Origin: Crocinitomicaceae bacterium
Lineage (GTDB): Bacteria > Bacteroidota > Bacteroidia > Flavobacteriales_G > Salibacteraceae
Assembly (NCBI GenBank): GCA_002713215.1
Contig: PAVO01000025.1
Location: 56,490 to 120,489 of the forward strand
DNA length: 64,000 nt
Reading direction: 5' to 3'
Below the pieces are notes generated by a model, which saw only the letters and a program-made list of their open reading frames with translations, did not search any database and was not told the DNA's origin. The stretch's first letter is position 1; the number at the start of each line of letters is the position of its first letter. Below, piece after piece: positions 1 through 64,000 of this stretch. Both the position numbers and the translations under genes were made by a program.

Positions 1-771
1 CAAACCACCCGTCATAGAATTCAGGGTATTGTTTCGGGTGAAGATTTTCAAATTGTTTACTCTGATACACCTGGAATATTGAATCCGGCCTACAAAATGC
101 ATGAAGGAATGATGCAGTTTGTAGAACGATCGCTGAGCGATGCCGACGTTCTCCTACTGGTGATGGAGGTTGGAGAAAAATCGTTGAAAGACGATGCCAT
201 TTTTGAGAAGATTCAACAAATGCATGTTCCAATTATTCTGGTTCTCAACAAAATTGACCTCTCGGACCAGGATACCGTGGAAGAAAAAATAACTTTCTGG
301 CAGGAAAAGTTTCCCATGGCAGAAATTATCCCAATATCCGCATTGCATGGAGCAAACGTAGCTTCGGTATTGGATAGCATTAAATCGAACTTGCCTGAAT
401 CACCTGAGTATTTTCCCAAAGAAGAAATGACGGACAAGCCCATGCGGTTTTTTATGTCAGAAATAATCCGGGAAAAAATATTTATCCATTACAAAAAGGA
501 AATCCCCTACTCCTGCGAAGTAGAAATTACAGAGTTTAAAGACGAAGAAGATATTACCCGAATTCGGGCCGAAATCTATGTGGAACGGGAAAGCCAAAAA
601 GGAATACTAATTGGTCACAAAGGACTGGGATTGAAACGAGTAGGTTCGGAAGCAAGAAAAGACATGGAATCCTTTTTGGGTAAGAAAGTCTTCTTAAAAC
701 TTTATATCAAAGTGAATAAAGACTGGAGAAATAAACCCGATCAATTGAAGCGATTTGGATACCTGAACTAA
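1..771 (+). CDS. era: GTPase Era, 5' end outside the window
   Basis: Era is an essential GTPase that binds the 3' end of 16S rRNA and helps mature the 30S subunit. The frame is open from base 1 and gives 256 residues; the Walker A part lies upstream of the window. Visible are the switch I/G2 stretch (TTRHRIQGI, residues 2-10), G3 (DTPG, about 22-25) and G4 (NKID, about 83-86). The C-terminal KH RNA-binding domain has its GxxG loop as GHKG (about 204), and the protein ends with the family's typical NKDWRN...RFGY tail. It lies 57 bp upstream of der on the same strand, an order common in Bacteroidota. The truncation is a window edge, not a pseudogene. Identification is firm. Confidence 0.97.
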   Translation, partial: QTTRHRIQGIVSGEDFQIVYSDTPGILNPAYKMHEGMMQFVERSLSDADVLLLVMEVGEKSLKDDAIFEKIQQMHVPIILVLNKIDLSDQDTVEEKITFWQEKFPMAEIIPISALHGANVASVLDSIKSNLPESPEYFPKEEMTDKPMRFFMSEIIREKIFIHYKKEIPYSCEVEITEFKDEEDITRIRAEIYVERESQKGILIGHKGLGLKRVGSEARKDMESFLGKKVFLKLYIKVNKDWRNKPDQLKRFGYLN

Positions 772-828
772 TCTGGTGCCCGGGAGTTTAAATCCACTTT
801 CTTTGCAAAATCAAAAATTAAGGATTTC

Positions 829-2139
829 ATGAGTGTTGTAGTCGCAATTGTTGGTCGTCCGAATGTTGGAAAATCAACTTTCTTTAATCGCCTGGTTGGC
901 TCCCGCGATGCTATTGTTGACGAGTTTAGCGGGGTTACCCGCGACCGGCACTATGGCAAAACCGAATGGAACGGAACTGAGTTTAACCTGATCGATACTG
1001 GGGGATATGTTGGCGACTCGGACGAAATGTTCGACGTGGAAATCCGAAAGCAGGTTGAAATTGCTATTGATGAAGCCCATGCCATTGTATTTGTGGTAGA
1101 TGTTACCACCGGAATTATTGATTTGGACAACGACGTAGCCAATCTGCTTCGAAAATCCAAAAAACCGGTTTTTCTCGTGGTAAATAAGGTTGACAATAAC
1201 GAACGAATTGCAGATGCGGTGGAATTCTATTCGCTGGGACTGGGAGACTACTATTGTATTTCTTCCATTAATGGGTCGGGAACTGGTGAAATATTGGATG
1301 CCCTGGTGGAATCACTTCCAACTGAAGAATTTGTGGACCACCTGGATGGACTCCCTCGCTTTGCCGTGGTAGGCAGACCTAATGCCGGTAAATCTTCTTT
1401 TATCAATACCATATTGGGAGAAGAAAGGAACATTGTTACCCCTATTGCAGGGACCACGAGAGATACCAATGACATTCGATTTAAATCATTTGGATTTGAT
1501 TTTGCCCTGGTGGATACGGCTGGGATTAGAAAGAAAAAGAAGGTAAACGAAGACCTGGAGTTTTACTCCGTACTACGAGCCATACGAGCACTTGAGAAAT
1601 GTGATGTTGCCTATATAATGATCGATGCCAAAGAAGGCATTGGCTCTCAGGACCTAAACATCATTCACCTGGCCCACAAAAACAACAAAGGAATTGTAAT
1701 CCTGATTAACAAATGGGACCTTATCGAAGAAAAACAAACCAATACTGCCAGGGACTTTGAACGACACATCAAAGAAAAACTGGAGCCTTTTACCGATGTT
1801 GATGTGCTGTTTATTTCCGTAAAGGACAAACAGCGGATCCATAAAGCGCTGGAGTGTGGGGTTGCAGTGCATAAACGTAGAACTCAAAAAATAAAAACGA
1901 GCGAGCTCAACGACTTCTTTTTACCCATTATGGAGTTTCAACCGCCACCTGCAATTAAAGGGAAGTATATCAAGGTAAAATACGTTACCCAGCTACCGAC
2001 CCACTACCCTACTTTTGCTTTTTACTGCAACCTTCCACAGTACATTAAAGAACCTTACAAGCGTTTTCTGGAAAATAAGCTGAGGGACAAATACGAGTTT
2101 ACAGGAGTTCCGGTGACGATCTATTTTAGGAAAAAGTAG
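829..2139 (+). CDS. der: Ribosome biogenesis GTPase Der (EngA)
   Basis: Der is a tandem-GTPase protein needed for assembly of the 50S ribosomal subunit. At 436 residues it has the normal family length. The first G domain starts at once (GRPNVGKST, about residues 8-16; DTGG; NKVD about 121). The second begins near residue 180 (GRPNAGKSS; DTAG; NKWD about 296). A C-terminal KH-like domain covers roughly 355-436. The ATG at 829 places the first P-loop at the expected distance from the N-terminus. It follows era by 57 bp and converges on mazG with only 6 bp between the stops. No anomaly seen. Confidence 0.98.
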   Translation: MSVVVAIVGRPNVGKSTFFNRLVGSRDAIVDEFSGVTRDRHYGKTEWNGTEFNLIDTGGYVGDSDEMFDVEIRKQVEIAIDEAHAIVFVVDVTTGIIDLDNDVANLLRKSKKPVFLVVNKVDNNERIADAVEFYSLGLGDYYCISSINGSGTGEILDALVESLPTEEFVDHLDGLPRFAVVGRPNAGKSSFINTILGEERNIVTPIAGTTRDTNDIRFKSFGFDFALVDTAGIRKKKKVNEDLEFYSVLRAIRALEKCDVAYIMIDAKEGIGSQDLNIIHLAHKNNKGIVILINKWDLIEEKQTNTARDFERHIKEKLEPFTDVDVLFISVKDKQRIHKALECGVAVHKRRTQKIKTSELNDFFLPIMEFQPPPAIKGKYIKVKYVTQLPTHYPTFAFYCNLPQYIKEPYKRFLENKLRDKYEFTGVPVTIYFRKK

Positions 2140-2145
2140 ACTTAC

Positions 2146-2913
2146 CTATACCGTTTTCGCTTCTTCCCAAATTTTATCCATTTCCACTAAGGACATATCG
2201 TGTAAATCACGGCCCATTTCTTTTGCTTTTGTCTCTAGATATTGAAATCGCTTGATAAACTTTTTGTTGGTACGTTCCAGCGCAAGCTCCGGGTCTATAT
2301 CAATAAAACGAGCATAGTTAATTACAGAAAACAGAACATCGCCTAATTCGTTTTCAATCTTCTCTACAGGAGCTTCAGTTTGTACTTCGGTTTTTAATTC
2401 TTCCAACTCTTCGTGAACCTTGTCCCAAACCTGGTTGCTGTTTTCCCAGTCGAAACCAACTCCCCGAACTTTTTCCTGAATCCGATTGGCTTTAACCATT
2501 GCCGGTAAAGACGCAGGAACTCCTTCGAGTACACTCTTCTTTCCTTCCTTGAGTTTTAGTTTTTCCCAATTACTCTTTACTTCTTCTTCTCCGCTTACTT
2601 CAACATCGGAATATATATGCGGATGCCGATGAATCAATTTATCGCAAATGGAATTGAGTACATCGGCCATGTCAAATTGATTGGTTTCGCTTGCTATTTT
2701 GGAGTAGAAAACCATGTGCAACATAATGTCACCAATTTCCTTCTTCAACTCTTCCATGTCGTTTTCGAGAATAGCATCAGCTAACTCATAGGTCTCCTCA
2801 ATGGTCAATTTTCGCAACGATTCCATGGTTTGTTTTTGATCCCAGGGGCATTTTTCCCTGAGGTCGTCCATAATATTCAATAGCCTTTCGAAAGCAAGTA
2901 ATCTAGAATCCAT
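2146..2913 (-). CDS. mazG: Nucleoside triphosphate pyrophosphohydrolase MazG
   Basis: MazG hydrolyses (d)NTPs to the monophosphate and pyrophosphate, acting as a house-cleaning enzyme and influencing ppGpp-linked stress responses. The protein has about 255 residues with the usual two all-alpha MazG repeats. The first holds CPWDQKQT near residue 22, LTIEETYELADAI and KKEIGDIMLHMVF; the second holds ENELGDVLFSVINYARF. The acidic clusters (EExxE and ExxD) are the Mg2+ ligands of the family. I start at the ATG at 2913, which gives the usual MDSR... beginning; an in-frame TTG at 2925 would add four residues and is less likely. It converges on der. Confidence 0.95.
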   Translation of the reverse strand: MDSRLLAFERLLNIMDDLREKCPWDQKQTMESLRKLTIEETYELADAILENDMEELKKEIGDIMLHMVFYSKIASETNQFDMADVLNSICDKLIHRHPHIYSDVEVSGEEEVKSNWEKLKLKEGKKSVLEGVPASLPAMVKANRIQEKVRGVGFDWENSNQVWDKVHEELEELKTEVQTEAPVEKIENELGDVLFSVINYARFIDIDPELALERTNKKFIKRFQYLETKAKEMGRDLHDMSLVEMDKIWEEAKTV

Positions 2914-2942
2914 AAGCAAAAACAAAAAGGGGACAAAATGAA

Positions 2943-2950
2943 TACTTTTG
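2943..2950 (+). promoter_or_regulatory. Bacteroidota-type -7 promoter box (TAnnTTTG)
   Basis: TACTTTTG followed by C fits the Bacteroidota sigma-A -7 element. Transcription would begin about 2955-2960, which makes the TTG at 2948 unusable as a start for the gene downstream. A clear -33 TTG is not visible. Confidence 0.55.
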
Positions 2951-2971
2951 CGCCCGATTTTTTATCTGAAG

Positions 2972-4111
2972 TTGTTGCAAAAGTATTGGAATTATACCGC
3001 CTTCGTTCTGCTTTTTAGTAGCATTAGTTTTATGGGATTTTCTTGGTCAGGAAGCGATTCCAGCACTAATAAATTACCTCCGATAAACATTAAGGCATCG
3101 TATAACCTGGGGTTTATGCTGGCCCACAGAACCAAAATGCAACACATTCCCAAAGAGCTCACTCAAGGATTCGAAATATCTGTTGAAAAGCAGGGAAACA
3201 ATGAAAAAGATTGGCAAAAAGTCTATAACAATCCAACGGTTGGGGTGTCCTTTTTGGCAACCGGAACCGGGAACTACGATGTAATGGGAACGGCTTATGG
3301 CCTCAATGCTTATATCTTAATTCCAATAATTAAATCAAACCGAATTAATGTACTCACTTCATGGGGTTGGGGAATGGGTTGGATAAGCAACAAATTTCAT
3401 CCGGTTACCAACTACAAGAACAACACCATTGGGTCTAACCTCAATTTGTTTGCAGGCATAAAGCTAATTGGTGAATTCTACGTAACTCCTCAACTGGGGG
3501 TAACCCTGGGAGCAAGTTTTCATCATTGGAGCAATGCAGCATTTAAGTATCCCAACCTGGGGCTAAATATTGCTTCGGCAAATCTTGGGATCAAATACAA
3601 ATTGCAAAAGGAAGCCAAGTACGCAAAACTCAACAGGTCTGAAAAGAAATTGCTTCGACCAAAAGAAAAAAATGAAGTGTCCATCATTCCAAGTGTTGGA
3701 TTTAAAGCGTACAATATCCATGACAACAGCAGTTACCCTGCCTATACATTAGAATTTAATTATGCACGGCTATGGAGTGCCAAATGGAAGTTAAGTGCGG
3801 GGGTCGATCTCATATACAACAAAGCTTATGAACGTGAAATAGAAATTGACCCCGACCCCGAGGTAAAGGGAAACAGCGCTTTCCAAACCGGTGTAAATGT
3901 AACCTACCATCAAACCATGGGCACCTTTTCTATTTTACTGGGCATGGGTGCCTATGTCTATGACCAGACCCTTCAAAACGAACCGGTATACCATCGATTT
4001 GGAACCCGCTTCGTAGTAAAAGACAATATCATTATTAGCACCGTATTACATACCCATTGGGCACGTGCTGATCATTTTAAAATTGGAATTGGCTATAAGT
4101 TTAGGAAATGA
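2972..4111 (+). CDS. Outer-membrane acyloxyacyl hydrolase, lipid A deacylase (PagL)-like
   Basis: This is a beta-barrel protein related to the PagL lipid A 3-O-deacylase family, whose members trim acyl chains from LPS in the outer membrane. An N-terminal hydrophobic stretch (YTAFVLLFSSISFMGF) looks like a signal peptide. The PagL signature is near the middle as HHWSNAAFKYPNLGLN, giving the catalytic His and Ser pair (H-x-S-N). The third triad residue, Glu140 in Pseudomonas PagL, aligns with Asn here, so activity is uncertain. At about 380 residues it is twice the size of PagL; the second half (from about residue 235) looks like further barrel strands. The start is doubtful: no ATG precedes residue 29, and the TTG at 2972 or 2975 is the best choice given the promoter at 2943. 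It overlaps the next gene by 4 bp (ATGA). Confidence 0.75.
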   Translation: MLQKYWNYTAFVLLFSSISFMGFSWSGSDSSTNKLPPINIKASYNLGFMLAHRTKMQHIPKELTQGFEISVEKQGNNEKDWQKVYNNPTVGVSFLATGTGNYDVMGTAYGLNAYILIPIIKSNRINVLTSWGWGMGWISNKFHPVTNYKNNTIGSNLNLFAGIKLIGEFYVTPQLGVTLGASFHHWSNAAFKYPNLGLNIASANLGIKYKLQKEAKYAKLNRSEKKLLRPKEKNEVSIIPSVGFKAYNIHDNSSYPAYTLEFNYARLWSAKWKLSAGVDLIYNKAYEREIEIDPDPEVKGNSAFQTGVNVTYHQTMGTFSILLGMGAYVYDQTLQNEPVYHRFGTRFVVKDNIIISTVLHTHWARADHFKIGIGYKFRK

Positions 4112-4848
4112 GAAGGCTAAACACATACATTCTTTTTTTAGGAGCACTCTCTCTGGCCCTGTCTTTTGGTTCCTGTAATAAATGCGCCAAGAAGATTGGT
4201 GGTGTTACAGAAAAAAACATCCAACTGGGGCAATTTCATAGCATCAATATCGATGGTGCCTTTGTAGTTCAAATAAAACAAGATAGTTCGTTTACACTGA
4301 GGCTTAAAGGTGGTGAGGGAATCCTGGAGAACGTCAGGCATGAAATAGTAAGTGATACTTTAAGGGTATTTAATGAAAACACCTGCAATTTTTTAAGCGA
4401 TTACAGTAAGAATATTGTACTGGAAATTGGATGCGGTTCACTTCAAAAAATCGCACTTCGAAACCCGAAAGAAGTTAAAGACTGTAAAGGGCTATCTTCT
4501 GACCAATTGCTTTTGGAAATTCGAAATTGTGGTGTCAATGCCACTTTTGAAGGGGACTTTAAAAAATTGATGCTTCAAACTTTTACAGGAACTCCAACCA
4601 TTAATTTAAAAGGCAACGCCGATGAATTTGTTGTAGACGAAAATACCTTTGGTCATATTTACGCCTTTGATTTAATAACATCGAAAACCTGGGTTAAAAC
4701 ACAGGGTACTGGATACATTCATGTAAATGCAACCGATGAGTTACACGCCTTACACACTGGAAGTGGAATAATTCGATACCGGGGAAACCCAAAAAAAGTA
4801 GTGACGGAAATTGCACCCCATTCGTCGGCGCAAATTATTGCTGATTAA
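4108..4848 (+). CDS. GIN-domain (DUF2807-like) lipoprotein
   Basis: A 246-residue lipoprotein: a signal peptide is followed by the lipobox FGSC with the lipidated Cys at about residue 23. The mature part (FHSINIDGAFVVQIKQ, then VRHEIVSDTLRVFNENTC) has the layout of the putative auto-transporter adhesin head GIN domain, a right-handed beta-helix fold found on Bacteroidota lipoproteins. Its role is unknown; the family is thought to act at the cell surface or in the periplasm. The ATGA overlap with the PagL-like gene implies translational coupling and perhaps a shared envelope task. A second GIN protein lies at 49881-50609 and carries far clearer SGAS repeats; this copy is the more divergent one. 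Confidence 0.75.
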   Translation: MRRLNTYILFLGALSLALSFGSCNKCAKKIGGVTEKNIQLGQFHSINIDGAFVVQIKQDSSFTLRLKGGEGILENVRHEIVSDTLRVFNENTCNFLSDYSKNIVLEIGCGSLQKIALRNPKEVKDCKGLSSDQLLLEIRNCGVNATFEGDFKKLMLQTFTGTPTINLKGNADEFVVDENTFGHIYAFDLITSKTWVKTQGTGYIHVNATDELHALHTGSGIIRYRGNPKKVVTEIAPHSSAQIIAD

Positions 4849-4863
4849 ATTTGATCTGATCAA

Positions 4864-6219
4864 TCAAACCTCATCAACCAACTGAATTCCGGTATAGTTG
4901 GAAGGAGTAATACGCTTTAACTCTGCTTTAATTTCGTCAGTAACATCCAAACCTTCAATAAATACGGCAATTGACTCAGCTGTTACTTTTTCGTTCTTTC
5001 GGGTAAGTTCTTTTAAAGCTTCATACGGTTTAGGAAATCGCTCTCTTCGAAGTACCGTTTGAATGGCTTCGGCTACTACCGCCCAGTTGTCTTCCAACTC
5101 CTGAGCAATGGCTTCTTCATTGAGTAACAACTTACCTAATCCTTTATCCAGCGATTTGTACGCAATTAAACTGTTTCCAAATGGAACGCCTACGTTTCTA
5201 AGCACGGTGCTATCCGTTAAATCCCGCTGCAAACGACTAATTGGTAGTTTAGCACTTAGGTGCTCAAACAATGCATTGGCAACCCCTAAATTACCCTCCG
5301 CATTTTCAAAATCAATAGGATTCACTTTGTGCGGCATAGCCGAAGAACCTATTTCACCTTTCTTGATTTTTTGTTTGAAATAATCGTTGGACACGTAGGT
5401 CCAGATATCGCGACTCAAATCAATAAAAATAGTATTGACTCTCTTGAACCAATCGCACAACGCTGCAAAATGATCGTAATGCTCAATTTGGGTAGTGGTT
5501 TGAGATCGATCCAATCCCAGGTAATTCTCCAAGAACTGGTTTCCAAAATCCACCCAATCAATTTCAGGATAGGCTACGTAATGTGCATTAAAATTTCCGG
5601 TAGCGCCACCAAATTTTGCGGCAATTGGAATCTGTTCCAAATACACTAGTTGCTGATCTATTCTTTCGCAAAAAACCTGGATTTCCTTACCCAAACGGGT
5701 TGGTGAAGCTGGCTGACCATGAGTACGAGCCAACATAGGCACATCTTTCCAATCCTGAGAATAAGCCCTAAGAACAGCTCCAATGCGATGCAACTCGGGA
5801 AGCATTACTTCTTCTACCGCATCTCTAATTAGCATAGGGTTAGCCGTATTATTAATATCCTGCGAAGTCAACCCAAAATGAATAAACTCCTGAGATTCTC
5901 CCAAGCCCAGTGCTTCAAATTTTTCCTTGATAAAATACTCTACGGCCTTTACATCGTGATTAGTTACTTTCTCAATTTCTTTAATAGCAATGGCATCCTC
6001 GGGAGTGAAATCCTTGTAGATTTTTCTTAGGTCTTCAAACTTGCCAGCATCAAATTCACTCAGTTGCGGAAGCGGTAATTCGCACAAGGCAATGAAGTAC
6101 TCCACTTCTACCAGGGTTCGGTACTTAAAAAGTGCATATTCCGAAAAGTATTCTTGTAAATCTTCGGTTTTTGAGGAATATCTGCCGTCAATTGGCGAAA
6201 CTGCTTTAATAGGATGCAT
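4864..6219 (-). CDS. purB: Adenylosuccinate lyase
   Basis: PurB cleaves SAICAR to AICAR and adenylosuccinate to AMP plus fumarate, so it serves both IMP and AMP synthesis. The protein has about 451 residues. The fumarase/aspartase superfamily signature GSSAMPHKVNPIDFEN carries the catalytic serine loop, and ARTHGQPASPT near residue 170 supplies the catalytic histidine. I start at the ATG at 6219, giving MHPIKAVSPIDGRY; the longer in-frame extension to 6273 would run through the promoter box at 6240-6247. It converges with the GIN gene and diverges from the EI24 gene. Confidence 0.96.
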   Translation of the reverse strand: MHPIKAVSPIDGRYSSKTEDLQEYFSEYALFKYRTLVEVEYFIALCELPLPQLSEFDAGKFEDLRKIYKDFTPEDAIAIKEIEKVTNHDVKAVEYFIKEKFEALGLGESQEFIHFGLTSQDINNTANPMLIRDAVEEVMLPELHRIGAVLRAYSQDWKDVPMLARTHGQPASPTRLGKEIQVFCERIDQQLVYLEQIPIAAKFGGATGNFNAHYVAYPEIDWVDFGNQFLENYLGLDRSQTTTQIEHYDHFAALCDWFKRVNTIFIDLSRDIWTYVSNDYFKQKIKKGEIGSSAMPHKVNPIDFENAEGNLGVANALFEHLSAKLPISRLQRDLTDSTVLRNVGVPFGNSLIAYKSLDKGLGKLLLNEEAIAQELEDNWAVVAEAIQTVLRRERFPKPYEALKELTRKNEKVTAESIAVFIEGLDVTDEIKAELKRITPSNYTGIQLVDEV

Positions 6220-6239
6220 ACTACTATTTTTGAAGCGTG

Positions 6240-6247
6240 CAAAAGTA
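6240..6247 (-). promoter_or_regulatory. Promoter -7 box for purB
   Basis: On the minus strand this reads TACTTTTG, followed by C, matching TAnnTTTG. A TTTG at 6271-6274 (minus strand) could be the -33 element, 23 bp away. The ATG at 6219 lies just downstream, which supports that start over the longer frame. Confidence 0.55.
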
Positions 6248-6290
6248 CGTATTTCGTTTTCCTTTTCCTTCAAATAACAAGAGTATATAA

Positions 6291-7115
6291 ATGGGAAAAT
6301 CGATGTTAAACATATCGAAGTTCACCAATGTGTTCACTTCTTATTTCAATGGATTGGCCAGGCACTCAAAGGCACTCCGATTTATCCTGGCCAATGGACT
6401 TACCTGGTACTTCTTATTCCCTATTCTCCTCAATGTATTATTCTTCATTGGTGGATTTAGCCTGGTAAGTGATTTATCGAATAGCATGCTTGAAGGACTA
6501 AACGAAGCATTGCAACAAATCAACTGGGGACTTGATCCGGAAGGATGGCTTTACAGAATTATTTATGGCATCGTGTGGCTTTCGTTGCGGATACTCTACT
6601 TCCTTCTGTTTGCTTACCTTGGGGGATATTTGGTTCTCATTTTCCTGTCCCCTGCGTTGGCACTACTCTCTGAAAGGGTTGAACAATTAATCACAGGTCA
6701 GAAGGTTGCGTTTTCAAGCCTGAGATACCTCAATAATATCATGCGAGGAATTGCAATAGCCATTCGAAATTTTGTAATTGAAATAATCCTAATCATAGCC
6801 TTTTTATTGCTCAGCTTAATACCACCTCTTGGTCTGATTGTCCCATTTGCCTTATTTTTTATATCGGCCTATTTCTATGGATTCTCCATGATGGATTATC
6901 CATTGGAAGGAAGGAAATATGGTGTAACCAATAGTGCCCGATTTATGTTTGGAAACAAAGGTTCAGCTACTTCTATTGGTACCCCGTTGGCCATTGTGCT
7001 ATTGGTACCTTTTGTTGGTTCATTGCTGGCTGGATTCTTCGCAATAATTTCTGTGGTTGCTGGTACAATGGAGACTTTGGAGTTATTGGATCAGAAAAAG
7101 CCTGAAAAATACTGA
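6291..7115 (+). CDS. EI24/CysZ-like integral membrane protein
   Basis: A 274-residue membrane protein of the EI24 domain family, which includes the CysZ sulfate permease of proteobacteria. Hydrophobic helices are visible at about 35-60, 90-125, 160-205 and 228-260. The family-like block SPALALLSERVEQLITG lies near residue 120, followed by PLEGRKYGV near 205. In Bacteroidota the substrate is not established; sulfate import is known for CysZ itself, and no cys genes lie nearby. Starts at the ATG at 6291; a second ATG at 6303 is possible. The 3' end overlaps the convergent DnaJ gene by 25 bp. Confidence 0.85.
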   Translation: MGKSMLNISKFTNVFTSYFNGLARHSKALRFILANGLTWYFLFPILLNVLFFIGGFSLVSDLSNSMLEGLNEALQQINWGLDPEGWLYRIIYGIVWLSLRILYFLLFAYLGGYLVLIFLSPALALLSERVEQLITGQKVAFSSLRYLNNIMRGIAIAIRNFVIEIILIIAFLLLSLIPPLGLIVPFALFFISAYFYGFSMMDYPLEGRKYGVTNSARFMFGNKGSATSIGTPLAIVLLVPFVGSLLAGFFAIISVVAGTMETLELLDQKKPEKY

Positions 7116-7957
7116 TAGATATATACCAGTTTATCTTCCTTGAGCGTATAGTGTAGCAACAGCCCGGGATATATAACACAGGTTGCCAGATAGAGCAGGT
7201 AAAAACGCACTTCGTTTTCCTGATAAAAAAACAGGAAGGCCGGGAGGATAAAAAGCAAAGGAATTACCGGGTAGAACTCAAATAAATTGAATTTGGCATC
7301 AATAAAAATGGTTCCTTTTCCCTGTCTCCAAATCTTATTCCCCAAGAATTCGTGCATAATCGGAGAATATTCAAAACTCATCGAATCACCATCATTTATA
7401 GCCAGAAAAATTTCCTCGGTAACATCCTGCTGGGATCCGTCAGCAAAGAATACCGTTTTCTTTTCAAAAAGACTGTAGTAGACTTTGTGCTTAATTCCCA
7501 TCATCTCACCTTCTTGCGGTAAAAAGAAATCTATAAAAAGAATAAACCCAAAAAGAATGGAACAGACCGCTAAAAAGCGAACTACCATCCAGAGCTTCTT
7601 ACTGGTAAGCATATTAAACACTCCCATTTCAACTTCCTTAGCCTCTTTTTGTGCTGCCCTTGAAAATTGCCTGGCTCGTTCCCTCATTTCAGCCCTTTTT
7701 TCCTCGGGAGACATTTCAAATTCCGGTGATGTTGATTGTTTACTCTGTTTGTAGCTGTTATACAGGGTGTCCATCTGCTTATCCTCATTGGTAAGGTATT
7801 CATAAGCTTTCTGAACTAACCTAAATTGTTCTTCTGCATTTGAGGAATCGTTCACATCAGGGTGTAGCTTCAATACCAACTCGCGATAACGCTTTTTGAT
7901 ATCTTCTTCTGACGCGCTTCGAGGTAGTCCAAATAAGTCAAGGAAAGCATCTCTCAT
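7091..7957 (-). CDS. Membrane-anchored J-domain protein
   Basis: The N-terminal J domain (residues 1-60) has the HPD motif at 32-34 that stimulates Hsp70 (DnaK) ATPase. A charged linker (60-115) follows, then a hydrophobic helix at about 122-146, a soluble segment (147-228) and two more helices at about 229-246 and 250-270. There is no Gly/Phe region, zinc finger or substrate-binding domain, so this is a class C J protein that probably recruits DnaK to the inner membrane for a specific task. It is the last gene of a minus-strand run siaB-siaC-unknown-this gene (12 bp gap), so it may be co-transcribed with the Sia switch. The client is unknown. Confidence 0.85.
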   Translation of the reverse strand: MRDAFLDLFGLPRSASEEDIKKRYRELVLKLHPDVNDSSNAEEQFRLVQKAYEYLTNEDKQMDTLYNSYKQSKQSTSPEFEMSPEEKRAEMRERARQFSRAAQKEAKEVEMGVFNMLTSKKLWMVVRFLAVCSILFGFILFIDFFLPQEGEMMGIKHKVYYSLFEKKTVFFADGSQQDVTEEIFLAINDGDSMSFEYSPIMHEFLGNKIWRQGKGTIFIDAKFNLFEFYPVIPLLFILPAFLFFYQENEVRFYLLYLATCVIYPGLLLHYTLKEDKLVYIYQYFSGFF

Positions 7958-7969
7958 GAAATGATCTGT

Positions 7970-8350
7970 TTAAGGGCAGGTTTCAATGCCAGTAACTACA
8001 ACGTCCGTAAAAGTCCAATCATAGTCCTTTTTATCTACCCAGTTCTCAAGATGAACCTTTATTTTTTTCTTCTTTCCCGGTTGAAAACAATTCGACAATT
8101 CTCCGGTACTCGAATGAAGCATTCCATTCAAGTATTCAGATACTTGAAAAGAAACCGAATTTGAAGAGGTATCGACATTCCGAACCTTTAGAATTAGAAT
8201 TTTACCACTGTCTACTTTGGCAAAAAGGCCAGGCGATTTGATCTTCCAAACCACATTGATATTTTGTTCGTTAAATGCTTTTGTTTTGCCTTCCTGAGCA
8301 AAAAGAACAAAGGAAATAAAGCTCAGAAAGAGAGCAATGAACACTTTCAT
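7970..8350 (-). CDS. Small secreted protein of unknown function
   Basis: A 126-residue protein with a clear signal peptide (MKVFIALFLSFISFVLFAQ), cleaved at about 19. The mature part is predicted mostly beta: NINVVWKIKSPGLFAKV, KILILKVRNVDTSSNSVSFQVS and LENWVDKKDYDWTFTDVVV. It ends in a lone Cys (ETCP). I do not recognise a family. Its start overlaps the siaC stop (ATGA at 8347-8350), so translation is coupled to siaC, which makes a link to the Sia signalling module likely but unproven. Confidence 0.7.
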   Translation of the reverse strand: MKVFIALFLSFISFVLFAQEGKTKAFNEQNINVVWKIKSPGLFAKVDSGKILILKVRNVDTSSNSVSFQVSEYLNGMLHSSTGELSNCFQPGKKKKIKVHLENWVDKKDYDWTFTDVVVTGIETCP

Positions 8351-8733
8351 AGTTCTTCAACCGAAACAAAGTTGAAAGGGATCGAAATGATAATATCATA
8401 ATCTTCTCCCGCCTCTAACATATCTTCATCGTCTTCCTCGTAGTACCAGTTAACGGTTACATCGCCCAGGCTGTTTTTAGTTAAATACTCCACTTTTTTA
8501 AACACATCCAACAGGCACTTGGAAGAACTTGTATTGAAGTACTCCAGTTTTATGTTTAGTTCGGTGGCTTTCACAGGCGATTTAACGTATTCATCCAACC
8601 AATTGTAGATTGGCCTATAAAAATCAACTGCATTTTCAGGAATACTTCTCCCCCCTATTTCAAACTTACCCTCATTCGGGTCAAAATTTATAATTGGAGT
8701 CTTTGAACTTCCATCTATCTCCAAATTTTCCAT
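8347..8733 (-). CDS. siaC: SiaC-family regulatory phosphoprotein (DUF1987)
   Basis: SiaC in Pseudomonas aeruginosa is phosphorylated on Thr68 by SiaB and dephosphorylated by SiaA; unphosphorylated SiaC activates the diguanylate cyclase SiaD and so controls aggregation and biofilm. This 128-residue protein shows the family pattern: TPIINFDPNEGKFEIGGRS at the start, FYRPIYNWLDEYV, and the phosphosite block YFNTSSSK, in which the threonine is residue 68 by direct count. It directly abuts siaB (0 bp). No siaA phosphatase and no siaD (GGDEF) gene lies in the window, so the output partner here must differ or be encoded elsewhere. Confidence 0.9.
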   Translation of the reverse strand: MENLEIDGSSKTPIINFDPNEGKFEIGGRSIPENAVDFYRPIYNWLDEYVKSPVKATELNIKLEYFNTSSSKCLLDVFKKVEYLTKNSLGDVTVNWYYEEDDEDMLEAGEDYDIIISIPFNFVSVEEL

Positions 8734-9261
8734 CTATGAGATTTTTATGTTTAAGGTGAAATAACACTCCTGACCATCAACGTCATCGAAGATATATTCC
8801 ATTTTGTTTCCACTTTTACGAGCAATATCCATCAAGCCCAGACCGCTACCACCTACATCAGACTGTTCACCATCCATAAGCTTCTCCATGTACTTCGATT
8901 TTAATTCTGCTTCCGACAATCCTTCAATCATTTTTAGTTTGGACTCCAGGGTCATTCTATTTTCATGAGAAAGGAAATTGCCCAGGATAAGTTCAAAACC
9001 TACATCAGTCTTAACCAAAGCCACCGTAGCCCGTCTTGTATATTCACTAGTAGTATGCCCGTGTTTATGAGAATTCTGAAGGCTTTCCAACATAATCATA
9101 AACACTTTTTTTCGAAGTGGTTTACTGATCTTATGTTCTACCATTCTATGCTCGGTAAAGTCCAAAAGATCGGAAATTGTCTGCGCCTCAAGCAAACCTT
9201 GATAGGTAAGTATAATGTCATTCCCAGACATTTTTAGCGCTATTTCTTTTAGATTTATCAT
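8734..9261 (-). CDS. siaB: SiaB-family protein kinase
   Basis: A GHKL-fold kinase of the SiaB family (DUF6272), predicted to phosphorylate the SiaC encoded next to it. The N-box is MLESLQNSHKHG (metal-binding Asn about residue 64), and the G-box GGSGLGLMDIARKSG forms the ATP lid in the C-terminal third. There is no His phosphoacceptor domain or membrane segment, as expected for anti-sigma-like kinases. I start at the ATG at 9261 (175 residues); a longer frame from 9309 would run across the promoter box at 9271-9278. First gene of the siaB-siaC-unknown-dnaJ run. Confidence 0.88.
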   Translation of the reverse strand: MINLKEIALKMSGNDIILTYQGLLEAQTISDLLDFTEHRMVEHKISKPLRKKVFMIMLESLQNSHKHGHTTSEYTRRATVALVKTDVGFELILGNFLSHENRMTLESKLKMIEGLSEAELKSKYMEKLMDGEQSDVGGSGLGLMDIARKSGNKMEYIFDDVDGQECYFTLNIKIS

Positions 9262-9270
9262 TGAGGCCGC

Positions 9271-9278
9271 CAAATATA
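9271..9278 (-). promoter_or_regulatory. Promoter -7 box for the siaBC run
   Basis: On the minus strand this reads TATATTTG then GC, matching TAnnTTTG. The predicted transcription start (about 9264) is only a few bases from the ATG at 9261, so the siaB mRNA may be nearly leaderless. No good -33 TTG is seen. Confidence 0.5.
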
Positions 9279-9543
9279 ATAAATGAGCGATGAAGAACTC
9301 TTTTTCCACCTTAGACTTAGCGGATACATTTCCACCAATATTCAGTAATAAAACAGATAATCTAAAGCGACAAGTTCTTCATTGATTAAAATTAATCCAT
9401 TCTAAGTCTTCTCCAAATCCTTTTGTATGCAAATCGAAACATTTCGACCATATAGTTCTGCATTTAGACGAAAATCTGACTACCACTCCTAATTCAATAT
9501 ATCCAATCCTACCTAAGTCATTTTAACAGGAAGCATATTTATA

Positions 9544-9551
9544 TATGTTTG
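9544..9551 (+). promoter_or_regulatory. Promoter -7 box for the S46 peptidase
   Basis: TATGTTTG followed by C matches TAnnTTTG and sits 32 bp before the ATG at 9584. It shows that the longer reading frame opening at 9545 is not the real start. The rest of the 9262-9543 spacer holds no gene I can support. Confidence 0.55.
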
Positions 9552-9583
9552 CCGCCCTAAGTGGAAAAACAAATAATTTAATT

Positions 9584-11752
9584 ATGATTAATAAGATTAC
9601 TCTAGTATTACTAGCAGGGTTACTCGCTTTTGCACCTAATGCAAAAGCCGATGAGGGAATGTGGTTGCCTATGTTCATCAAACGATTGAACTATGTTGAC
9701 ATGCAGAAAGCAGGATTGAAACTTACTCCTGAAGAAATTTACAGCGTAAACAACTCAAGTCTTAAAGACGCCATTCTTGGTTTGGGTTCTCCCGGAAGAA
9801 ACTTTTGTACGGGTGAAATCATCTCTAAAGAAGGATTATTTCTTACTAACCACCATTGTGGATATGGAACCATTCAAGAAAACTCGACCATTGAGCACAA
9901 CTACTTAAAAGATGGTTTTTGGGCCATGAAAAGATCTGAAGAAATTCCAGCCGGGTTTAGTGTTTCTATACTCGATCACATGGAAGATGTAACCAAAATT
10001 GTATTGGCCAATGTAACGGATGAAATGAGTTTTGAAGAGCGACAAAAAGCAGTTCGTCCAATTTTAGATAGCCTTAAAAAAGTGAACTCTGACAAGGAAA
10101 AAAGCCTTTCTGCAGTTGTAAAAAGCTTTTACAAAGGAAACGAATACTACATGTTTGTGTATAAAGTATACAGTGATGTTCGTTTAGTTGGTGCACCTCC
10201 TTCTTCTGTTGGTAAGTTTGGTGGCGATACCGATAACTGGATGTGGCCTCGTCACACCGGTGACTTCTGTATGTTCAGAATCTACGCTGACAAGGATAAC
10301 AACCCGGCAAAATATGCTGAAGGAAATGTGCCGCTTAAACCTAAGCATCACCTTCCGGTTAACATCAAAGGTTCTGAAAAAGGGGATTACGCCATGATTA
10401 TGGGGTTCCCTGGAAGTACTGAGCGTTACTTATCTTCTTATGGTATTGAGCATAAAATTGACGTTGAGTACCCAACACGAATCAAGGTAAGAAGAAAGAA
10501 ATTAGACATGTACGAGCAAGGCATGAATAAAGATGAAGCTGTTCGTATTAAATATGCCAGCAAACATGCCCGTGTAAGCAATTACTGGAAAAACTTTATT
10601 GGAATGACTCAAAGTCTTAAAGCGTTGGACGTTGCCGGAAAAAAACGTGCCGATGAAGATAAATTTAAAGCTTGGGCAAACGAAGATGCGGATCGTAAGA
10701 AAAAATATGGAAATGTAATTTCTGACTATGAGTCAGCTTACAAAGAGCTATACTCTACTCAGGTTAACCGTGACTATTTGGTTGAAGGGATTTTCGGAAT
10801 GGAAATCTTAACCCAGGCAGGAGGTATGCAAGCCTTACTTCCATTGTTGCAGCAGGAAGAGGTTGACAAAAAAGCGGTAGATGCTGTGATTCAAAAACTT
10901 AAAGCAGGTGGAGCGGCATTTTATAAAAACTACGATACCGAAATTGATCAAAACGTAATGGCAGAAGTGCTGGCTATGTATTCAGCTGATGTTCCTGAGG
11001 ATCAACAACCTCAATTCTTCAAAGACATGGTTAAGAAAAACAAAGGTGACTTTAATAAATTGGCGGCAGGAGTATTTGCTAAAAGTAATTTCACTTCAGA
11101 AGAAAAAATGAATGCCTTCTTGGAAAAAGCAACTGCAAAAAGCATTGCAAAGGATCCGGCATTTACCATGTTTAACGGATTTTATGGAGAGTATATGAAA
11201 ACTACTGCTCCGAAGAGAAAGGCTGCCGGCATTAGAATAAATACGGCTGAGCGTTTGTTCATTGATGGAATTAGAAAAATGAATCCTGACAAGGCATACT
11301 ATCCTGATGCTAACTCTACGCTAAGGCTTACCTATGGTAACATTGGAGGATACGTACCTAAGGATGCTACTTACTTTAAATATTATACCACCGCACAGGG
11401 AATATTGGAAAAATATGTTCCCGGAGATTTGGAGTTTGATATGCCTCAGAAACTAATTGAGCTTATTAAAAACAAAGACTTCGGTAAGTATGGAAAGGAC
11501 GGTGAACTTAGAGTTTGTTTCCTATCTAGTAACGACATTACCGGTGGTAACTCTGGAAGTCCTGTTATTAATGCAGAAGGTCACCTTATTGGAACCGCTT
11601 TCGACGGCAACTGGGAGGCCATGAGTGGTGATGTAGCTTTTGAAACCAATCTGCAACGTACCATTTCGGTAGACGTTCGATACACCCTATTCATTATCGA
11701 CAAATTTGCCGGTGCTGGTCACTTGGTTGATGAGATGACGGTTATTGAATAA
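9584..11752 (+). CDS. S46-family dipeptidyl-peptidase, DPP7-type
   Basis: Secreted or periplasmic serine exopeptidase that releases dipeptides from peptide N-termini, used by asaccharolytic and marine Bacteroidota to feed on protein. The protein has about 722 residues. A signal peptide (ITLVLLAGLLAFAPNAKA) precedes DEGMWLP, the conserved mature N-terminus that binds the substrate amine. The triad is visible: His in TNHHCGYG (about residue 91), Asp in GDTDNWMWPRHTGDF, and Ser in TGGNSGSPV. The residue 18 positions after the catalytic Ser (673 in Porphyromonas numbering) is Gly in FDGNW; DPP11 has Arg there for acidic P1, so a DPP7-like hydrophobic or broad P1 preference is inferred. A strong terminator follows, so it is monocistronic. 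Confidence 0.94.
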   Translation: MINKITLVLLAGLLAFAPNAKADEGMWLPMFIKRLNYVDMQKAGLKLTPEEIYSVNNSSLKDAILGLGSPGRNFCTGEIISKEGLFLTNHHCGYGTIQENSTIEHNYLKDGFWAMKRSEEIPAGFSVSILDHMEDVTKIVLANVTDEMSFEERQKAVRPILDSLKKVNSDKEKSLSAVVKSFYKGNEYYMFVYKVYSDVRLVGAPPSSVGKFGGDTDNWMWPRHTGDFCMFRIYADKDNNPAKYAEGNVPLKPKHHLPVNIKGSEKGDYAMIMGFPGSTERYLSSYGIEHKIDVEYPTRIKVRRKKLDMYEQGMNKDEAVRIKYASKHARVSNYWKNFIGMTQSLKALDVAGKKRADEDKFKAWANEDADRKKKYGNVISDYESAYKELYSTQVNRDYLVEGIFGMEILTQAGGMQALLPLLQQEEVDKKAVDAVIQKLKAGGAAFYKNYDTEIDQNVMAEVLAMYSADVPEDQQPQFFKDMVKKNKGDFNKLAAGVFAKSNFTSEEKMNAFLEKATAKSIAKDPAFTMFNGFYGEYMKTTAPKRKAAGIRINTAERLFIDGIRKMNPDKAYYPDANSTLRLTYGNIGGYVPKDATYFKYYTTAQGILEKYVPGDLEFDMPQKLIELIKNKDFGKYGKDGELRVCFLSSNDITGGNSGSPVINAEGHLIGTAFDGNWEAMSGDVAFETNLQRTISVDVRYTLFIIDKFAGAGHLVDEMTVIE

Positions 11753-11780
11753 TAATAATTCAACTTGTAAGAGTAAAAAA

Positions 11781-11805
11781 GCCCTGCAAATGCAGGGCTT
11801 TTTTA
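11781..11805 (+). terminator. Rho-independent terminator after the S46 peptidase gene
   Basis: A perfect 8-bp stem GCCCTGCA/TGCAGGGC with an AA loop (11781-11798) is followed by a T run (11799-11805). It sits 28 bp after the stop. An A run on its left side would let it work in reverse for the gene converging from the right. Confidence 0.92.
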
Positions 11806-11880
11806 TTTTCTCGCAATAGTTTGTTGAGATGATAATTATGGAATAAAGGGTATTAAAAACACTTTAGCTTTTGAATGATT

Positions 11881-12678
11881 CTAACCTTTCTGAAAAGCCA
11901 ATTCAAGGTTTTCCATTATTTTGTCAGAAGTTGCATCAGTGGAAAGCGATGAAGGGTTCGAGTTCATATCTATCCCGGCTAAAAAGTATGGCCAATTCAT
12001 ATTAATGTCGAAAATTACCGATCCATTATTTATTATTTGAAACTCTGAATCATATTCTGTTATCATTTTGGCATATTTATCCGCTCCTACATGATATTTA
12101 AAGTCCTTGTCCGGCACCTCATCTCCATCACTGTCAAATTTACCCTCTAACAATAGAAAAGTATACTTATCGGTACCTCCTCTATACATAGATGGAGTTT
12201 GAGCCCCCATAGCAGATCCAGCTGCGTAATCTGATGGGTTTTTGGAATTGTTTAATGATGGATCAATTCCAAATTGGAATTTAAAATCAGTATAATATCC
12301 GTTTGAAGCAGCGCTTGCTGTGTAATCCTTAACCTCCGGCGTAACCAGTAGTACGTTTTCAGGATAAGCAAACTTTCCGGTTTCAGCATGTACACCTTGT
12401 GGATTTCCGATATAAAGTTGACACTTGGTAAACAATAGATAATTACCATCAATATTCTGAAAAGCTTTATTATAACTAAAGGCATCATGAGCCATTACCG
12501 ATGTAATTCGATATTTAATTCCCTGCACTTGTGGAGCTGCGTAGATACAAGAGCCATCGTCTTTTTTTGCACTACTTGAATAATTGGTGGCTTTACTGTC
12601 CGTGCATCCTTTATTAGAACAATTTGTAAAAAATGATAATAATAGAATGGCAAGAATTCCTGATTTAATTGGTCTCAT
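11881..12678 (-). CDS. MbnP-like lipoprotein with GCTD...DDGSC motif
   Basis: A 265-residue lipoprotein: signal peptide with lipobox FTNC (lipid Cys about 20). Just after it comes GCTDSKATNY...KDDGSCIY (about residues 24-45), a short Cys-paired motif repeated in many Bacteroidota surface proteins. The rest resembles the MbnP family (a possible copper/methanobactin-linked periplasmic protein in methanotrophs, function unproven in Bacteroidota): a beta segment ending FTKCQLYIGNP, then FKFQFGIDPSLNNSKNPSDY, then the segment YTFLLLEGKFDSDGDE. The TonB receptor and MbnH di-heme partner often found beside MbnP are absent. Assignment rests on pattern resemblance, so it is moderate. Confidence 0.6.
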   Translation of the reverse strand: MRPIKSGILAILLLSFFTNCSNKGCTDSKATNYSSSAKKDDGSCIYAAPQVQGIKYRITSVMAHDAFSYNKAFQNIDGNYLLFTKCQLYIGNPQGVHAETGKFAYPENVLLVTPEVKDYTASAASNGYYTDFKFQFGIDPSLNNSKNPSDYAAGSAMGAQTPSMYRGGTDKYTFLLLEGKFDSDGDEVPDKDFKYHVGADKYAKMITEYDSEFQIINNGSVIFDINMNWPYFLAGIDMNSNPSSLSTDATSDKIMENLELAFQKG

Positions 12679-12749
12679 AGGTTAAAATTTTTCCAAAGTT
12701 AATTAATAAATGTAATCTCGATGTATTATCACGCGCTTAACGGATATGC

Positions 12750-12757
12750 TATTTTTG
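12750..12757 (+). promoter_or_regulatory. Promoter -7 box for the methyltransferase-PrsW pair
   Basis: TATTTTTG matches TAnnTTTG and lies about 31 bp upstream of the ATG at 12789. No clear -33 element. Confidence 0.45.
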
Positions 12758-12788
12758 AAATCACATTACTAGGCATTAACGGCTCCTA

Positions 12789-13535
12789 ATGATCAAAAAA
12801 GAAAACTGGTTCGAAAATTGGTTCGATACCCCGTGGTATCACCAGCTTTATTGTAATCATGATTTTGATGAAGCCAACCGATTTATCGAAAATCTTATCG
12901 CCTATTTAAACCCACCAAACCAATCGAAAATTTTAGATCTAGCCTGTGGCAAAGGTCGGCATGCCATGCATATTAATCGGCTAGGTTATTCTGTCTGGGG
13001 TGTCGATTTATCGGAAAGAAGCATTAGTTCTGCCAGCAAGTCTGAAAATGAACACTTAAAGTTTTCGGTACATGACATGCGAATGGTGTTCAAACCCAGT
13101 CACTTCGATTACATTTTCAATCTATTTACCAGTTTTGGATATTTCAATGCCCCTGAAGATAACCACCGTGTTATGCAGTCGGTTTGCGATGGTTTAAAAT
13201 CGGAAGGTATTTTTGTATTGGATTTTTTAAACGCCAGCAAGGTTAAAAACACCCTGGTTTCAAAGGAACGAATTACCAAAGAAGACATCGAATTCTCCAT
13301 TCATCGGCAAATCAGGGACAACGTAATCCTAAAAGAAATTGATTTTGACGCCGATGGGAAACATCATCATTTTGAAGAACGAGTAACCGCATTCGAACTA
13401 AAGGATTTAGAAGCGTTGTTTAAGCCTGTTAGACTTAGTATAATAGATACGTTTGGAAATTACTCCCTGGATAAGTTTAATGAAGAAGATAGTGACCGTC
13501 TGATACTAGTAGCCCAAAAAAAAACCGACCAATAA
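12789..13535 (+). CDS. Class I SAM-dependent methyltransferase
   Basis: A 248-residue soluble enzyme with the Rossmann methyltransferase fold. Motif I (SAM binding) is ILDLACGKGRHAMH at about residues 53-66, followed by the acidic end of strand 2 (GYSVWGVDLSERSI) and motif IV around FDYIFNLFTSFGYF. The GxFxxD-type strand (EGIFVLDFLN) follows. The substrate cannot be told from sequence. Single base between its stop and the next gene's ATG, so it is co-transcribed and probably coupled with the PrsW-type protease. Confidence 0.85.
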   Translation: MIKKENWFENWFDTPWYHQLYCNHDFDEANRFIENLIAYLNPPNQSKILDLACGKGRHAMHINRLGYSVWGVDLSERSISSASKSENEHLKFSVHDMRMVFKPSHFDYIFNLFTSFGYFNAPEDNHRVMQSVCDGLKSEGIFVLDFLNASKVKNTLVSKERITKEDIEFSIHRQIRDNVILKEIDFDADGKHHHFEERVTAFELKDLEALFKPVRLSIIDTFGNYSLDKFNEEDSDRLILVAQKKTDQ

Positions 13536-13536
13536 A

Positions 13537-15084
13537 ATGATTGTAATTCTACCCATAATTAGCCTAACCCTTATTACATTTTTGGGGTTGTGGGTTTATG
13601 ATTTGAAAGAAGCTTATCAGCAGCAAGATTCAATTCCTTTTCAAAAGAAGGCCATTTTTAAATACACCATTTATTCCCTTGCCTTAATTATTGGTTCTAT
13701 TCTGTTTGTTAACTACGATATTACGGAAGGATACTTGTCATTCACAGAATACGGTCTCTATTTTTTTAGTGGGTTAATTTCACTGTTAATTTCCGGGTTA
13801 TGGTTCCAGCATATCAACAAGCTGGACATGTACGAACCGGAAAAGCCCGTCATCCTGTTTCTTGTATTTGCTTCAGGTGCAGCAGCTTCATTTCTCGTCT
13901 TTCCCATTAGCTACATTTTTAAGACGTTTATCAATACGGGTTTTGATGGCAACTTCATAAATGACCTGTTCTATTCCATTGCCGGAATCGGGATCGTTGA
14001 AGAATTTGTCAAGATCTTACCCATTTTGCTTTTGGCCAGGTTCACCAAATTATTGAATGAACCTTTCGACTATTTGCTGTTTGGTACTCTGTCGGCCCTG
14101 GGGTTTGCCTTCATTGAAAACTCCATGTACCTCTACAGAAGCGAGCTAAATGCTATTGACGGCCGTGCGCTATACGCAAGCCCTGCACACATGATTCTAA
14201 CTTCCTATATCTGTTACCAATGGGCCATGGCAAAATTCATTGATGAAAAGTATCGATTTTCAAAAGTGGCTACGGCATTTTTAGTTTCAGCAACGGCTCA
14301 TGGGCTTTACGATTTCTGGCTCATAAGTGAATCTGCAACGGGTTTTTGGTTCATTTCAATCCTTATTTTATTGCTTGGAATGAAAATATGGGTGCGCCTG
14401 GCCAATAACCTGGTTAATATTTCCAATTTCTTTGATCCAAAGGTTCGGTTTGATGCCATTGGAAATAAGTATCACCTATCGCTCTATTTAATCGCCATTC
14501 TTTCTTTTACCTACGTATGTAAATCATTTCTTTACAGTAGCCACGATGCTAACGATCTTTTGTTGCATGCAGTATTCGATTATTCTTTTCTGTTGGCTTT
14601 TCTTGGAATTAATTTTGCCAACATTACCATTATTCATGGATACCTTGCCCCTGTTATTGAAAGACGCAGTTTTTCAATTGCCCACTTTTTCCCGCTCGGA
14701 ATAAATAAGAAAAACTGTACCGGAATACGACTAAAGCTGTTTATATCGGAAAAACAAAAAAAGTATCACCAATCGGAGAGGCTTTACAGTCAACTACCTG
14801 TATACGGAACATTGGTTCGACAGGTGGTCTTTAACGGCGACATTAGCTTTTACTTTTTTGTTCCCGAAAAGCAAATCATGCTTAACGATGTTTGGTCCGA
14901 TTGCTTTCTGATAACCAACCTGGATGCCGATAGGCCCCTTTCTTCCAAACGCTCGGTAATGGCTGAATTGTATGGATTAAATTCAAGTGCCGATTTGACT
15001 TCAAGCGTATTTACCAGTAAGATGGCTAAACGAATCAATCTGGTTGGTTCCAAGCGTGCGATTAGCTCAAATAACAAAGAATAG
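13537..15084 (+). CDS. PrsW-family intramembrane metalloprotease
   Basis: A 515-residue membrane protein. The three PrsW/Abi-type zinc-protease motifs are all present: EExxK at 155-159 (EEFVK), FxxxE at 190-194 (FAFIE) and HxxxD at 255-259 (HGLYD), within about eight hydrophobic helices. PrsW of Bacillus subtilis makes the site-1 cut in an anti-sigma factor, but no sigma/anti-sigma pair is encoded nearby, so the substrate here is unknown. After residue 385 a soluble tail of about 130 residues (RLKLFISEKQKKYHQSERL onwards) follows, which is longer than in PrsW. It abuts the methyltransferase gene (1 bp), so the two form an operon. Confidence 0.88.
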   Translation: MIVILPIISLTLITFLGLWVYDLKEAYQQQDSIPFQKKAIFKYTIYSLALIIGSILFVNYDITEGYLSFTEYGLYFFSGLISLLISGLWFQHINKLDMYEPEKPVILFLVFASGAAASFLVFPISYIFKTFINTGFDGNFINDLFYSIAGIGIVEEFVKILPILLLARFTKLLNEPFDYLLFGTLSALGFAFIENSMYLYRSELNAIDGRALYASPAHMILTSYICYQWAMAKFIDEKYRFSKVATAFLVSATAHGLYDFWLISESATGFWFISILILLLGMKIWVRLANNLVNISNFFDPKVRFDAIGNKYHLSLYLIAILSFTYVCKSFLYSSHDANDLLLHAVFDYSFLLAFLGINFANITIIHGYLAPVIERRSFSIAHFFPLGINKKNCTGIRLKLFISEKQKKYHQSERLYSQLPVYGTLVRQVVFNGDISFYFFVPEKQIMLNDVWSDCFLITNLDADRPLSSKRSVMAELYGLNSSADLTSSVFTSKMAKRINLVGSKRAISSNNKE

Positions 15085-15140
15085 CGAGTGATTAATTAGC
15101 TTCTCGAATAAGAATAATAGCTTTTATTAGAATTACTGAC

Positions 15141-15148
15141 TACCTTTG
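15141..15148 (+). promoter_or_regulatory. Promoter -7 box upstream of the helicase leader
   Basis: TACCTTTG matches TAnnTTTG. Transcription from about 15155 would leave a 5' untranslated leader of roughly 230 nt before the helicase ATG at 15388. Confidence 0.5.
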
Positions 15149-15154
15149 TCGCTT

Positions 15155-15387
15155 CTTAGCATTTAAAAGCTAGGTCGGCAACCCAAGAAAAGGTTGCGTT
15201 TACTTGCCAGACGATCTAAACAAAAATCTAACAGTCAATTACCGCAAGTAAACTATGGGACTTTCAATAGCCAAGCGCAGTTAGCGATTTCATTTCCATT
15301 TTAATTTCAAAAATCTTAGGTATTGGCACAGCGCTAAGTCAAAACCAAATTAATAAGCGATAATTCTATTGTCGCGTAAATACAACT
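15155..15387 (+). promoter_or_regulatory. Long structured 5' leader of the DEAD-box helicase gene
   Basis: The 302-bp gap before the helicase gene holds no coding frame. It contains a hairpin GCAACC/GGTTGC near 15178-15197 and, directly next to it, a perfect 10-bp inverted repeat GTTTACTTGC (15198-15207) / GCAAGTAAAC (15244-15253) enclosing 36 nt. Long structured leaders are known on cold-induced RNA helicase genes in other bacteria, where they adjust mRNA stability or translation to temperature; that this is such an element is inference. No Rfam family is recognised by eye. Confidence 0.5.
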
Positions 15388-16668
15388 ATGAATAACACAT
15401 CAATTAACAAAGACAAAAAAAGAAAATCAAACTGGCGAAAGAAAAAAGCCAAATTGGGTAATCCCCACAGACCAGGATCAGAATCCAATGCTCCTAGCAG
15501 GAGCACAAGAAACAAACGAAATAATAAACCAAATCGGCAAGGAAGGCCAAAACAGGGACCTTCTAAGTTGAACCCGGAATTACTAATTCATAAGGCAGTT
15601 CAATTAGAGGTAAAAGACTTTAGGGCCAATCGTCAATTCGATGATTTGCCTTTAAATACTAGGCTAAAGCAAAACCTTAAGCACAAAGGTTATGAGAGGC
15701 CATCGGAGATTCAGGACAAAACTTTAGATATACTATTGAAAGGCCAAGACATTTTGGGAATTGCTCAAACCGGAACCGGAAAAACAGGAGCTTTTTTAAT
15801 CCCAATTATTGAGCAACTAATCGATCAAAAAAGAAACAATCATGCAATTGTGGTTGTACCCACTCGCGAATTAGCAGTGCAAGTGGAGGAGGAATTCAAA
15901 ACCATGACAAAGGGATTGGGGCTTTACAGCCAGGTTTTTATTGGGGGAACCAATGTAAATAAGGACATTAAAGCACTGAGAAGAAGCATTAACGTAGTTA
16001 TTGGTACTCCGGGAAGGTTATTAGATTTAGCGGACCGAAGGGCGCTGGATTTAAGAAAAATAAATACCCTGGTACTGGACGAATTCGATCGAATGTTAGA
16101 CATGGGATTCATACATGACGTAAAGCGAATAATTGCAGAAATGAAACAACGCAAACAGACCATGCTATTTTCTGCCACGCTTGACAAAAAACAACAATCA
16201 CTTATCGATTTAATTCTTAATAACCCTGAAGTAGTAAAAGTAAGCTCTGGTGAAGCAACTAGTGATCATATTGATCAGGACATCATTCGACTGAATCCCG
16301 GAGAAAACAAACTCAAGCTTTTACAGACCATGCTAGCACATGAAGACTATCAGAAAGTCTTGATTTTCGATGAAGCGAAACACCGGGTAAACCGATTATG
16401 CGATAAACTTAAAAAAGCAGGATTCAAAGCCGATTGCATTCATGGTAATAAAACGCAAAATGCCAGGCAAAATGCTCTCGAAGCTTTTAAACGAGGTAAG
16501 GTAAATGTTTTAGTTGCTACAGATGTAGCCGCCCGGGGCATTGATGTGTCAGATGTTACTCACGTTATTAACTATGTTATTCCAATGACCTTTGACAGTT
16601 ACATACATAGAATCGGACGTACCGGTAGGGCCGGTAAAATTGGAAAGGCCTTTACTTTTGTAGATTAA
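15388..16668 (+). CDS. DEAD-box ATP-dependent RNA helicase
   Basis: A 426-residue RNA helicase. A strongly basic N-terminal tail (residues 1-55, rich in Lys, Arg and Asn) probably binds RNA. Core motifs in order: Q motif (FDDLPLN...YERPSEIQ), Walker A AQTGTGKT, Ia PTRELA, Ib TPGRL, motif II DEFD in place of DEAD, motif III SAT, then motif V VATDVAARGID and VI HRIGRTGRAGK. The protein ends nine residues after motif VI (AFTFVD), so the helicase core is only just complete and there is no C-terminal extension. It fits the RhlE-like group involved in ribosome assembly or mRNA turnover. It has its own promoter and long leader. Confidence 0.93.
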   Translation: MNNTSINKDKKRKSNWRKKKAKLGNPHRPGSESNAPSRSTRNKRNNKPNRQGRPKQGPSKLNPELLIHKAVQLEVKDFRANRQFDDLPLNTRLKQNLKHKGYERPSEIQDKTLDILLKGQDILGIAQTGTGKTGAFLIPIIEQLIDQKRNNHAIVVVPTRELAVQVEEEFKTMTKGLGLYSQVFIGGTNVNKDIKALRRSINVVIGTPGRLLDLADRRALDLRKINTLVLDEFDRMLDMGFIHDVKRIIAEMKQRKQTMLFSATLDKKQQSLIDLILNNPEVVKVSSGEATSDHIDQDIIRLNPGENKLKLLQTMLAHEDYQKVLIFDEAKHRVNRLCDKLKKAGFKADCIHGNKTQNARQNALEAFKRGKVNVLVATDVAARGIDVSDVTHVINYVIPMTFDSYIHRIGRTGRAGKIGKAFTFVD

Positions 16669-16693
16669 CGAAATGTACAAACAGCGGTTTAGC

Positions 16694-18437
16694 CTAATAA
16701 TCAGGATCCAGATTCAGTCTTTTTCTTAGCTCTGCTAATTTAGGATTAAGTTCTGCCATGCGTTCAAAGCGTTCTTTGTTGGTATAGTATTTTTTCTTTT
16801 GTTCTTCAACTCGTACTTCGGTTTCAATTTGGATTCCCCAATTGTTTAGCGATTCCCTAAGAAACCCAAGCAATTCTGTTTTGTGATGATTGAATTCACT
16901 TTCCTGAACTTTGTTATCGAAAACCATGTTCAATAGAAAATTTTCTCCAATCTCCGGTCTGCAACTCAGCATGGTACTGGTTAAACTGGCTCGCTTATCC
17001 TTCTTTAAAACGCCGATATACTGATTCCATTTCGCCTTGAAATCCTCCTCGTTAAATGGTGTTCTTGGACGATCCGAGAAATCTTCAATTTCCTCTTCTT
17101 CCGATTTAGGACCGGAATCATTCAGCATTGCATTTATGGAAACCGTTCCCGACTTAAACCCCTTGCCAAGCATTCCCTTTTTAATCTTTTTGACGGGTGT
17201 AGGGTTTGCTGATATGGTTTGGATTACCGGCCTTTCCTCTTCTTCGGGAGAAACATAGACTACTTGTTGAGTTGGAGCCGGAACCGCTTTGGGTTTTTTC
17301 GCAAGTTTATCGCCCTGGATGATAATCGGAAAGTCTTCCTCCTCTTCGAACCAATTAATTAACTGGACTTTTTTTTTCGACCGCTTCGGTTATTGAGCAA
17401 AGCTGCATGAGGGTAATTTCAACCAGCAATCGCTGATTTTTACTGGCCTTGAATTGGATGTCGCACTTTGAAGTAATGCGCAAAGCAAATAACAACTCTT
17501 CACCGGTGAGCAATTCAGCTTGTTGGCGATACTTGTCTTTAATGTTTTCTCCAACGAGGAGTAATTCCAGGGTTTCAGGATTCTTACACACCAGTAAGTT
17601 CCTGAAGTGTTCGGACAGTCCACTGATAAAATTGTGCCCGTCAAAACCTTTGTCCAATACTTCATTGAAAATTAAAAGTGACTGGGGAATATCATTCTTA
17701 TGAATGGCGTCGGTAATTCTAAAATAGTAATCGTAATCCAGAACATTTAAGTTCTCAATAACATCCTGGTATTTGATATCATTACCACAAAAACTTACAA
17801 TTTGATCGTAAATGGAAAGGGCATCGCGCATGGCCCCATCCGCTTTTTGGGCGATAATGTGAAGGGCATCGTGCTCCGCTTTTACCTTCTCTTGTTTTCC
17901 TATTTCTTCCAATTGCTGAATAATGTCGGGAATTTCAATTCGTTTAAAATCGAAAATCTGACATCTGGATAAAATGGTAGGAAGAATTTTATGTTTCTCC
18001 GTAGTGGCTAAAATAAATATAGCATGAGGAGGAGGTTCTTCCAATGTTTTCAAAAAGGCATTAAACGCCGAAGCGGATAACATGTGAACCTCGTCAATAA
18101 TATACACGCGATAATTTCCAACCTGAGGAGGAATTCTAACCTGGTCGATTAGGTGCCGAATATCGTCAACGGAATTGTTTGATGCAGCATCCAACTCAAA
18201 AATGTTGAACGAAAAATCATCATCGCCTTCATGATCTTCGGAAGTATTAATTTTTTTTGCCAGTATTCTGGCACATGTAGTTTTACCTACTCCCCTGGGA
18301 CCTGTAAATAAAAAAGCCTGGGCCAAATGGTTACTGGATATCGCATTGTCCAGCGTTTTGGTTATGGAAGCTTGTCCAACGACATCCTCAAAGGTTTGAG
18401 GGCGATACTTTCTTGCCGAAACAACATAATTTTCCAT
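16694..18437 (-). CDS. dnaX: DNA polymerase III subunits gamma and tau, with internal frame change
   Basis: DnaX is the clamp-loader ATPase of the replisome. From the ATG at 18437, frame 0 encodes 360 residues: Walker A GPRGVGKTT (about 45-53), DEVHML, and sensor 1 ATTEKHKILPTILSRC, ending at a TAA at 17355-17357 just after domain III. That product equals a gamma form. Just before the stop lies a nine-A run (minus strand, 17369-17377). Reading one A fewer joins frame 0 to a second open frame that continues to 16694 (KVQLINWFEEEED...MLGKGF...NLDPDY), giving a 580-residue tau-like protein of normal family length. Either the run is a slippage site that makes both forms, or the ninth A is a sequence error. 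No zinc module is present in the ATPase domain. Confidence 0.9.
17369..17377 (-). other. A9 homopolymer, candidate slippage site in dnaX
   Basis: Nine A on the minus strand, read GAA AAA AAA AGT in frame 0. An eight-A transcript would read through to the 580-residue product; nine A stops seven codons after the GAA. Ten A also meets a stop (TAA) within a few codons. Thermus thermophilus dnaX makes its two products by RNA polymerase slippage on a similar A9 run. Confidence 0.7.
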
Positions 18438-18598
18438 TGGAGCAAATATATTAACCCCGCTCAGAAATGGTCCATGTAATTACCCTGTAGTTGTCAACAA
18501 TTTTCCACCTCAACCGGCTTATTTTTGACTCGACGAATTGTTCCAATAAGCGCTACTAAACCTAGAGTTTGAACCAAAAAAATAGAGTGAATTCAAGG

Positions 18599-18629
18599 TT
18601 TGGTAAAAAGCAAAAAAAGCGTACTTTTG
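18599..18629 (+). promoter_or_regulatory. Promoter of the S6-S18-L9 operon
   Basis: TTTG (18599-18602), a 19-bp spacer and TACTTTTG (18622-18629) match the Bacteroidota -33/-7 promoter well. It is about 52 bp upstream of the rpsF ATG. Confidence 0.75.
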
Positions 18630-18680
18630 CCGACCCATTTCAAAAATGGTAAATAACATAAAATCAAATTTTTAAGAATA

Positions 18681-19046
18681 ATGGTTAATTCGTACGAAAC
18701 TGTTTTCATTTTAACTCCCGTTTTATCTGAAGATCAGGTAAAGGAAGCAGTAAAAAAAGTTGAAGCCACTTTAAAGGGTCAAAAGGCTAAAATTATTCAT
18801 CGTGAAAATTGGGGGCTGAAGAAGTTGGCTTACCCAATTCAAAAGAAATCTACTGGATTCTACAATCTACTTCAGTTTGAAGCAGAAGGATCTTGCATAG
18901 AGCGATTGGAAATTGAAATGAAACGTGACGAGCGTATCATGAGATTTTTAACTGTAAAAATGGACAAACACGCTTTGGCATTTGCAGAGAGTAGAAGAAT
19001 GAAAAACAAAAACGCTGAAAAAGCAGCTCCGGAAGCTGAAGCATAA
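18681..19046 (+). CDS. rpsF: 30S ribosomal protein S6
   Basis: A 121-residue S6 protein of the 30S platform, which binds 16S rRNA together with S18. The family pattern is clear: [16 protein letters not shown] at the start, [19 protein letters not shown] around residue 38, and a C-terminal acidic/alanine-rich tail ([10 protein letters not shown]). First gene of the rpsF-rpsR-rplI operon; 20 bp separate it from rpsR. Confidence 0.98.
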
Positions 19047-19066
19047 ACCTATTAAAGCAAAAGAAA

Positions 19067-19333
19067 ATGGCTGCAAATAACGATATCAGATACCTTACTC
19101 CTATTAATATTGAAATTAAAACGGAGAAATACTGTCGCTTTAGAAAAAGCGGAATTAAATACATCGATTATAAAGATCCTGAGTTTTTGGTGAAATTCGT
19201 AAACGATCAGGGTAAAATGTTACCTCGAAGAATTACTGGAACTTCATTGAAATTTCAAAGAAAGGTTGGCGTTGCGGTAAAACGTGCTCGTCACTTAGCA
19301 ATTATGCCTTATTCAGGTGATCTTATCAAATAG
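19067..19333 (+). CDS. rpsR: 30S ribosomal protein S18
   Basis: An 88-residue S18 protein that pairs with S6 on the 30S platform. The N-terminal part contains [17 protein letters not shown], and the conserved core [16 protein letters not shown] is followed by [12 protein letters not shown]. Middle gene of the operon, 18 bp ahead of rplI. Length and sequence are normal for Bacteroidota. Confidence 0.98.
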
Positions 19334-19351
19334 TTAAGGAGGGTTTTTAAG

Positions 19352-19798
19352 ATGGATATTATTTTAAAGAAAAACGTTGACGGACTAGGTGAGGTTGACG
19401 ATTTAATCACGGTTAAGAATGGATATGCACGTAATTACCTGATCCCTCGAGGTGATGCAATTATTGCTACCGATTCTACTAAAAAAGTTCGTGAAGAGAA
19501 CTTAAGACAACGTGCTCACAAAATCCAGAAAGTAAAAGACGAAGCTGAAAAAGTAGCTAAGAAACTTACTGAAGCAACACTGCAGGTAGGTGCTAAAGTT
19601 GGTGAAAATGGTAAAATTTTCGGTTCGGTTACTAATTTACAATTGGCTGATGCCATTCAAAAATTAGGATTTGAGGTTGAGCGTAAAAACATCACAATCA
19701 AAAATGAGCCGATTAAAGAAATCGGAACATTTGATGCCGTTGTTAAATTACACAGAGATATTACAGCTGAAATTAAATTTGAAGTTGTAGGAGAGTAA
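19352..19798 (+). CDS. rplI: 50S ribosomal protein L9
   Basis: A 148-residue L9 protein. The N-terminal rRNA-binding domain reads MDIILKKNVDGLGEVDD with the conserved GYARNYLIPRGDA at about residues 24-36. A long connecting helix (about 40-75, Lys/Glu/Ala-rich) leads to the C-terminal domain (KIFGSVTNLQLADAI). An AGGAGG stretch 12 bp before the ATG is one of the few good Shine-Dalgarno sequences in the window. Last gene of the operon; a terminator follows within 30 bp. Confidence 0.98.
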   Translation: MDIILKKNVDGLGEVDDLITVKNGYARNYLIPRGDAIIATDSTKKVREENLRQRAHKIQKVKDEAEKVAKKLTEATLQVGAKVGENGKIFGSVTNLQLADAIQKLGFEVERKNITIKNEPIKEIGTFDAVVKLHRDITAEIKFEVVGE

Positions 19799-19826
19799 TA
19801 AAGATACTCACTTAAAATATTGAAAG

Positions 19827-19858
19827 CCGTTGTATGTTACATGCAACGGTTTTTTTTT
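19827..19858 (+). terminator. Rho-independent terminator after rplI
   Basis: A stem of ten pairs (CCGTTG...CAACGG extended by T-G, A-T, T-A and G-C) with a 3-nt loop covers 19827-19849, followed by nine T. It closes the ribosomal protein operon. Confidence 0.9.
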
Positions 19859-19907
19859 GAGTGTTGTAGGATAATGTGGGTTAACCAAGCTACCATATAA
19901 AAGTTAT

Positions 19908-20081
19908 GTCATTCCGTAAGAATAGATGAGCCTATTGAGGAACGAAATAGATGCGAACCGACGAAGGAGTTCAGCGAAGCTAATCTTCTTTACGGAATCT
20001 CATAGACAATTGAGGAGATTCCGTATAATTATCTCACACAACTCACATCGTGACTTGGTTCGATTACGTTTACGGAATTAC
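19908..20081 (+). repeat. Dispersed palindromic repeat, copy A (REP/MITE-like)
   Basis: Begins GTCATTCC and ends GGAATTAC (inverted ends with one mismatch). Inside, TTCCGTAAGAA and TTCTTTACGGAA are near-perfect inverted partners. The core 19955-19986 matches 63871-63902 of copy B at 27 of 32 bases in the same orientation. An outer 13-mer ATAATGTGGGTTA (19871-19883) recurs inverted beside copy B. No transposase is encoded. Confidence 0.75.
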
Positions 20082-20254
20082 TGTACTAAATTATGTACCA
20101 CTCATACCATTCCGCTAAATAGCCTTTTTTATGCTCTATTGGATACCTATGAAATATTACTTAACCACCCAACAGCCATTTCAAGACAGGAAACTTATTA
20201 AAGAAATAAAATCTGGAAAGCTTGCTTAGAGAATTCAACTGCCAACATGATAAA

Positions 20255-20287
20255 TGTAAAAAGGGTTCTAAAAGAACCCTTTTTACA
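20255..20287. terminator. Strong bidirectional hairpin terminator
   Basis: A perfect 15-bp stem (TGTAAAAAGGGTTCT / AGAACCCTTTTTACA) with an AAA loop. A runs and T runs flank the GC part on both sides, so it can stop transcription either way. It lies 192 bp past the stop of the minus-strand M1 peptidase gene. Confidence 0.8.
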
Positions 20288-20478
20288 TCAACCAACCAAC
20301 CTTAAACTAAACTATAATGAATCAAGCGATTCGCTTTTTATTAAGCGAACTCCATACCATGAATCTGAATTCGATGCCAAAACCCATAAGACACTGATTA
20401 CATGCGTATTGAGATTTTAGGATAAATATCTCTATAAGAAATTTTGTCCCAATTTGGGAATTAAGTGTTCAGAATGGT

Positions 20479-22059
20479 TCATTTCCCCTTTAATACGTCG
20501 TTGTCTGCATCCAGGATTACCTTAGTTACATTGGCCATATCCAGTTCTATTTTTGAATCCCAAACTGGCTCAATCATTTTTAAATCATAAAACCTATCTT
20601 CTCCCTGCTTGGACTTCAACGTCAACCGAACTTTCACCGGGTAAAAGTATTTTCCTACTTGCTCAACTTTTATGGATCCATTTTTCTTCCAACTCAATTG
20701 AAACTCGGGAACTCCAGGCTGGTACAGCCAGGCATTAAAGAATGGGGTAAGTGACTCACCGGATGCCTGTTCCAAGTGTTTCATGAATTCCGAAGTGAGC
20801 GAATTGCCAAATTCATTGGTTTTATAATAGGATCGAACACTCTCCCAAAAAGCCTCATCACCAACGTAGTTTCTTAGCATATGAAGGAACCAGGCTGCTT
20901 TTTGGTATGTGCATGGATTCAATAGCCTGTTGAGGTTGGTTATGGTTGTATCAATTATGCTTGAATTGGGAAACTTGGACATATACCCCAAAACTCTTTT
21001 CCTGTTCCTTTCCATGCCCTCCCGAAACGCAGCATCAGAATGGACTTCCTGTTTATACACCTCTGTTAAGTAGGTTGCAAAACCCTCGCTTAGCCATACG
21101 TGATGCCAATCTGCTTCACTTGCAGAATTACCAAACCATTGATGTGCAATTTCATGAGCAAATAACCCCTCTGAACCATTTTTCCCATCAATGGAATTCT
21201 CGTGGTAGAAAATACAACCGGCATTTTCCATACCACCATAGCGGGTTTTCGACTGTACGTTAGCCAATTGATAATATGGATAGGGGCCTATTTTCTTGAC
21301 AAACCAGCTTAAAATTTCAGTGGTAGAGCAATAATCACTAAAACCTTCTTGCTCTTCTTGTGGATATACCCAGGCTGAAACAGGTGTGAAGTCGCTTGCA
21401 TTGCAATGTCGAACAGCAAACCTGGCTGCACCAAAAACCATAACCTTAGTAGGCAACTGTTGGTAAGAGCGATAGGCCGTCCTTCGCATTCCATTAACCA
21501 GGTCTACAACCTCTACCTGAACTCCATTTGAAATTACCTGGTACTTAACGGGTGCGGTTACAATAAACTCGGATGTAGCCTTTTCATAGGGATGGTCTAT
21601 AACAGGAAGGTATTGATGTGCCCGGTTTGGCCAATTGTCGCAAAAGAACGTTCGGTCTCCGTGCTTGTTCTCCGAAATTATTAATCCGTCCTTGGGAACC
21701 CCTTTATAGCTTAACCCAATCTGATATTCACCAGGATCAGCACTTAAATCGATCACTAATTTTTCGCCTTTATGATTGAACGTCAAACTTCCTTCTTTTC
21801 CTTCCACCCCCAAAACCAACATTCCCTGGCCATTTTCGGTCACATTTTGAAAATCCAGGGTTAATTGGCTAATTGACTGCTTAATTTTCAGAGATATAGT
21901 CGTTTTCCCAAATAGGGAATCGTTATTATCGCTAATCTTTAACTCAAATTTATAGTGCGTAATATCGACTGACGGATTCCTTGGATAACCATCTTGCGAG
22001 GCCAGGTTTCCAGTTTGAAAAAAGAGAAAGAATAAAACTATGGAAAGGTATTTCCGCAT
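20479..22059 (-). CDS. M1-family metallopeptidase, exported, no sorting domain
   Basis: A 526-residue zinc aminopeptidase-type protein with a signal peptide (YLSIVLFFLFFQTGNLASQ). The M1 exopeptidase signature is GGMEN near residue 275, and the gluzincin site is HEIAH with the third zinc ligand Glu 18 residues further on (WLSEGFATY). Short for M1 (often 600-900), it stops soon after the catalytic domain. The sequence FFNAWLYQPGVPEF near residue 440 is the usual end of the helical part. It is 2 bp downstream of the larger M1 gene and surely co-transcribed with it. Likely role: peptide trimming outside the cytoplasm. Confidence 0.9.
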   Translation of the reverse strand: MRKYLSIVLFFLFFQTGNLASQDGYPRNPSVDITHYKFELKISDNNDSLFGKTTISLKIKQSISQLTLDFQNVTENGQGMLVLGVEGKEGSLTFNHKGEKLVIDLSADPGEYQIGLSYKGVPKDGLIISENKHGDRTFFCDNWPNRAHQYLPVIDHPYEKATSEFIVTAPVKYQVISNGVQVEVVDLVNGMRRTAYRSYQQLPTKVMVFGAARFAVRHCNASDFTPVSAWVYPQEEQEGFSDYCSTTEILSWFVKKIGPYPYYQLANVQSKTRYGGMENAGCIFYHENSIDGKNGSEGLFAHEIAHQWFGNSASEADWHHVWLSEGFATYLTEVYKQEVHSDAAFREGMERNRKRVLGYMSKFPNSSIIDTTITNLNRLLNPCTYQKAAWFLHMLRNYVGDEAFWESVRSYYKTNEFGNSLTSEFMKHLEQASGESLTPFFNAWLYQPGVPEFQLSWKKNGSIKVEQVGKYFYPVKVRLTLKSKQGEDRFYDLKMIEPVWDSKIELDMANVTKVILDADNDVLKGK

Positions 22060-22061
22060 AA

Positions 22062-24407
22062 TTAATCCTGTCCGTTCTTAATGAACCGACCGGTGAATTT
22101 ACCTTGATCGCTGTTCAGCACATAGAGGTAAACTCCGTTGGTGTATTCTTTTAAATTCAACTCGAACCTACCTTCCAAATACCCTTTTTGAATTTCCTCA
22201 ACTTGTCTGCCGGAGAAGTCCAGAATATGAAGCGATACATTCGTTAGCTTTCTGGTTATATCAAAGTTTATCATGTTTCCTGCCGGATTAGGATAAAGCT
22301 TTAACTGGCTTTCGTCTTCTGGTACCGGCGCATTGGAAAGCAAGCTTTCGTTTATGGTTGAATCCCGTTCAGCCAATACATACTCTCCCAGTTTCATGTT
22401 GTTAATTTGTACTGCACCACGTTTATCGGTTGGTGACCCAACAACAATTGTATAGTCGTCATAGATTTCCCATTCTCCCCCAATTTCCCTATGCAGTAGA
22501 ATTAAACTGTCTTCGTGATATTCAACCAATCCACTATCAATCTTATTGAACCCTCCATCGTAAAAGGTGGTTCCTGTTAACGAAACCGTTCCTCCATTAA
22601 ATCCATGCAAATACCAATAACGGGTTTTGCTCACCCGTGCGCCCAACCGAACCATGTTTTCGACGGAAATTGAGGGGTTAGTCCAGTGAGTTTCTAATCT
22701 TAATTTTGATGTGTCCGTGATGGAATTAACGGCAATATTAAAGTCCGTGTTTGCTGTATTCATGGCACCAACAGAGTACAATGTATCGCGGCTGGAAGTT
22801 GTAGCATAACTAATCTCGTAGTTTGGATTAAGTTCAACATGAACTACGTTAACCGGAAATTGATACTTGTAAGTGTTTACCTGACCATTAAATCGGATTA
22901 CCCTTTCCCAATGATTCTGATTGGCATCGTAAAACCTAATGGTAATAGGCATATCAGTAAATAAAATCTGAGACCCGGCCATTTTCTGAAGAACAGTAAC
23001 CTCAACATCATACAATCCCGGAGTTGCCTTTGAGCTCCAGCTTCTCAATTGATAGTCTGGCAATCCAATTCCAAAAATCCACTGATCGAAAAAATTATTT
23101 AAATCTACACCAGTTTCAAATTTCAGTTTATCTCTAAATTCAAAAGCATCCATGTAATTGAATTTAAATCCTTCGAGTGTACTTTTCAGTCCAGCAAAGA
23201 ACAACGAATCTCCCATAAATCGTCGCAGGTTATGAGCCGCGATAGAACCCTTTCTATACGAATGAATACCATAGGTATGAACCCTGGGGATTCCTGATAA
23301 CGGCTGGGACCCATCTTCGTTTAAATGGGCATGGCGAACCACCTGGTATAAGTTTGATTCTTTCTCCCTGTTCATGGCATCCAGCCCATATAGATCTTCT
23401 AAAAAAAGGTATTCACTAAAAACAGCCATTCCTTCATTGATCCACATATCGCGGTCCGACTCACACGTGACTAGATCTCCCCACCAATGATGGGCCAGTT
23501 CGTGGGCCATGATCTTTTCATTGGAAATTGAATTTTCCGGAAAGGCAATGTTGGTAGCATGTTCCATAGCTCCAATGTTGGTAATTGAATATCCGACTTT
23601 GTCCCAACGGTATGGACCGAAACGTCTTTCGAATGTGGTATAAGCTGAATCTAAATTCCTAAATCCCACCTTGAGCCTGTTTACGTCCCTTGCTTTTGAA
23701 TATAGTTCTACAGGCATACTACCATAAACTCCGTTGATGGTATCCCTTGTAAGTACATAATCCGATATGGCAATTCCGTACAAATAGGTTGGAATCTCCT
23801 GCTTTAAATTCCAGGTGGTCGTTTTAACGGCTCCATTTATAACCTCACTCTCTAAAATTCCACTCCCTGTAGCTGTAACATTAGTATCTGTTTTTACAGA
23901 TACCCGATAGGTTGCTTTTTCAATAAAATTATCAAAGCAAGGATGCCAGACCTTGCCCAGATTATGCGGTATAGATTCGAATCCAACACCTAAATTAAAC
24001 GAGTATGAACTGTTTCTGTGCCATCCACCCCAGTTTTCATTAAAGGGGGTTCCATGGTAATACACTTTTATTTCAGTACTATCTCCTTTTCTAAGCCTGG
24101 TAATTGGTACATATAAAATTGAATCATCATGAGAGAAAGGAATTATTGTTCCATTAATGTCTTTAACACTATCAACCTTTAACCGAATTAAGTCCAGGCT
24201 AATATTGTCAACGCTATCCAATATAGCTTTAAACTGAATAAGACAGCTCCCTTTTAATTCGGTGCCAGTCCAATCCAGGGATACCTCATAATGTTTGATA
24301 TCTATGGTATCGGATTTAAATGTTTCACCAACGGGCCATGAACTTCCAACATGCGCCGAAACCAGTTGAGAAAAAAACAACAATACAGAAACCAGAAATA
24401 TTCTCAT
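22062..24407 (-). CDS. M1-family metallopeptidase with T9SS C-terminal sorting domain
   Basis: A 781-residue secreted zinc peptidase. Signal peptide at 1-18 (ending LVSAHV), beta-rich N-terminal domain, GAMEH (the GxMEN-like motif) near residue 277, then HELAHHWWGD with the third ligand in WINEGMA exactly 18 residues on. The catalytic part ends near FFDQWIFGIGLPDYQL. From about residue 700 comes a type A sorting domain (LYPNPAGNMINFD ... LHILDFSGRQV ... NGVYLYVLNS), which directs secretion by the type IX system and surface anchoring or release. The shorter M1 partner downstream lacks this domain, so the pair may act in different compartments. Confidence 0.92.
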   Translation of the reverse strand: MRIFLVSVLLFFSQLVSAHVGSSWPVGETFKSDTIDIKHYEVSLDWTGTELKGSCLIQFKAILDSVDNISLDLIRLKVDSVKDINGTIIPFSHDDSILYVPITRLRKGDSTEIKVYYHGTPFNENWGGWHRNSSYSFNLGVGFESIPHNLGKVWHPCFDNFIEKATYRVSVKTDTNVTATGSGILESEVINGAVKTTTWNLKQEIPTYLYGIAISDYVLTRDTINGVYGSMPVELYSKARDVNRLKVGFRNLDSAYTTFERRFGPYRWDKVGYSITNIGAMEHATNIAFPENSISNEKIMAHELAHHWWGDLVTCESDRDMWINEGMAVFSEYLFLEDLYGLDAMNREKESNLYQVVRHAHLNEDGSQPLSGIPRVHTYGIHSYRKGSIAAHNLRRFMGDSLFFAGLKSTLEGFKFNYMDAFEFRDKLKFETGVDLNNFFDQWIFGIGLPDYQLRSWSSKATPGLYDVEVTVLQKMAGSQILFTDMPITIRFYDANQNHWERVIRFNGQVNTYKYQFPVNVVHVELNPNYEISYATTSSRDTLYSVGAMNTANTDFNIAVNSITDTSKLRLETHWTNPSISVENMVRLGARVSKTRYWYLHGFNGGTVSLTGTTFYDGGFNKIDSGLVEYHEDSLILLHREIGGEWEIYDDYTIVVGSPTDKRGAVQINNMKLGEYVLAERDSTINESLLSNAPVPEDESQLKLYPNPAGNMINFDITRKLTNVSLHILDFSGRQVEEIQKGYLEGRFELNLKEYTNGVYLYVLNSDQGKFTGRFIKNGQD

Positions 24408-24448
24408 CTAACCAATTGAATTTGAACTACGAATACAATTACTCATTA

Positions 24449-25582
24449 CTATTGGTTTAACAATTCAGCCAGTTTAGCATCAAGTTCTGCCCCTCTTAGA
24501 TTTTTGGCTACGATTTTCATTTCACCATCAATCAGAAAGTTAGCAGGTATACTTCTAATGTTATACTGCAGAGCCGAAGGCGAGTTCCAAAACAACAAGT
24601 CACTTACCTGAGCCCATTCTAACCTGTCGGTAGCAATTGCCTGCTTCCAGCTTTCCGCTTCCTTATCCAGGGAAACTCCATAAATCTCAAATCCCTTGGA
24701 ATTGTGATTTTTATAGGCTTGAACTACAGCTGGATTTTCAGCTCGGCAAGGTTTACACCAGGAAGCCCAAAAATCGACCAATGTATATTTCTCACCCAGG
24801 GCATCAGACAATCTTAAGTCTTCACCTTTTGGAGTTTTAGAAACCATATCCGGAAAAACAGAACCTGGCATAAGCCTTTTCGCCATCTGAACCCGATTAT
24901 CAAATTCTTTATAAAGGTCAGTCTCCCCGATCTTACTCTTTAGTCCAGCCAGCACTTCTTCGTACAATTCAATCTCTTGTTCGGGATCAAAACGTTGAAT
25001 TGCAGAGAGGCTAGCCAATTTATCCGGGTTCTCTTCAATAAATTTCCTGGTCCTACTCATGGCATCATCGTTCATTATCATTTGTGCCTGGTAAACTGCT
25101 TGTGCTTTTTGAATGTCCTGGCTCGCCTGAGCATTCTTCATTTCCATTTGAAGTGAGTCCATTTGAGCGATGTAATCGTTCATGAGTTCATTCAACTCCT
25201 TTAGTTTATCCGATTCCATAGACCCTGTAACATCGTAGGTTCCTTCCAGATCGTTCACATCGGCTGATACCGTTAATGTTTCAGCTGGGGCAATAATGAA
25301 ATTAAAAAAGTTGTTGTTCGAAATAAAGATTCTGTAAAAACCAAGGCGTTCTATTTCAGGGGCTAACTCAAAGTTACCATCCATATCGGGCAATATGGTA
25401 TCGATGGTGGCTATGTCACGGCTTGTTAACTTTTGCAATAGAATTTTCTCACCACCGGCAATGTTCTCTAACTTACCGGAAATATAATTGGCCGATGCGC
25501 TTGGTTCAATTTTTGGGTCGCAACTGAATAGAATGAGCGAGCCAGCAAATAGAGTAATAATCAAAGTGTTAGAAAGTTTCAT
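24449..25582 (-). CDS. TlpA-like thiol-disulfide oxidoreductase lipoprotein
   Basis: A lipoprotein of about 377 residues: signal peptide ending in the lipobox LFSC (lipid Cys about 21), an N-terminal DUF4369-type beta domain (GKLENIAGGEKILLQKL, about 38-110), a helical linker, and a C-terminal thioredoxin domain. The active site is WASWCKPC, preceded by LRLSDALGEKYTLVDF and followed by the cis-Pro loop SIPANFLIDG. Such proteins reduce disulfides in the periplasm. The start is taken as the ATG at 25582, not the TTG at 25591. It lies 66 bp downstream of gatB and 42 bp upstream of the M1 pair. Confidence 0.9.
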   Translation of the reverse strand: MKLSNTLIITLFAGSLILFSCDPKIEPSASANYISGKLENIAGGEKILLQKLTSRDIATIDTILPDMDGNFELAPEIERLGFYRIFISNNNFFNFIIAPAETLTVSADVNDLEGTYDVTGSMESDKLKELNELMNDYIAQMDSLQMEMKNAQASQDIQKAQAVYQAQMIMNDDAMSRTRKFIEENPDKLASLSAIQRFDPEQEIELYEEVLAGLKSKIGETDLYKEFDNRVQMAKRLMPGSVFPDMVSKTPKGEDLRLSDALGEKYTLVDFWASWCKPCRAENPAVVQAYKNHNSKGFEIYGVSLDKEAESWKQAIATDRLEWAQVSDLLFWNSPSALQYNIRSIPANFLIDGEMKIVAKNLRGAELDAKLAELLNQ

Positions 25583-25648
25583 TGTCTGCAATTAAACTGT
25601 TTTTTATTCTTTTGGATAAATGTATTTATTAAAAGGCATCACACTGGA

Positions 25649-27103
25649 TTACCCTTCCAATTCTTTTCTTAATAATTGACTAGTCAATTTGGGGTCAGCT
25701 TTACCTTTCGATAATTTCATTACTTCTCCCATGAAAAGACCCATAAGTCCTTTTTTACCGTTTCTATATTCCTCAACCTTGTCCGGATATTTGCCAATAG
25801 CAGCCGATATAAATTCACCCAAAGCAGCCGTGTTACTTTCCTGAATCCAATTATTCTCCTGTGCAATATCCAATGGAGATTTATCAGGGTTTTTCAACAG
25901 CAGTGGATAAATCTTTTGATTCGCAACTGAATTACTCACCTTATCATCATCGACCAGGGCAATAAGTTCAGCTATCTTTTGTGCGGAAATTGGAAATTCA
26001 GAAATGTGTATTCCTAATTCATTTAAATAACCTTTAACAGGCCCCATAAGCCAGTTCGCCGCACCTTTATAATTTTTTGTGTGACTTATAAGCTCCTCAA
26101 AGTAAAGCGCTATTGATTTGGAGTCCACAATTATTTTGGCATCATATTCCGACAACCCTAACTCGTTCAGGTATTTATCCAAAAGCTCAGCAGGTAACTT
26201 CGGCATGGTTTTCCTTATGGAAGCAATGTCATTTTCCCGAATAATTACTGGTTGCAAATCAGGTTCCGGAAAGAATCGATAATCGTTAGCATCTTCCTTG
26301 CTTCTCATGCTAAAGGTTGTGCCATTGGCCGCATCGAAACTCCTTGTTTCATGCACAATTTCTTCTCCGCTTTCCGTACACTCAATTTGACGAGCTATTT
26401 CATATTCAATGGCTCGCTGAACGTTACGAATGGAATTCATGTTCTTAACCTCAACCTTGGTTCCAAGCTTCTTATCACCTTTAAGCTTAATGGAAATATT
26501 GGCGTCACAACGAAGACTCCCTTCTTCCATATTTCCATCGCAGATATCTAAATAACGAACCAGCTTACGAACCTCAGACAAATAGTTGTAGGCTTCGGTA
26601 CCATTAATCATATCCGGTTCACTCACGATTTCCAGTAAGGGCACTCCAGCCCTGTTCAGGTCAATTAGAGTATTAAAAGGGTCCTGATCGTGAATACTCT
26701 TTCCGGAATCCTCTTCCATGTGGATCCTGGTGAGTGCAATCTCTTTAGGATTGCCATCAATATCTTCAATTACAATTTTACCTCCTGTGCAAATTGGTGT
26801 GGTGTCCTGAGTAATTTGATATCCCTTGGGTAAGTCACCGTAGAAGTAGTTCTTTCGGGCAAACTCATTCACTTCCCGGATATCGCAGTCACAAGCTATG
26901 CCTAATTTAATTGCAAAATCAAGCAACTGTCGGTTAAATACCGGAAGTGTTCCGGGATGAGCCAAAGTAACTGGACTTACCTGTGTATTTGGTATGGCTC
27001 CGTATTCGTTTTTATCACTACTGTACGCCTTGCTCCTGGTTAACATTTGGGCATGAATCTCAAGCCCAATAACTGCTTCGTACTTCTCGTGTTCTTTACT
27101 CAT
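25649..27103 (-). CDS. gatB: Asp-tRNA(Asn)/Glu-tRNA(Gln) amidotransferase subunit B
   Basis: GatB is the kinase/transamidation subunit of the GatCAB complex that converts misacylated Glu-tRNA(Gln) and Asp-tRNA(Asn). A 484-residue protein with the family start YEAVIGLEIHAQMLTRSK. The signature FYGDLPKGYQITQ near residue 88 is followed by DLNRAGVPLLEIVSEPD near 149, and RCDANISIKLKG near 198. A C-terminal YqeY-like tail follows (LMGLFMGEVMKLSKGKADP). gatA and gatC are not in the window. It has its own promoter box at 27121-27128. Confidence 0.97.
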   Translation of the reverse strand: MSKEHEKYEAVIGLEIHAQMLTRSKAYSSDKNEYGAIPNTQVSPVTLAHPGTLPVFNRQLLDFAIKLGIACDCDIREVNEFARKNYFYGDLPKGYQITQDTTPICTGGKIVIEDIDGNPKEIALTRIHMEEDSGKSIHDQDPFNTLIDLNRAGVPLLEIVSEPDMINGTEAYNYLSEVRKLVRYLDICDGNMEEGSLRCDANISIKLKGDKKLGTKVEVKNMNSIRNVQRAIEYEIARQIECTESGEEIVHETRSFDAANGTTFSMRSKEDANDYRFFPEPDLQPVIIRENDIASIRKTMPKLPAELLDKYLNELGLSEYDAKIIVDSKSIALYFEELISHTKNYKGAANWLMGPVKGYLNELGIHISEFPISAQKIAELIALVDDDKVSNSVANQKIYPLLLKNPDKSPLDIAQENNWIQESNTAALGEFISAAIGKYPDKVEEYRNGKKGLMGLFMGEVMKLSKGKADPKLTSQLLRKELEG

Positions 27104-27120
27104 TCTTATGAAACGTGGCG

Positions 27121-27128
27121 CAAATTTA
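27121..27128 (-). promoter_or_regulatory. Promoter -7 box for gatB
   Basis: On the minus strand this reads TAAATTTG then C, in the 45-bp gap between pnp and gatB. A TTG about 15 bp upstream could serve as a -33 element. gatB may therefore be transcribed independently of lpxK-pnp. Confidence 0.5.
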
Positions 27129-27148
27129 TGGATAATAAAAGGTCAATT

Positions 27149-27964
27149 TTAGTTCAGTTGACCAAGTATCTGTGTTATTATATCAGTCATTATTGGTTCA
27201 GTCTTAGCGGCGGCGGCCTGAACATCTTCGTGAGTCACCTTTACTATTTTTCCAGGTACCCCTAAATCGGTAATTACACTCATTGCAAAACATGGAATTC
27301 CCATGTGCCTCGCAGCAATTACCTCGGGTACAGTAGACATACCAACCGCATCGGCTCCAATGTTTCTCACATATTGATATTCTGCCGGAGTTTCTAAACA
27401 AGGACCACTAACACCCGCATAAGAACCAACCTGCAATTTATACCCCTGGTTTTCAGCAATTTCAAACGCCATTTTAATAAGTCGGTGGGAATAGGGTTCA
27501 CTCATATCCGGAAATCGCGGTCCTAATTCATCAATGTTTGGGCCCATAAGTGGGTTATCCCCAAACAGATTAATGTGATCGTTTTGAACCATGATATCAC
27601 CAATGGAAAAATCGGGATTTACACCGCCACTGGCATTGGACAGAAAAAGGGTTTCTATTCCCAGGAATTTCATAACACGAATTGGGAATACCACCTGATT
27701 CATGCTGTAGCCTTCATAGTAATGAAACCGGCCTGCCATGGCCATAACATCAACACCACCCAACTTGCCGATAAGCAGCTTTCCGGCATGCCCTTCAACG
27801 GTAGAAACTGCAAAATGAGGGATATCATCATAGTCGAAACTACACTCAATATCAATTTTATCGGACAGCCCACCTAGCCCCGATCCCATAATAATTCCCA
27901 CTTTGGGAATTGTTATGGTTTGGGCCTTAATGTAATCAATAGCCTCCTGTATATCTTTTAACAT
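27149..27964 (-). CDS. Purine-nucleoside phosphorylase (trimeric PNP-I type)
   Basis: Phosphorolyses purine (deoxy)nucleosides to free base and (deoxy)ribose-1-phosphate in the salvage pathway. A 271-residue protein of the trimeric PNP/MTAP class: phosphate site GSGLGGLSD (about 27-35), VEGHAGKLLIG with the catalytic-loop His, RFHYYEGYSM around residue 80, and the base-binding Glu in GPCLETPAEY near 190. The position that in human PNP is Asn243 lies in SVITDLG, giving Asp here, so 6-oxo versus 6-amino preference cannot be assumed. The start codon lies inside the 3' end of lpxK (29-bp overlap). Confidence 0.93.
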   Translation of the reverse strand: MLKDIQEAIDYIKAQTITIPKVGIIMGSGLGGLSDKIDIECSFDYDDIPHFAVSTVEGHAGKLLIGKLGGVDVMAMAGRFHYYEGYSMNQVVFPIRVMKFLGIETLFLSNASGGVNPDFSIGDIMVQNDHINLFGDNPLMGPNIDELGPRFPDMSEPYSHRLIKMAFEIAENQGYKLQVGSYAGVSGPCLETPAEYQYVRNIGADAVGMSTVPEVIAARHMGIPCFAMSVITDLGVPGKIVKVTHEDVQAAAAKTEPIMTDIITQILGQLN

Positions 27965-29006
27965 AGGTTAGAATGTTTTCATCAAATTCTTTCTTGTCGT
28001 TTCCGTGAAATTCGACTTCCACCGGAACGTAATATATTGGTAAGCCACCCAGCTCCTCTTCAATACCAGGAACCAGTAATCGCATGGCGTCTTTTTCGGT
28101 AGTAAGTATGATTTTATTATCGGCTTTTAAATCCCTATAGGCTTTTGTAACCCTATTAATATCGGACATGGTAAAAACATGGTGATCGGGAAAATTGAGA
28201 TGTTCGATGCTCTTCACCTTGTCTTTAATAGCGAAATACATATTCTTCGCACGGGCAATCCCAGTCAGCAAAATCACGTTCAACTTTTGATTCATTTCAG
28301 GAACATCTTCCTTTTGCTTATCATAAACATGTACCAGGTTCCTATATTTGAAATAGCTGAAATATACTGTTTGATACTCCTTTAAATTGAGTTTAGTCCT
28401 TATAGCCCGTGCATCAACGGGTGAAAAAATAGAAGGACACTTGGTAACAATAATAAAATCGGCTCGTTTTGCACCAAGTTGTGGTTCTCTCAAGTAACCC
28501 GACGGTAAAAGCAGATCATTGATGTATAACCTTGAATATTCGGTTAAGAGAATATTCAGACCCGCGGAAACCGAACGATGTTGAAATGCATCGTCCAAAA
28601 TGATACACTTAATCTTTGGATATAGCTCCTTTAATCGCTCAATACCTCGCTTGCGATTGGCATCTACCGCAACCTTTACATTGGGATATTTGCTGTAAAA
28701 CATTCGGGGTTCATCACCAACATCAAAGAATGTAGAATTCTCATTTACTTCTACAAAGCCCGATGTTTTACGGCCATAGCCACGACTTAGCGTAGCAACC
28801 TCAAATTTGCTTTGAATCAATTTTACCAAATATTCAACATGGGGTGATTTACCTGTTCCTCCGGCTGCCAGATTACCAACATTAATGACAGGATACGGAA
28901 ATGACTTTACCGGTAAAATTCCCATATCGAAAAGAAAATTTCGAATGAGGACCACCATTCCGTACATAAGGGCGAACGGATAAAGTAAAAGTCTAAGTAC
29001 TCGCAT
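27936..29006 (-). CDS. lpxK: Tetraacyldisaccharide 4'-kinase
   Basis: LpxK phosphorylates the 4' position of the lipid A disaccharide to make lipid IVA at the inner membrane. A 356-residue protein: an N-terminal membrane-associated helix (LLLYPFALMYGMVVLIRNFLF) precedes the Walker A NLAAGGTGKSP at about residues 47-57. YGRKTSGF and ILDDAFQHRSV (Walker B-like, with the catalytic Asp) follow. Presence of lpxK fits a Gram-negative envelope. First gene of the run lpxK-pnp, transcribed away from nif3. Confidence 0.96.
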   Translation of the reverse strand: MRVLRLLLYPFALMYGMVVLIRNFLFDMGILPVKSFPYPVINVGNLAAGGTGKSPHVEYLVKLIQSKFEVATLSRGYGRKTSGFVEVNENSTFFDVGDEPRMFYSKYPNVKVAVDANRKRGIERLKELYPKIKCIILDDAFQHRSVSAGLNILLTEYSRLYINDLLLPSGYLREPQLGAKRADFIIVTKCPSIFSPVDARAIRTKLNLKEYQTVYFSYFKYRNLVHVYDKQKEDVPEMNQKLNVILLTGIARAKNMYFAIKDKVKSIEHLNFPDHHVFTMSDINRVTKAYRDLKADNKIILTTEKDAMRLLVPGIEEELGGLPIYYVPVEVEFHGNDKKEFDENILTYVKRYTGGY

Positions 29007-29017
29007 AATAGGGGCGG

Positions 29018-29025
29018 CAAATTTA
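29018..29025 (-). promoter_or_regulatory. Promoter -7 box for lpxK-pnp
   Basis: On the minus strand this reads TAAATTTG followed by CC, 11 bp upstream of the lpxK ATG, so the leader would be very short. It is back to back with the nif3 promoter. Confidence 0.5.
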
Positions 29026-29035
29026 TAAGTATTTA

Positions 29036-29065
29036 TTTGCTATTAGCCCTAACACAATACCTTTG
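29036..29065 (+). promoter_or_regulatory. Promoter of nif3 and the zinc-ribbon gene
   Basis: TTTG (29036-29039), an 18-bp spacer and TACCTTTG (29058-29065) match the Bacteroidota promoter. It ends 20 bp before the ATG at 29086. Confidence 0.65.
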
Positions 29066-29085
29066 AACTTCATTTTAATCTTTAT

Positions 29086-30180
29086 ATGTTAATAGCAGAA
29101 ATTATTGATAAACTGGAAGAATGGGCTCCGCCATCTTATCAGGAGAATTATGACAACGCCGGGCTAATCTGTGGCAATCCAAAAGAGGTGGTTTCTGGTG
29201 TTTTGGTTTGCCTGGATTCTATTGAGGATACCATTGACGAGGCCATAAAACTGGGTTGTAATCTAATCATAGCCCACCACCCGATCGTGTTTAAGGGGTT
29301 AAAAAAAATAACTAGCCATACCTATGTGGAGCGAACCTTGATTAAGGCAATAAAAAATGACGTTGCCATTTATGCTATGCATACCAACCTGGATAGTGTA
29401 ACCACCGGTGTCAATTATAAGATTGGAAATTTACTAGGGGTTAAAGAACCGAAAATATTGGCACCACAAAAAGGAACGCTGGAAAAACTGGTTACTTATT
29501 GTCCAAATGATAAGGTGGAAGAACTACGAAATAAACTTTTTGAAGCTGGTGCGGGTAAACTTGGTGATTACGATTCCTGCTCGTTTAACCAGGAAGGTAT
29601 TGGGACATTTCGGGGCCTGGAGAATTCTAACGCTTACGTTGGAGAAAAACTAAAACTACATTCAGAAAGTGAAACCAAAATTGAGGTGGTACTACCAACT
29701 TATTTAAGGCAAAAGGTTATAAAAAACCTCCTTCAATTCCATCCTTACGAAGAAGTTGCTTATGAAATCTATTCTATAGAAAATGAAAATACCTACGTTG
29801 GATCAGGAATGGTTGGTGAGTTGGCTGATGAAATAACGCTATCGGATTTCTTCGATATCCTTAAAAAAACCTTTCACCTCAAAGTAATCAGGCACACGGG
29901 AAACCCGGACAGCAAAGTTAGGCGAATAGCCTGGTGTGGCGGGGCTGGAAGCTTTTTACTCAAAAAGGCAATTGGAGCTAAAGCTGATATTTTTATTACT
30001 GGGGATTTCAAATATCACGAATTTTTTGACCACGAAAACAAGGTTGTAATTGCGGACATTGGACACTACGAAAGTGAGCAGTTTACAGCACATTTAATTG
30101 TCGATTTTTTAAAGGAAAATTTTAATAAATTTGCCGTCCATTTATCGGGGGTTAATACTAACCCTGTAAACTATTACTAA
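29086..30180 (+). CDS. Nif3-like dinuclear metal-centre protein (DUF34)
   Basis: A 364-residue member of the Nif3/YbgI family, hexameric barrels with a di-metal site; GTP cyclohydrolase I-like or metal-chaperone roles have been proposed but the cellular function is unsettled. Metal ligands are visible: AHHPIVF (about 65-71), HTNLDS (about 103-108), and HYESEQF near the C-terminus. The middle (about 130-230) holds the extra alpha/beta insert found in the longer Bacteroidota form. The next gene, 10 bp downstream, is the zinc-ribbon protein that almost always accompanies it in this phylum. Confidence 0.93.
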   Translation: MLIAEIIDKLEEWAPPSYQENYDNAGLICGNPKEVVSGVLVCLDSIEDTIDEAIKLGCNLIIAHHPIVFKGLKKITSHTYVERTLIKAIKNDVAIYAMHTNLDSVTTGVNYKIGNLLGVKEPKILAPQKGTLEKLVTYCPNDKVEELRNKLFEAGAGKLGDYDSCSFNQEGIGTFRGLENSNAYVGEKLKLHSESETKIEVVLPTYLRQKVIKNLLQFHPYEEVAYEIYSIENENTYVGSGMVGELADEITLSDFFDILKKTFHLKVIRHTGNPDSKVRRIAWCGGAGSFLLKKAIGAKADIFITGDFKYHEFFDHENKVVIADIGHYESEQFTAHLIVDFLKENFNKFAVHLSGVNTNPVNYY

Positions 30181-30190
30181 GGAAGCGAAT

Positions 30191-30973
30191 ATGGCTAAAA
30201 AGAAAGGTACTTTATCAATTGAAGAAAAACTAAGATCACTTTATGATTTACAGTTAATCGATTCTCAAATTGATAAAATACGATCTACTCGCGGAGAATT
30301 ACCTAAAGAGGTTGTTAACCTTGAGGAAGAGATTAAGGAAATTGAAGCTCGTGTGGACAAACTAAACGAGGAAAAAGTGCATTTGGATGCTGAAATAGGA
30401 AAAAAGAAAATCGCTATTAAAGAATCTGAAACTCAAATCGCCCGGTTTAAAACTCAATTGAACGACGTTAAAAACAACAGGGAGTACGAAGCTCTTTCTA
30501 AGGAAGTTGAATACCAAACCCTGGAAATTGAATTGGCAAACAAAAGAATTAACGAATATGGCGCTAAGATTGCCAATAAGGATGAGATTCTGGAAATTGC
30601 CGTTGATAAGCTAAACGAAAGAAAAGAAGACCTTCGAGTTAAACAAGACGAACTTGGAAACATTGTAGCTGCTAATGAAAAAGCAGAAAGCTCCTTAACC
30701 AAGCTATCTGAGAAGTATGAAAAAGACATTGAAGAGCGTCTTCTTGTTGCCTATAAAAGAATTAGAGATAATTCTAAAAATGGATTGGCGGTAGTACCGG
30801 TAATTGACGGAGCAACTTACGGTTCATTCTTTAAGGTTCCGCCTCAAAGAGAAATTGATCTTAGAGCGCGTAAGAAAATTATCGTAAGCGAGCATTGCGG
30901 ACGCATTTTGGTTGACAATGAAATGGCAACTGAAGAACAAGAAAAAATGGGAAAAGTTTTTGCATCTGCATAG
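30191..30973 (+). CDS. Coiled-coil protein with degenerate C4 zinc ribbon (CT398-like)
   Basis: A 260-residue protein. Residues 10-180 form a long antiparallel coiled coil (heptads rich in Glu, Lys, Ile and Leu), and the C-terminal 60 residues correspond to the zf-RING_7/C4 ribbon of the CT398-type family. In relatives the ribbon has two Cys pairs (CGGC-type and CEHC-type). Here the first pair reads ATYGSFF and the second SEHCGRILVD, so only one of four cysteines remains and zinc binding is unlikely. The surrounding fold residues (VPPQREIDLRARKKIIV) are intact. The role of the family is unknown; it pairs with nif3. A strong terminator follows. Confidence 0.88.
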   Translation: MAKKKGTLSIEEKLRSLYDLQLIDSQIDKIRSTRGELPKEVVNLEEEIKEIEARVDKLNEEKVHLDAEIGKKKIAIKESETQIARFKTQLNDVKNNREYEALSKEVEYQTLEIELANKRINEYGAKIANKDEILEIAVDKLNERKEDLRVKQDELGNIVAANEKAESSLTKLSEKYEKDIEERLLVAYKRIRDNSKNGLAVVPVIDGATYGSFFKVPPQREIDLRARKKIIVSEHCGRILVDNEMATEEQEKMGKVFASA

Positions 30974-31002
30974 ACGACTTCAACATTCATAATATTTAAG
31001 AA

Positions 31003-31030
31003 AGCCTCTCCATTTGGAGGGGCTTTTTTT
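31003..31030 (+). terminator. Rho-independent terminator of the nif3 operon
   Basis: A nine-pair stem AGCCTCTCC/GGAGGGGCT (one T-G pair) with a 4-nt ATTT loop, followed by seven T, 30 bp after the stop. Confidence 0.92.
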
Positions 31031-31177
31031 ATACTTCAATTCGTATCTGAAATTCTAAACATCAAAATGAGGGGTTTCCCCTATTGATAGCTATTCATTT
31101 ACTTTCGACCTTAGTAGAATTCATTTTTATTAATTCAAGTCGTACCAAATTGTACGATTTACTAAACTTAAATTATT

Positions 31178-31693
31178 ATGAAAAAATCAAGATTACTTTC
31201 TGCACTGGTGCTTATAGGTGTTCTTATGCTATCCAGCAAAATTTATTCTCAAACTACCGATGTAGTTACCATGCAAAATTTATCTACTAAGTCGACCGGA
31301 TGTGACGTAGAAATGAGAATTCGATATGCCGATGAATATTCAGGATGTGCTCAATCTTGGAGCGGTTGGCACTTTGTTGCCTGGACGGGAACCGGTGGCG
31401 GTGGACACTACGTAACCTGGAATTTACCTGCTGGAGCTAAGCCTACTGAATTTGAAATTCGCTCCTTTGCAATCCCAGCAAACGTAAGGCACGTACAAAT
31501 TGATAACGATGTTATGACTCCTACTCAAAATTGCCCTAGCGGACCATATGTAGATGATAGCGGAACTGATAACGGAGCCGCGTTAGACGGCTCATGTCAA
31601 GGAGCAAACACCTATACACCTACTTATCAGGATGACATTATTTGGAGCTATAATGCCGCCAATAACACTCTAAGCATACGCTGGTTACCATAG
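31178..31693 (+). CDS. Secreted protein of unknown function
   Basis: A 171-residue protein with a signal peptide (LLSALVLIGVLMLSSKIYSQ), cleaved at about 25. The mature 146 residues hold four Cys (in STGCDVEM, YSGCAQSW, TQNCPSG and DGSCQGA) that could form two disulfides, and are rich in Gly, Trp and Thr (WTGTGGGGHYVTWNLP). A compact beta-sandwich is likely. There is no sorting domain or lipobox. I do not recognise the family. It stands alone between two strong terminators (31003-31030 and 31720-31756), so it is expressed as its own unit. Confidence 0.75.
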   Translation: MKKSRLLSALVLIGVLMLSSKIYSQTTDVVTMQNLSTKSTGCDVEMRIRYADEYSGCAQSWSGWHFVAWTGTGGGGHYVTWNLPAGAKPTEFEIRSFAIPANVRHVQIDNDVMTPTQNCPSGPYVDDSGTDNGAALDGSCQGANTYTPTYQDDIIWSYNAANNTLSIRWLP

Positions 31694-31719
31694 GACATCT
31701 TCGGTTCTCTACACCCAAT

Positions 31720-31756
31720 AAGCCTCACGAGAAATTAGTACTTACTCGTGAGGCTT
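31720..31756 (+). terminator. Hairpin terminator after the small secreted gene
   Basis: A perfect 12-bp stem AAGCCTCACGAG/CTCGTGAGGCTT with a 13-nt loop. The T-rich tail (TTCTGTTTTA) is imperfect. Confidence 0.75.
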
Positions 31757-31824
31757 TCTGTTTTATATGACCAAATAAACCTGCAAGGATATTTTATACT
31801 TTAGGCACACCTAAAAAATCTACT

Positions 31825-32754
31825 ATGAAAAAAATAATATTCCTGGTGTGCATGACCTTAAGTGCAGGGTTAACTGCCCAACAACTTGAAAATCCTGGTT
31901 TCGAGGATTGGGAAGGCAGTGGTAACAAGGCAGAACCTGTAAATTGGAGTTCATTAAAAACTGCTACCCCATCTACCTTGGCCAACTTTGCACCAACAGT
32001 TCTATCGGAAGCAGGAAACGCTCATTCCGGGTCCAAATGTGTTGAACTGGAGAATAAAAAAGTATTTGGAACAGTAGCGACTGGTATTTTAACTAACGTA
32101 TTGGTTCATGCAAATGCTGATGTAACGAAGTCTTACGTTGCAACTGATGTGGCTGACGACAAATGGAATACCCCATTAAAGTACAAGCCCGACAGCCTGG
32201 TAGGCTGGTACAAATATGATCCGGCAGGTACTGACTATGGTTCGGCACTCGCAGTGATCCATAAAGGAACAGCTAAAGCTCCCGATGCTGCCAAAACCAA
32301 TTATATTGCAACGGCCAATTTTGACATACCAAGTAAAAAAGCTGATACCTGGACTCGCTTTTCCGTTCCTTTCGATTATTTAACCTCGGAGACACCTGAA
32401 TATATTATCCTGGTTCTATCCTCGGGTAACGGCACCAATGGGGTTGAAAAAAGCATCGCCCACTTTGATGATCTGGAATTGATTTACAATAACCCGGTTC
32501 AGGTTGAGGAAATCAATGCTATTGAAAAAATATCCATTTATAGCTCAAGGGAAAAAATCCACTTCGACCTAAGGAATTATGAAGCAAGCAAAGAAGTTGA
32601 GCTTTCGGTTTACAACCTAATGGGGAAAGAACAGGCTAACCTTAAGACCCAGGAAATGGATTTGGTGGAACTGGATAATATTACCCCCGGTATATATGTC
32701 TGTGTTGTAAAGGCAAACAACCAATATTTTAGGAAGAAAATTATTGTTCAATAG
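31825..32754 (+). CDS. Secreted protein with PCMD-like domain and T9SS sorting domain
   Basis: A 309-residue secreted protein. Signal peptide (IIFLVCMTLSAGLTAQ); residues about 20-225 (LENPGFEDWEGSG..., PVNWSSLKT, VGWYKYDP, THFDDLE-like end) resemble the putative carbohydrate-metabolism/binding domain (PCMD) found on Bacteroidota surface proteins. From about 235 a type A sorting domain follows (ISIYSSREKIHFDLRNY, LSVYNLMGKEQ, NITPGIYVCVV). Export by the type IX system is therefore expected. Ligand unknown. The next gene starts 4 bp after its stop. Confidence 0.82.
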   Translation: MKKIIFLVCMTLSAGLTAQQLENPGFEDWEGSGNKAEPVNWSSLKTATPSTLANFAPTVLSEAGNAHSGSKCVELENKKVFGTVATGILTNVLVHANADVTKSYVATDVADDKWNTPLKYKPDSLVGWYKYDPAGTDYGSALAVIHKGTAKAPDAAKTNYIATANFDIPSKKADTWTRFSVPFDYLTSETPEYIILVLSSGNGTNGVEKSIAHFDDLELIYNNPVQVEEINAIEKISIYSSREKIHFDLRNYEASKEVELSVYNLMGKEQANLKTQEMDLVELDNITPGIYVCVVKANNQYFRKKIIVQ

Positions 32755-32758
32755 AGCG

Positions 32759-33226
32759 ATGACATTCAAGCCTAAGTTTCCGGATTTTAAAACTAAGGTT
32801 AAGGAGAGTTTCGATCGCCAAAAGTTTATGGAACTTATCCGGGCCAGGTTGATTGATGTAAAACCTGGTTTTTGTGAAATTCACGTACCCTATGATAAAA
32901 GCTTAACTCAGCAACATGGATTTTTCCACGCCGGCATAATTAGTACGGTTGCGGATAACGCTTCGGGATATGCAAGTTTCTCTTTAATGGATGAAAACTC
33001 ATCGGTTCTTACGGTAGAATTCAAGCTCAACTTAATGTCTCCAGGAGATGGTGAATTGCTTATAGGAAGGTCTAACGTATTGAAACACGGCAAAACACTT
33101 ACAGTCTGTAAGGCTGAAGTTTATGCGGTAAAAAATGGGGAAGAAAAGCTTTGTGCAGTTTCGCAAGCTACCCTCATAGAATTAAAGGATAAGTCCGATT
33201 CAGCCGCAACTTCTACTCCAACTTAA
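32759..33226 (+). CDS. PaaI/DUF4442-like hotdog-fold thioesterase
   Basis: A 155-residue acyl-CoA thioesterase-like protein. The hotdog hallmarks are LTQQHGFFHAGIISTVADNASGYA at about residues 50-73 (HGG/N-type active-site helix) and the strand VEFKLNLMSPG. It probably hydrolyses an acyl- or aryl-CoA; the substrate is not readable. The ATG at 32759 is preferred to the TTG at 32744, which would overlap the previous gene. The 3' end overlaps the convergent barrel gene by 14 bp. Confidence 0.87.
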   Translation: MTFKPKFPDFKTKVKESFDRQKFMELIRARLIDVKPGFCEIHVPYDKSLTQQHGFFHAGIISTVADNASGYASFSLMDENSSVLTVEFKLNLMSPGDGELLIGRSNVLKHGKTLTVCKAEVYAVKNGEEKLCAVSQATLIELKDKSDSAATSTPT

Positions 33227-34676
33227 TAAACTTAAACCCGGCGGTTAAAATAAGTTGATGGGCATGTAACTGTGCCGTTGATGGTTGAAGTCGAATGTTT
33301 TTAGCGTAATGAATATTTGTTTCGTAGGTAGTTGAACCCAGATAAGAATAGGCGACATCAAAAGTTGCTCGTTTTATACGATAACCAATTCCCCCGGAAA
33401 TAGAATAACGGTTAAAAAATTCTTTATGCTTTACCGGGTTGCCATATACGGCTCCTCCACCCCTTAACAAAAAAGAACCCAATAGGAGCTCACCACCCAC
33501 TCTAAGGTTAAGTGCCGGACCCACGTTATCATTTATCTCTCCATTGACCTCAGTAAAATCTACGGGAAAGCCAGCTACCCTGTCAAATTTCATTCTTCCA
33601 TAAGTAACCCATTCCGCATCCAAATCAATACTCCCTATATACTTATCGACCAATGCATAGGATAGTGTAATGTTATAGGGAGAAATGTAACGATACTCAT
33701 TAAATCCATCAGGAGAATTGGCAAAGGTTTGATCTCGATCTTTCCAATTGGCTTCCATGTTTTTTACGTATCGTTCGTTGATGAGAAATGAAGTTCCGCT
33801 AGCATAGGACAATCCTATTCTCATTTTTTCCTGAATCCAATAGATCAAACCCAATTTAATATTTAATCCACGACCAGAAATATCCAGGGTCGATTTTTCG
33901 GACCAACTGGTTAAAAACGTTTTGGTATTAGATGCGGTGGGTGTTTCAGTATAAGTAGATTCCAATGTGTAGTTAAGAGCAGATATTCCCAAGGTGGCAC
34001 CTATGTATAATTTATCATTGTAATTGGCTCCTATTCCAACAAAATAATCACCAATGCCTCCTGTAGTTTTTCCATGAAGCCGCTGCTCATGTCCATAAGA
34101 TTCAAGGTGATGAAAATAGTTTCCGTCGAGCGTATCAATTAATTCACTCCCCCAAGCTAATCCGGCACCAAATGGAAATTGCTCGTACAACTCTTCTATA
34201 AAAACATGTCTTTCTAAAATGTCAAACAGGTAGCGATCCAATTTAGAACTCTCCTGATTTACTCCCTCATAGGTATACTGACTATCAAAGTTGTTCCTTC
34301 GATTGTAAGAGAACATAACGTTGAATTTTTTCCAATCACTTTCATACAAAGGATTGCTAAAGACCAACGTGAAGTTTGTCAATTTGCTCGCGTTAAGCAT
34401 ATCATTGGAAGTTGACCCGTAATGGGAAGTGCTTAGTCCCTGGGAAGAGATACCATAGGAAAGACCCAACTCGCCTCTGCGATAAACACCTATACCTGCT
34501 GGATTTATAATGGCCGAAGACGAATTTCCCCCCAATGTGCCAAATGCTCCACTCATTGACATAAATCGGGCGGTGCCCAATTTTTGGTCTTGCCCAAACA
34601 ATAGTGCATCGCTAATTGTTTGCCCCTGAGAAGCAAAACAACAAATCAATAAAACAAATGAAACTACAGAACGCAC
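33213..34676 (-). CDS. OmpP1/FadL-like outer-membrane transport protein
   Basis: A 487-residue outer-membrane beta-barrel with signal peptide (VVSFVLLICCFASQGQ). The N-terminal hatch region reads GTARFMSMSGAFGTLGGNSSSAIINPAGIGVY, the pattern of FadL/TodX-family channels for hydrophobic compounds. Alternating strands follow (LTNFTLVFSNPLY, FNVMFSYNRRNNF, and LYIGATLGISALNYTLE). It starts with GTG at 34676, overlapping the stop of the upstream lipoprotein gene by one base, so the two are translationally coupled. The substrate is unknown. Confidence 0.8.
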   Translation of the reverse strand: MRSVVSFVLLICCFASQGQTISDALLFGQDQKLGTARFMSMSGAFGTLGGNSSSAIINPAGIGVYRRGELGLSYGISSQGLSTSHYGSTSNDMLNASKLTNFTLVFSNPLYESDWKKFNVMFSYNRRNNFDSQYTYEGVNQESSKLDRYLFDILERHVFIEELYEQFPFGAGLAWGSELIDTLDGNYFHHLESYGHEQRLHGKTTGGIGDYFVGIGANYNDKLYIGATLGISALNYTLESTYTETPTASNTKTFLTSWSEKSTLDISGRGLNIKLGLIYWIQEKMRIGLSYASGTSFLINERYVKNMEANWKDRDQTFANSPDGFNEYRYISPYNITLSYALVDKYIGSIDLDAEWVTYGRMKFDRVAGFPVDFTEVNGEINDNVGPALNLRVGGELLLGSFLLRGGGAVYGNPVKHKEFFNRYSISGGIGYRIKRATFDVAYSYLGSTTYETNIHYAKNIRLQPSTAQLHAHQLILTAGFKFIKLE

Positions 34677-35416
34677 TACCTTCTTTGATAGCCCCTTACT
34701 GTTCCTGATGGAGTATAACTTCCACCTCCTGATCTAGAATTATTAAATCCTCCACTTGAACCAGATCCATTGGAGCGATACTGCCTGTTGTTCCCATTGA
34801 ACGTATTACTCTGATTGGTATTATACCCTGGATTTGGGTTGATGTATGGTTTTGTAGTGCGCTTGGGAGCCGAGGTCGGGGTAACAACTCTTGAATTAGC
34901 CCCGGGACTATACCGGGTTAACCTTGGTTCGTAACTACTGGGAGCCTGAACCTGGTTTCTTTGACTAACGTAAGAACGATTATAGTAATTGGAAGAAGTA
35001 TAATAGTTGGGTTGGTAACCACCGTAATAGGCATTGTAACCGTAGTACGTTCCAACTCCTACTCCAACACCCACATTAGAAACCCAATTTGAATTTCTGT
35101 TGCTTGAATTGTAGGGATCGTATTCGCGCTCGTTATCCACTAAGTAATATTCGGAAGAATCTGAAGAATCAAACTTCTCAAGTTGCCTGGCATACGATGG
35201 GCGAATAGAGTTTGCATAACTTTCATCAAAATATTCCCAGGTAGAATCGGGCATGGCTACATTCTCATTCATGAGAAGTGCCTGCTTGTTTAATCGGTGC
35301 TGAAAATCGTTGGTATAATAGATGTCGTCTTCCTCGAATTTAAGGGATTGATTTAGTGATGCGCAGGACGAAAATCCAATGGATAACACTACTAAAGGAA
35401 GAAAACTAAATCTCAT
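34676..35416 (-). CDS. Tyr/Asn/Ser-rich lipoprotein of unknown function
   Basis: A 246-residue lipoprotein with lipobox FSSC (lipid Cys about 18 from the ATG at 35416; an ATG at 35440 would add eight residues). The first 110 residues are charged and look folded (NDFQHRLNKQALLMNENVAMPD). The rest is low complexity: runs of Tyr, Asn, Ser and Gly (VGVGTYYGYNAYYGGYQP, then GSGSSGGFNNSRSGGG) ending in RGYQRR. This looks like an extended surface or linker region. Coupled to the FadL-like barrel gene downstream, so it may be an accessory of that channel. Confidence 0.7.
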   Translation of the reverse strand: MRFSFLPLVVLSIGFSSCASLNQSLKFEEDDIYYTNDFQHRLNKQALLMNENVAMPDSTWEYFDESYANSIRPSYARQLEKFDSSDSSEYYLVDNEREYDPYNSSNRNSNWVSNVGVGVGVGTYYGYNAYYGGYQPNYYTSSNYYNRSYVSQRNQVQAPSSYEPRLTRYSPGANSRVVTPTSAPKRTTKPYINPNPGYNTNQSNTFNGNNRQYRSNGSGSSGGFNNSRSGGGSYTPSGTVRGYQRR

Positions 35417-35470
35417 ATTACCATATAAAGCAAATATCATTCCTTAAATTTAAAAAGGATCGATTCGCCA

Positions 35471-36484
35471 TTAGAATTTCATTTTCTGTTCCACCTGATC
35501 CATCATATCATCGGTTATATCAAGATGTGTCACCAGACGAATTCTACCCGGGCTCAACTGCAATGCTTTTATCCCATTTGACTCCCAATGACCTAACAGT
35601 GCGTCGACATCAACATCCGAATTGGTGTCGAACATAACAATATTGGTGTCAATAGGTTCAACAGAGGCCACATAGCTCTGCTTGTTCAATAAATCGCCCA
35701 GGTATTTAGCATTATCATTATCCTTTTTGAGTCGGCTTACGTTGTTTTCTAAAGCATAAATACCTGCTGCTGCCAAATATCCTGCCTGACGCATTCCACC
35801 GCCAAATCGTTTTCGAACCCTTCTGGCCTGATGAATAAACTTTTTATTTCCCAGTAAAATACTACCAACCGGTGCGCCCAATCCTTTACTTAAACAAACA
35901 CTTATGGAATCAAAGGTTTTACCTAAATCAGTTGGTGTATAATCACGTTCCACCAACGCATTAAAAACCCTCGCTCCATCCAAATGAAAGTTTAAATCAT
36001 GATTCTTACAAATGCTTTTGATTTGCAGAATGGTTTCCATTTCGTAAATGCTTCCTCCTCCTTTGTTGGAAGTATTCTCCAAAGCGACCAGTCGTGTAGC
36101 AGGAAAATGGACATCATCAACTTTAATAGCTCCTTCTACTTGAGTGGGTGTTATCAAGCCCCGGTTACCAGCAATTAAAGAAACGGTAGCTGCTGAATTT
36201 GCTGCTATTCCTCCTCCTTCATAATAGTGAATGTGGGCATATTGGTCACAAATAATATCATCACCTGGTTTGGTATGTACATTTATGGCAACCTGATTCG
36301 TTTGTGTTCCACTAGAACAGAACAAGCCCGCTTCCATTCCGAATAAGGAAGCTGCAAACGATTCCAGCCGATTTATGGTCGGATCTTCCTCAAAAACATC
36401 GTCTCCCACTTCGGCCTGAAACATAACTTCAAGCATTTCGGGAGTTGGTTTCGTAAACGTATCACTTCGAAAATCGATAACCAT
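35471..36484 (-). CDS. ltaE: Low-specificity threonine aldolase
   Basis: A PLP enzyme that splits threonine or allo-threonine to glycine and acetaldehyde. The protein has 337 residues in the beta-eliminating lyase/threonine aldolase family. Recognisable are IDFRSDTFTKPTPEM at the start, GDDVFEEDPT near residue 28, the stacking His in HIHYYEGGG near 82, the Asp in FHLDGARVFNA, and the Schiff-base lysine in LSKGLGAPVGS near 200. It starts 1 bp after the stop of the SIMPL gene and so is co-transcribed with it. Confidence 0.94.
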   Translation of the reverse strand: MVIDFRSDTFTKPTPEMLEVMFQAEVGDDVFEEDPTINRLESFAASLFGMEAGLFCSSGTQTNQVAINVHTKPGDDIICDQYAHIHYYEGGGIAANSAATVSLIAGNRGLITPTQVEGAIKVDDVHFPATRLVALENTSNKGGGSIYEMETILQIKSICKNHDLNFHLDGARVFNALVERDYTPTDLGKTFDSISVCLSKGLGAPVGSILLGNKKFIHQARRVRKRFGGGMRQAGYLAAAGIYALENNVSRLKKDNDNAKYLGDLLNKQSYVASVEPIDTNIVMFDTNSDVDVDALLGHWESNGIKALQLSPGRIRLVTHLDITDDMMDQVEQKMKF

Positions 36485-36485
36485 T

Positions 36486-37199
36486 TTATTGTCTTAAGTA
36501 AAAAACTACTCTAACCTGCTCGGACAATTTTAAATCACCCGGATTTACCGAAATATTTGCTTCATTGCGCTGCACATCCATCGAAGGACTTATGGCCATA
36601 TTCCTGGAAGCGTATGACCTTGATTGCTGCACAAAACTTATCTTTTTAATTCCATCCAATTCCACGCCAGCGGCTAGAGCAAGCGTTTGTGCCTTTTGTT
36701 TAGCATCATTAACCGCTAAAACCATCAACTCGCTTTTATACTCATAGGTATTTGAAATAGTAAAACTCATATTCATTTGAACTTCAACTCCGGATTCACG
36801 AATTGCGTTGTAAACGGCTTTCATACGTTCGTCAGTCATCTCAGATTTCACTTGCATGCTATGTATTGCTTTATGACCATTTAACTTTCGTTGCCCGCCT
36901 TCATAGTTATACTCCTCGTGTATGTTATAGCTCAATGTTTTTACATCGTTATCCATAATTCCAGCCTTAACCAAAGCTTCCTTTAGTTTATTAACCTGAA
37001 CATTCAAGTTGTCCAGCGTCTTTGAAAATTCCGCATCCTTGGAAACAACCGTAATATTAAAAACAACCTGGTTGGGTGCAATGCTCATTTCAGAGGTTCC
37101 CATTACCTCAATCACTCCTTTCCTTTCACTTTCCTGAGCACTGGTTGTTAACGCAATTGCGAACGCAAACCAGGCAATAAAGAATATTCTTGATTTCAT
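36486..37199 (-). CDS. SIMPL-domain (DUF541) periplasmic protein
   Basis: A 237-residue exported protein with signal peptide (IFFIAWFAFAIALTTSA). The SIMPL domain (known from BP26/OMP28 and IRAK-interacting SIMPL) is complete: GVIEVMGTSEMSIAPNQVVF at the start of the mature protein, DVKTLSYNIHEEYNYEGGQR in the middle, and LAVNDAKQKAQTLALAAGVELDGI. Members form channel-like oligomers in the periplasm, and their function is unclear; a role in oxidative or envelope stress has been suggested. Between the O-methyltransferase and ltaE genes on the same strand. Confidence 0.92.
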   Translation of the reverse strand: MKSRIFFIAWFAFAIALTTSAQESERKGVIEVMGTSEMSIAPNQVVFNITVVSKDAEFSKTLDNLNVQVNKLKEALVKAGIMDNDVKTLSYNIHEEYNYEGGQRKLNGHKAIHSMQVKSEMTDERMKAVYNAIRESGVEVQMNMSFTISNTYEYKSELMVLAVNDAKQKAQTLALAAGVELDGIKKISFVQQSRSYASRNMAISPSMDVQRNEANISVNPGDLKLSEQVRVVFYLRQ

Positions 37200-37214
37200 A
37201 AAATTTAGATTTAG

Positions 37215-37856
37215 TTATTTTTTTCTGGCAATCATAAGTCCGTCACGAATTGGAAATAAAACGTTTTGAACCCGCTCATCGTTTTGAATTTTGGCATTGT
37301 ATTCAATCAGCATTTTTGTCTCCAAATCTTTAGGGTCGATCGCTTCAATTACTTTGCCGCTCCATAGAACATTATCGGCAATTATATATCCCCCTGAAGG
37401 TACACGATCGATGACCATATCGAAATAGTTGGAGTAATTTTCTTTATCGGCATCGATATAAACCAGGTCAAATTCTCCCGAAATGGTTGGAATGACCTGA
37501 AGCGCATCTCCAACATATCGTTTGATACGATCTCCATACTTGCTATTCTCAAAATAGCGGGATTGTATTGATTCCAATTCTTCATTGTGATCGATGGTAT
37601 GAATTATTCCTCCTTCTTTTAGTCCTTCTGCAAAGCACAAAGCGGAATAACCCGTATAGGTTCCAATTTCCAACACATTTTTTGGATTAATCATGTGGCT
37701 TAACATGCTTAATACACGACCCTGATAATGGCCAGCAATCATCCGAGGAATAAGAACCTTTAAATGGGTCTCCCGGTTTAATTCTTCCAATAATTCAGAT
37801 TCAGGCTCTGAATGTTGAATCACATATTCGTCCAGTTTAGGATCAAAAAATTCCAT
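37215..37856 (-). CDS. Class I SAM-dependent O-methyltransferase
   Basis: A 213-residue enzyme of the catechol/caffeoyl-CoA O-methyltransferase type. Motif I is VLEIGTYTGYSALCFAE at about residues 59-75, with a following acidic strand IIHTIDHNEELE. The metal-binding pocket signature is FDLVYIDADKENY near residue 132, and GGYIIADNVLWSGKV follows. Likely Mg2+-dependent, acting on a small phenolic or related acceptor. It sits 7 bp downstream of the HtrA-like gene and 15 bp upstream of the SIMPL gene. Confidence 0.93.
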   Translation of the reverse strand: MEFFDPKLDEYVIQHSEPESELLEELNRETHLKVLIPRMIAGHYQGRVLSMLSHMINPKNVLEIGTYTGYSALCFAEGLKEGGIIHTIDHNEELESIQSRYFENSKYGDRIKRYVGDALQVIPTISGEFDLVYIDADKENYSNYFDMVIDRVPSGGYIIADNVLWSGKVIEAIDPKDLETKMLIEYNAKIQNDERVQNVLFPIRDGLMIARKK

Positions 37857-37863
37857 TCAATTA

Positions 37864-38901
37864 TTATTCTGTTGGCATGCTGCCTGTTAATATTTTCGTT
37901 TTCCCTTCCCTTAATATGGTCACCTTAAACGATGCCCCTGGAGAAAGTGTTCCTAGCAAATCACCTATTTTCTCCATGTTTTCCTGGGAAGTTAGGGGAA
38001 TGTCATTTACGGCTAAAATTACATCACCACCAATCATTATTTCCTGGCCCTCGATATTTGCCCGGTAGTTACCACCAATTAATCCCATTCTTCCACCCAA
38101 TGAAACCGGAACTACTTTTTGGACCAGCAATCCTCCGTTTTGAGGAATATTGAGTGCCTTGGCTATGGCATCATTTACATAAATGTTTTCCAATCCTGAC
38201 CAAAAATGGCTTTGCTCCAATAGCAGGCGTTTAGCAATGTTGGAGGTAGCAGCAAAACCAATCCCTTCGAATCCTCCACTTTGAGTAAGTATAGAACTTG
38301 CAAGTCCAATTACTTCACCATTCATATTAAACATGGGTCCACCTGAATTACCGGTATTAATAGCGGCATCGGTTTGAAAGAACTCCAGTTTTTTTCCCTT
38401 TCCGGAAACTCGATCCATATGATGCCTGCCGCTAATTATTCCGCGAGATAATGAATGTTCTAATCCCATTGGAGCACCAATTACAAATACATCATCACCA
38501 ATTTTCACATTATCGCTGTTCCCAATTTCAACTGCCTTAACGTTAGTTTGCAGGGGTTTCCAATCCAGCTTTATCATAGCTACATCTGCGTTGGGTATGC
38601 TGGAAACAATGGTTGCAGATACATCTTCCCCGGAAGGAAAAACAACCTTAACTTTTTCTGCACCCTGAATAACATGGGCGGCCGTCATTATATACCATTT
38701 CTCATCATCAATTAAAACACCTGAACCCAGACCATCTGCTGAGACCGTATTTAACCGATTTCCCCCACCAACTACTTCTGTCCCATGCGTATATATTACT
38801 ACCACACTGGGATTAACCTTTTCATATAAATCACTCAATGATTGTGCGTTAGCAACAAATGCCATGGAAATAATCCCTACTAATACTGCAATCTTTCTCA
38901 T
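37864..38901 (-). CDS. HtrA/DegP-like trypsin-type serine protease (S1C) with PDZ domain
   Basis: A 345-residue exported protease. Signal peptide at 1-19 (ending FVANAQ); catalytic triad His in TAAHVIQG (about 77), Asp in NADVAMIKL (about 107), and Ser in TGNSGGPMF (about 190). A single C-terminal PDZ domain begins near residue 250 (NGGLLVQKVVPVSLGGRMGL) and ends in FKVTILREGKTK. DegP-type proteins degrade or refold damaged envelope proteins; this shorter one-PDZ form fits DegS/DegQ-like members. Followed on the same strand by the O-methyltransferase gene. Confidence 0.92.
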   Translation of the reverse strand: MRKIAVLVGIISMAFVANAQSLSDLYEKVNPSVVVIYTHGTEVVGGGNRLNTVSADGLGSGVLIDDEKWYIMTAAHVIQGAEKVKVVFPSGEDVSATIVSSIPNADVAMIKLDWKPLQTNVKAVEIGNSDNVKIGDDVFVIGAPMGLEHSLSRGIISGRHHMDRVSGKGKKLEFFQTDAAINTGNSGGPMFNMNGEVIGLASSILTQSGGFEGIGFAATSNIAKRLLLEQSHFWSGLENIYVNDAIAKALNIPQNGGLLVQKVVPVSLGGRMGLIGGNYRANIEGQEIMIGGDVILAVNDIPLTSQENMEKIGDLLGTLSPGASFKVTILREGKTKILTGSMPTE

Positions 38902-38903
38902 TC

Positions 38904-39923
38904 TTATTTTTTACTTTTTAATCTTAATACAACCGGTAAATGGTCGGAATAGCCACCATAATATTTAGGTCCAGCATGTGTTCTGGAAGGCAGCCATTCC
39001 CCTTTCTTATTTTTATAACACATGAAGTTCTTTTTAAACACATAAACCGAATCTACAAATGGAACAACAGAATTGGAAACGACTATTTGATCCAGCATTC
39101 CCCAATGTCCTTTGTAGTTATGACTACCAATACTTTCATTCTTGTGTGCTGGCCAGGTAGCATTGTAAAGCGCCCCAGTTTCCAATGAATCGGCTTTTAA
39201 TATCTTAAGCATGCTTTCGTTATTGGGGTAATCGTTAAAATCACCCATAATTACAAGGTGATTATTACGTTCTTCCTCTTTCATCGCATCAATATTGTTC
39301 CTAAGTGCTTGCGATGCGGCAATTCTTTTTGTATTTGTCTTTTCCTTGCCTCCCCAGCGCGATGGCCAATGGTTTATGTAGAAAGTTATCTCTTCATTCT
39401 TCCAGGTTACATCAGCTCTAAGTATATCTCGGGTTGTTCTTCCCGAATCTTGCAAATCAACGTTAATCCACTGACTGTTATTGACCTTAATCTGCTTCGA
39501 ATTGTACAGAAAAGCAACATCAATTCCCCTGAAATCAGGACTTTCTTGGTGAACAATTTTGTAGTTTCTATCTTTTAAAAAACCAGTATTTACCAAATCC
39601 TTAAGTACCTTAATATTTTCTATTTCTGCAACTCCGAAGGCCACCAACTCTCCAGCTGAATCGATGGATGCCAATACTTGATTAAGATGGTCCAGTTTTT
39701 CATAATACCTACTGGTGTTCCACGCTTTTTTACCGCCTGGAGTGTACTCGCCATCATTTTTACCTGCTTCGTTGATGGTATCAAACAAATTCTCAACATT
39801 GTAGAATGCTATCTGAACAATTTGATTCTCTAAAGGTTCATTGGATGGCTTACCCGAATCAGAAGAAGTACACCCTGACTTGGCAAAAAGAGTAATAACT
39901 GAGATCCAAAGGAAAAATTTCAT
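38904..39923 (-). CDS. Endonuclease/exonuclease/phosphatase-family lipoprotein
   Basis: A protein of about 339 residues. Signal peptide with lipobox KSGC (lipid Cys about 18), so it is anchored to a membrane on the outside of the cytoplasm. The EEP fold motifs are clear: AFYNVENLFDT, GVAEIENIKVL (metal-binding Glu), INHWPSRWGG, MGDFNDYPNNESM and YSDHLPVVL (catalytic Asp-His). It could be an extracellular nuclease or a phosphodiesterase. The ATG at 39923 is chosen; a longer frame to 39989 would overlap rdgB and lose the signal peptide. rdgB is 20 bp upstream. Confidence 0.9.
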   Translation of the reverse strand: MKFFLWISVITLFAKSGCTSSDSGKPSNEPLENQIVQIAFYNVENLFDTINEAGKNDGEYTPGGKKAWNTSRYYEKLDHLNQVLASIDSAGELVAFGVAEIENIKVLKDLVNTGFLKDRNYKIVHQESPDFRGIDVAFLYNSKQIKVNNSQWINVDLQDSGRTTRDILRADVTWKNEEITFYINHWPSRWGGKEKTNTKRIAASQALRNNIDAMKEEERNNHLVIMGDFNDYPNNESMLKILKADSLETGALYNATWPAHKNESIGSHNYKGHWGMLDQIVVSNSVVPFVDSVYVFKKNFMCYKNKKGEWLPSRTHAGPKYYGGYSDHLPVVLRLKSKK

Positions 39924-39942
39924 ATTACAAATGTGGGTTATT

Positions 39943-40527
39943 TTAGGCGATGTCAGTGGATAAAAACTTAACCAACTTCCTAACTGCAAGTCCTCGATGG
40001 CTTATCTGGTTTTTTTCTTCCAAACTCATTTCAGCAAAGCACTTTTCATACCCATCGGGTAGAAAAATAGAATCATATCCGAAACCGTCTTCTCCTCTTC
40101 CTTCTTCCAGGATTTTTCCATTAACCAGCCCTTCAAATTGGTGCTCATTTCCATCAATGATCAGGGAAATCACCGTTTTGAACCTTGAGTTTCGGTTTTG
40201 TTCTCCTTTTAGGTTATTCAACACCTTATTACAGTTATCCTGAAATGAACAATTTGACCCGGCGTATCGGGCAGAATAAACTCCCGGTTCTCCATTTAAT
40301 GCATCAATTTCCAATCCGGTATCATCGGCGAAGACAGGCATATTGTATCGTTCATAGATGTAATGAGATTTTTGCGAAGCGTTGCCTTCAATGGTTTTTT
40401 GAGTCTCCGGAATTTCTTCTTTAAACCCAAGTTCGTTCAATGATATTATTTGAAACTGTTCACTCAACAACGACTGAACTTCTTCTAATTTATGCTGATT
40501 ATTGGTTGCGAATACTATTTGTTTCAT
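39943..40527 (-). CDS. rdgB: Non-canonical purine NTP pyrophosphatase RdgB/HAM1
   Basis: Hydrolyses dITP, ITP and XTP to monophosphates to keep deaminated purines out of nucleic acids. A 194-residue protein with the signature start IVFATNNQHKLEEV, the catalytic DDTGLEIDALNGEPGVYSARYAG at about 66-88, and the C-terminal FGYDSIFLPDGYEKCFAEM with SHRGLA near 180. First gene in a run with the EEP lipoprotein and the HtrA-like protease on the same strand. Confidence 0.96.
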   Translation of the reverse strand: MKQIVFATNNQHKLEEVQSLLSEQFQIISLNELGFKEEIPETQKTIEGNASQKSHYIYERYNMPVFADDTGLEIDALNGEPGVYSARYAGSNCSFQDNCNKVLNNLKGEQNRNSRFKTVISLIIDGNEHQFEGLVNGKILEEGRGEDGFGYDSIFLPDGYEKCFAEMSLEEKNQISHRGLAVRKLVKFLSTDIA

Positions 40528-40588
40528 TCTATTTCGTTAAGCTCAATTAATGACAATTACTTTGCAGATCAAACTATAATTTTGCCGG

Positions 40589-40831
40589 ATGCAATTCCCT
40601 GTATATCGCAAGTATTTTAGTGGTTTATCCTATTACAAAATTAACTCAAACAATGAGTTTGAGGAGCTTCAACTTGTTGGTTCCGAAATTCACATTCATG
40701 CGGTAAAGGCTCATCAATATCCTGAAAAACTTCGAATTCAGGACATGATTAAATGCAAGGACGATATCTGGTCAGAAATGTCGAAAGAAGAATTTGAAGA
40801 AATAAGAATGCGCCACTCCTCAACTACCTAA
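40589..40831 (+). CDS. Small conserved-looking protein of unknown function
   Basis: An 80-residue soluble protein (FPVYRKYFSGLSYYKINSN ... VKAHQYPEKLRIQDMIKCK ... EMSKEEFEEIRMRH). The mix of aromatic and charged residues and the sharp start next to rdgB's divergent promoter region look like a real gene. I cannot name a family. Its last 12 bp overlap the convergent GNAT gene. Confidence 0.65.
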   Translation: MQFPVYRKYFSGLSYYKINSNNEFEELQLVGSEIHIHAVKAHQYPEKLRIQDMIKCKDDIWSEMSKEEFEEIRMRHSSTT

Positions 40832-41263
40832 GGTTAACTCCATGGCTATATGCGGAAGGTCATCCTCGAGGTATTCTTCTCCTCGGGTTTCAAATCCAAA
40901 TTCAGAATAAAACTTGATCAGATAAGTTTGGGCTGACATGGTGACCCGTTTTGCATGCAATACCTCCCTAGTGTATTCCAGGCACGATTTCATCAGCCTT
41001 TTTCCAATGCCTTCCATTCGGTTTTTCTTCTTAATTACAATTCTTCCAAGTGCTACCCGGTCTCCTTCCTTTGGGATAATTCGTGCTGTACCGATGAGTT
41101 CTTCATTCTGTTGAATCAATAGATGAAAAGCTACCCGGTCTGTTCCATCGCACTCCTGATAGGGGCAATCTTGTTCTATAACAAAAACCTCAATTCTAAG
41201 CTGAATGATGTCGTAAAGCTCATCTTTTGAAAGTTCGTCCCAATGCTTTATTTCAAAGGTCAT
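40820..41263 (-). CDS. GNAT-family N-acetyltransferase, ElaA-like
   Basis: A 147-residue acetyltransferase. The ElaA-type N-terminus is present (HWDELSKDELYDIIQLRIEVFVIEQDC), with QECDGTDRVAFHLL; the acetyl-CoA binding loop is VIKKKNRMEGIGKRLM (the R/Q-x-x-G-x-G motif). The substrate is unknown. Its ATG overlaps the stop of the UvrD-like gene... in the sense that the helicase gene ends at 41260 just before this start region; the two lie on the same strand with the helicase upstream and a 4-bp overlap, which implies coupling. Confidence 0.9.
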   Translation of the reverse strand: MTFEIKHWDELSKDELYDIIQLRIEVFVIEQDCPYQECDGTDRVAFHLLIQQNEELIGTARIIPKEGDRVALGRIVIKKKNRMEGIGKRLMKSCLEYTREVLHAKRVTMSAQTYLIKFYSEFGFETRGEEYLEDDLPHIAMELTLGS

Positions 41264-44200
41264 ACAACTTGAATTAATTCAATATTTTCAGCATAGACCA
41301 GGTAGGCATTAATCGGTTCATTATAAACGGAAGAAATTATTGCATGATAATCCTGCAACCGCGCCTTATGATCTTCCGAAGGTTCTCCAGTCTCGTATTC
41401 AATAACAATACGTTGACCATTCAACGTAACCAACCTATCTGGCCGAATCACTGTTCCGTTGGCGCCAATAAACTCAACCTCTGTTTTTGCATCTTCGGCT
41501 TCAAAAAACGATCGAATGGTAGGATTACTTATCAGTTCATTAATTTTTCCGGAAAGTAATTCGCTTGTTGTGGAGTCAAGTTGAAACTTAAACACCGACC
41601 TCTCAATGGCTGATTCTATATCTTTTATTCCAATAATATTTGCCAGTGTATAGCGCACACAATCTCCTAAAATTCCTGGGCTTTCTCCGTTGAGTGCTCC
41701 TTCGTTTTGAGGGTAGAGGTAGTTGAACCTACCTAACTCCGGAAAACTAAACATACCTGGCAAATTGTTTTCCTGTCTTAATCCCTTACTATTCGTCTTT
41801 TTTATTACGGCCTCTTTATTCCCCAGTTTAAAAGTATCATCAGTAGTCCATCCTTCCATATTTCGCAATGTAGGAAGAAAAAGCCTGCTAAAATTCTTGC
41901 GCCCTCCACTGCTGGTAAAAATGTGCAACTGGTCTATCGCACGGGTACATACAACGTATAAAATGTTTAGTTCATCAAGCATTACATGCTCGTCCTCTTC
42001 TCTGGCCTGGTCTGCAAAGCGGGTAGAATTAATCTCTTTGTTTTTGTTGACCAGAAAGCTGGGAAGTCCTTCTATATCACCGTCCAATTTCAACCACATG
42101 CTTTGCCTAAATCCATACATGTAATTGGCAAATGGGAATATCACCACCGGAAACTCCAGGCCCTTGGCCTTGTGAATAGTAAGCAGTTTTACCGCATCTA
42201 TTCCATCAGGCAAATCCAAACTAAACTTCCTCCGATTTTCTTCGAAATGGACAAGAAACCCGGAAAGTGAAACCGTATTTTTTTGGAAATATTCATGTGC
42301 AATATTCAGATAAGCCAGTAGGTACTCATCGGACTTACTATTCATTTTTAATTGTACAATTCCTTGCTCAATTAACTCATAGGCATCATTTCCCAGAAAG
42401 TTGAAAGAAATGGAATACCCAAGTGATGATGTTATTAGTTCCAGGTTTTCCCGACTCGGATTTTTCATTACCGATTGTGCCAACGGAAACGGATCTCCAT
42501 CGATTCCACGGACTCTTTTCAATAAGAATAAAAAACGTAATTGTTCGTGCTTGTCGTTTGGATCCAGGATCAACTTCAGGTAAGTATTTAACAACCGAAC
42601 ACCGGGACTTTTATCAATCAACAACGCTTCTGAACTCACTATCGGAATTCCCTCTTCTGCCAGTTTATCGGCCAAATAAATTAGGCTGGGATTTCGACGA
42701 CAGAGTATGGCTATATCACCAAAATTATAACCTTGTTCTCTGGCTCCATAAATCGCCTGAATAGTCTCCTTTAGGTTAAATTCATCAAAGGTCTCATCAT
42801 CCTTTATTGACTCATCTTTAACCCTTACTTCAACATAACCACCCGTATTATTCGATAAAAACTCTTGCTCTATTCCTTTGTATATAAACTGAATAAGCTC
42901 TCCTTTTTCGCTTGCAATAGTGGAAAATAACCGGTTATTGAATTGAACAATGTTTCTCTTGCTTCGATAATTAACGGTTAAGAATTGCTCTTGTACAAAC
43001 TCCTTTATAAAACTTATCCGTTGCTGAAGAATTTCGTTGTCTGCTGCACCTCGTACAAATGGAAGTTTAACAAACTGCTCAACTTCACCTCCCCTCCACC
43101 TGTATATGGCTTGTTTTCCATCACCAACCACCAGGTTATTTTGATTGGTAGCCAGGCTGTTTTCAGCCAATGGCATAAGGTTCTTCCACTGCAATCGAGA
43201 AGTATCCTGAAATTCATCAATCAAGAAATTGGTGTAGTGATTTCCAATTCGTTCATAAATGAATGGTGCTTCCTGGTCGTTTACAATGTCTCCAATAAGT
43301 TTATTAAAATCAGATATGGGGAGTATATTTCGTTCAACCTTCAAACGTTCAAACTCCCGGTAAACCTCGTTGATTAAAGCAGTAGCATAAAAATTCTTCA
43401 ACACGGCTTTTTCCAAAACATAACCTGGATAATCAGTTTCGAATACTCCTTTGGTTTGCGTATAGATATTGAGCAACTGATCTTTAATCGAGTCAATTTT
43501 TGTTTTGATCGAGTCTTCTGCCTTATCCGTATACCATACGTCTTCCTCTACTGTTTTTAATAACCTTGCTCCTTCCAGTTTTGAATACGAAACCTTATTC
43601 AGTTTGCTAAAGTAAGAGGGTAAACCACCGGTACTTCCAAAGTAAAAATCCTTAACCTGCAGGTTATTGGCAGAAATAAGATCTAATCCTTGTTGCCCCA
43701 GTTCAAGAAGCGTTTTCTCAAAATGCCTAACCTTTTTTCGTAGTTGCTTTTGAATCTGGCTTAATTCTGTCAGACTAAGTTTGGAAAGTGGTTCTAGGTA
43801 TTCATCGGCATTTTCATAGGCAATAAACCTGCTCGAATTAAAAATTTCGTCCTCAATTCTCCAGGATTGATCGTTCTCAATACGATCCAGCGAGAAACGG
43901 GTTAAAAAATCGGTCAATTCCGAATCATGGCCCGCCCTACCTATCAGGTTTTCAATGGCATCGCGAAGCAATTCTTCTACTTCAAGGTCAATCTCAAAAT
44001 CATTGGTAAGACCCAGCTCGTTGGAAAAAGTACGAATTATTCCATGGCTAAATCGATCTATGGTGCTTACCGAAAACAAAGAGTACTGATGAAGCAATTG
44101 ATGCAAAAGTTGTTTGGCCCTATCAATCAATTCAGTATGGTCGTACCCCAACTCTTTATCGTGAAGCAACAACTCATACATATTGCTTTCCTGCCGAAGG

Positions 44201-44397
44201 TTTTCGTCGCAGAGTTCGTAGAGGTACTTTACGATTCTTTTCCTCATTTCCAGAGCTGCCTTGTTGGTAAAGGTTAGTGCCAGTATAGATTTAATGCCAG
44301 AACCCCTGGCCTGTTTGAGAGCAATTTTTAGATACTCCTTAACCAGGGTAAACGTTTTACCAGATCCTGCCGATGATTTATAAACCGTTAAACCCAC
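41260..44397 (-). CDS. UvrD/AddA-like superfamily I helicase with degenerate nuclease end
   Basis: A 1045-residue DNA helicase of the AddA/RecB type, used in double-strand-break processing. Motifs: Walker A SSAGSGKTF (about 8-16), Ia LTFTNKAALEMR, motif II LIDEFQDTSRLQW, III VGDGKQAIYRWRGGE, IV VNYRSKRNI, V LTIHKAKGLEFPVVIFPF and VI LYVVCTRAIDQL. The C-terminal 100 residues match the AddA PD-(D/E)XK nuclease domain: RPDRLV keeps the first Asp, but the usual DYKTG reads EYETG, so the catalytic Lys is replaced by Glu and the nuclease is probably inactive. An AddB-like partner is not in the window. The stop overlaps the GNAT start by 4 bp. Confidence 0.9.
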   Translation of the reverse strand: MGLTVYKSSAGSGKTFTLVKEYLKIALKQARGSGIKSILALTFTNKAALEMRKRIVKYLYELCDENLRQESNMYELLLHDKELGYDHTELIDRAKQLLHQLLHQYSLFSVSTIDRFSHGIIRTFSNELGLTNDFEIDLEVEELLRDAIENLIGRAGHDSELTDFLTRFSLDRIENDQSWRIEDEIFNSSRFIAYENADEYLEPLSKLSLTELSQIQKQLRKKVRHFEKTLLELGQQGLDLISANNLQVKDFYFGSTGGLPSYFSKLNKVSYSKLEGARLLKTVEEDVWYTDKAEDSIKTKIDSIKDQLLNIYTQTKGVFETDYPGYVLEKAVLKNFYATALINEVYREFERLKVERNILPISDFNKLIGDIVNDQEAPFIYERIGNHYTNFLIDEFQDTSRLQWKNLMPLAENSLATNQNNLVVGDGKQAIYRWRGGEVEQFVKLPFVRGAADNEILQQRISFIKEFVQEQFLTVNYRSKRNIVQFNNRLFSTIASEKGELIQFIYKGIEQEFLSNNTGGYVEVRVKDESIKDDETFDEFNLKETIQAIYGAREQGYNFGDIAILCRRNPSLIYLADKLAEEGIPIVSSEALLIDKSPGVRLLNTYLKLILDPNDKHEQLRFLFLLKRVRGIDGDPFPLAQSVMKNPSRENLELITSSLGYSISFNFLGNDAYELIEQGIVQLKMNSKSDEYLLAYLNIAHEYFQKNTVSLSGFLVHFEENRRKFSLDLPDGIDAVKLLTIHKAKGLEFPVVIFPFANYMYGFRQSMWLKLDGDIEGLPSFLVNKNKEINSTRFADQAREEDEHVMLDELNILYVVCTRAIDQLHIFTSSGGRKNFSRLFLPTLRNMEGWTTDDTFKLGNKEAVIKKTNSKGLRQENNLPGMFSFPELGRFNYLYPQNEGALNGESPGILGDCVRYTLANIIGIKDIESAIERSVFKFQLDSTTSELLSGKINELISNPTIRSFFEAEDAKTEVEFIGANGTVIRPDRLVTLNGQRIVIEYETGEPSEDHKARLQDYHAIISSVYNEPINAYLVYAENIELIQVV

Positions 44398-44522
44398 TCG
44401 TGTTACCTAATTCATTGTTTAGTATAATAATAAACCCGGTTATGCGTCATCCATTAAATGCATCCAATTACACAAACAAATGTACAGCTAGAGTTCAATT
44501 ATATAATTTAGCCGCCCAGACA

Positions 44523-45299
44523 ATGAATCTTATTTATAAACACGTACTTGTCTTACTTCTTCTCGCTGCAACCTATAGTTGCCTGGCACAGAAAAACCTG
44601 ACTTCCTTTGGTATTACCTATAAACCCATGATTGCCGGAAGTTTAATTAACGAAGGTGATCCCCAACAAGTTGAAAATAACATAGAATATACAACTACCA
44701 AGCTTTTTGGATATAACGCAGGTATGGTTATCCGGCACAATTTCACAAAAATGCTCGCAGTGGAAACCGGAATTGGTTTTACGAAGCGTAATTTTAATTT
44801 GGACGTAAAGGATCCTTCAAAAAACTATTCATTTAGTCAGGATTATGGGGTGATTGGCTATGAGATTCCTCTTCAGGGGCTGGTATATGTTCAATTGAGC
44901 AAGCAAATTTTTATGGATGCCTCATTTGGTTTTGTTGCTGATATTTTACCCAGTAATGTTGCCGTATTAAGTGAAGATAACCGCGTGCTTATGGAGGGAA
45001 AACGAAAAGACTGGATCATTGGCGCACTAACAGCCAATATAGGTTGGGAATGGCGTACTGAAAAAGCTGGTGCATTTTATATTGGCGGCACCTACCACAG
45101 AACGTTTGGAGATATGTATGGGTTTTTAATGCAATACGAATATGATGCAAATGACCCCAACTCTAGACCCTTACTAATGCTGAACATTGCCAACGGCAAT
45201 TACCTTACCTTGGATTTAAGGTATTTCTTTCACGTTGATCCTAAAGAACAGGAACTGAAAAGAAATGAAAGAAAGAGCGGTCGGTCGAAAAACAGGTAG
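44523..45299 (+). CDS. Outer-membrane beta-barrel protein, porin-like
   Basis: A protein of about 258 residues. The signal peptide (HVLVLLLLAATYSCLAQ) follows the ATG at 44523; an ORF extension upstream to 44373 reads through the divergent spacer and is rejected. The mature protein has alternating beta strands (FGYNAGMVIRHNF, MLAVETGIGFTKRNFNL, and IGGTYHRTFGDMYG) and ends LTLDLRYFFHVDP plus a basic tail (about 20 residues, Lys/Arg/Ser-rich). It fits the OmpA-like/porin-family barrels (outer membrane protein beta-barrel domain), function unknown. Divergent from the helicase gene, convergent on the DUF6089 pair (2 bp gap). Confidence 0.82.
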   Translation: MNLIYKHVLVLLLLAATYSCLAQKNLTSFGITYKPMIAGSLINEGDPQQVENNIEYTTTKLFGYNAGMVIRHNFTKMLAVETGIGFTKRNFNLDVKDPSKNYSFSQDYGVIGYEIPLQGLVYVQLSKQIFMDASFGFVADILPSNVAVLSEDNRVLMEGKRKDWIIGALTANIGWEWRTEKAGAFYIGGTYHRTFGDMYGFLMQYEYDANDPNSRPLLMLNIANGNYLTLDLRYFFHVDPKEQELKRNERKSGRSKNR

Positions 45300-45301
45300 G
45301 C

Positions 45302-46246
45302 CTAGAACCTTGCTTTGTTTCTCTTTTTATTGAAGGAATGTTTCCCTCCGGGACGGTAAACCTTTTTCTTTAAAGCGGATAAGTTATAAGTAACCGTGAA
45401 CAAAGCGGTAAAGTAATGATCTTTATTCTTCGGGTTACCCCTTGGAGAACCGGCCATGGTATTACCAGGCATGCTTCCATCAGACTTATCAGCCATTTCT
45501 GCGCTCAATTCACCTTTTTCTGAGCGTAACTTGTCGTTGTCATAGTACACCGTACTGGCATCGTCAATGTAATCCGTTAATGTAAATCGATAAGAAAAAT
45601 CTAGTCCAAATTTTACGTTTTTGTAATAAACATAGTTAAACGATAACCCAAATGGGAAACTTACTGAAATAGGAGAATACTTTTTGGCCCCACCTTCCAG
45701 TCCCTGACCTTCGGTGCTCAATTGCCGTAGTGCAACACCGTCGGACTTCGACCTAAAATAAAAACCTCCAACACCAACAAATGCTATAACATCGAAGGGC
45801 ATTCCTTTGTGTCCTTTCGCGCCTTTTATGTGATATACGTGACCTGGCTTAGCCCTAAAAATGTAGTAATCAATTAACAATGACAATTCAAAAATATCCG
45901 ACTTGAAGGACAAATTTCTATAATTCCTTTGGGGGTTAGTTGTTAATTGGTCGTTTCCAGCAACCTTTACCCATGCAAAATTAAATCGAGTTGCCAGTCT
46001 ATAGCTCATGTTGTAACGATAGCCCATCTGCCAGGAGAACTTCATTTGACTCCACTCCATGTCCAATAGCCATTTTCGTCCACCACCACTACCCCCTCCT
46101 AATTCTCCGAGGTAATTTCCAACGCCAACTCCCAATAACACTTCATTACGGCTTTTTCGCCACATATTGGCCTTATCGTAATATTGACTCATTGCATCAA
46201 TACTGACCACAAAGACAAATAGAAATATTATCGAAACCCGTTTCAA
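45302..46246 (-). CDS. DUF6089-family outer-membrane barrel protein, paralogue 1
   Basis: A 314-residue barrel with a signal peptide (VSIIFLFVFVVSIDAMSQ). Family pattern: NEVLLGVGVGNYLGELGG, then NPQRNYRNLSFKS, LSTEGQGLEGG near residue 195, and a C-terminal TDYIDD...SEKGELSAEM block, ending GNTMAGSPRGNP. DUF6089 proteins are Bacteroidota-specific; the related sequences are described only as predicted outer-membrane proteins. It is 55 bp downstream of a second gene of equal length with the same blocks, so the pair is a tandem duplication. Confidence 0.88.
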   Translation of the reverse strand: MKRVSIIFLFVFVVSIDAMSQYYDKANMWRKSRNEVLLGVGVGNYLGELGGGSGGGRKWLLDMEWSQMKFSWQMGYRYNMSYRLATRFNFAWVKVAGNDQLTTNPQRNYRNLSFKSDIFELSLLIDYYIFRAKPGHVYHIKGAKGHKGMPFDVIAFVGVGGFYFRSKSDGVALRQLSTEGQGLEGGAKKYSPISVSFPFGLSFNYVYYKNVKFGLDFSYRFTLTDYIDDASTVYYDNDKLRSEKGELSAEMADKSDGSMPGNTMAGSPRGNPKNKDHYFTALFTVTYNLSALKKKVYRPGGKHSFNKKRNKARF

Positions 46247-46301
46247 AATAGTTTATAGTTGTTGAGCAGTGAACTCAATTCCATGAAGTAAAATTAAGCG
46301 T

Positions 46302-47246
46302 TTAAAATTTAGCCCTCTTTCTTCGTTTATGAATACCATGAGAACGCACAACTGGCGTATATGTTACAATTGCCGACAACATAAAATAGCTATCGTTGCC
46401 TTTATTGCCCCCTCTAGGTGATCCGGGAAGGGTATTACCGGGACTTGAACCATCACTCCTGTTAGACATTTCCGCTGCCAAGTCTCCTTTCTCCGATCTA
46501 ATTTTTTCTTTATTGTAGTAGGTCCCTCCAACATCATCAATATAGTCGGTATTTGTAAATCGATAGGTGAAGTCAAAGCCCGCTCTCAGGGTTTTAGATA
46601 ACTGATAACCTGCACTAAATCCCCAGGGAAAAGCCAAAGCCATTTTCTTGTAGGGTTTTGGGCCGCCTTCAAGACCTTGTCCCTCTGTACTTAAAGGACG
46701 TAATTCAACCCCTCCATACTTGGGGTTGTAATAGAAAAAGCCTGCCCCCAGGTGAACCGATAACGAAATTCGCTTACCCGGTTTACCTATAACCCCCTTT
46801 CGATAGAAACGATGACCACGGTCGGCCCTAAGTAAATGATACTCTCCCATAACCAAGAACTCAATAAGAGTGGAGGAAAACGCCAGGTTTCGATAATTTC
46901 TTTCGGGGTTTTTTGTCAGTTGATCACTACCCGATACTTTTCCGTAAAAGAGCTGGGGTCGAACTGCAAAGCTTCTATTCAAATTGTAGCGATAGGCGAG
47001 CATAAAGCCGTACCTGGATTGACTAATCTCCACATCTTTTGGAGAAAACTGAGCCGCCTTACCGTCATTACCTCCTAAATCTCCAAGGTAATTAGTCACT
47101 CCGACACCAAACTCTATTTCATGCCTATAGTTATCCCAATTCTTTTGAGTGTATCGGCTCTTGAATTTTGGTTTATGCTTTTTTTGAGCACTAAGATTCC
47201 CAAGAATCGCTAACGATATTAATAATACTAATAGCTTATTCATCAA
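46302..47246 (-). CDS. DUF6089-family outer-membrane barrel protein, paralogue 2
   Basis: A 314-residue protein with signal peptide (LLVLLISLAILGNLSAQ) and the same ordered blocks as its neighbour: HEIEFGVGVTNYLGDLGG, NPERNYRNLAFSS, LSTEGQGLEGGPKPY, TDYIDDVGGTYY, SEKGDLAAEMSNRSDGSSPGN, and GSPRGG. The C-termini differ most (here GIHKRRKRAKF, a basic tail in both). Upstream of paralogue 1 on the same strand, and 45 bp downstream of priA. Separate divergence of the middle strands suggests the copies have different loops or ligands. Confidence 0.88.
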   Translation of the reverse strand: MMNKLLVLLISLAILGNLSAQKKHKPKFKSRYTQKNWDNYRHEIEFGVGVTNYLGDLGGNDGKAAQFSPKDVEISQSRYGFMLAYRYNLNRSFAVRPQLFYGKVSGSDQLTKNPERNYRNLAFSSTLIEFLVMGEYHLLRADRGHRFYRKGVIGKPGKRISLSVHLGAGFFYYNPKYGGVELRPLSTEGQGLEGGPKPYKKMALAFPWGFSAGYQLSKTLRAGFDFTYRFTNTDYIDDVGGTYYNKEKIRSEKGDLAAEMSNRSDGSSPGNTLPGSPRGGNKGNDSYFMLSAIVTYTPVVRSHGIHKRRKRAKF

Positions 47247-47291
47247 ATGGTAGATCGCAGCGCAATTTAACGAAATTCAGTCAATCGCAGG

Positions 47292-49754
47292 TTAAATTGG
47301 GTCCACATCCAGTACGATTCTTAACGATTTAAATTGCTTTTGGTTGGAAAAGTCATCCAAAACTTCTGCAATATTTTCCTTCATTTTGGAATTCGATCCG
47401 GATCGAGGAAGTTTAATAATTAGGTTTTCCAGGTAAAAATTCCTTATTCGTGAAATTGCTGGAGTTTCCGGTCCCAGTACCCTATTCCCAAGTATTTTCC
47501 TTAGAACAAACGCCAGATTCTGGCTTCCATTTTTAACGATCGACTGGTTTTTGTGTTTTAGCGTAATTTTTATCATTCGGCTATATGGAGGGTAATCAAA
47601 TTGTTTCCTATGAATCAATTGATTGTTTACCATTCCGTCATAGTCCCCTTCTACCACTTTATTAACGATGAAATGATTTGGTTCGAAAGCCTGTATAATT
47701 ACATGGCCTTTTTGCTTTTTTCGGCCTGCTCTTCCCGCTACCTGAGTCATTAGCTGGTATGATCTTTCAAAAGCTCTAAAGTCCGGGTAGCTAAGCATAC
47801 TATCGGCACTTAAAATACCTACCAAACTTACGTTTTCAAAATCCAATCCCTTGGATATCATTTGTGTCCCAACCAAAATATCGATTTCTCTATCCTCGAA
47901 ATCCTGAATAATTCGTTGGTAGGAATTTTTATTCCTTGTTGTATCCAAATCCATTCTAACTACAGTAGCATCAGGAAAGAAAATTTCCAAATCTTCTTCT
48001 ACTTTCTCTGTTCCAAACCCTGCTAACCTCAATTTCGATGAACCGCATTTTCCACATTCATTGGGAACTGGAATGGCGTATCCACAATAATGACAACTTA
48101 ATTGGTTGCGGTATTTATGATAGGTCAGAGTTATATCACAGCTTTTACATTCCGGGGTCCAACCGCATGTTTCGCAACGCATAATTGGAGAAAAACCGCG
48201 CCGGTTTTGAAAGAGAATTACCTGCTCTTTTCTGGATAGTGCTGCTTGGATAGCATCAAATAACTCCGGGCTCAAATTGGCTTTCATCAAATGTTTTTGA
48301 TGAGCCATTTTTAAATCTGCCACATGAATATCGGGTAACTCGACATCTCCAAATCTTCTGTCCAGCTTAACTAATCCAATTTTTCCCTTTTGTGCATTAT
48401 AATAAGATTCAATGCTTGGGGTGGCAGATCCCAATAAAACTTTAGCATCGGTTTGAATGCCGAGAACTATAGCGGCATCACGTGCGTGGTATCGAGGTTG
48501 CGGATCGTACTGCTTGTAAGAGGTTTCGTGCTCTTCGTCAACTATTATCAAGCCCAGGTTATCCAAAGGAACAAAGAGTGTCGACCGCGCCCCGATAATA
48601 ATATCATAAGAATCATTAAATATGGCATTGTTCCATGTTTCTACACGTTCATTCTCGTTGAACTTGCTATGATATACTCCCAGCCGGTTGCCAAAACGAA
48701 TTTTTAAACGATTTACCAGCTGAGTGGTAAGGCCAATTTCGGGAACCAGGTAGATAACCTTCTTGCCTAGTTTTATTTGCTCCTTGGCCAATCTAATGTA
48801 AATCTCGGTTTTGCCCGAAGAAGTAATTCCATGGAGTAACACAGTTTGCAAACTTTTAAAATGACCCTTTATTTCTTCAAGAGCCGTAGACTGCAATTGG
48901 TTTAATTCGTTTTCAGCTATAATCTCATCATCAAATACTGAAAGCCTTCCTTCCTCTTTTTCGTATACTTCGAGAAACTCCTTACTGATTAATGACTTAA
49001 CCTGTGCCAAAGAGGCTCCTGCTGCCTTATACAATTGAGTCTTCTTTACTTCCCTAGGGCTGGAAGTATGCCACCCGCTTATCTTCAGGTAAATCATAAC
49101 CAATTCCAATTGCTTAGGAGCCCTTGATAATTCGTTAATTCCGCTTTCTAAATTTGCTTCGATTCGGTACTTAGGAGTAAACCGAATGTATTCTACAATT
49201 TTAGGTTTGTACCTCAATTTGAGGTCCTCGGCTGAAATTGCAACCTTTTTTTCAATCAGGTTTTTAATAACGGGCATTATTGTCTTTTGTCCCAAAATAT
49301 CACTTACCTCTTTGAGCGTAAGTTGATCATTATTTTCCAATGCCTCGGCAACCAAATACTCTTTGTCGTTTAGTAATTTAAAATCGCCGGAAAAACCCGG
49401 GTGGATATGTAATAGGGTTTCACTGCTTAGCTTAAAACCGGCTGGCAATGCGACGTTTAATACCTCTCCCAGGGAGCACATGTAATATTCGGCCAACCAA
49501 TGCCAAAACTTCAATTGGAGATCCAGCACAATAGGCTTCTCGTCCAGTACCTGCTCAATGTATTTTGCCTGGTAATTCTCAGGCGCTCTTTCGTGAATCT
49601 TAGCCACCAATCCGGAATACATTTTTGAACGCCCAAATTGAACCACAACTCGCACTCTCTCCTGGATACTCTCTTCGAGCACCTTTGGAACCCGGTAGGT
49701 AAAAAGTTGTGGAAGCGGAAGTGGCAGAATTACATCAACGAAGAGTGTTTTCAT
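47292..49754 (-). CDS. priA: Primosomal replication restart helicase PriA
   Basis: PriA reloads the replisome at stalled forks. The protein has 820 residues: N-terminal DNA-binding domains (FVDVILPLPLPQLFTYRVP), Walker A LHGITSSGKTEIY near 310, motif II VDEEHETSYKQ, and the zinc-binding region with the eight-Cys pattern CETCGWTPECKSCDITLTYH...CHYCGY...ECGKCGSS. Motifs V and VI (ILVGTQMISKGLDFENV, RSYQLMTQVAGRAGR) follow. I start at the ATG at 49754 (MKTLFVDV), not the TTG at 49763. Confidence 0.97.
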   Translation of the reverse strand: MKTLFVDVILPLPLPQLFTYRVPKVLEESIQERVRVVVQFGRSKMYSGLVAKIHERAPENYQAKYIEQVLDEKPIVLDLQLKFWHWLAEYYMCSLGEVLNVALPAGFKLSSETLLHIHPGFSGDFKLLNDKEYLVAEALENNDQLTLKEVSDILGQKTIMPVIKNLIEKKVAISAEDLKLRYKPKIVEYIRFTPKYRIEANLESGINELSRAPKQLELVMIYLKISGWHTSSPREVKKTQLYKAAGASLAQVKSLISKEFLEVYEKEEGRLSVFDDEIIAENELNQLQSTALEEIKGHFKSLQTVLLHGITSSGKTEIYIRLAKEQIKLGKKVIYLVPEIGLTTQLVNRLKIRFGNRLGVYHSKFNENERVETWNNAIFNDSYDIIIGARSTLFVPLDNLGLIIVDEEHETSYKQYDPQPRYHARDAAIVLGIQTDAKVLLGSATPSIESYYNAQKGKIGLVKLDRRFGDVELPDIHVADLKMAHQKHLMKANLSPELFDAIQAALSRKEQVILFQNRRGFSPIMRCETCGWTPECKSCDITLTYHKYRNQLSCHYCGYAIPVPNECGKCGSSKLRLAGFGTEKVEEDLEIFFPDATVVRMDLDTTRNKNSYQRIIQDFEDREIDILVGTQMISKGLDFENVSLVGILSADSMLSYPDFRAFERSYQLMTQVAGRAGRKKQKGHVIIQAFEPNHFIVNKVVEGDYDGMVNNQLIHRKQFDYPPYSRMIKITLKHKNQSIVKNGSQNLAFVLRKILGNRVLGPETPAISRIRNFYLENLIIKLPRSGSNSKMKENIAEVLDDFSNQKQFKSLRIVLDVDPI

Positions 49755-49880
49755 TCGTAACAAATGTAGGATGAGAATCGATCGAGAGCGCCATCCACAA
49801 AGTCATTTCACCATTTAAAAAAGTGTTAAATTAATTGGTCCGCTTTTTGTTTACATTCGGGTGTACTTAATACACCCATT

Positions 49881-50609
49881 ATGAAAAATAGCAGCTTTTT
49901 ATTCGTCTTTTCCTTATCTCTGTTACTAGTTACTGCATTCAGTTGCAACACAATAGCCGGGGTTAAAGGATCTTCAAACATTATAGAATCTAACTATGAA
50001 ATTGCCGACTTTGATGGGCTTCAGGTTAGTCATGCCATATCTGTAAAACTGGTTCAAGCAGAAGAATACAAGGTGGTTATCAGCCATAACGATAATCTTA
50101 AAGAGTATTTGGTAGTTAAAAAATCAGGATCGACACTGGTCATCGGATTAAAGAGTGGAAGGTCATACAGAAATACTGAAATTGAAGCTGTAGTTTATAC
50201 TCCGGTTATCAAGAGCATTGATATTAGTGGAGCTTCGGAAGTAAAAAGTGAATCAATCAAATCTGAATCACTCACGATTGAAACATCAGGTGCCTCTTCG
50301 TTTAAAGCAGATTTAAATTGTAAGAAGGTCAACATGAATTTATCAGGTGCTTCCAGTATTATATTGTCCGGAGAATCAACGGATTTTTACTGTGAGGCTA
50401 GTGGAGCTTCGGACATCAGGGCTAAAAATCTGACGGTTACTTCTAATCTAAATGTTCGAGCTTCCGGTGCATCAAACATCTCCGTATTGTGCAATGGAAA
50501 CATTGAAGCAAAACTTAGCGGAGCCAGCAACCTATACTACTATGGATCAGGTGTAATAACGAATCAATCGGTTACCGGAGCTTCTAATATTAAAAGCAGG
50601 GAATTGTAA
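49881..50609 (+). CDS. GIN-domain (DUF2807) lipoprotein
   Basis: A 242-residue lipoprotein with lipobox AFSC (lipid Cys about 22). The mature protein is a parallel beta-helix: FDGLQVSHAISVKLVQAEEYKVV at the start, then regularly spaced SGAS turns (ISGASEV, TSGASSF, LSGASSI, ASGASDI, ASGASNI, LSGASNL, VTGASNI) at about 20-residue intervals. This is a textbook head-GIN domain, of unknown cellular role; surface or periplasmic adhesion has been suggested. Monocistronic between priA (divergent) and pruA. The other GIN protein in the window (4108-4848) is much more diverged. Confidence 0.92.
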   Translation: MKNSSFLFVFSLSLLLVTAFSCNTIAGVKGSSNIIESNYEIADFDGLQVSHAISVKLVQAEEYKVVISHNDNLKEYLVVKKSGSTLVIGLKSGRSYRNTEIEAVVYTPVIKSIDISGASEVKSESIKSESLTIETSGASSFKADLNCKKVNMNLSGASSIILSGESTDFYCEASGASDIRAKNLTVTSNLNVRASGASNISVLCNGNIEAKLSGASNLYYYGSGVITNQSVTGASNIKSREL

Positions 50610-50674
50610 CCGGAAGTACTGGTTCCAACTCTCTTTATTAACCTTATTTCCTCGCCGTACTCAAAGGCAATTAC

Positions 50675-50682
50675 TATCTTTG
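50675..50682 (+). promoter_or_regulatory. Promoter -7 box for pruA
   Basis: TATCTTTG followed by C, 41 bp before the pruA ATG, matches TAnnTTTG. Confidence 0.55.
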
Positions 50683-50723
50683 CGCGCTCAAAATTTACAC
50701 GTTAATAATTTAAATAAAAAGAT

Positions 50724-52349
50724 ATGCCTAACGGAGTATTTAATGTTCCATTTCCAGAAAATGAGCCAGTAAAAGGCTACGCTCCTGGATCACCTGAAAG
50801 AGCAGAATTGGAAGCTGCTTATAATGAGTTATACAACGAAGTAACCGATGTACCTATGTACATTGGTGGAAAAGAAATTACAACTGATAATAAATTACCA
50901 CTAAGCCCACCGCATGAGCACGCTCGGGTTATTGGGCATGGTAATATGGGTGATGCATCGCATGTACAGCAGGCAATTGATGCTGCTCTTGCCGCGAAAA
51001 GCGAGTGGGCTTCTTTAAGTTGGGAACACAGAGCCTCTATCTTCATTAAAGCTGCAGAACTATTGGCCGGACCGTTTAGGGCCAGAATGAATGCTGCAAC
51101 TATGTTGGCACAGAGCAAAAACGCCATGCAGGCAGAAATAGATGCTGCCTGTGAATTGATTGACTTTTTCAGGTTCAACGTTGCTTACATGCAACAGGTG
51201 TATTCTGATCAACCAGAATCTGCTCCTGGAATTTGGAACCGATTGGAATACCGCCCATTAGAAGGATTTGTATTTGCAATTACTCCATTCAACTTTACTT
51301 CTATTGCCGCTAACTTATGTGCTGCTCCAGCTATGATGGGAAATACCATTGTTTGGAAACCAGCTGATTCGCAAATCTATTCTGCGAAAGTGATCATGGA
51401 ATTGTTTGAAGCAGCCGGATTGCCAGCAGGTGTGATTAATATGGTTACTGTTGACGGCCCAACTGCGGGTGATGTGGTGTTTAATCACAAAAATTTGGCG
51501 GGGCTTCATTTCACGGGATCAACTGGAGTATTCCGCCACCTGTGGAAGGAAATTGGCAACAACATTGAAAAATACAGAACTTATCCAAGAATCGTTGGAG
51601 AAACAGGTGGTAAAGACTTTATCATGGTTCATCCAAGTGCCGATGCAGAAGAGGTTGCTACGGCAATTTCAAGGGGAGCATTTGAATTTCAGGGGCAAAA
51701 ATGTTCTGCGGCCTCACGTGCATATCTTCCAAAATCTATGTCTCAGGCAGTAATTGACCGTGTAGTTTCTGACGTGAACTCATTTAAAATGGGTGCACCT
51801 TCGGATTACACTAACTTTATTAATGCGGTAATTGATGAAAGGGCTTTTGATAAAATTGCCTCATTTATTGATTACGTGAAGGATGCTTCTGACGCTTCAA
51901 TAGCGGTTGGTGGTAACTACGATAAATCAGTCGGTTATTTCATAGAGCCTACGGTCGTCGTTACGGACAATCCTAAATTCCGCACCATGTGTGAAGAAAT
52001 CTTTGGTCCTGTTATCACCATTTACACCTATGACGATGCAGATTTTGAAGCTACACTGGATTTATTGGACGAAACTTCGGAATATGCGCTTACAGGTTCT
52101 ATCATGAGCAAGGACCGGTATGCAGTTGACTTTGCTATGAAAAAGCTTGAAAACGCTGCTGGAAACTTCTACATCAACGATAAGCCAACTGGTGCAGTGG
52201 TTGGACAACAGCCCTTCGGTGGTGCCAGAGGTTCGGGAACTAATGACAAAGCTGGTTCTTACCTGAACATGGTTCGCTGGACTTCTCCAAGAACCATTAA
52301 AGAGACGTTCGTTCCTCCTAAGGATTATCGATATCCGTTTTTAGGATAA
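50724..52349 (+). CDS. pruA: L-glutamate gamma-semialdehyde dehydrogenase (P5C dehydrogenase)
   Basis: Second step of proline catabolism: oxidises glutamate gamma-semialdehyde to glutamate with NAD+. The protein has 541 residues, the size of the eukaryote-like single-function enzyme (ALDH4 type) and not the bifunctional PutA. Family motifs: FAITPFNFTSIAANLCAAPA (about 180-200), FTGSTGVFRHLW, the general base Glu in RIVGETGGKDF near 290, the catalytic Cys in QGQKCSAASRAY near 322, and EEIFGPVITIYTYDD near 430. No putA-type proline dehydrogenase gene is in the window. Followed by a clear terminator. Confidence 0.96.
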   Translation: MPNGVFNVPFPENEPVKGYAPGSPERAELEAAYNELYNEVTDVPMYIGGKEITTDNKLPLSPPHEHARVIGHGNMGDASHVQQAIDAALAAKSEWASLSWEHRASIFIKAAELLAGPFRARMNAATMLAQSKNAMQAEIDAACELIDFFRFNVAYMQQVYSDQPESAPGIWNRLEYRPLEGFVFAITPFNFTSIAANLCAAPAMMGNTIVWKPADSQIYSAKVIMELFEAAGLPAGVINMVTVDGPTAGDVVFNHKNLAGLHFTGSTGVFRHLWKEIGNNIEKYRTYPRIVGETGGKDFIMVHPSADAEEVATAISRGAFEFQGQKCSAASRAYLPKSMSQAVIDRVVSDVNSFKMGAPSDYTNFINAVIDERAFDKIASFIDYVKDASDASIAVGGNYDKSVGYFIEPTVVVTDNPKFRTMCEEIFGPVITIYTYDDADFEATLDLLDETSEYALTGSIMSKDRYAVDFAMKKLENAAGNFYINDKPTGAVVGQQPFGGARGSGTNDKAGSYLNMVRWTSPRTIKETFVPPKDYRYPFLG

Positions 52350-52377
52350 TAGCCGATATCATAAATTATTTAGAAAG

Positions 52378-52416
52378 CCCCGTTGTCTTTGACTTCACTC
52401 AGACAATGGGGGTTTT
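52378..52416 (+). terminator. Terminator after pruA
   Basis: An 11-pair stem CCCCGTTGTCT/AGACAATGGGG (52378-52388 with 52401-52411, one G-T pair) and a 12-nt loop, then TTTT. Confidence 0.85.
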
Positions 52417-52585
52417 ATTTGGGCCAAAATCAAAAATCCAACGTTTACAGTACTACCATCTCCTCAGACAAGGCTATCTATATATAGCACACCGTTTTGA
52501 AAGTTCATTTTTCTATGGAAGGTCAACTACATTGCCCAAATCATTGGTAAGATTAATTTGTACCTTGTACTCCTAAGTCAACAGA

Positions 52586-54469
52586 ATGAAAAAGTTTCTC
52601 ATCATCAACTTGATGCTGCTCAATATACATGGGTACGCCTCCAGAAATGACAGCTCTAACTGTGTTAAAGCAGAAGAACAAGTGCACATTAAAGCTATAC
52701 TGAATCCCGGTAGTGACTTTAGCGAGTCATTTGATGAATTAAAGTCGTGTTCGGATGATGCAAATGAATTTAGCCTTAAAAAAGCAAAGTTTTTATTCAA
52801 CAAGGCCAAATACGAATTAGCCTTAAAAAGCCTGAATGAGCTTACCAATGGTAACCAATTGTCTGCCGATTATCTAGGAGAGGCCTATTATTATTTGGGA
52901 AGGTCAAACTTTGAATTGGGCAATTATATAGATGCTATAGATGCCTTTAAACAATCCATCGAGGCAGGTTACAACAAATGGGATAATAATTTCGAACTAG
53001 CCAGATCATACTATAGAAATGGCGAAACATCCAAAGCTGGAAACTTGTATATAAAAATTGTAAAACAAAATAAGTATAACAGCAATGCATGGAATAACCT
53101 GGGAGTCACATATGAAGATAGTGATATGGACCAATGGGCATTAACTTGTTTTTTAACTGCCGATTCAATAACAAGAGGAACAAGGCCATTGTATAGCTCC
53201 AATATTATCAATTCTTATTGGAGACAGGGAATGAATGATGAGGCATTGAAATTTGGCGAAAAGGCTTATAAAAAGTTTCCTAATCACCCTAGGGTTGTCA
53301 GCAATTATGGACTAGCATTAAACGACGCCAGAAGAAATGAACAGGCCTTTCAGATCTGTAGAAAATACCTGAAAGAAAATCCTCCTCATCATAAGGTTTT
53401 ATTCCGAATGGGTTATACCTTTAGTGAACAAGGAATGTTTGATTCGGCCCTTGTATATTACTTTCAAAGCATAGCCATTAATCCCAATCAGACCTATTGC
53501 CTGGGTAACATTGCCTGGATTTATCTCATATATGGTCATAACCAAAAAGCCTTAGAATATGCAGAAATGTCATTAGTGGTTGATTCAAATTTTGAAAAAG
53601 GCTATGGTTACAAGTATGATGCATATGCCGATATGCGTAAATATGGAAAGGCGATGGAAATGTTATCCATATACCAAAGAAAATTTCCCACCAACAAACT
53701 ACTCCCGGGCCGTTTGGGGTATATGAATTTGATGTTAGGAAATTTTGAGGTTGCCTTGGAGTATTTTAAGAAAGACATTGAGGATGGTCCTGCATCAGAT
53801 AGTAAACCTTACAATAACTCCGGGCGTTGTTACGCTAAGTTGGGAGACACTTTGAATGCAATGAAGTTTTTTGACATGGCAATAAAGATAAACCCTAAAA
53901 ACTCTTTTATTTACCACAATAGGGCTTCAATGTATGAATCGTTAGGCGATTATGATTTGGCGTGTCGCGATATGAAAAAATCGATCGAACTTGAATACAA
54001 TTGGGATATTGACTCAAACCTTTTGACTACATGCAAAAAACATTGTCCTGAAGTGAACCTAAATCGACGTATAATTTACCATGGATATAAAGGAAATAAG
54101 GAAGAGTTATTAAACTTATCAATGATCGAGGTTATTGAATCTGATAAGAATATTACCGATTCCACAATCCAAATAGCTTCTGATAAGGTTAAACCATTGT
54201 TATTAGAAGAGAATGTATCCAGGAAAAAGGAGTTTGGAATTTATCCTAATCCCAGCAATGGACAATTTCAACTTAAAACTGAAATAAATCAATTTGGAAA
54301 GACCATAAGAATCTTTAATGAAAGTAGCCATCAAGTATTTGAGTCTAGGTTATCTGATGGTAATTCAACTCCCATTGATATTTCTGGTTTGAAAAATGGC
54401 ATGTATATTCTCATTGTTTCTGACCAGAAAAATGTGCTGTACTCAACTAAGATCTTGTTAATGAACTAA
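52586..54469 (+). CDS. TPR-repeat secreted protein with T9SS sorting domain
   Basis: A 627-residue protein with a signal peptide (IINLMLLNIHGYAS). About ten tetratricopeptide repeats run from residue 55 to 480 (for example YYLGRSNFELGNYIDAIDAF, NNSGRCYAKLGDTLNAMKFF and HNRASMYESLGDYDLACRDM). After a linker comes a type A sorting domain from about 545 (FGIYPNPSNGQFQLKTE, IRIFNESSHQVFE, LKNGMYILIV). TPRs bind other proteins, so this is probably a surface scaffold or binder, partner unknown. It stands alone ahead of a run of unknown proteins. Confidence 0.85.
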   Translation: MKKFLIINLMLLNIHGYASRNDSSNCVKAEEQVHIKAILNPGSDFSESFDELKSCSDDANEFSLKKAKFLFNKAKYELALKSLNELTNGNQLSADYLGEAYYYLGRSNFELGNYIDAIDAFKQSIEAGYNKWDNNFELARSYYRNGETSKAGNLYIKIVKQNKYNSNAWNNLGVTYEDSDMDQWALTCFLTADSITRGTRPLYSSNIINSYWRQGMNDEALKFGEKAYKKFPNHPRVVSNYGLALNDARRNEQAFQICRKYLKENPPHHKVLFRMGYTFSEQGMFDSALVYYFQSIAINPNQTYCLGNIAWIYLIYGHNQKALEYAEMSLVVDSNFEKGYGYKYDAYADMRKYGKAMEMLSIYQRKFPTNKLLPGRLGYMNLMLGNFEVALEYFKKDIEDGPASDSKPYNNSGRCYAKLGDTLNAMKFFDMAIKINPKNSFIYHNRASMYESLGDYDLACRDMKKSIELEYNWDIDSNLLTTCKKHCPEVNLNRRIIYHGYKGNKEELLNLSMIEVIESDKNITDSTIQIASDKVKPLLLEENVSRKKEFGIYPNPSNGQFQLKTEINQFGKTIRIFNESSHQVFESRLSDGNSTPIDISGLKNGMYILIVSDQKNVLYSTKILLMN

Positions 54470-54630
54470 AGTTTAAGAAGTATAAGGTTCAAGGTAAAGG
54501 AAGAGTAAAATATCACCTTCAACACGAAGGGGAAGAAAAACCAATCTTTGTTTATCGGGTGAACAAAGAGAAGCACTGTATGTCGATCGAAAACGAGATC
54601 TTAAAACTTAGAACCAAATCTGACCATTAG
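54451..54630 (+). pseudogene. Orphan open frame without start, possible gene remnant
   Basis: A 59-codon frame overlapping the 3' end of the TPR gene and ending at a TAG at 54628-54630. The translation is protein-like and very charged (KYKVQGKGRVKYHLQHEG, then KPIFVYRVNKEKHC) but has no start codon before an internal Met. It may be the tail of a decayed gene or just chance. Kept at low confidence because the flanking spacer has no other content. Confidence 0.2.
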
Positions 54631-54646
54631 ACAATTACCATTAACA

Positions 54647-55264
54647 ATGAACAAACAAAATCATTTTACGTCTAAGTTCCGAAAAAAGACAAACCAAGAG
54701 TTAGAATATATATTGGAGAATCCTTCCAACTATGTGCCCAACGCCATCCAGGCAGCAATCTGGATACTGGAGGAAAGAGGAAGTGAATCAGAACAAATGA
54801 GCAATGCTCAAGAGAAAATTGACGATTTGCATCAACAACAGTCCATGAAAAGAGAAAAGGACATTGGAATTCCAATTCAAACTCAAGATAGTAATTTAAG
54901 ACTTCTGCATTGGATAATTGATAGTATGTTAATTCAAGCCGCAGTGTACGTTGTAGCACTATTACCTGACGTTGACTTTAACATGTTATTTGCATTCGCT
55001 TTCTTTCCTGTTTATTACATATACTTCGAAACTAAATACCGTCAAACACCAGGTAAAATGGTAACAGATTCCATAGTTACCTATGCCGATGGAAAAGCTC
55101 CCACCACTAAATCAGTAATTCTAAGAACAGCTGCCCGGTATATTCCATTCGAAGCATTTTCTTGTTTAGGCCAGCCAAGTTGGGGTTGGCATGATCAATG
55201 GACAAAGACCTATGTAATTAAGAAAAGTGATCTTGAAAAACTGAAAAAACAAACTCGTATATAA
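54647..55264 (+). CDS. RDD-family membrane protein
   Basis: A 205-residue protein. Residues 1-90 are soluble and acidic/polar (helical, KINDLHQQQ-like). Two hydrophobic helices (about 86-104, IIDSMLIQAAVYVVALLP, and 109-126, LFAFAFFPVYYIYF) lie in an RDD domain, with TKYRQTPGKMVTDSIV as the conserved centre and PFEAFSCLGQPSWGWHDQWTKT at the end, matching the RDD tail. The family has members that act as Na+/H+ antiporters, but most are uncharacterised. The N-terminal extension is unusual compared with short RDD proteins. Confidence 0.82.
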   Translation: MNKQNHFTSKFRKKTNQELEYILENPSNYVPNAIQAAIWILEERGSESEQMSNAQEKIDDLHQQQSMKREKDIGIPIQTQDSNLRLLHWIIDSMLIQAAVYVVALLPDVDFNMLFAFAFFPVYYIYFETKYRQTPGKMVTDSIVTYADGKAPTTKSVILRTAARYIPFEAFSCLGQPSWGWHDQWTKTYVIKKSDLEKLKKQTRI

Positions 55265-55330
55265 CAACGACTAAAATAACCCCTTTGGTAGCAGGTGTTT
55301 ATTTTAACCAGGTTGTTATAACACATAAAA

Positions 55331-56035
55331 ATGACTCAAAAGAAGAAAATAATCATAGGAACGTTGATTGTGGTACTTACGGGACTTTGGCTTTTCGAAG
55401 GACGAAGTGTTACCTTCATGTTTGAATGTTTTGTGGCTGAGAAGGAATTGGAAAAGAATTTTGTGGATAATGAGGCAGCATTTTTCGATTTGGTTCCATT
55501 TCTTGACCGTTCTACACCCATTCAGTTTGATTTCCATTCGGAAGACTCAATCTATATGACTTTTCAAGACTCGGCCATATACTACTCAGATCTGTTTATT
55601 GACAGCAACTACTCCATTGGACCTGAAACAAAGTCAGAATTCAGAATCAATAAAAACGGTTGCCTGGAAATTATTGAGGCGGATACTCTGGAAGTTTGCA
55701 ATCATAACTGGCAAATTCAGTTCTTCGGGCATTATAAAGACAAAAGAATAAATCAACTGCTTTCGTATTACGGATGGACGAGAAAAGACTTTGAGCCCCT
55801 GGTCGAAAAAATACGAGTACTTAACTGTACCGGGTTTTCGAACGGCGAAAAATATTTTGCTCTTAGCTACAAAATAGTCTCTTACTACGATGATGGTATG
55901 CTGCATTGCTTTGGACACTCCGATGGCTATTTTGACTATATGTACACGGCTCAACCTGACAGTTTTCGCTGGCAAAGCAGTTTAAATAAATTAGACGGGA
56001 ATTATTACGGTATAGAGCATTGGAATTTCTTTTAA
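55331..56035 (+). CDS. Membrane-anchored protein of unknown function
   Basis: A 234-residue protein with one N-terminal hydrophobic helix (IIIGTLIVVLTGLWLF, about 7-22) that could be a signal anchor. The outer part is polar and aromatic-rich (FDFHSEDSIYMTFQDSAIYY, LSYYGWTRKDFEPLVEKI, and YDDGMLHCFGHSDGYFDYMY) with four Cys, and ends in WNFF. No family is recognised. Spacing to its neighbours (66 and 55 bp) and lack of a promoter motif suggest it may be read together with the RDD and small barrel genes. Confidence 0.65.
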   Translation: MTQKKKIIIGTLIVVLTGLWLFEGRSVTFMFECFVAEKELEKNFVDNEAAFFDLVPFLDRSTPIQFDFHSEDSIYMTFQDSAIYYSDLFIDSNYSIGPETKSEFRINKNGCLEIIEADTLEVCNHNWQIQFFGHYKDKRINQLLSYYGWTRKDFEPLVEKIRVLNCTGFSNGEKYFALSYKIVSYYDDGMLHCFGHSDGYFDYMYTAQPDSFRWQSSLNKLDGNYYGIEHWNFF

Positions 56036-56090
56036 ATAAAATAGCGACCCATAGCAGTATGTTCAAAGAAACTCTTAATCAAATAGGCCT

Positions 56091-56690
56091 ATGAGATTTT
56101 TTTTAATCGCTCTTACGTTCATTTTTCCAATGCATATTTTTTGCCAGCAGGCCACCTATTCTCTTTTCTTCGGCCCCGAATTTATGTCAAGAACGTACGC
56201 ACCCTTGATCAGAGAGTCCATTGATCCCGGCGTTCAATTTCGCGATGATAAGCTAACCCTATTTAGCATTTCACCAACGCTAAACATTCCTCTCTATAAA
56301 ACCAACAGCACATCAAAATTGCGTCCATCTTTAAGTGCCGGATATTTCATGGCAGTGCCCAGAAATGCTCAATTCATTGAACCGGACGGAAGCCCTGTCA
56401 GTAAAAGAATTGCGGCAAATCAGGCTTATGCCAGTGCACAGGTTGGATATTACTTCCCAAAATTTGGGATTAAGGTCAAAATTGGATACCACAACGACTA
56501 CCTGCAACTAGAAGCAGACCGTTACCAGTACTCGAGTATAGGCTATGGTGGATCAATTTTTCTAGCACTTCCGTTCAGAAAAGACGGTCCTAACGTTTAT
56601 GGTCCTGTTATCTCTTTTTATAAACAAGCCAAATGGGACGGAATATATTGGACCTTACACTGGCCATTCCCGATTGGAATTATTAAATAG
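56091..56690 (+). CDS. Small outer-membrane barrel-like protein of unknown function
   Basis: A 199-residue exported protein: signal peptide (FLIALTFIFPMHIFCQ) and a mature part with alternating strands (YSLFFGPEFMSR, LRPSLSAGYFMAV, ASAQVGYYFPKFGIKVKIGYHNDYL-type block) and a final run of aromatic strands ending WPFPIGIIK. It is the right size for an eight-stranded barrel. No family name can be given. Convergent with the large BNR protein gene (46 bp apart). Confidence 0.65.
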   Translation: MRFFLIALTFIFPMHIFCQQATYSLFFGPEFMSRTYAPLIRESIDPGVQFRDDKLTLFSISPTLNIPLYKTNSTSKLRPSLSAGYFMAVPRNAQFIEPDGSPVSKRIAANQAYASAQVGYYFPKFGIKVKIGYHNDYLQLEADRYQYSSIGYGGSIFLALPFRKDGPNVYGPVISFYKQAKWDGIYWTLHWPFPIGIIK

Positions 56691-56735
56691 GAGCCCTACA
56701 ACAAATAAGTTCTACCAATAAAATTTGAACCGAGT

Positions 56736-59700
56736 TTATTTCCCAGTCTTGGTAATTCTATGAGACGATTTGCCTTTTGAGGTCGCAACTTCAAGAATAT
56801 AAATTCCATTTTCCAGGGACGATAAATCAACAGATATGCGTTTACCTTTTTCCAGATAAACTTCCTTCATGAGCTTACCGCCCATATCAAAAGCCTGTAT
56901 GGTAACCTCGAAGCTTTCTTCTTCAAACTCAACCAATAGCTGCCCATCGGTTGGGTTTGGGTATATCATTAACTGACCATGCGCAAAAGACGCAATACCA
57001 TTAGGGTCAAGAGTTTGACATGCCGAAGTATCCACACAATTGTTTTTAGTTATCTCCACGGCAAATGAGCCACCTTGAGAACTAGTATAGGTCTTACCAT
57101 TCGCCGCAACAATAGGAGTCATATTTGCGTCGCAGTCTAACCATTGGTAAGTAGCCGACGTCTCTACGGCTTCCAGCGTTGCCCGATCGTTGGTTAGATC
57201 CACCACTACAGTATCTACAGTAACCAATACAATGTCGGTTCCGGCACAATGATTCACATCTCTACCTGTAACTGTATAGCGATCGGTATTTTGAGCAACA
57301 ATAGGAGTCCCAGACTGAGCACCTTTATCCCACTCATAAGTAAGTGCACCACTTGCGCTTAAAGTAAACATATCACCGCGACACAATTGATTAGGCGTGG
57401 CCGTAGCAGTAACCGTTGGCCTGGCAAAACAGGTACGGTAAGAATAATTTAACTTATAGCTTTCGGTAACATCATTGGAAGATCCTTCGGCAAATACTTT
57501 GAAATACATTTCTGTTCCGGAAGGATAATTTGGAATTGGAGTATCTGTTTTGTATTGCTTTCCAGAAACCAAACTCATTGGAATTTTTGTACCCAAGGTT
57601 GCCGCATCCTTTGACCACATCAGGTATACTTCTTTTATTGTTCCTGAGTATTCGACTTCCGCAGTTACATGAATTGGAAAATCCTCTACCGGCTGATTAT
57701 CAGTTGGTTTTTCAGTCATCTCTATATCCACAATCGATGGGTAACTTTCCTTATCTACCAATTTCACTTCAAACATTCCTCTTCCCCAGGTAACCGCTCT
57801 TAGGGTATTAGTAGCCCATTGAATGTCCAACTCTCTTACCGATACATTAGGCAAATCATCGCTGTACAAGGTCCATGAACTTCCATTCATTGGCATGTAG
57901 TATACTCCAATCTCTCCACCAACGTAGATATACGATTCCTTGGTATGCCCAATTACAACCGTACGCAATGGCATTGGAGATAAATTGAAAGAAATGTTTT
58001 TCCAGGTTTTACATAAGTCATTTGAAATATAAATCCTTCGATTATTTCCCTGATAGCTGTCATAGGTTAAAACCACCGTACTGTCGTCGTTGGGATCGAA
58101 AGCCAAATCAGAAATGTATCCTGTATGCGGTAAAGAAGAAGTTAGGTCTGTCCAGTTTACCCCCTCATTGTACGAAATAGCCATGCGGTTATTCCTTACC
58201 ACCAACATGATATCGGAGTTGTTTTCTGCTATAGTAGCATGCTTTATTACTCCGATATTGGGTTGTCCTACCACTTGCCAGTTTCTACCAAAGGTTTCAC
58301 TTTTATAAACAACCGATCCAAAAGAAAATATTCTCATGTGATGGTTTGGATCAAAAAACACAGGAGCAATCCAATCGTTTCCTGTAGCATGTGCAGCACT
58401 ATGACGGGTTAATCCTCCGTCCTTGGTCCGCTGCCGATTTCCATATTGCCAGCAACCCAACATCCAGTCATCATTAATGGTGTGTACAATGGCTTCCATA
58501 CCATCTCCTCCATTCCATTCAATCCAACCGGTTGATTTATGAATACTGGTTCCATTGTCTTGTGAACCTGCCATAGAAACCTGAGCTTTGGTTTGACTTA
58601 ATCCGAAGCGGTAAAACTCTCTAACCGCGGTTCCATCACTAAGGATTTCCCAACTTATTCCACCATCGCTACTCTTACACATGTAGCCATCGGTTCCTAC
58701 ATAAAAAACACCATTTACCGCAGCAGCAGCTCTTAAATCGGCATGTATATAGCTACTACCGGTATGATTACCGTTGCCGGTACTCCACCAGGTTCTTTGA
58801 GTAAAGTTTTTACCCGCATTTGAACTGGCAACCAGATCCACATAACCATAGATCATTTTATTGGTGTCTACATCCGAAACCGCAAATCCCTGAGCACCTG
58901 TATTGGGGTTACTTAAGAAGGTAAAAGTCTTGCCCTCATCAATCGATTTCCAAACCCCATTGTTTGAAGCCACATACAAACAACCTGTACAGTTTTTACT
59001 TACCGAAAACCTTACAGTAGTATTGTTGCTATTTCCTGGTATTGCACTGGACCGGGTGAATGAAGTACCTCCATTATTGGAATAAAAGATGTAATTGCGG
59101 TTGGCAGAGTTTCTATCATAGGCATATACTATGTTCGGATTTGTAGGGTGATATTCAAACTCAGTAAAGTTTCCCGTTTTTACCCTTGTATAAGTCTTTA
59201 AGAAGTCAGTTGATTTATACAATCCTTTATCGGAAGCAATAAATACAACTTTTGAATTGAATGGACTTATAGCTACCACATTTACCTTACCGGTTTTTCC
59301 AAGGCCACCCCAGCCCAAATTGGTTGGATTAAACTCCGACTCTGTCCATGACATTCCTCCATTGGTGCTGTAATACACTCCCTGGGAATAACCGTTATTC
59401 GCGTTTCTTAGTCCTATGATAACACTATCCGAATTGGTTACTGAAGCTGAAAGTGTATTAACGCCTGTTGCTACCATCGTATCTGTAGAGTTCAGCCAGT
59501 TTTTACCTCCATCAGCCGTTCTCCAGAAGCCTCCACTTCGAGATCCCAAATACATTTTTTTATCATCATTAGGATCAACAAAAATGGTTTCTACCCTTCC
59601 AATTCCCTGAGAATAATGTTTCGTTATGTTATTCGCATCATAAGGACCCAGGTCTTCCCATTTATTCTGACCTGCTCTTGAGCCATATTGATATTGCTCC

Positions 59701-59984
59701 TTTACAATTCCCTTCCAGGCATTTTCAACAAAAGAATGAGAAACAGTTGATCGGTCTCCACTAGGACCAAACTTACCTTCATTCTCAGCCTTCCATCGCT
59801 GATAACCTTTATAACCAGAACCCTTACCCTTATTGTGAGTCGCAAAGTAAGCCTCAGCTTCTTTTACAACATCGTAAAAATTAACGCTGTAATCATCCAT
59901 CATGCTCTTATACTTCTGAGCTTGAATTGAATAGGTTGATACGATAAATAAAGCACTCAATAGAAGTGCAGCAACATTTCTCAT
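56736..59984 (-). CDS. Large secreted BNR/Asp-box repeat protein with T9SS sorting domain
   Basis: A protein of about 1082 residues. After a signal peptide (VAALLLSALFIVSTYSIQAQ), residues about 130-760 hold many Asp-box/BNR repeats of the VPS10/sialidase kind (YSTNGGMSW, RTADGGKNW, YSNNGGTSF, KSIDEGKTF, KSSDGGISW, ISYNEGVNW), forming one or two beta-propellers. Immunoglobulin-like modules follow (CFARPTVTATATPNQLC, GRDVNHCAGTDIVLVTVD), and a type A sorting domain ends the protein (LMIYPNPTDGQLLVEF, IQAFDMGGKLMKEV, LENGIYILEVATS). Such proteins are surface-exposed; whether it is an enzyme or a binder is unclear, since Asp boxes alone do not make a sialidase. I start at the ATG at 59984; a TTG-type extension to 60008 adds nothing. 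Confidence 0.88.
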   Translation of the reverse strand: MRNVAALLLSALFIVSTYSIQAQKYKSMMDDYSVNFYDVVKEAEAYFATHNKGKGSGYKGYQRWKAENEGKFGPSGDRSTVSHSFVENAWKGIVKEQYQYGSRAGQNKWEDLGPYDANNITKHYSQGIGRVETIFVDPNDDKKMYLGSRSGGFWRTADGGKNWLNSTDTMVATGVNTLSASVTNSDSVIIGLRNANNGYSQGVYYSTNGGMSWTESEFNPTNLGWGGLGKTGKVNVVAISPFNSKVVFIASDKGLYKSTDFLKTYTRVKTGNFTEFEYHPTNPNIVYAYDRNSANRNYIFYSNNGGTSFTRSSAIPGNSNNTTVRFSVSKNCTGCLYVASNNGVWKSIDEGKTFTFLSNPNTGAQGFAVSDVDTNKMIYGYVDLVASSNAGKNFTQRTWWSTGNGNHTGSSYIHADLRAAAAVNGVFYVGTDGYMCKSSDGGISWEILSDGTAVREFYRFGLSQTKAQVSMAGSQDNGTSIHKSTGWIEWNGGDGMEAIVHTINDDWMLGCWQYGNRQRTKDGGLTRHSAAHATGNDWIAPVFFDPNHHMRIFSFGSVVYKSETFGRNWQVVGQPNIGVIKHATIAENNSDIMLVVRNNRMAISYNEGVNWTDLTSSLPHTGYISDLAFDPNDDSTVVLTYDSYQGNNRRIYISNDLCKTWKNISFNLSPMPLRTVVIGHTKESYIYVGGEIGVYYMPMNGSSWTLYSDDLPNVSVRELDIQWATNTLRAVTWGRGMFEVKLVDKESYPSIVDIEMTEKPTDNQPVEDFPIHVTAEVEYSGTIKEVYLMWSKDAATLGTKIPMSLVSGKQYKTDTPIPNYPSGTEMYFKVFAEGSSNDVTESYKLNYSYRTCFARPTVTATATPNQLCRGDMFTLSASGALTYEWDKGAQSGTPIVAQNTDRYTVTGRDVNHCAGTDIVLVTVDTVVVDLTNDRATLEAVETSATYQWLDCDANMTPIVAANGKTYTSSQGGSFAVEITKNNCVDTSACQTLDPNGIASFAHGQLMIYPNPTDGQLLVEFEEESFEVTIQAFDMGGKLMKEVYLEKGKRISVDLSSLENGIYILEVATSKGKSSHRITKTGK

Positions 59985-60101
59985 AGTTTTAGTTTTTATG
60001 GAAGGCAAATATAGCTGTTGAACGGTTTCATTTTATGTCACGAATCATTCCTTCTATAAACAATTGATTTATCGCATTTATCAGTTTGTCTACATCGATT
60101 T

Positions 60102-60118
60102 TTTTTGTCCGACAAAAA
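60102..60118. promoter_or_regulatory. Palindrome upstream of gabT, candidate operator
   Basis: A 17-bp perfect inverted repeat TTTTTGTC-C-GACAAAAA, 24 bp upstream of the gabT -7 box and in the spacer shared with the divergent BNR gene. Symmetry and location suit a regulator binding site; no regulator gene is nearby. Confidence 0.35.
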
Positions 60119-60141
60119 CGTACTAGAGGTCTTGTTTGTAG

Positions 60142-60149
60142 TACTTTTG
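60142..60149 (+). promoter_or_regulatory. Promoter -7 box for gabT
   Basis: TACTTTTG followed by C matches TAnnTTTG. It lies 41 bp before the ATG at 60191 and inside the longer frame that opens at 60086, which argues against that longer start. Confidence 0.55.
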
Positions 60150-60190
60150 CAGCCTCAAAAAACAGCCTTTTTAGGCCCATTATTTGGAAT

Positions 60191-61498
60191 ATGAAAAAGA
60201 GTGACGAATTACTAGAGCGAAGAAGGAATATAGTGGCTAACGGCGTCGGTGTATTTAACACGGCAACTGTGGCGAGTGCAAAGGATGCAACCATCATTGA
60301 TGTTGATGGTAAAGAATGGATTGATTTTGCGGGTGGAATTGGTGTAGTTAACTCGGGTCATTGCCCTGAACCAGTGGTACAAGCCATTAAAGATCAGGCC
60401 GATAAATTCATTCATACCAGCTTTAACGTGGTTACTTACGAACCTTATATAGAGTTGTGTGAAAACCTGGCGGAGGTTCTTCCCCACGGTGAGTCTACCA
60501 AGGTTATGCTGGCTTCTACCGGAGCTGAAGCCGTTGAAAACGCCATTAAAATTGCCCGTCAGGCAACCGGAAGATCTGCTGTATTGTGTTATACCGGTGC
60601 TTTTCATGGAAGAACCATGATGGCCATGACCTTAACCTCAAAAATTGATTATAAACTCAACTGTGGGCCATTTGCTCCTGAAGTATATCGCCTTCCTTTT
60701 CCTAACACCTATCGGTATTCAAACGGACTTACTGAAGAAGAGTACGTAACCCAGGAACTTAAAAGGCTTCACGAATCGGCTAAGAATGTAGTGAATCCTA
60801 AAAATTTAGCGGCTATTATTATTGAGCTGGTTCAAGGTGAAGGTGGGTTTACGGTGGCGCCAAAGGCCTACATTGAAGGACTAAGAGAATTCTGTGACCA
60901 GCATGGTATCATGTTGATTTTTGACGAAGTTCAATCCGGATTTTCAAGAACTGGAAAATGGGGCGCTATGCATCATTATGGTGTTACCCCGGACATTTCT
61001 ACCTGGGCAAAAAGCATGGGATCCGGAATGCCTATCTCAGCCATAGTTGGAAAGGCTGAAGTAATGGATGCCGCTGCTGGGGGAACCATAGGGGGCACCT
61101 ACATTGGAAACCCATTGGCTTGTGCTGCTGCTAATGCTACCATTCAGTTTATCAAAGACAACAACCTCAACCAACGTGGAGAAGAAGTTGGAAACATCAT
61201 TCGCGATCGATTTAACGCTATGAAAAATCGTTTTCCGCAAATTGGTGATGTTAGAGGATTGGGAGCTATGATGGCGATGGAGTTCGTTAAAAATGGTGAT
61301 CCAAGACAACCGGATGGTGAGCTTTGCGGGCAAATAGTAAAAGCTTGTGCGGAACGAGGACTGATTATCATTAGTGCCGGTACCTATAAAAACAACATTC
61401 GTGTGTTAAGCCCTCTTACCATCTCTGATGAACAGCTTCATCAAGGCCTGGAAATCATTGAGCAGGAAATTGAAAAAGCGGTTGGCGTACCTGCTTAA
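60191..61498 (+). CDS. gabT: 4-aminobutyrate aminotransferase-type class III PLP enzyme
   Basis: A PLP-dependent omega-transaminase, most like GABA transaminase, converting 4-aminobutyrate and 2-oxoglutarate to succinate semialdehyde and glutamate. The protein is about 435 residues from the ATG at 60191. Class III features: IDFAGGIGVVNSGHCPEP (about 45-62), the phosphate site STGAEAVENAIKIAR near 105, AFHGRTMMAM near 137, DEVQSGFSRTGK near 240, and the Schiff-base Lys in STWAKSMGSGMP near 270. A gabD gene is absent, and related class III enzymes (for example ornithine transaminase) cannot be fully excluded. Confidence 0.9.
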   Translation: MKKSDELLERRRNIVANGVGVFNTATVASAKDATIIDVDGKEWIDFAGGIGVVNSGHCPEPVVQAIKDQADKFIHTSFNVVTYEPYIELCENLAEVLPHGESTKVMLASTGAEAVENAIKIARQATGRSAVLCYTGAFHGRTMMAMTLTSKIDYKLNCGPFAPEVYRLPFPNTYRYSNGLTEEEYVTQELKRLHESAKNVVNPKNLAAIIIELVQGEGGFTVAPKAYIEGLREFCDQHGIMLIFDEVQSGFSRTGKWGAMHHYGVTPDISTWAKSMGSGMPISAIVGKAEVMDAAAGGTIGGTYIGNPLACAAANATIQFIKDNNLNQRGEEVGNIIRDRFNAMKNRFPQIGDVRGLGAMMAMEFVKNGDPRQPDGELCGQIVKACAERGLIIISAGTYKNNIRVLSPLTISDEQLHQGLEIIEQEIEKAVGVPA

Positions 61499-61564
61499 GC
61501 TTGTTTAAAAATCCATAGCTTTGGATACGATTGGGGTATACTCAAAACAGACCTGGTCGTTTAG

Positions 61565-61816
61565 ATGAAATTTAAGATTTTAATATTGGCCATTTTGTCC
61601 ATGCTGGCATTTGGATTGATCAATTGTTCAAAAAGCTGTGAAGTCACCATTAATGCCTGTAACGACACCCCGCCAACCGATGAAGTATGTGCGGCAGCTT
61701 TTAGCAGATGGTTCTATAACAAAGACCAAAATAAATGTGAACTCATTGGATACAGCGGTTGCTCTCTAAAAGGATTTGAAACGGAAAAAGCATGTAAAGT
61801 ATGCAGGTGTAAGTAG
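61565..61816 (+). CDS. Lipoprotein with Kunitz/BPTI-like domain
   Basis: An 83-residue small lipoprotein with lipobox LINC (lipid Cys21). Residues 32-80 resemble a Kunitz/BPTI inhibitor: C32, PP at 36-37, C42, 15 residues to C58 with RWFYN at 48-52 inside, seven residues to C66 (ELIGYSG, matching the YGG-C region), then GF at 70-71 and C77, with C80 and C82 at the end. The 15- and 7-residue gaps equal those of bovine BPTI; the first gap is one residue longer and the last region is shorter, with one extra Cys. The residue after the second Cys (P1 in BPTI) is Ala43. Function as a protease inhibitor is inference. Own unit, 66 bp after gabT. Confidence 0.65.
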   Translation: MKFKILILAILSMLAFGLINCSKSCEVTINACNDTPPTDEVCAAAFSRWFYNKDQNKCELIGYSGCSLKGFETEKACKVCRCK

Positions 61817-61891
61817 AACGCGCACGACTTTAAACAACAAATGAGTAAAGGGCTCGGAACCAAATTTCAATTGTTGAGCAAAATCAAATAA

Positions 61892-62590
61892 ATGAATACC
61901 AAAATATTCCTGGCCTGCGTTATGGGACTTTTTTGCCAAAATCTTAAGGGGCAATATGTATTTAAAATAGATACGGCCGATGTTCGCTGTAAGGAACAAA
62001 TAAAGAAGGCCGAAAACGATTTTGAAAACAATTCTTTTGTTCTAAGGATAAATAAGCCAATTCCCTACTCCGATACCTATAAGAAAGTCCTAGAAGGATA
62101 CAATGTAACGGTTGAGTTTACTGGTATTTTTATAGCGGATTGCTACGGCTATACTATAAAATCATTGCTGAATAGTAAATACCAAACGGATTTTCTCGCC
62201 ATGGCAAAAAAAGTAGCTGATTCAATTGACGAGCATGGTTCATGGAATCGGGAAGCTCGGTTAAAAATAGAAGAGCATGATTTGGTTGAATACATTCAAA
62301 AACACGTTTCGAAAAAAGAAAACAAGACTTTAACCAGGAAGTATGGAAATGAAACGTTGTGGCTGGCATTGGTTGTCGATACAATAGGTAAGAGTTGGAT
62401 TTATTCCCTTGGACGGTTGGAAGAAGTAGATGTTATGCATTCCTTAAGGCGAAATGCCGATAATATTTCTAAGGTTAAGGAACCAATAATTCAAAACTTA
62501 ATACACGGCAAGGAGCTTTTTATACCGAAAATGAAGCACGGAGAAGCAATTGAATCATGGATGATTTTGCAGCTCAATTTTGGAGAATAA
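61892..62590 (+). CDS. Secreted protein of unknown function
   Basis: A 232-residue protein with signal peptide (IFLACVMGLFCQNLKGQ). The mature part (YVFKIDTADVRCKEQIKKAENDF at the start, TVEFTGIFIADCYGY, then ETLWLALVVDTIGKSWIYSLGRL) looks like a soluble alpha/beta domain. The stretch around VVDTIGK...EVDVMHS with a lone strand pattern recalls TonB-C-terminal-like energy-transducer folds, but the match is too weak to claim. No family assigned. Confidence 0.6.
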   Translation: MNTKIFLACVMGLFCQNLKGQYVFKIDTADVRCKEQIKKAENDFENNSFVLRINKPIPYSDTYKKVLEGYNVTVEFTGIFIADCYGYTIKSLLNSKYQTDFLAMAKKVADSIDEHGSWNREARLKIEEHDLVEYIQKHVSKKENKTLTRKYGNETLWLALVVDTIGKSWIYSLGRLEEVDVMHSLRRNADNISKVKEPIIQNLIHGKELFIPKMKHGEAIESWMILQLNFGE

Positions 62591-62703
62591 TTCTAAAGGT
62601 ACGTTCTGCATAAAGAATGAGATGAACGGTTTCTATTTGATTGGTCTTGACCGAACTATATTTATTCGTAAATTGGAGGAGTTAACCGGAAACAAAAAAT
62701 GCA

Positions 62704-63066
62704 ATGGGTGAGAATATTGTTTTGAAGAAAAATCCAAAAATTGAATTTCAACTTCTTGATAGTGGGTTTCAACTGATTGATGAACAAACCGAACGTAACT
62801 CCGGCTTCTACTCTTACCATGATTTACAATTCGTTGAACTCAATAAAACCTGGTTTCCCAGGCTAGCCATGTGGTTGAGAGTTTTTACATGGATTCTGAA
62901 TGGGGTTCCCTATTTTCCGGATGCAGAAACTTGTAAAAAAGCCAATGTGATTATTCATTTAAGAAAAACGAAGCTTGGTCTGTGGTTAACGGACTCTTAT
63001 ATGGCTGATAAAGCAAAAATGTTAGCCCAATTGTTGGAGAAAAAAACCAAGCACAACAAAGGCTAA
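62704..63066 (+). CDS. Small protein of unknown function
   Basis: A 120-residue protein with one hydrophobic or amphipathic stretch near the middle (WFPRLAMWLRVFTWILNGVPYFP, split here as two parts: 70-80 and 81-92), otherwise polar. Basic C-terminal end (LEKKTKHNKG). The start at 62704 is preferred to the ATG at 62699, which is out of frame. Unknown function; appears conserved in style with proteins of this phylum, but I cannot name a family. Confidence 0.55.
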   Translation: MGENIVLKKNPKIEFQLLDSGFQLIDEQTERNSGFYSYHDLQFVELNKTWFPRLAMWLRVFTWILNGVPYFPDAETCKKANVIIHLRKTKLGLWLTDSYMADKAKMLAQLLEKKTKHNKG

Positions 63067-63114
63067 AATGCCAATAGTTTTAGTTAATCTGTTGATTCAT
63101 ATGTCCAATACGTT

Positions 63115-63729
63115 ATGAGATGTATAAATAACTGGATAAGTAAATACGTAATACTTCTGGTTATTCTTAGCATTAACCATAAACATGGTATATCCCAGGA
63201 AACAGACCCATTCAAGGATAAATACCTAATTGTTCTTGATGTTCAACAGCAATTCTGTGACAAGAGCAAAATGGACAGTTTATCCCTAGAAATTATTCCA
63301 ACCATTAACTCCGTTATTGAATCTTTTCCACAGGAACGAGTGATTTATGTTAAGGCTATAGGTAAAGTGATTAATATTTCCTTTAAGGGAATCTCTGTTG
63401 ATACGGTACAAGCTCCCGAATTCGCAAAAGGCCTGCAAATAGTGAACACCAACATTATTACCAAAATTGAAGACGATGCTTTTAAGAGCAGTGAACTGAT
63501 CCACTATTTAGAGAATAATAATGCCCGTGAAATTGTACTAATTGGGCTAATGGCTGAGGAGTGTATTTCTGAAACCGCTCTGGGAGGATTAAAGGGGGGC
63601 TACATCATTAAAATAGTTCCTGAAGCCATTATTAGTAGAAATGACAAAAAGAAGAAACGGGCAATTAATAAATTAAAGGAGCAAGGAGTACTATTATATC
63701 CAATGAGTCAGGTGTTGGGTGTGCCGTAA
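63115..63729 (+). CDS. Exported isochorismatase-fold cysteine hydrolase
   Basis: A 204-residue protein with a likely signal peptide (YVILLVILSINHKHGIS). The rest matches the isochorismatase-like hydrolase fold: YLIVLDVQQQFCD with the catalytic Asp (about residue 42), ITKIEDDAF with the catalytic Lys, and the nucleophile Cys in GLMAEECISETALGG near 152. Most family members are cytoplasmic; an exported form is less usual. It is shorter than typical enzymes in the middle. Substrate (an amide or ester) unknown. Confidence 0.75.
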   Translation: MRCINNWISKYVILLVILSINHKHGISQETDPFKDKYLIVLDVQQQFCDKSKMDSLSLEIIPTINSVIESFPQERVIYVKAIGKVINISFKGISVDTVQAPEFAKGLQIVNTNIITKIEDDAFKSSELIHYLENNNAREIVLIGLMAEECISETALGGLKGGYIIKIVPEAIISRNDKKKKRAINKLKEQGVLLYPMSQVLGVP

Positions 63730-63849
63730 GCAGGGAAAGAAATTAAAACCCATAGAACCTGTTATAACATTGGAACTTTTTCGCAATAAGCAAACCACTG
63801 TGGTATCTGGCTTAAATATCGCACAGTTTAAGGATAATATGGAAATAGC

Positions 63850-63960
63850 CGTCATTCCTTGCTTGACAAGGAACCGACGAGGGAGCGCAGTGAAACTAAT
63901 CTAGTGTTATTTCTAGATTCCTGCTTTATGCTTCAGCAACACGCGGACGCAGGAATGACG
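63850..63960 (+). repeat. Dispersed palindromic repeat, copy B (REP/MITE-like)
   Basis: A 111-bp element with perfect 9-bp inverted ends CGTCATTCC/GGAATGACG. Inside are CTAGATTCCTGC and the core 63871-63902 shared with copy A at 27 of 32 bases. An inverted copy of the outer 13-mer found at 19871-19883 lies at 63986-63998, just before the window edge. No coding potential. Confidence 0.78.
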
Positions 63961-64000
63961 TTTCTTTTTAATTAGGTAATATTTCTAACCCACATTATTC

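What the first reader, a model, noticed from the sequence alone, without database searches (positions are those of the whole stretch)
17355..17377. dnaX broken at an A9 run exactly where a gamma/tau switch belongs
Frame 0 stops after domain III, giving a gamma-sized 360-residue product, and one fewer A restores a 580-residue tau of normal length. An identical solution (A9, RNA polymerase slippage) is known for Thermus thermophilus dnaX. If real here, this would be a slippage-made gamma/tau pair in Bacteroidota. A homopolymer sequencing error is the main rival. The whole gene is 1744 bases, which is 3n+1, so exactly one base must be dropped for a single frame.
Basis: partly seen in the sequence, partly recalled or inferred. 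Interest (0 to 1): 0.75.

Follow-up and report, generated by a model that had tools for sequence, protein, structure and literature searches.

The report
Stuttering A-run makes two DnaX proteins
In this Bacteroidota bacterium the clamp-loader gene dnaX is split between two reading frames at a run of nine A's, a run that most relatives examined also carry (usually as ten A's), and RNA polymerase likely stutters there so that one gene would yield both a short (gamma) and a long (tau) protein.

Summary
Confirmed: dnaX (minus strand, 18437-16694) has A9 at 17369-17377; the template frame stops after 360 residues, and the tau tail continues in the frame reached at A8 or A11.
Not a lone sequencing error. 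Of 250 Bacteroidia dnaX loci compared, 226 carry an A-run of at least 9 at this spot (190 exactly A10). The tau tail lies in the template frame in 144, the -1 frame in 76 and the +1 frame in 6, the window among them. Among all 233 run-bearing loci (7 from other classes) the tau frame changed at least 25 times on a tree. Stops close both non-tau frames within 6 codons in 213 of 233, against about 15% at control positions; the frame that a -1 ribosomal shift never enters is closed in 210 of 227. No hairpin signal was found. This fits transcriptional slippage better than ribosomal frameshifting; mRNA was not measured.
The window's A9 itself is doubtful: a database protein identical over 356 residues has the A10 form. 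The kind is known (Thermus dnaX slippage; two-ORF dnaX genes with A10, Antonov et al. 2013). The class-wide, frame-blind pattern is what this adds.

The parts
17355..18437 (-). dnaX template-frame ORF: gamma-like product, 360 aa, domains I-III
   Evidence: NCBIfam dnaX_nterm 7e-119; Pfam DNA_pol3_gamma3 residues 230-357
17369..17377 (-). A9 run (predicted RNA polymerase slippage site)
   Evidence: an A-run of 9 or more at the same place in 226 of 250 Bacteroidia loci
17355..17357 (-). TAA that ends gamma in the template frame (A9 mRNA)
17359..17361 (-). TAA that ends the frame read if the mRNA has A10
   Evidence: read from the sequence; the frame matches the P0002 C-terminus EKKKSS
16694..17368 (-). 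tau-specific tail, in the frame reached if the mRNA run is A8 or A11 (open frame extends up to 17389)
   Evidence: PRK14971 tail 1e-25; HMM of 150 relatives' single-frame tau tails, E 1.2e-55
16694..18437 (-). whole dnaX gene, 1744 bases, predicted to give tau of 580 aa from A8 mRNA
   Evidence: arithmetic

Best explanation
The dnaX gene here is split between two frames at a run of A's, and both gamma and tau are likely made from it because RNA polymerase is predicted to slip on the run and so would produce mRNAs with different numbers of A's. Shown: the run, the template-frame gamma ORF, the tau tail in another frame, the stops in both non-tau frames, and the same arrangement in relatives with the tail in any of the three frames. 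Inferred: mRNAs with A8 or A11 are read into tau, mRNAs with A9 or A10 stop after domain III as gamma, and selection keeps the run about ten long rather than keeping the frame. Untested: slippage itself, the gamma:tau ratio, and use of both proteins in the clamp loader.
For: An A-run of 9 or more in 226 of 250 Bacteroidia loci, 190 exactly A10; tau frame 0 in 144, -1 in 76, +1 in 6. On a tree of 270 sequences the tau frame changes at least 25 times among the 233 run loci; in 17 of the 22 close pairs with different frames printed both have A10. Both non-tau frames stop within 6 codons in 213 of 233 run loci, against 15% and 16% of 9320 control positions each in gamma part and tail, and 4 of 37 run-less loci. 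The third frame, never entered by a -1 ribosomal shift, stops within 6 codons in 210 of 227, and in 47 of 50 representatives at 75% identity, against 33-41% in controls. No hairpin signal downstream or upstream beyond controls, 120 of 233 loci sampled. An HMM of single-frame tau tails hits 82 of 83 frame-shifted tails. A10 is the usual length in every codon phase: 15 of 22, 154 of 179, 23 of 32. Antonov et al. 2013 observed that direction is conserved under ribosomal frameshifting and need not be under transcriptional realignment (section read). In an E. coli cell-free system ribosomes slide little on A9 or A10 and robustly on A11 (section read).
Against: No RNA or protein data. A -1 ribosomal shift could explain the two common states (tau in frame 0 or in the -1 frame), though not the stops in the third frame; a 2016 review words the reversed dnaX organisation as ribosomal frameshifting (section 21 read). 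The +1 state has only 6 of 233 members, and each could be a run-length error of one base; the window's A9 and L051's A9 look like that. Lengths other than 10 are scattered almost at random over the tree (33 changes against a shuffled mean of 39.6), as errors or short-lived changes would be. SD-like motifs just upstream are more frequent than at two control places (37 against 19 and 19 of 233). A fold spanning the run had mean z -0.99, for which I had no matched control. All tRNA-Lys genes seen have anticodon UUU (incomplete census), which does not speak against ribosomal shifting. L232 has a broken frame and no homopolymer of 7 or more near it. One shifted tail, L271, was not hit by the tail HMM.
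Confidence: 0.8

Rival explanations
1. Programmed ribosomal frameshifting at A_AAA_AAA, as in E. coli dnaX: a -1 shift gives tau where the tail lies in the -1 frame, or gamma where tau is in the template frame.
For: The heptamer is present in frame. 220 of 226 run-bearing Bacteroidia loci have tau in frame 0 or -1, both reachable this way. SD-like motifs are about twice as frequent upstream as at controls. Only UUU tRNA-Lys seen in the loci scanned. A 2016 review describes reversed dnaX genes in these terms.
Against: Stops close the third frame in 210 of 227, which a -1 shift does not need. No downstream hairpin signal. In the window as assembled a -1 shift ends at KSS. Six loci need the opposite direction.
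Confidence: 0.1
2. Ribosome sliding on poly(A) in both directions, with uniform mRNA.
For: Sliding can leave the run in any frame (passages), so it also explains stops in both other frames.
Against: In an E. coli cell-free system little product of sliding was seen on A9 or A10 and robust sliding on A11 (section read), while the usual length here is 10. 176 of 233 runs hold only two whole in-frame AAA codons.
Confidence: 0.07
3. Homopolymer error: the true gene is an ordinary single frame.
For: The window's A9 is one base shorter than the A10 form of the same protein in the database (P0002).
Against: With A10 the gene is still frame-broken (P0002 ends EKKKSS). Of the 120 proteins listed, all 22 at 74% identity or more are 358-400 aa and end a few residues after EKK. 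Relatives have A10 with broken frames, including one-contig genomes L006 and L017. An A9-for-A10 miscount remains quite likely (my estimate 0.5-0.6) but does not change the arrangement.
Confidence: 0.02
4. Gamma and the tail are separate proteins, the tail translated by re-initiation, or the tail is decaying.
For: The tail has an internal ATG at 17173.
Against: Only 1 of 83 frame-shifted loci has an ATG in the tail frame from 3 codons before to 20 codons after the run, 12 of 83 counting GTG and TTG. Tails in shifted loci match the single-frame tau tails (82 of 83).
Confidence: 0.01

Closest known systems
Thermus thermophilus dnaX, transcriptional slippage on A9 (Larsen et al. 2000; paper not held, seen through passages of PMC1088944, and section 21 of PMC5009743)
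   Same: A-run of 9 or more, stops close by in both non-tau frames, gamma and tau from one gene.
   Different: In Thermus tau is in the template frame and gamma comes from slippage; in the window gamma is in the template frame. Thermus slippage was measured, this was not.
Two-ORF dnaX genes of Antonov et al. 2013 (PMC3711429; passages, and section 10)
   Same: Recoding needed for tau; 12 of 17 genes have poly-A, nine with A10; transcriptional realignment proposed there too.
   Different: All 17 were -1 at the DNA level; the window as assembled needs the other direction, though its A10 form is -1. They reported 17 genes of 12 genera and no conversion between frames in the passages I read.
E. 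coli dnaX, -1 programmed ribosomal frameshifting
   Same: A-rich shift site, two products, gamma ends soon after it.
   Different: E. coli uses A_AAA_AAG with an upstream SD-like motif and a downstream hairpin; no hairpin signal here.
Blochmannia dnaX homopolymer frameshifts (PMC3017870, passages)
   Same: Poly-A frameshift thought to be corrected by slippage.
   Different: There it lies downstream of the gamma/tau switch, inside the tau-only part, in a symbiont; here it is at the switch and conserved.

Membership tests
DnaX (gamma/tau clamp-loader subunit) | N-terminal clamp-loader ATPase with domain III | tested here: met
   NCBIfam dnaX_nterm 397 bits against a cut-off of 250; Pfam DNA_pol3_gamma3; E. 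coli tau/gamma chains as best solved relatives
Two-ORF dnaX with recoding for tau (Antonov et al. 2013) | Template frame ends as gamma, tau tail in another frame | tested here: met
Two-ORF dnaX with recoding for tau (Antonov et al. 2013) | Poly-A at the junction (12 of their 17) | tested here: met
   A9
Two-ORF dnaX with recoding for tau (Antonov et al. 2013) | -1 shift at the DNA level (described property of all 17) | tested here: inconclusive
   Window A9 needs +1; the A10 form of the same protein (P0002) would be -1
Thermus-type dnaX slippage | A-run of 9 or more at the gamma/tau switch | tested here: met
Thermus-type dnaX slippage | Stops close by in both non-tau frames | tested here: met
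   Window: stops after 3 and 2 codons; 213 of 233 run loci within 6 codons
Thermus-type dnaX slippage | Tau encoded in the template frame as a single ORF | tested here: not met
   Window tau is in the +1 frame; met in 150 of 233 run loci. So not filed as a Thermus-type member, though it likely works like one
Thermus-type dnaX slippage | mRNAs of mixed A-run length | not testable with these tools
   No RNA data
E. coli-type -1 ribosomal frameshifting | Downstream hairpin stimulator | tested here: not met
   Window z +0.8; 120 of 233 loci sampled, mean z -0.29 against -0.19 (tail) and -0.06 (gamma) controls
E. coli-type -1 ribosomal frameshifting | -1 shift leads to the second product | tested here: not met
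   From A9 a -1 shift ends at KSS and gives another gamma-size product (read); it would be met for A10

The most novel reading that the evidence does not exclude
Across most of class Bacteroidia the gamma/tau switch is frame-blind: slippage on about ten A's makes both proteins whichever of the three frames the tau tail lies in, so selection holds the run length and lets the reading frame drift, and the genome no longer fixes which of the two proteins is the 'normal' translation product.
Probability: 0.65. Interest if true: 0.7.

Novelty: new member of a known kind. Interest (0 to 1): 0.55.

Why it matters
If right, in much of a major bacterial class an essential replication gene depends on inaccurate transcription, and its reading frame is free to drift. 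In frame-broken species the database lists 359-362 aa proteins under the name 'gamma/tau' (P0005, P0009, P0019, P0022), without the tau tail. It also gives a comparative test that separates slippage from ribosomal shifting (closure of the frame that a -1 shift never enters), usable on other poly-A genes.

Tried and rejected
Single-frame gene broken by a sequencing error: rejected, since relatives share the arrangement. Separate translation of the tail: rejected for lack of start codons near the junction. Hairpin- or SD-stimulated ribosomal shift: no hairpin signal; a modest excess of SD-like motifs is left standing. tRNA-Lys census as a hint on ribosomal shifting: only UUU seen, incomplete (25 of 30 loci scanned, the genome has 81 tRNA matches), not decisive. 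Window homopolymers as an error gauge: of three A9 runs in the window, dnaX's is the only one that splits a gene as far as I could see by eye, but this says little about read errors. Pfam on the tail found nothing at 0.01. Solved structures: E. coli gamma/tau chains best, nothing on the switch. No structure prediction was run.

Reports in print: searches for dnaX with transcriptional slippage, with frameshift, Bacteroidetes and slippage, with Flavobacterium, gamma, tau and frameshift, for programmed transcriptional realignment, RNA polymerase slippage with Flavobacterium, dnaX with transcriptional slippage and Cytophaga, with transcriptional realignment, with Bacteroidetes and homopolymer. Only open-licence PMC papers are held. 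Antonov 2013 is the closest report found; its supplement with the species list was not read. PMC3971599 (a flavobacterial symbiont; passages) only lists dnaX as present.

Full report
What is there. On the minus strand, dnaX starts at 18437. Its template frame runs 360 codons to TAA at 17357-17355 and ends EKKSPVN. An A9 run lies at 17369-17377. After it, the frame reached with one A fewer (or two more) is open to 16694 and matches the tau tail of NCBIfam PRK14971, E 1e-25. With one A more the frame also stops, at TAA 17361-17359. So A9 and A10 mRNAs would give gamma-size products, and A8 or A11 mRNA would give tau.

Is A9 real? The protein search returned P0002, identical to the window's gamma over 356 residues but ending EKKKSS, which is what A10 encodes. 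Its sources are shown as '-', the mark the tool gives to proteins of the window itself, yet the window as given does not encode this ending; the entry stands for 2 member sequences on 4 contigs, the longest 259,667 bases, longer than the window's own contig (120,489). I take it as the A10 form of the same species. Of the 120 proteins listed, the 22 at 74% identity or more are all 358-400 aa and end shortly after EKK, so the frame is broken in all of them. The A9 of the window is either a strain variant or a miscounted A10; in both cases the gene is frame-broken. I have no reads.

Survey. I compared 276 loci: 30, 80 named ones (taken as Bacteroidia without checking each), 46, and 120 stretches (100 of the class, 20 of other classes of the phylum). 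I chose the stretches from the listings by rank and by spread over families; open-frame lengths were in view when I chose, and the lists rank by likeness to the window, so proportions lean to its relatives. Three loci were duplicates and three (L092, L096, L124) were dropped for truncated tails, leaving 270. The run taken is the longest A-run in a stretch of about 290 bases around the end of domain III; in the 233 run-bearing genes only seven other runs of 9 or more exist.

Result. Of 250 Bacteroidia loci, 226 have a run of 9 or more: 190 A10, 23 A9, 12 A11, 1 A12. The tau tail lies in the template frame in 144, in frame +2 (a -1 shift) in 76 and in frame +1 in 6: the window L001 (A9), L051 Flavobacterium sp. 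YO12 (A9), L038, L150, L200 (A10) and L236 (A11). Twenty-four lack the run, among them several gut Bacteroidales loci. Of 20 loci of other classes seven have the run, all but one with tau in the template frame.

Frame flips while A10 stays usual. On a FastTree tree of the gamma parts (run columns left out) the tau frame changes at least 25 times among 233 loci, against a mean of 70 for shuffled labels, so it is inherited but flips repeatedly. Run length changes at least 33 times against a shuffled mean of 39.6: lengths other than 10 are scattered, not clade-wide. Of the 22 close pairs with different frames printed (81-98% identical in the gamma part), 17 have A10 on both sides, so there the flip must come from bases beside the run. 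A10 is the usual length in all three codon phases. In an ordinary gene one would expect the frame to be kept.

Both other frames are closed. Stops fall within 6 codons in both non-tau frames in 213 of 233 run loci and within 14 in 232. At random codon positions of the same genes the figure for 6 codons is 15-16%, after shorter A-runs in the gamma part 13%, and in run-less loci 4 of 37. The sharpest test is the frame that a -1 ribosomal shift never enters: it stops within 6 codons in 210 of 227 loci, against 33% (gamma) and 41% (tail) in controls, and in 47 of 50 representatives at 75% identity. Sequences are related, so p-values overstate; the 50 representatives are the fairer figure.

Stimulators. 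In 120 of 233 loci sampled, folds downstream of the run have mean z -0.29 against -0.19 and -0.06 at controls, and upstream -0.21 against -0.04 and -0.23. A longer fold spanning the run gave -0.99, without a matched control. SD-like motifs just upstream occur in 37 of 233 against 19 and 19, a modest excess that I cannot explain away.

The tail is real protein. An HMM from 150 single-frame tails hits 82 of 83 tails of frame-shifted loci, the window at 1.2e-55; L271 is the miss. Only 1 of 83 has an ATG near the junction.

Reading. Antonov et al. 2013 (section read) observed that direction is conserved under ribosomal frameshifting and need not be under transcriptional realignment. Their own dnaX set of 17 was all -1 (passages). 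The wider set here has all three states and closes both other frames, as Thermus dnaX does (passages; section 21 of the 2016 review, which however words the reversed dnaX genes as ribosomal frameshifting). Ribosome sliding was robust at A11 and slight at A9 and A10 in an E. coli cell-free system (section read). RNA polymerase slippage is therefore the most likely mechanism, at about 0.8. No RNA was examined.

Limits. The +1 class is small and each member could be a one-base error; the argument against a pure -1 ribosomal shift rests mainly on the closed third frame. L232 is broken without a homopolymer of 7 or more nearby. Whether gamma is needed in these bacteria is unknown.

Noticed in passing
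L232 (G226:C1:25793-28099): dnaX broken between gamma and tail (tail in frame +2) with no homopolymer of 7 or more near the junction.
   Followed up: partly
G000 contig C7, 352536-354518 and 366431-371509 (outside the window): Dense tRNA gene arrays; the genome has 81 tRNA matches and ARAGORN calls one tRNA-SeC(tca) in the array.
   Followed up: no
window 13516-13524 (+): Another A9, about three codons before the stop of ORF 12789-13535, where slippage would change only the last residues.
   Followed up: no
L064, L069, L084, L090, L099, L102, L104, L110: dnaX loci (several from Bacteroidales) without the A-run and with one long frame: the switch seems lost or replaced there.
   Followed up: partly
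L257-L259, L267, L271, L273, L274 (other classes of the phylum): Some dnaX genes outside Bacteroidia also carry a run of 9-10 A's, seven of 20 examined, suggesting an older or repeated origin.
   Followed up: no
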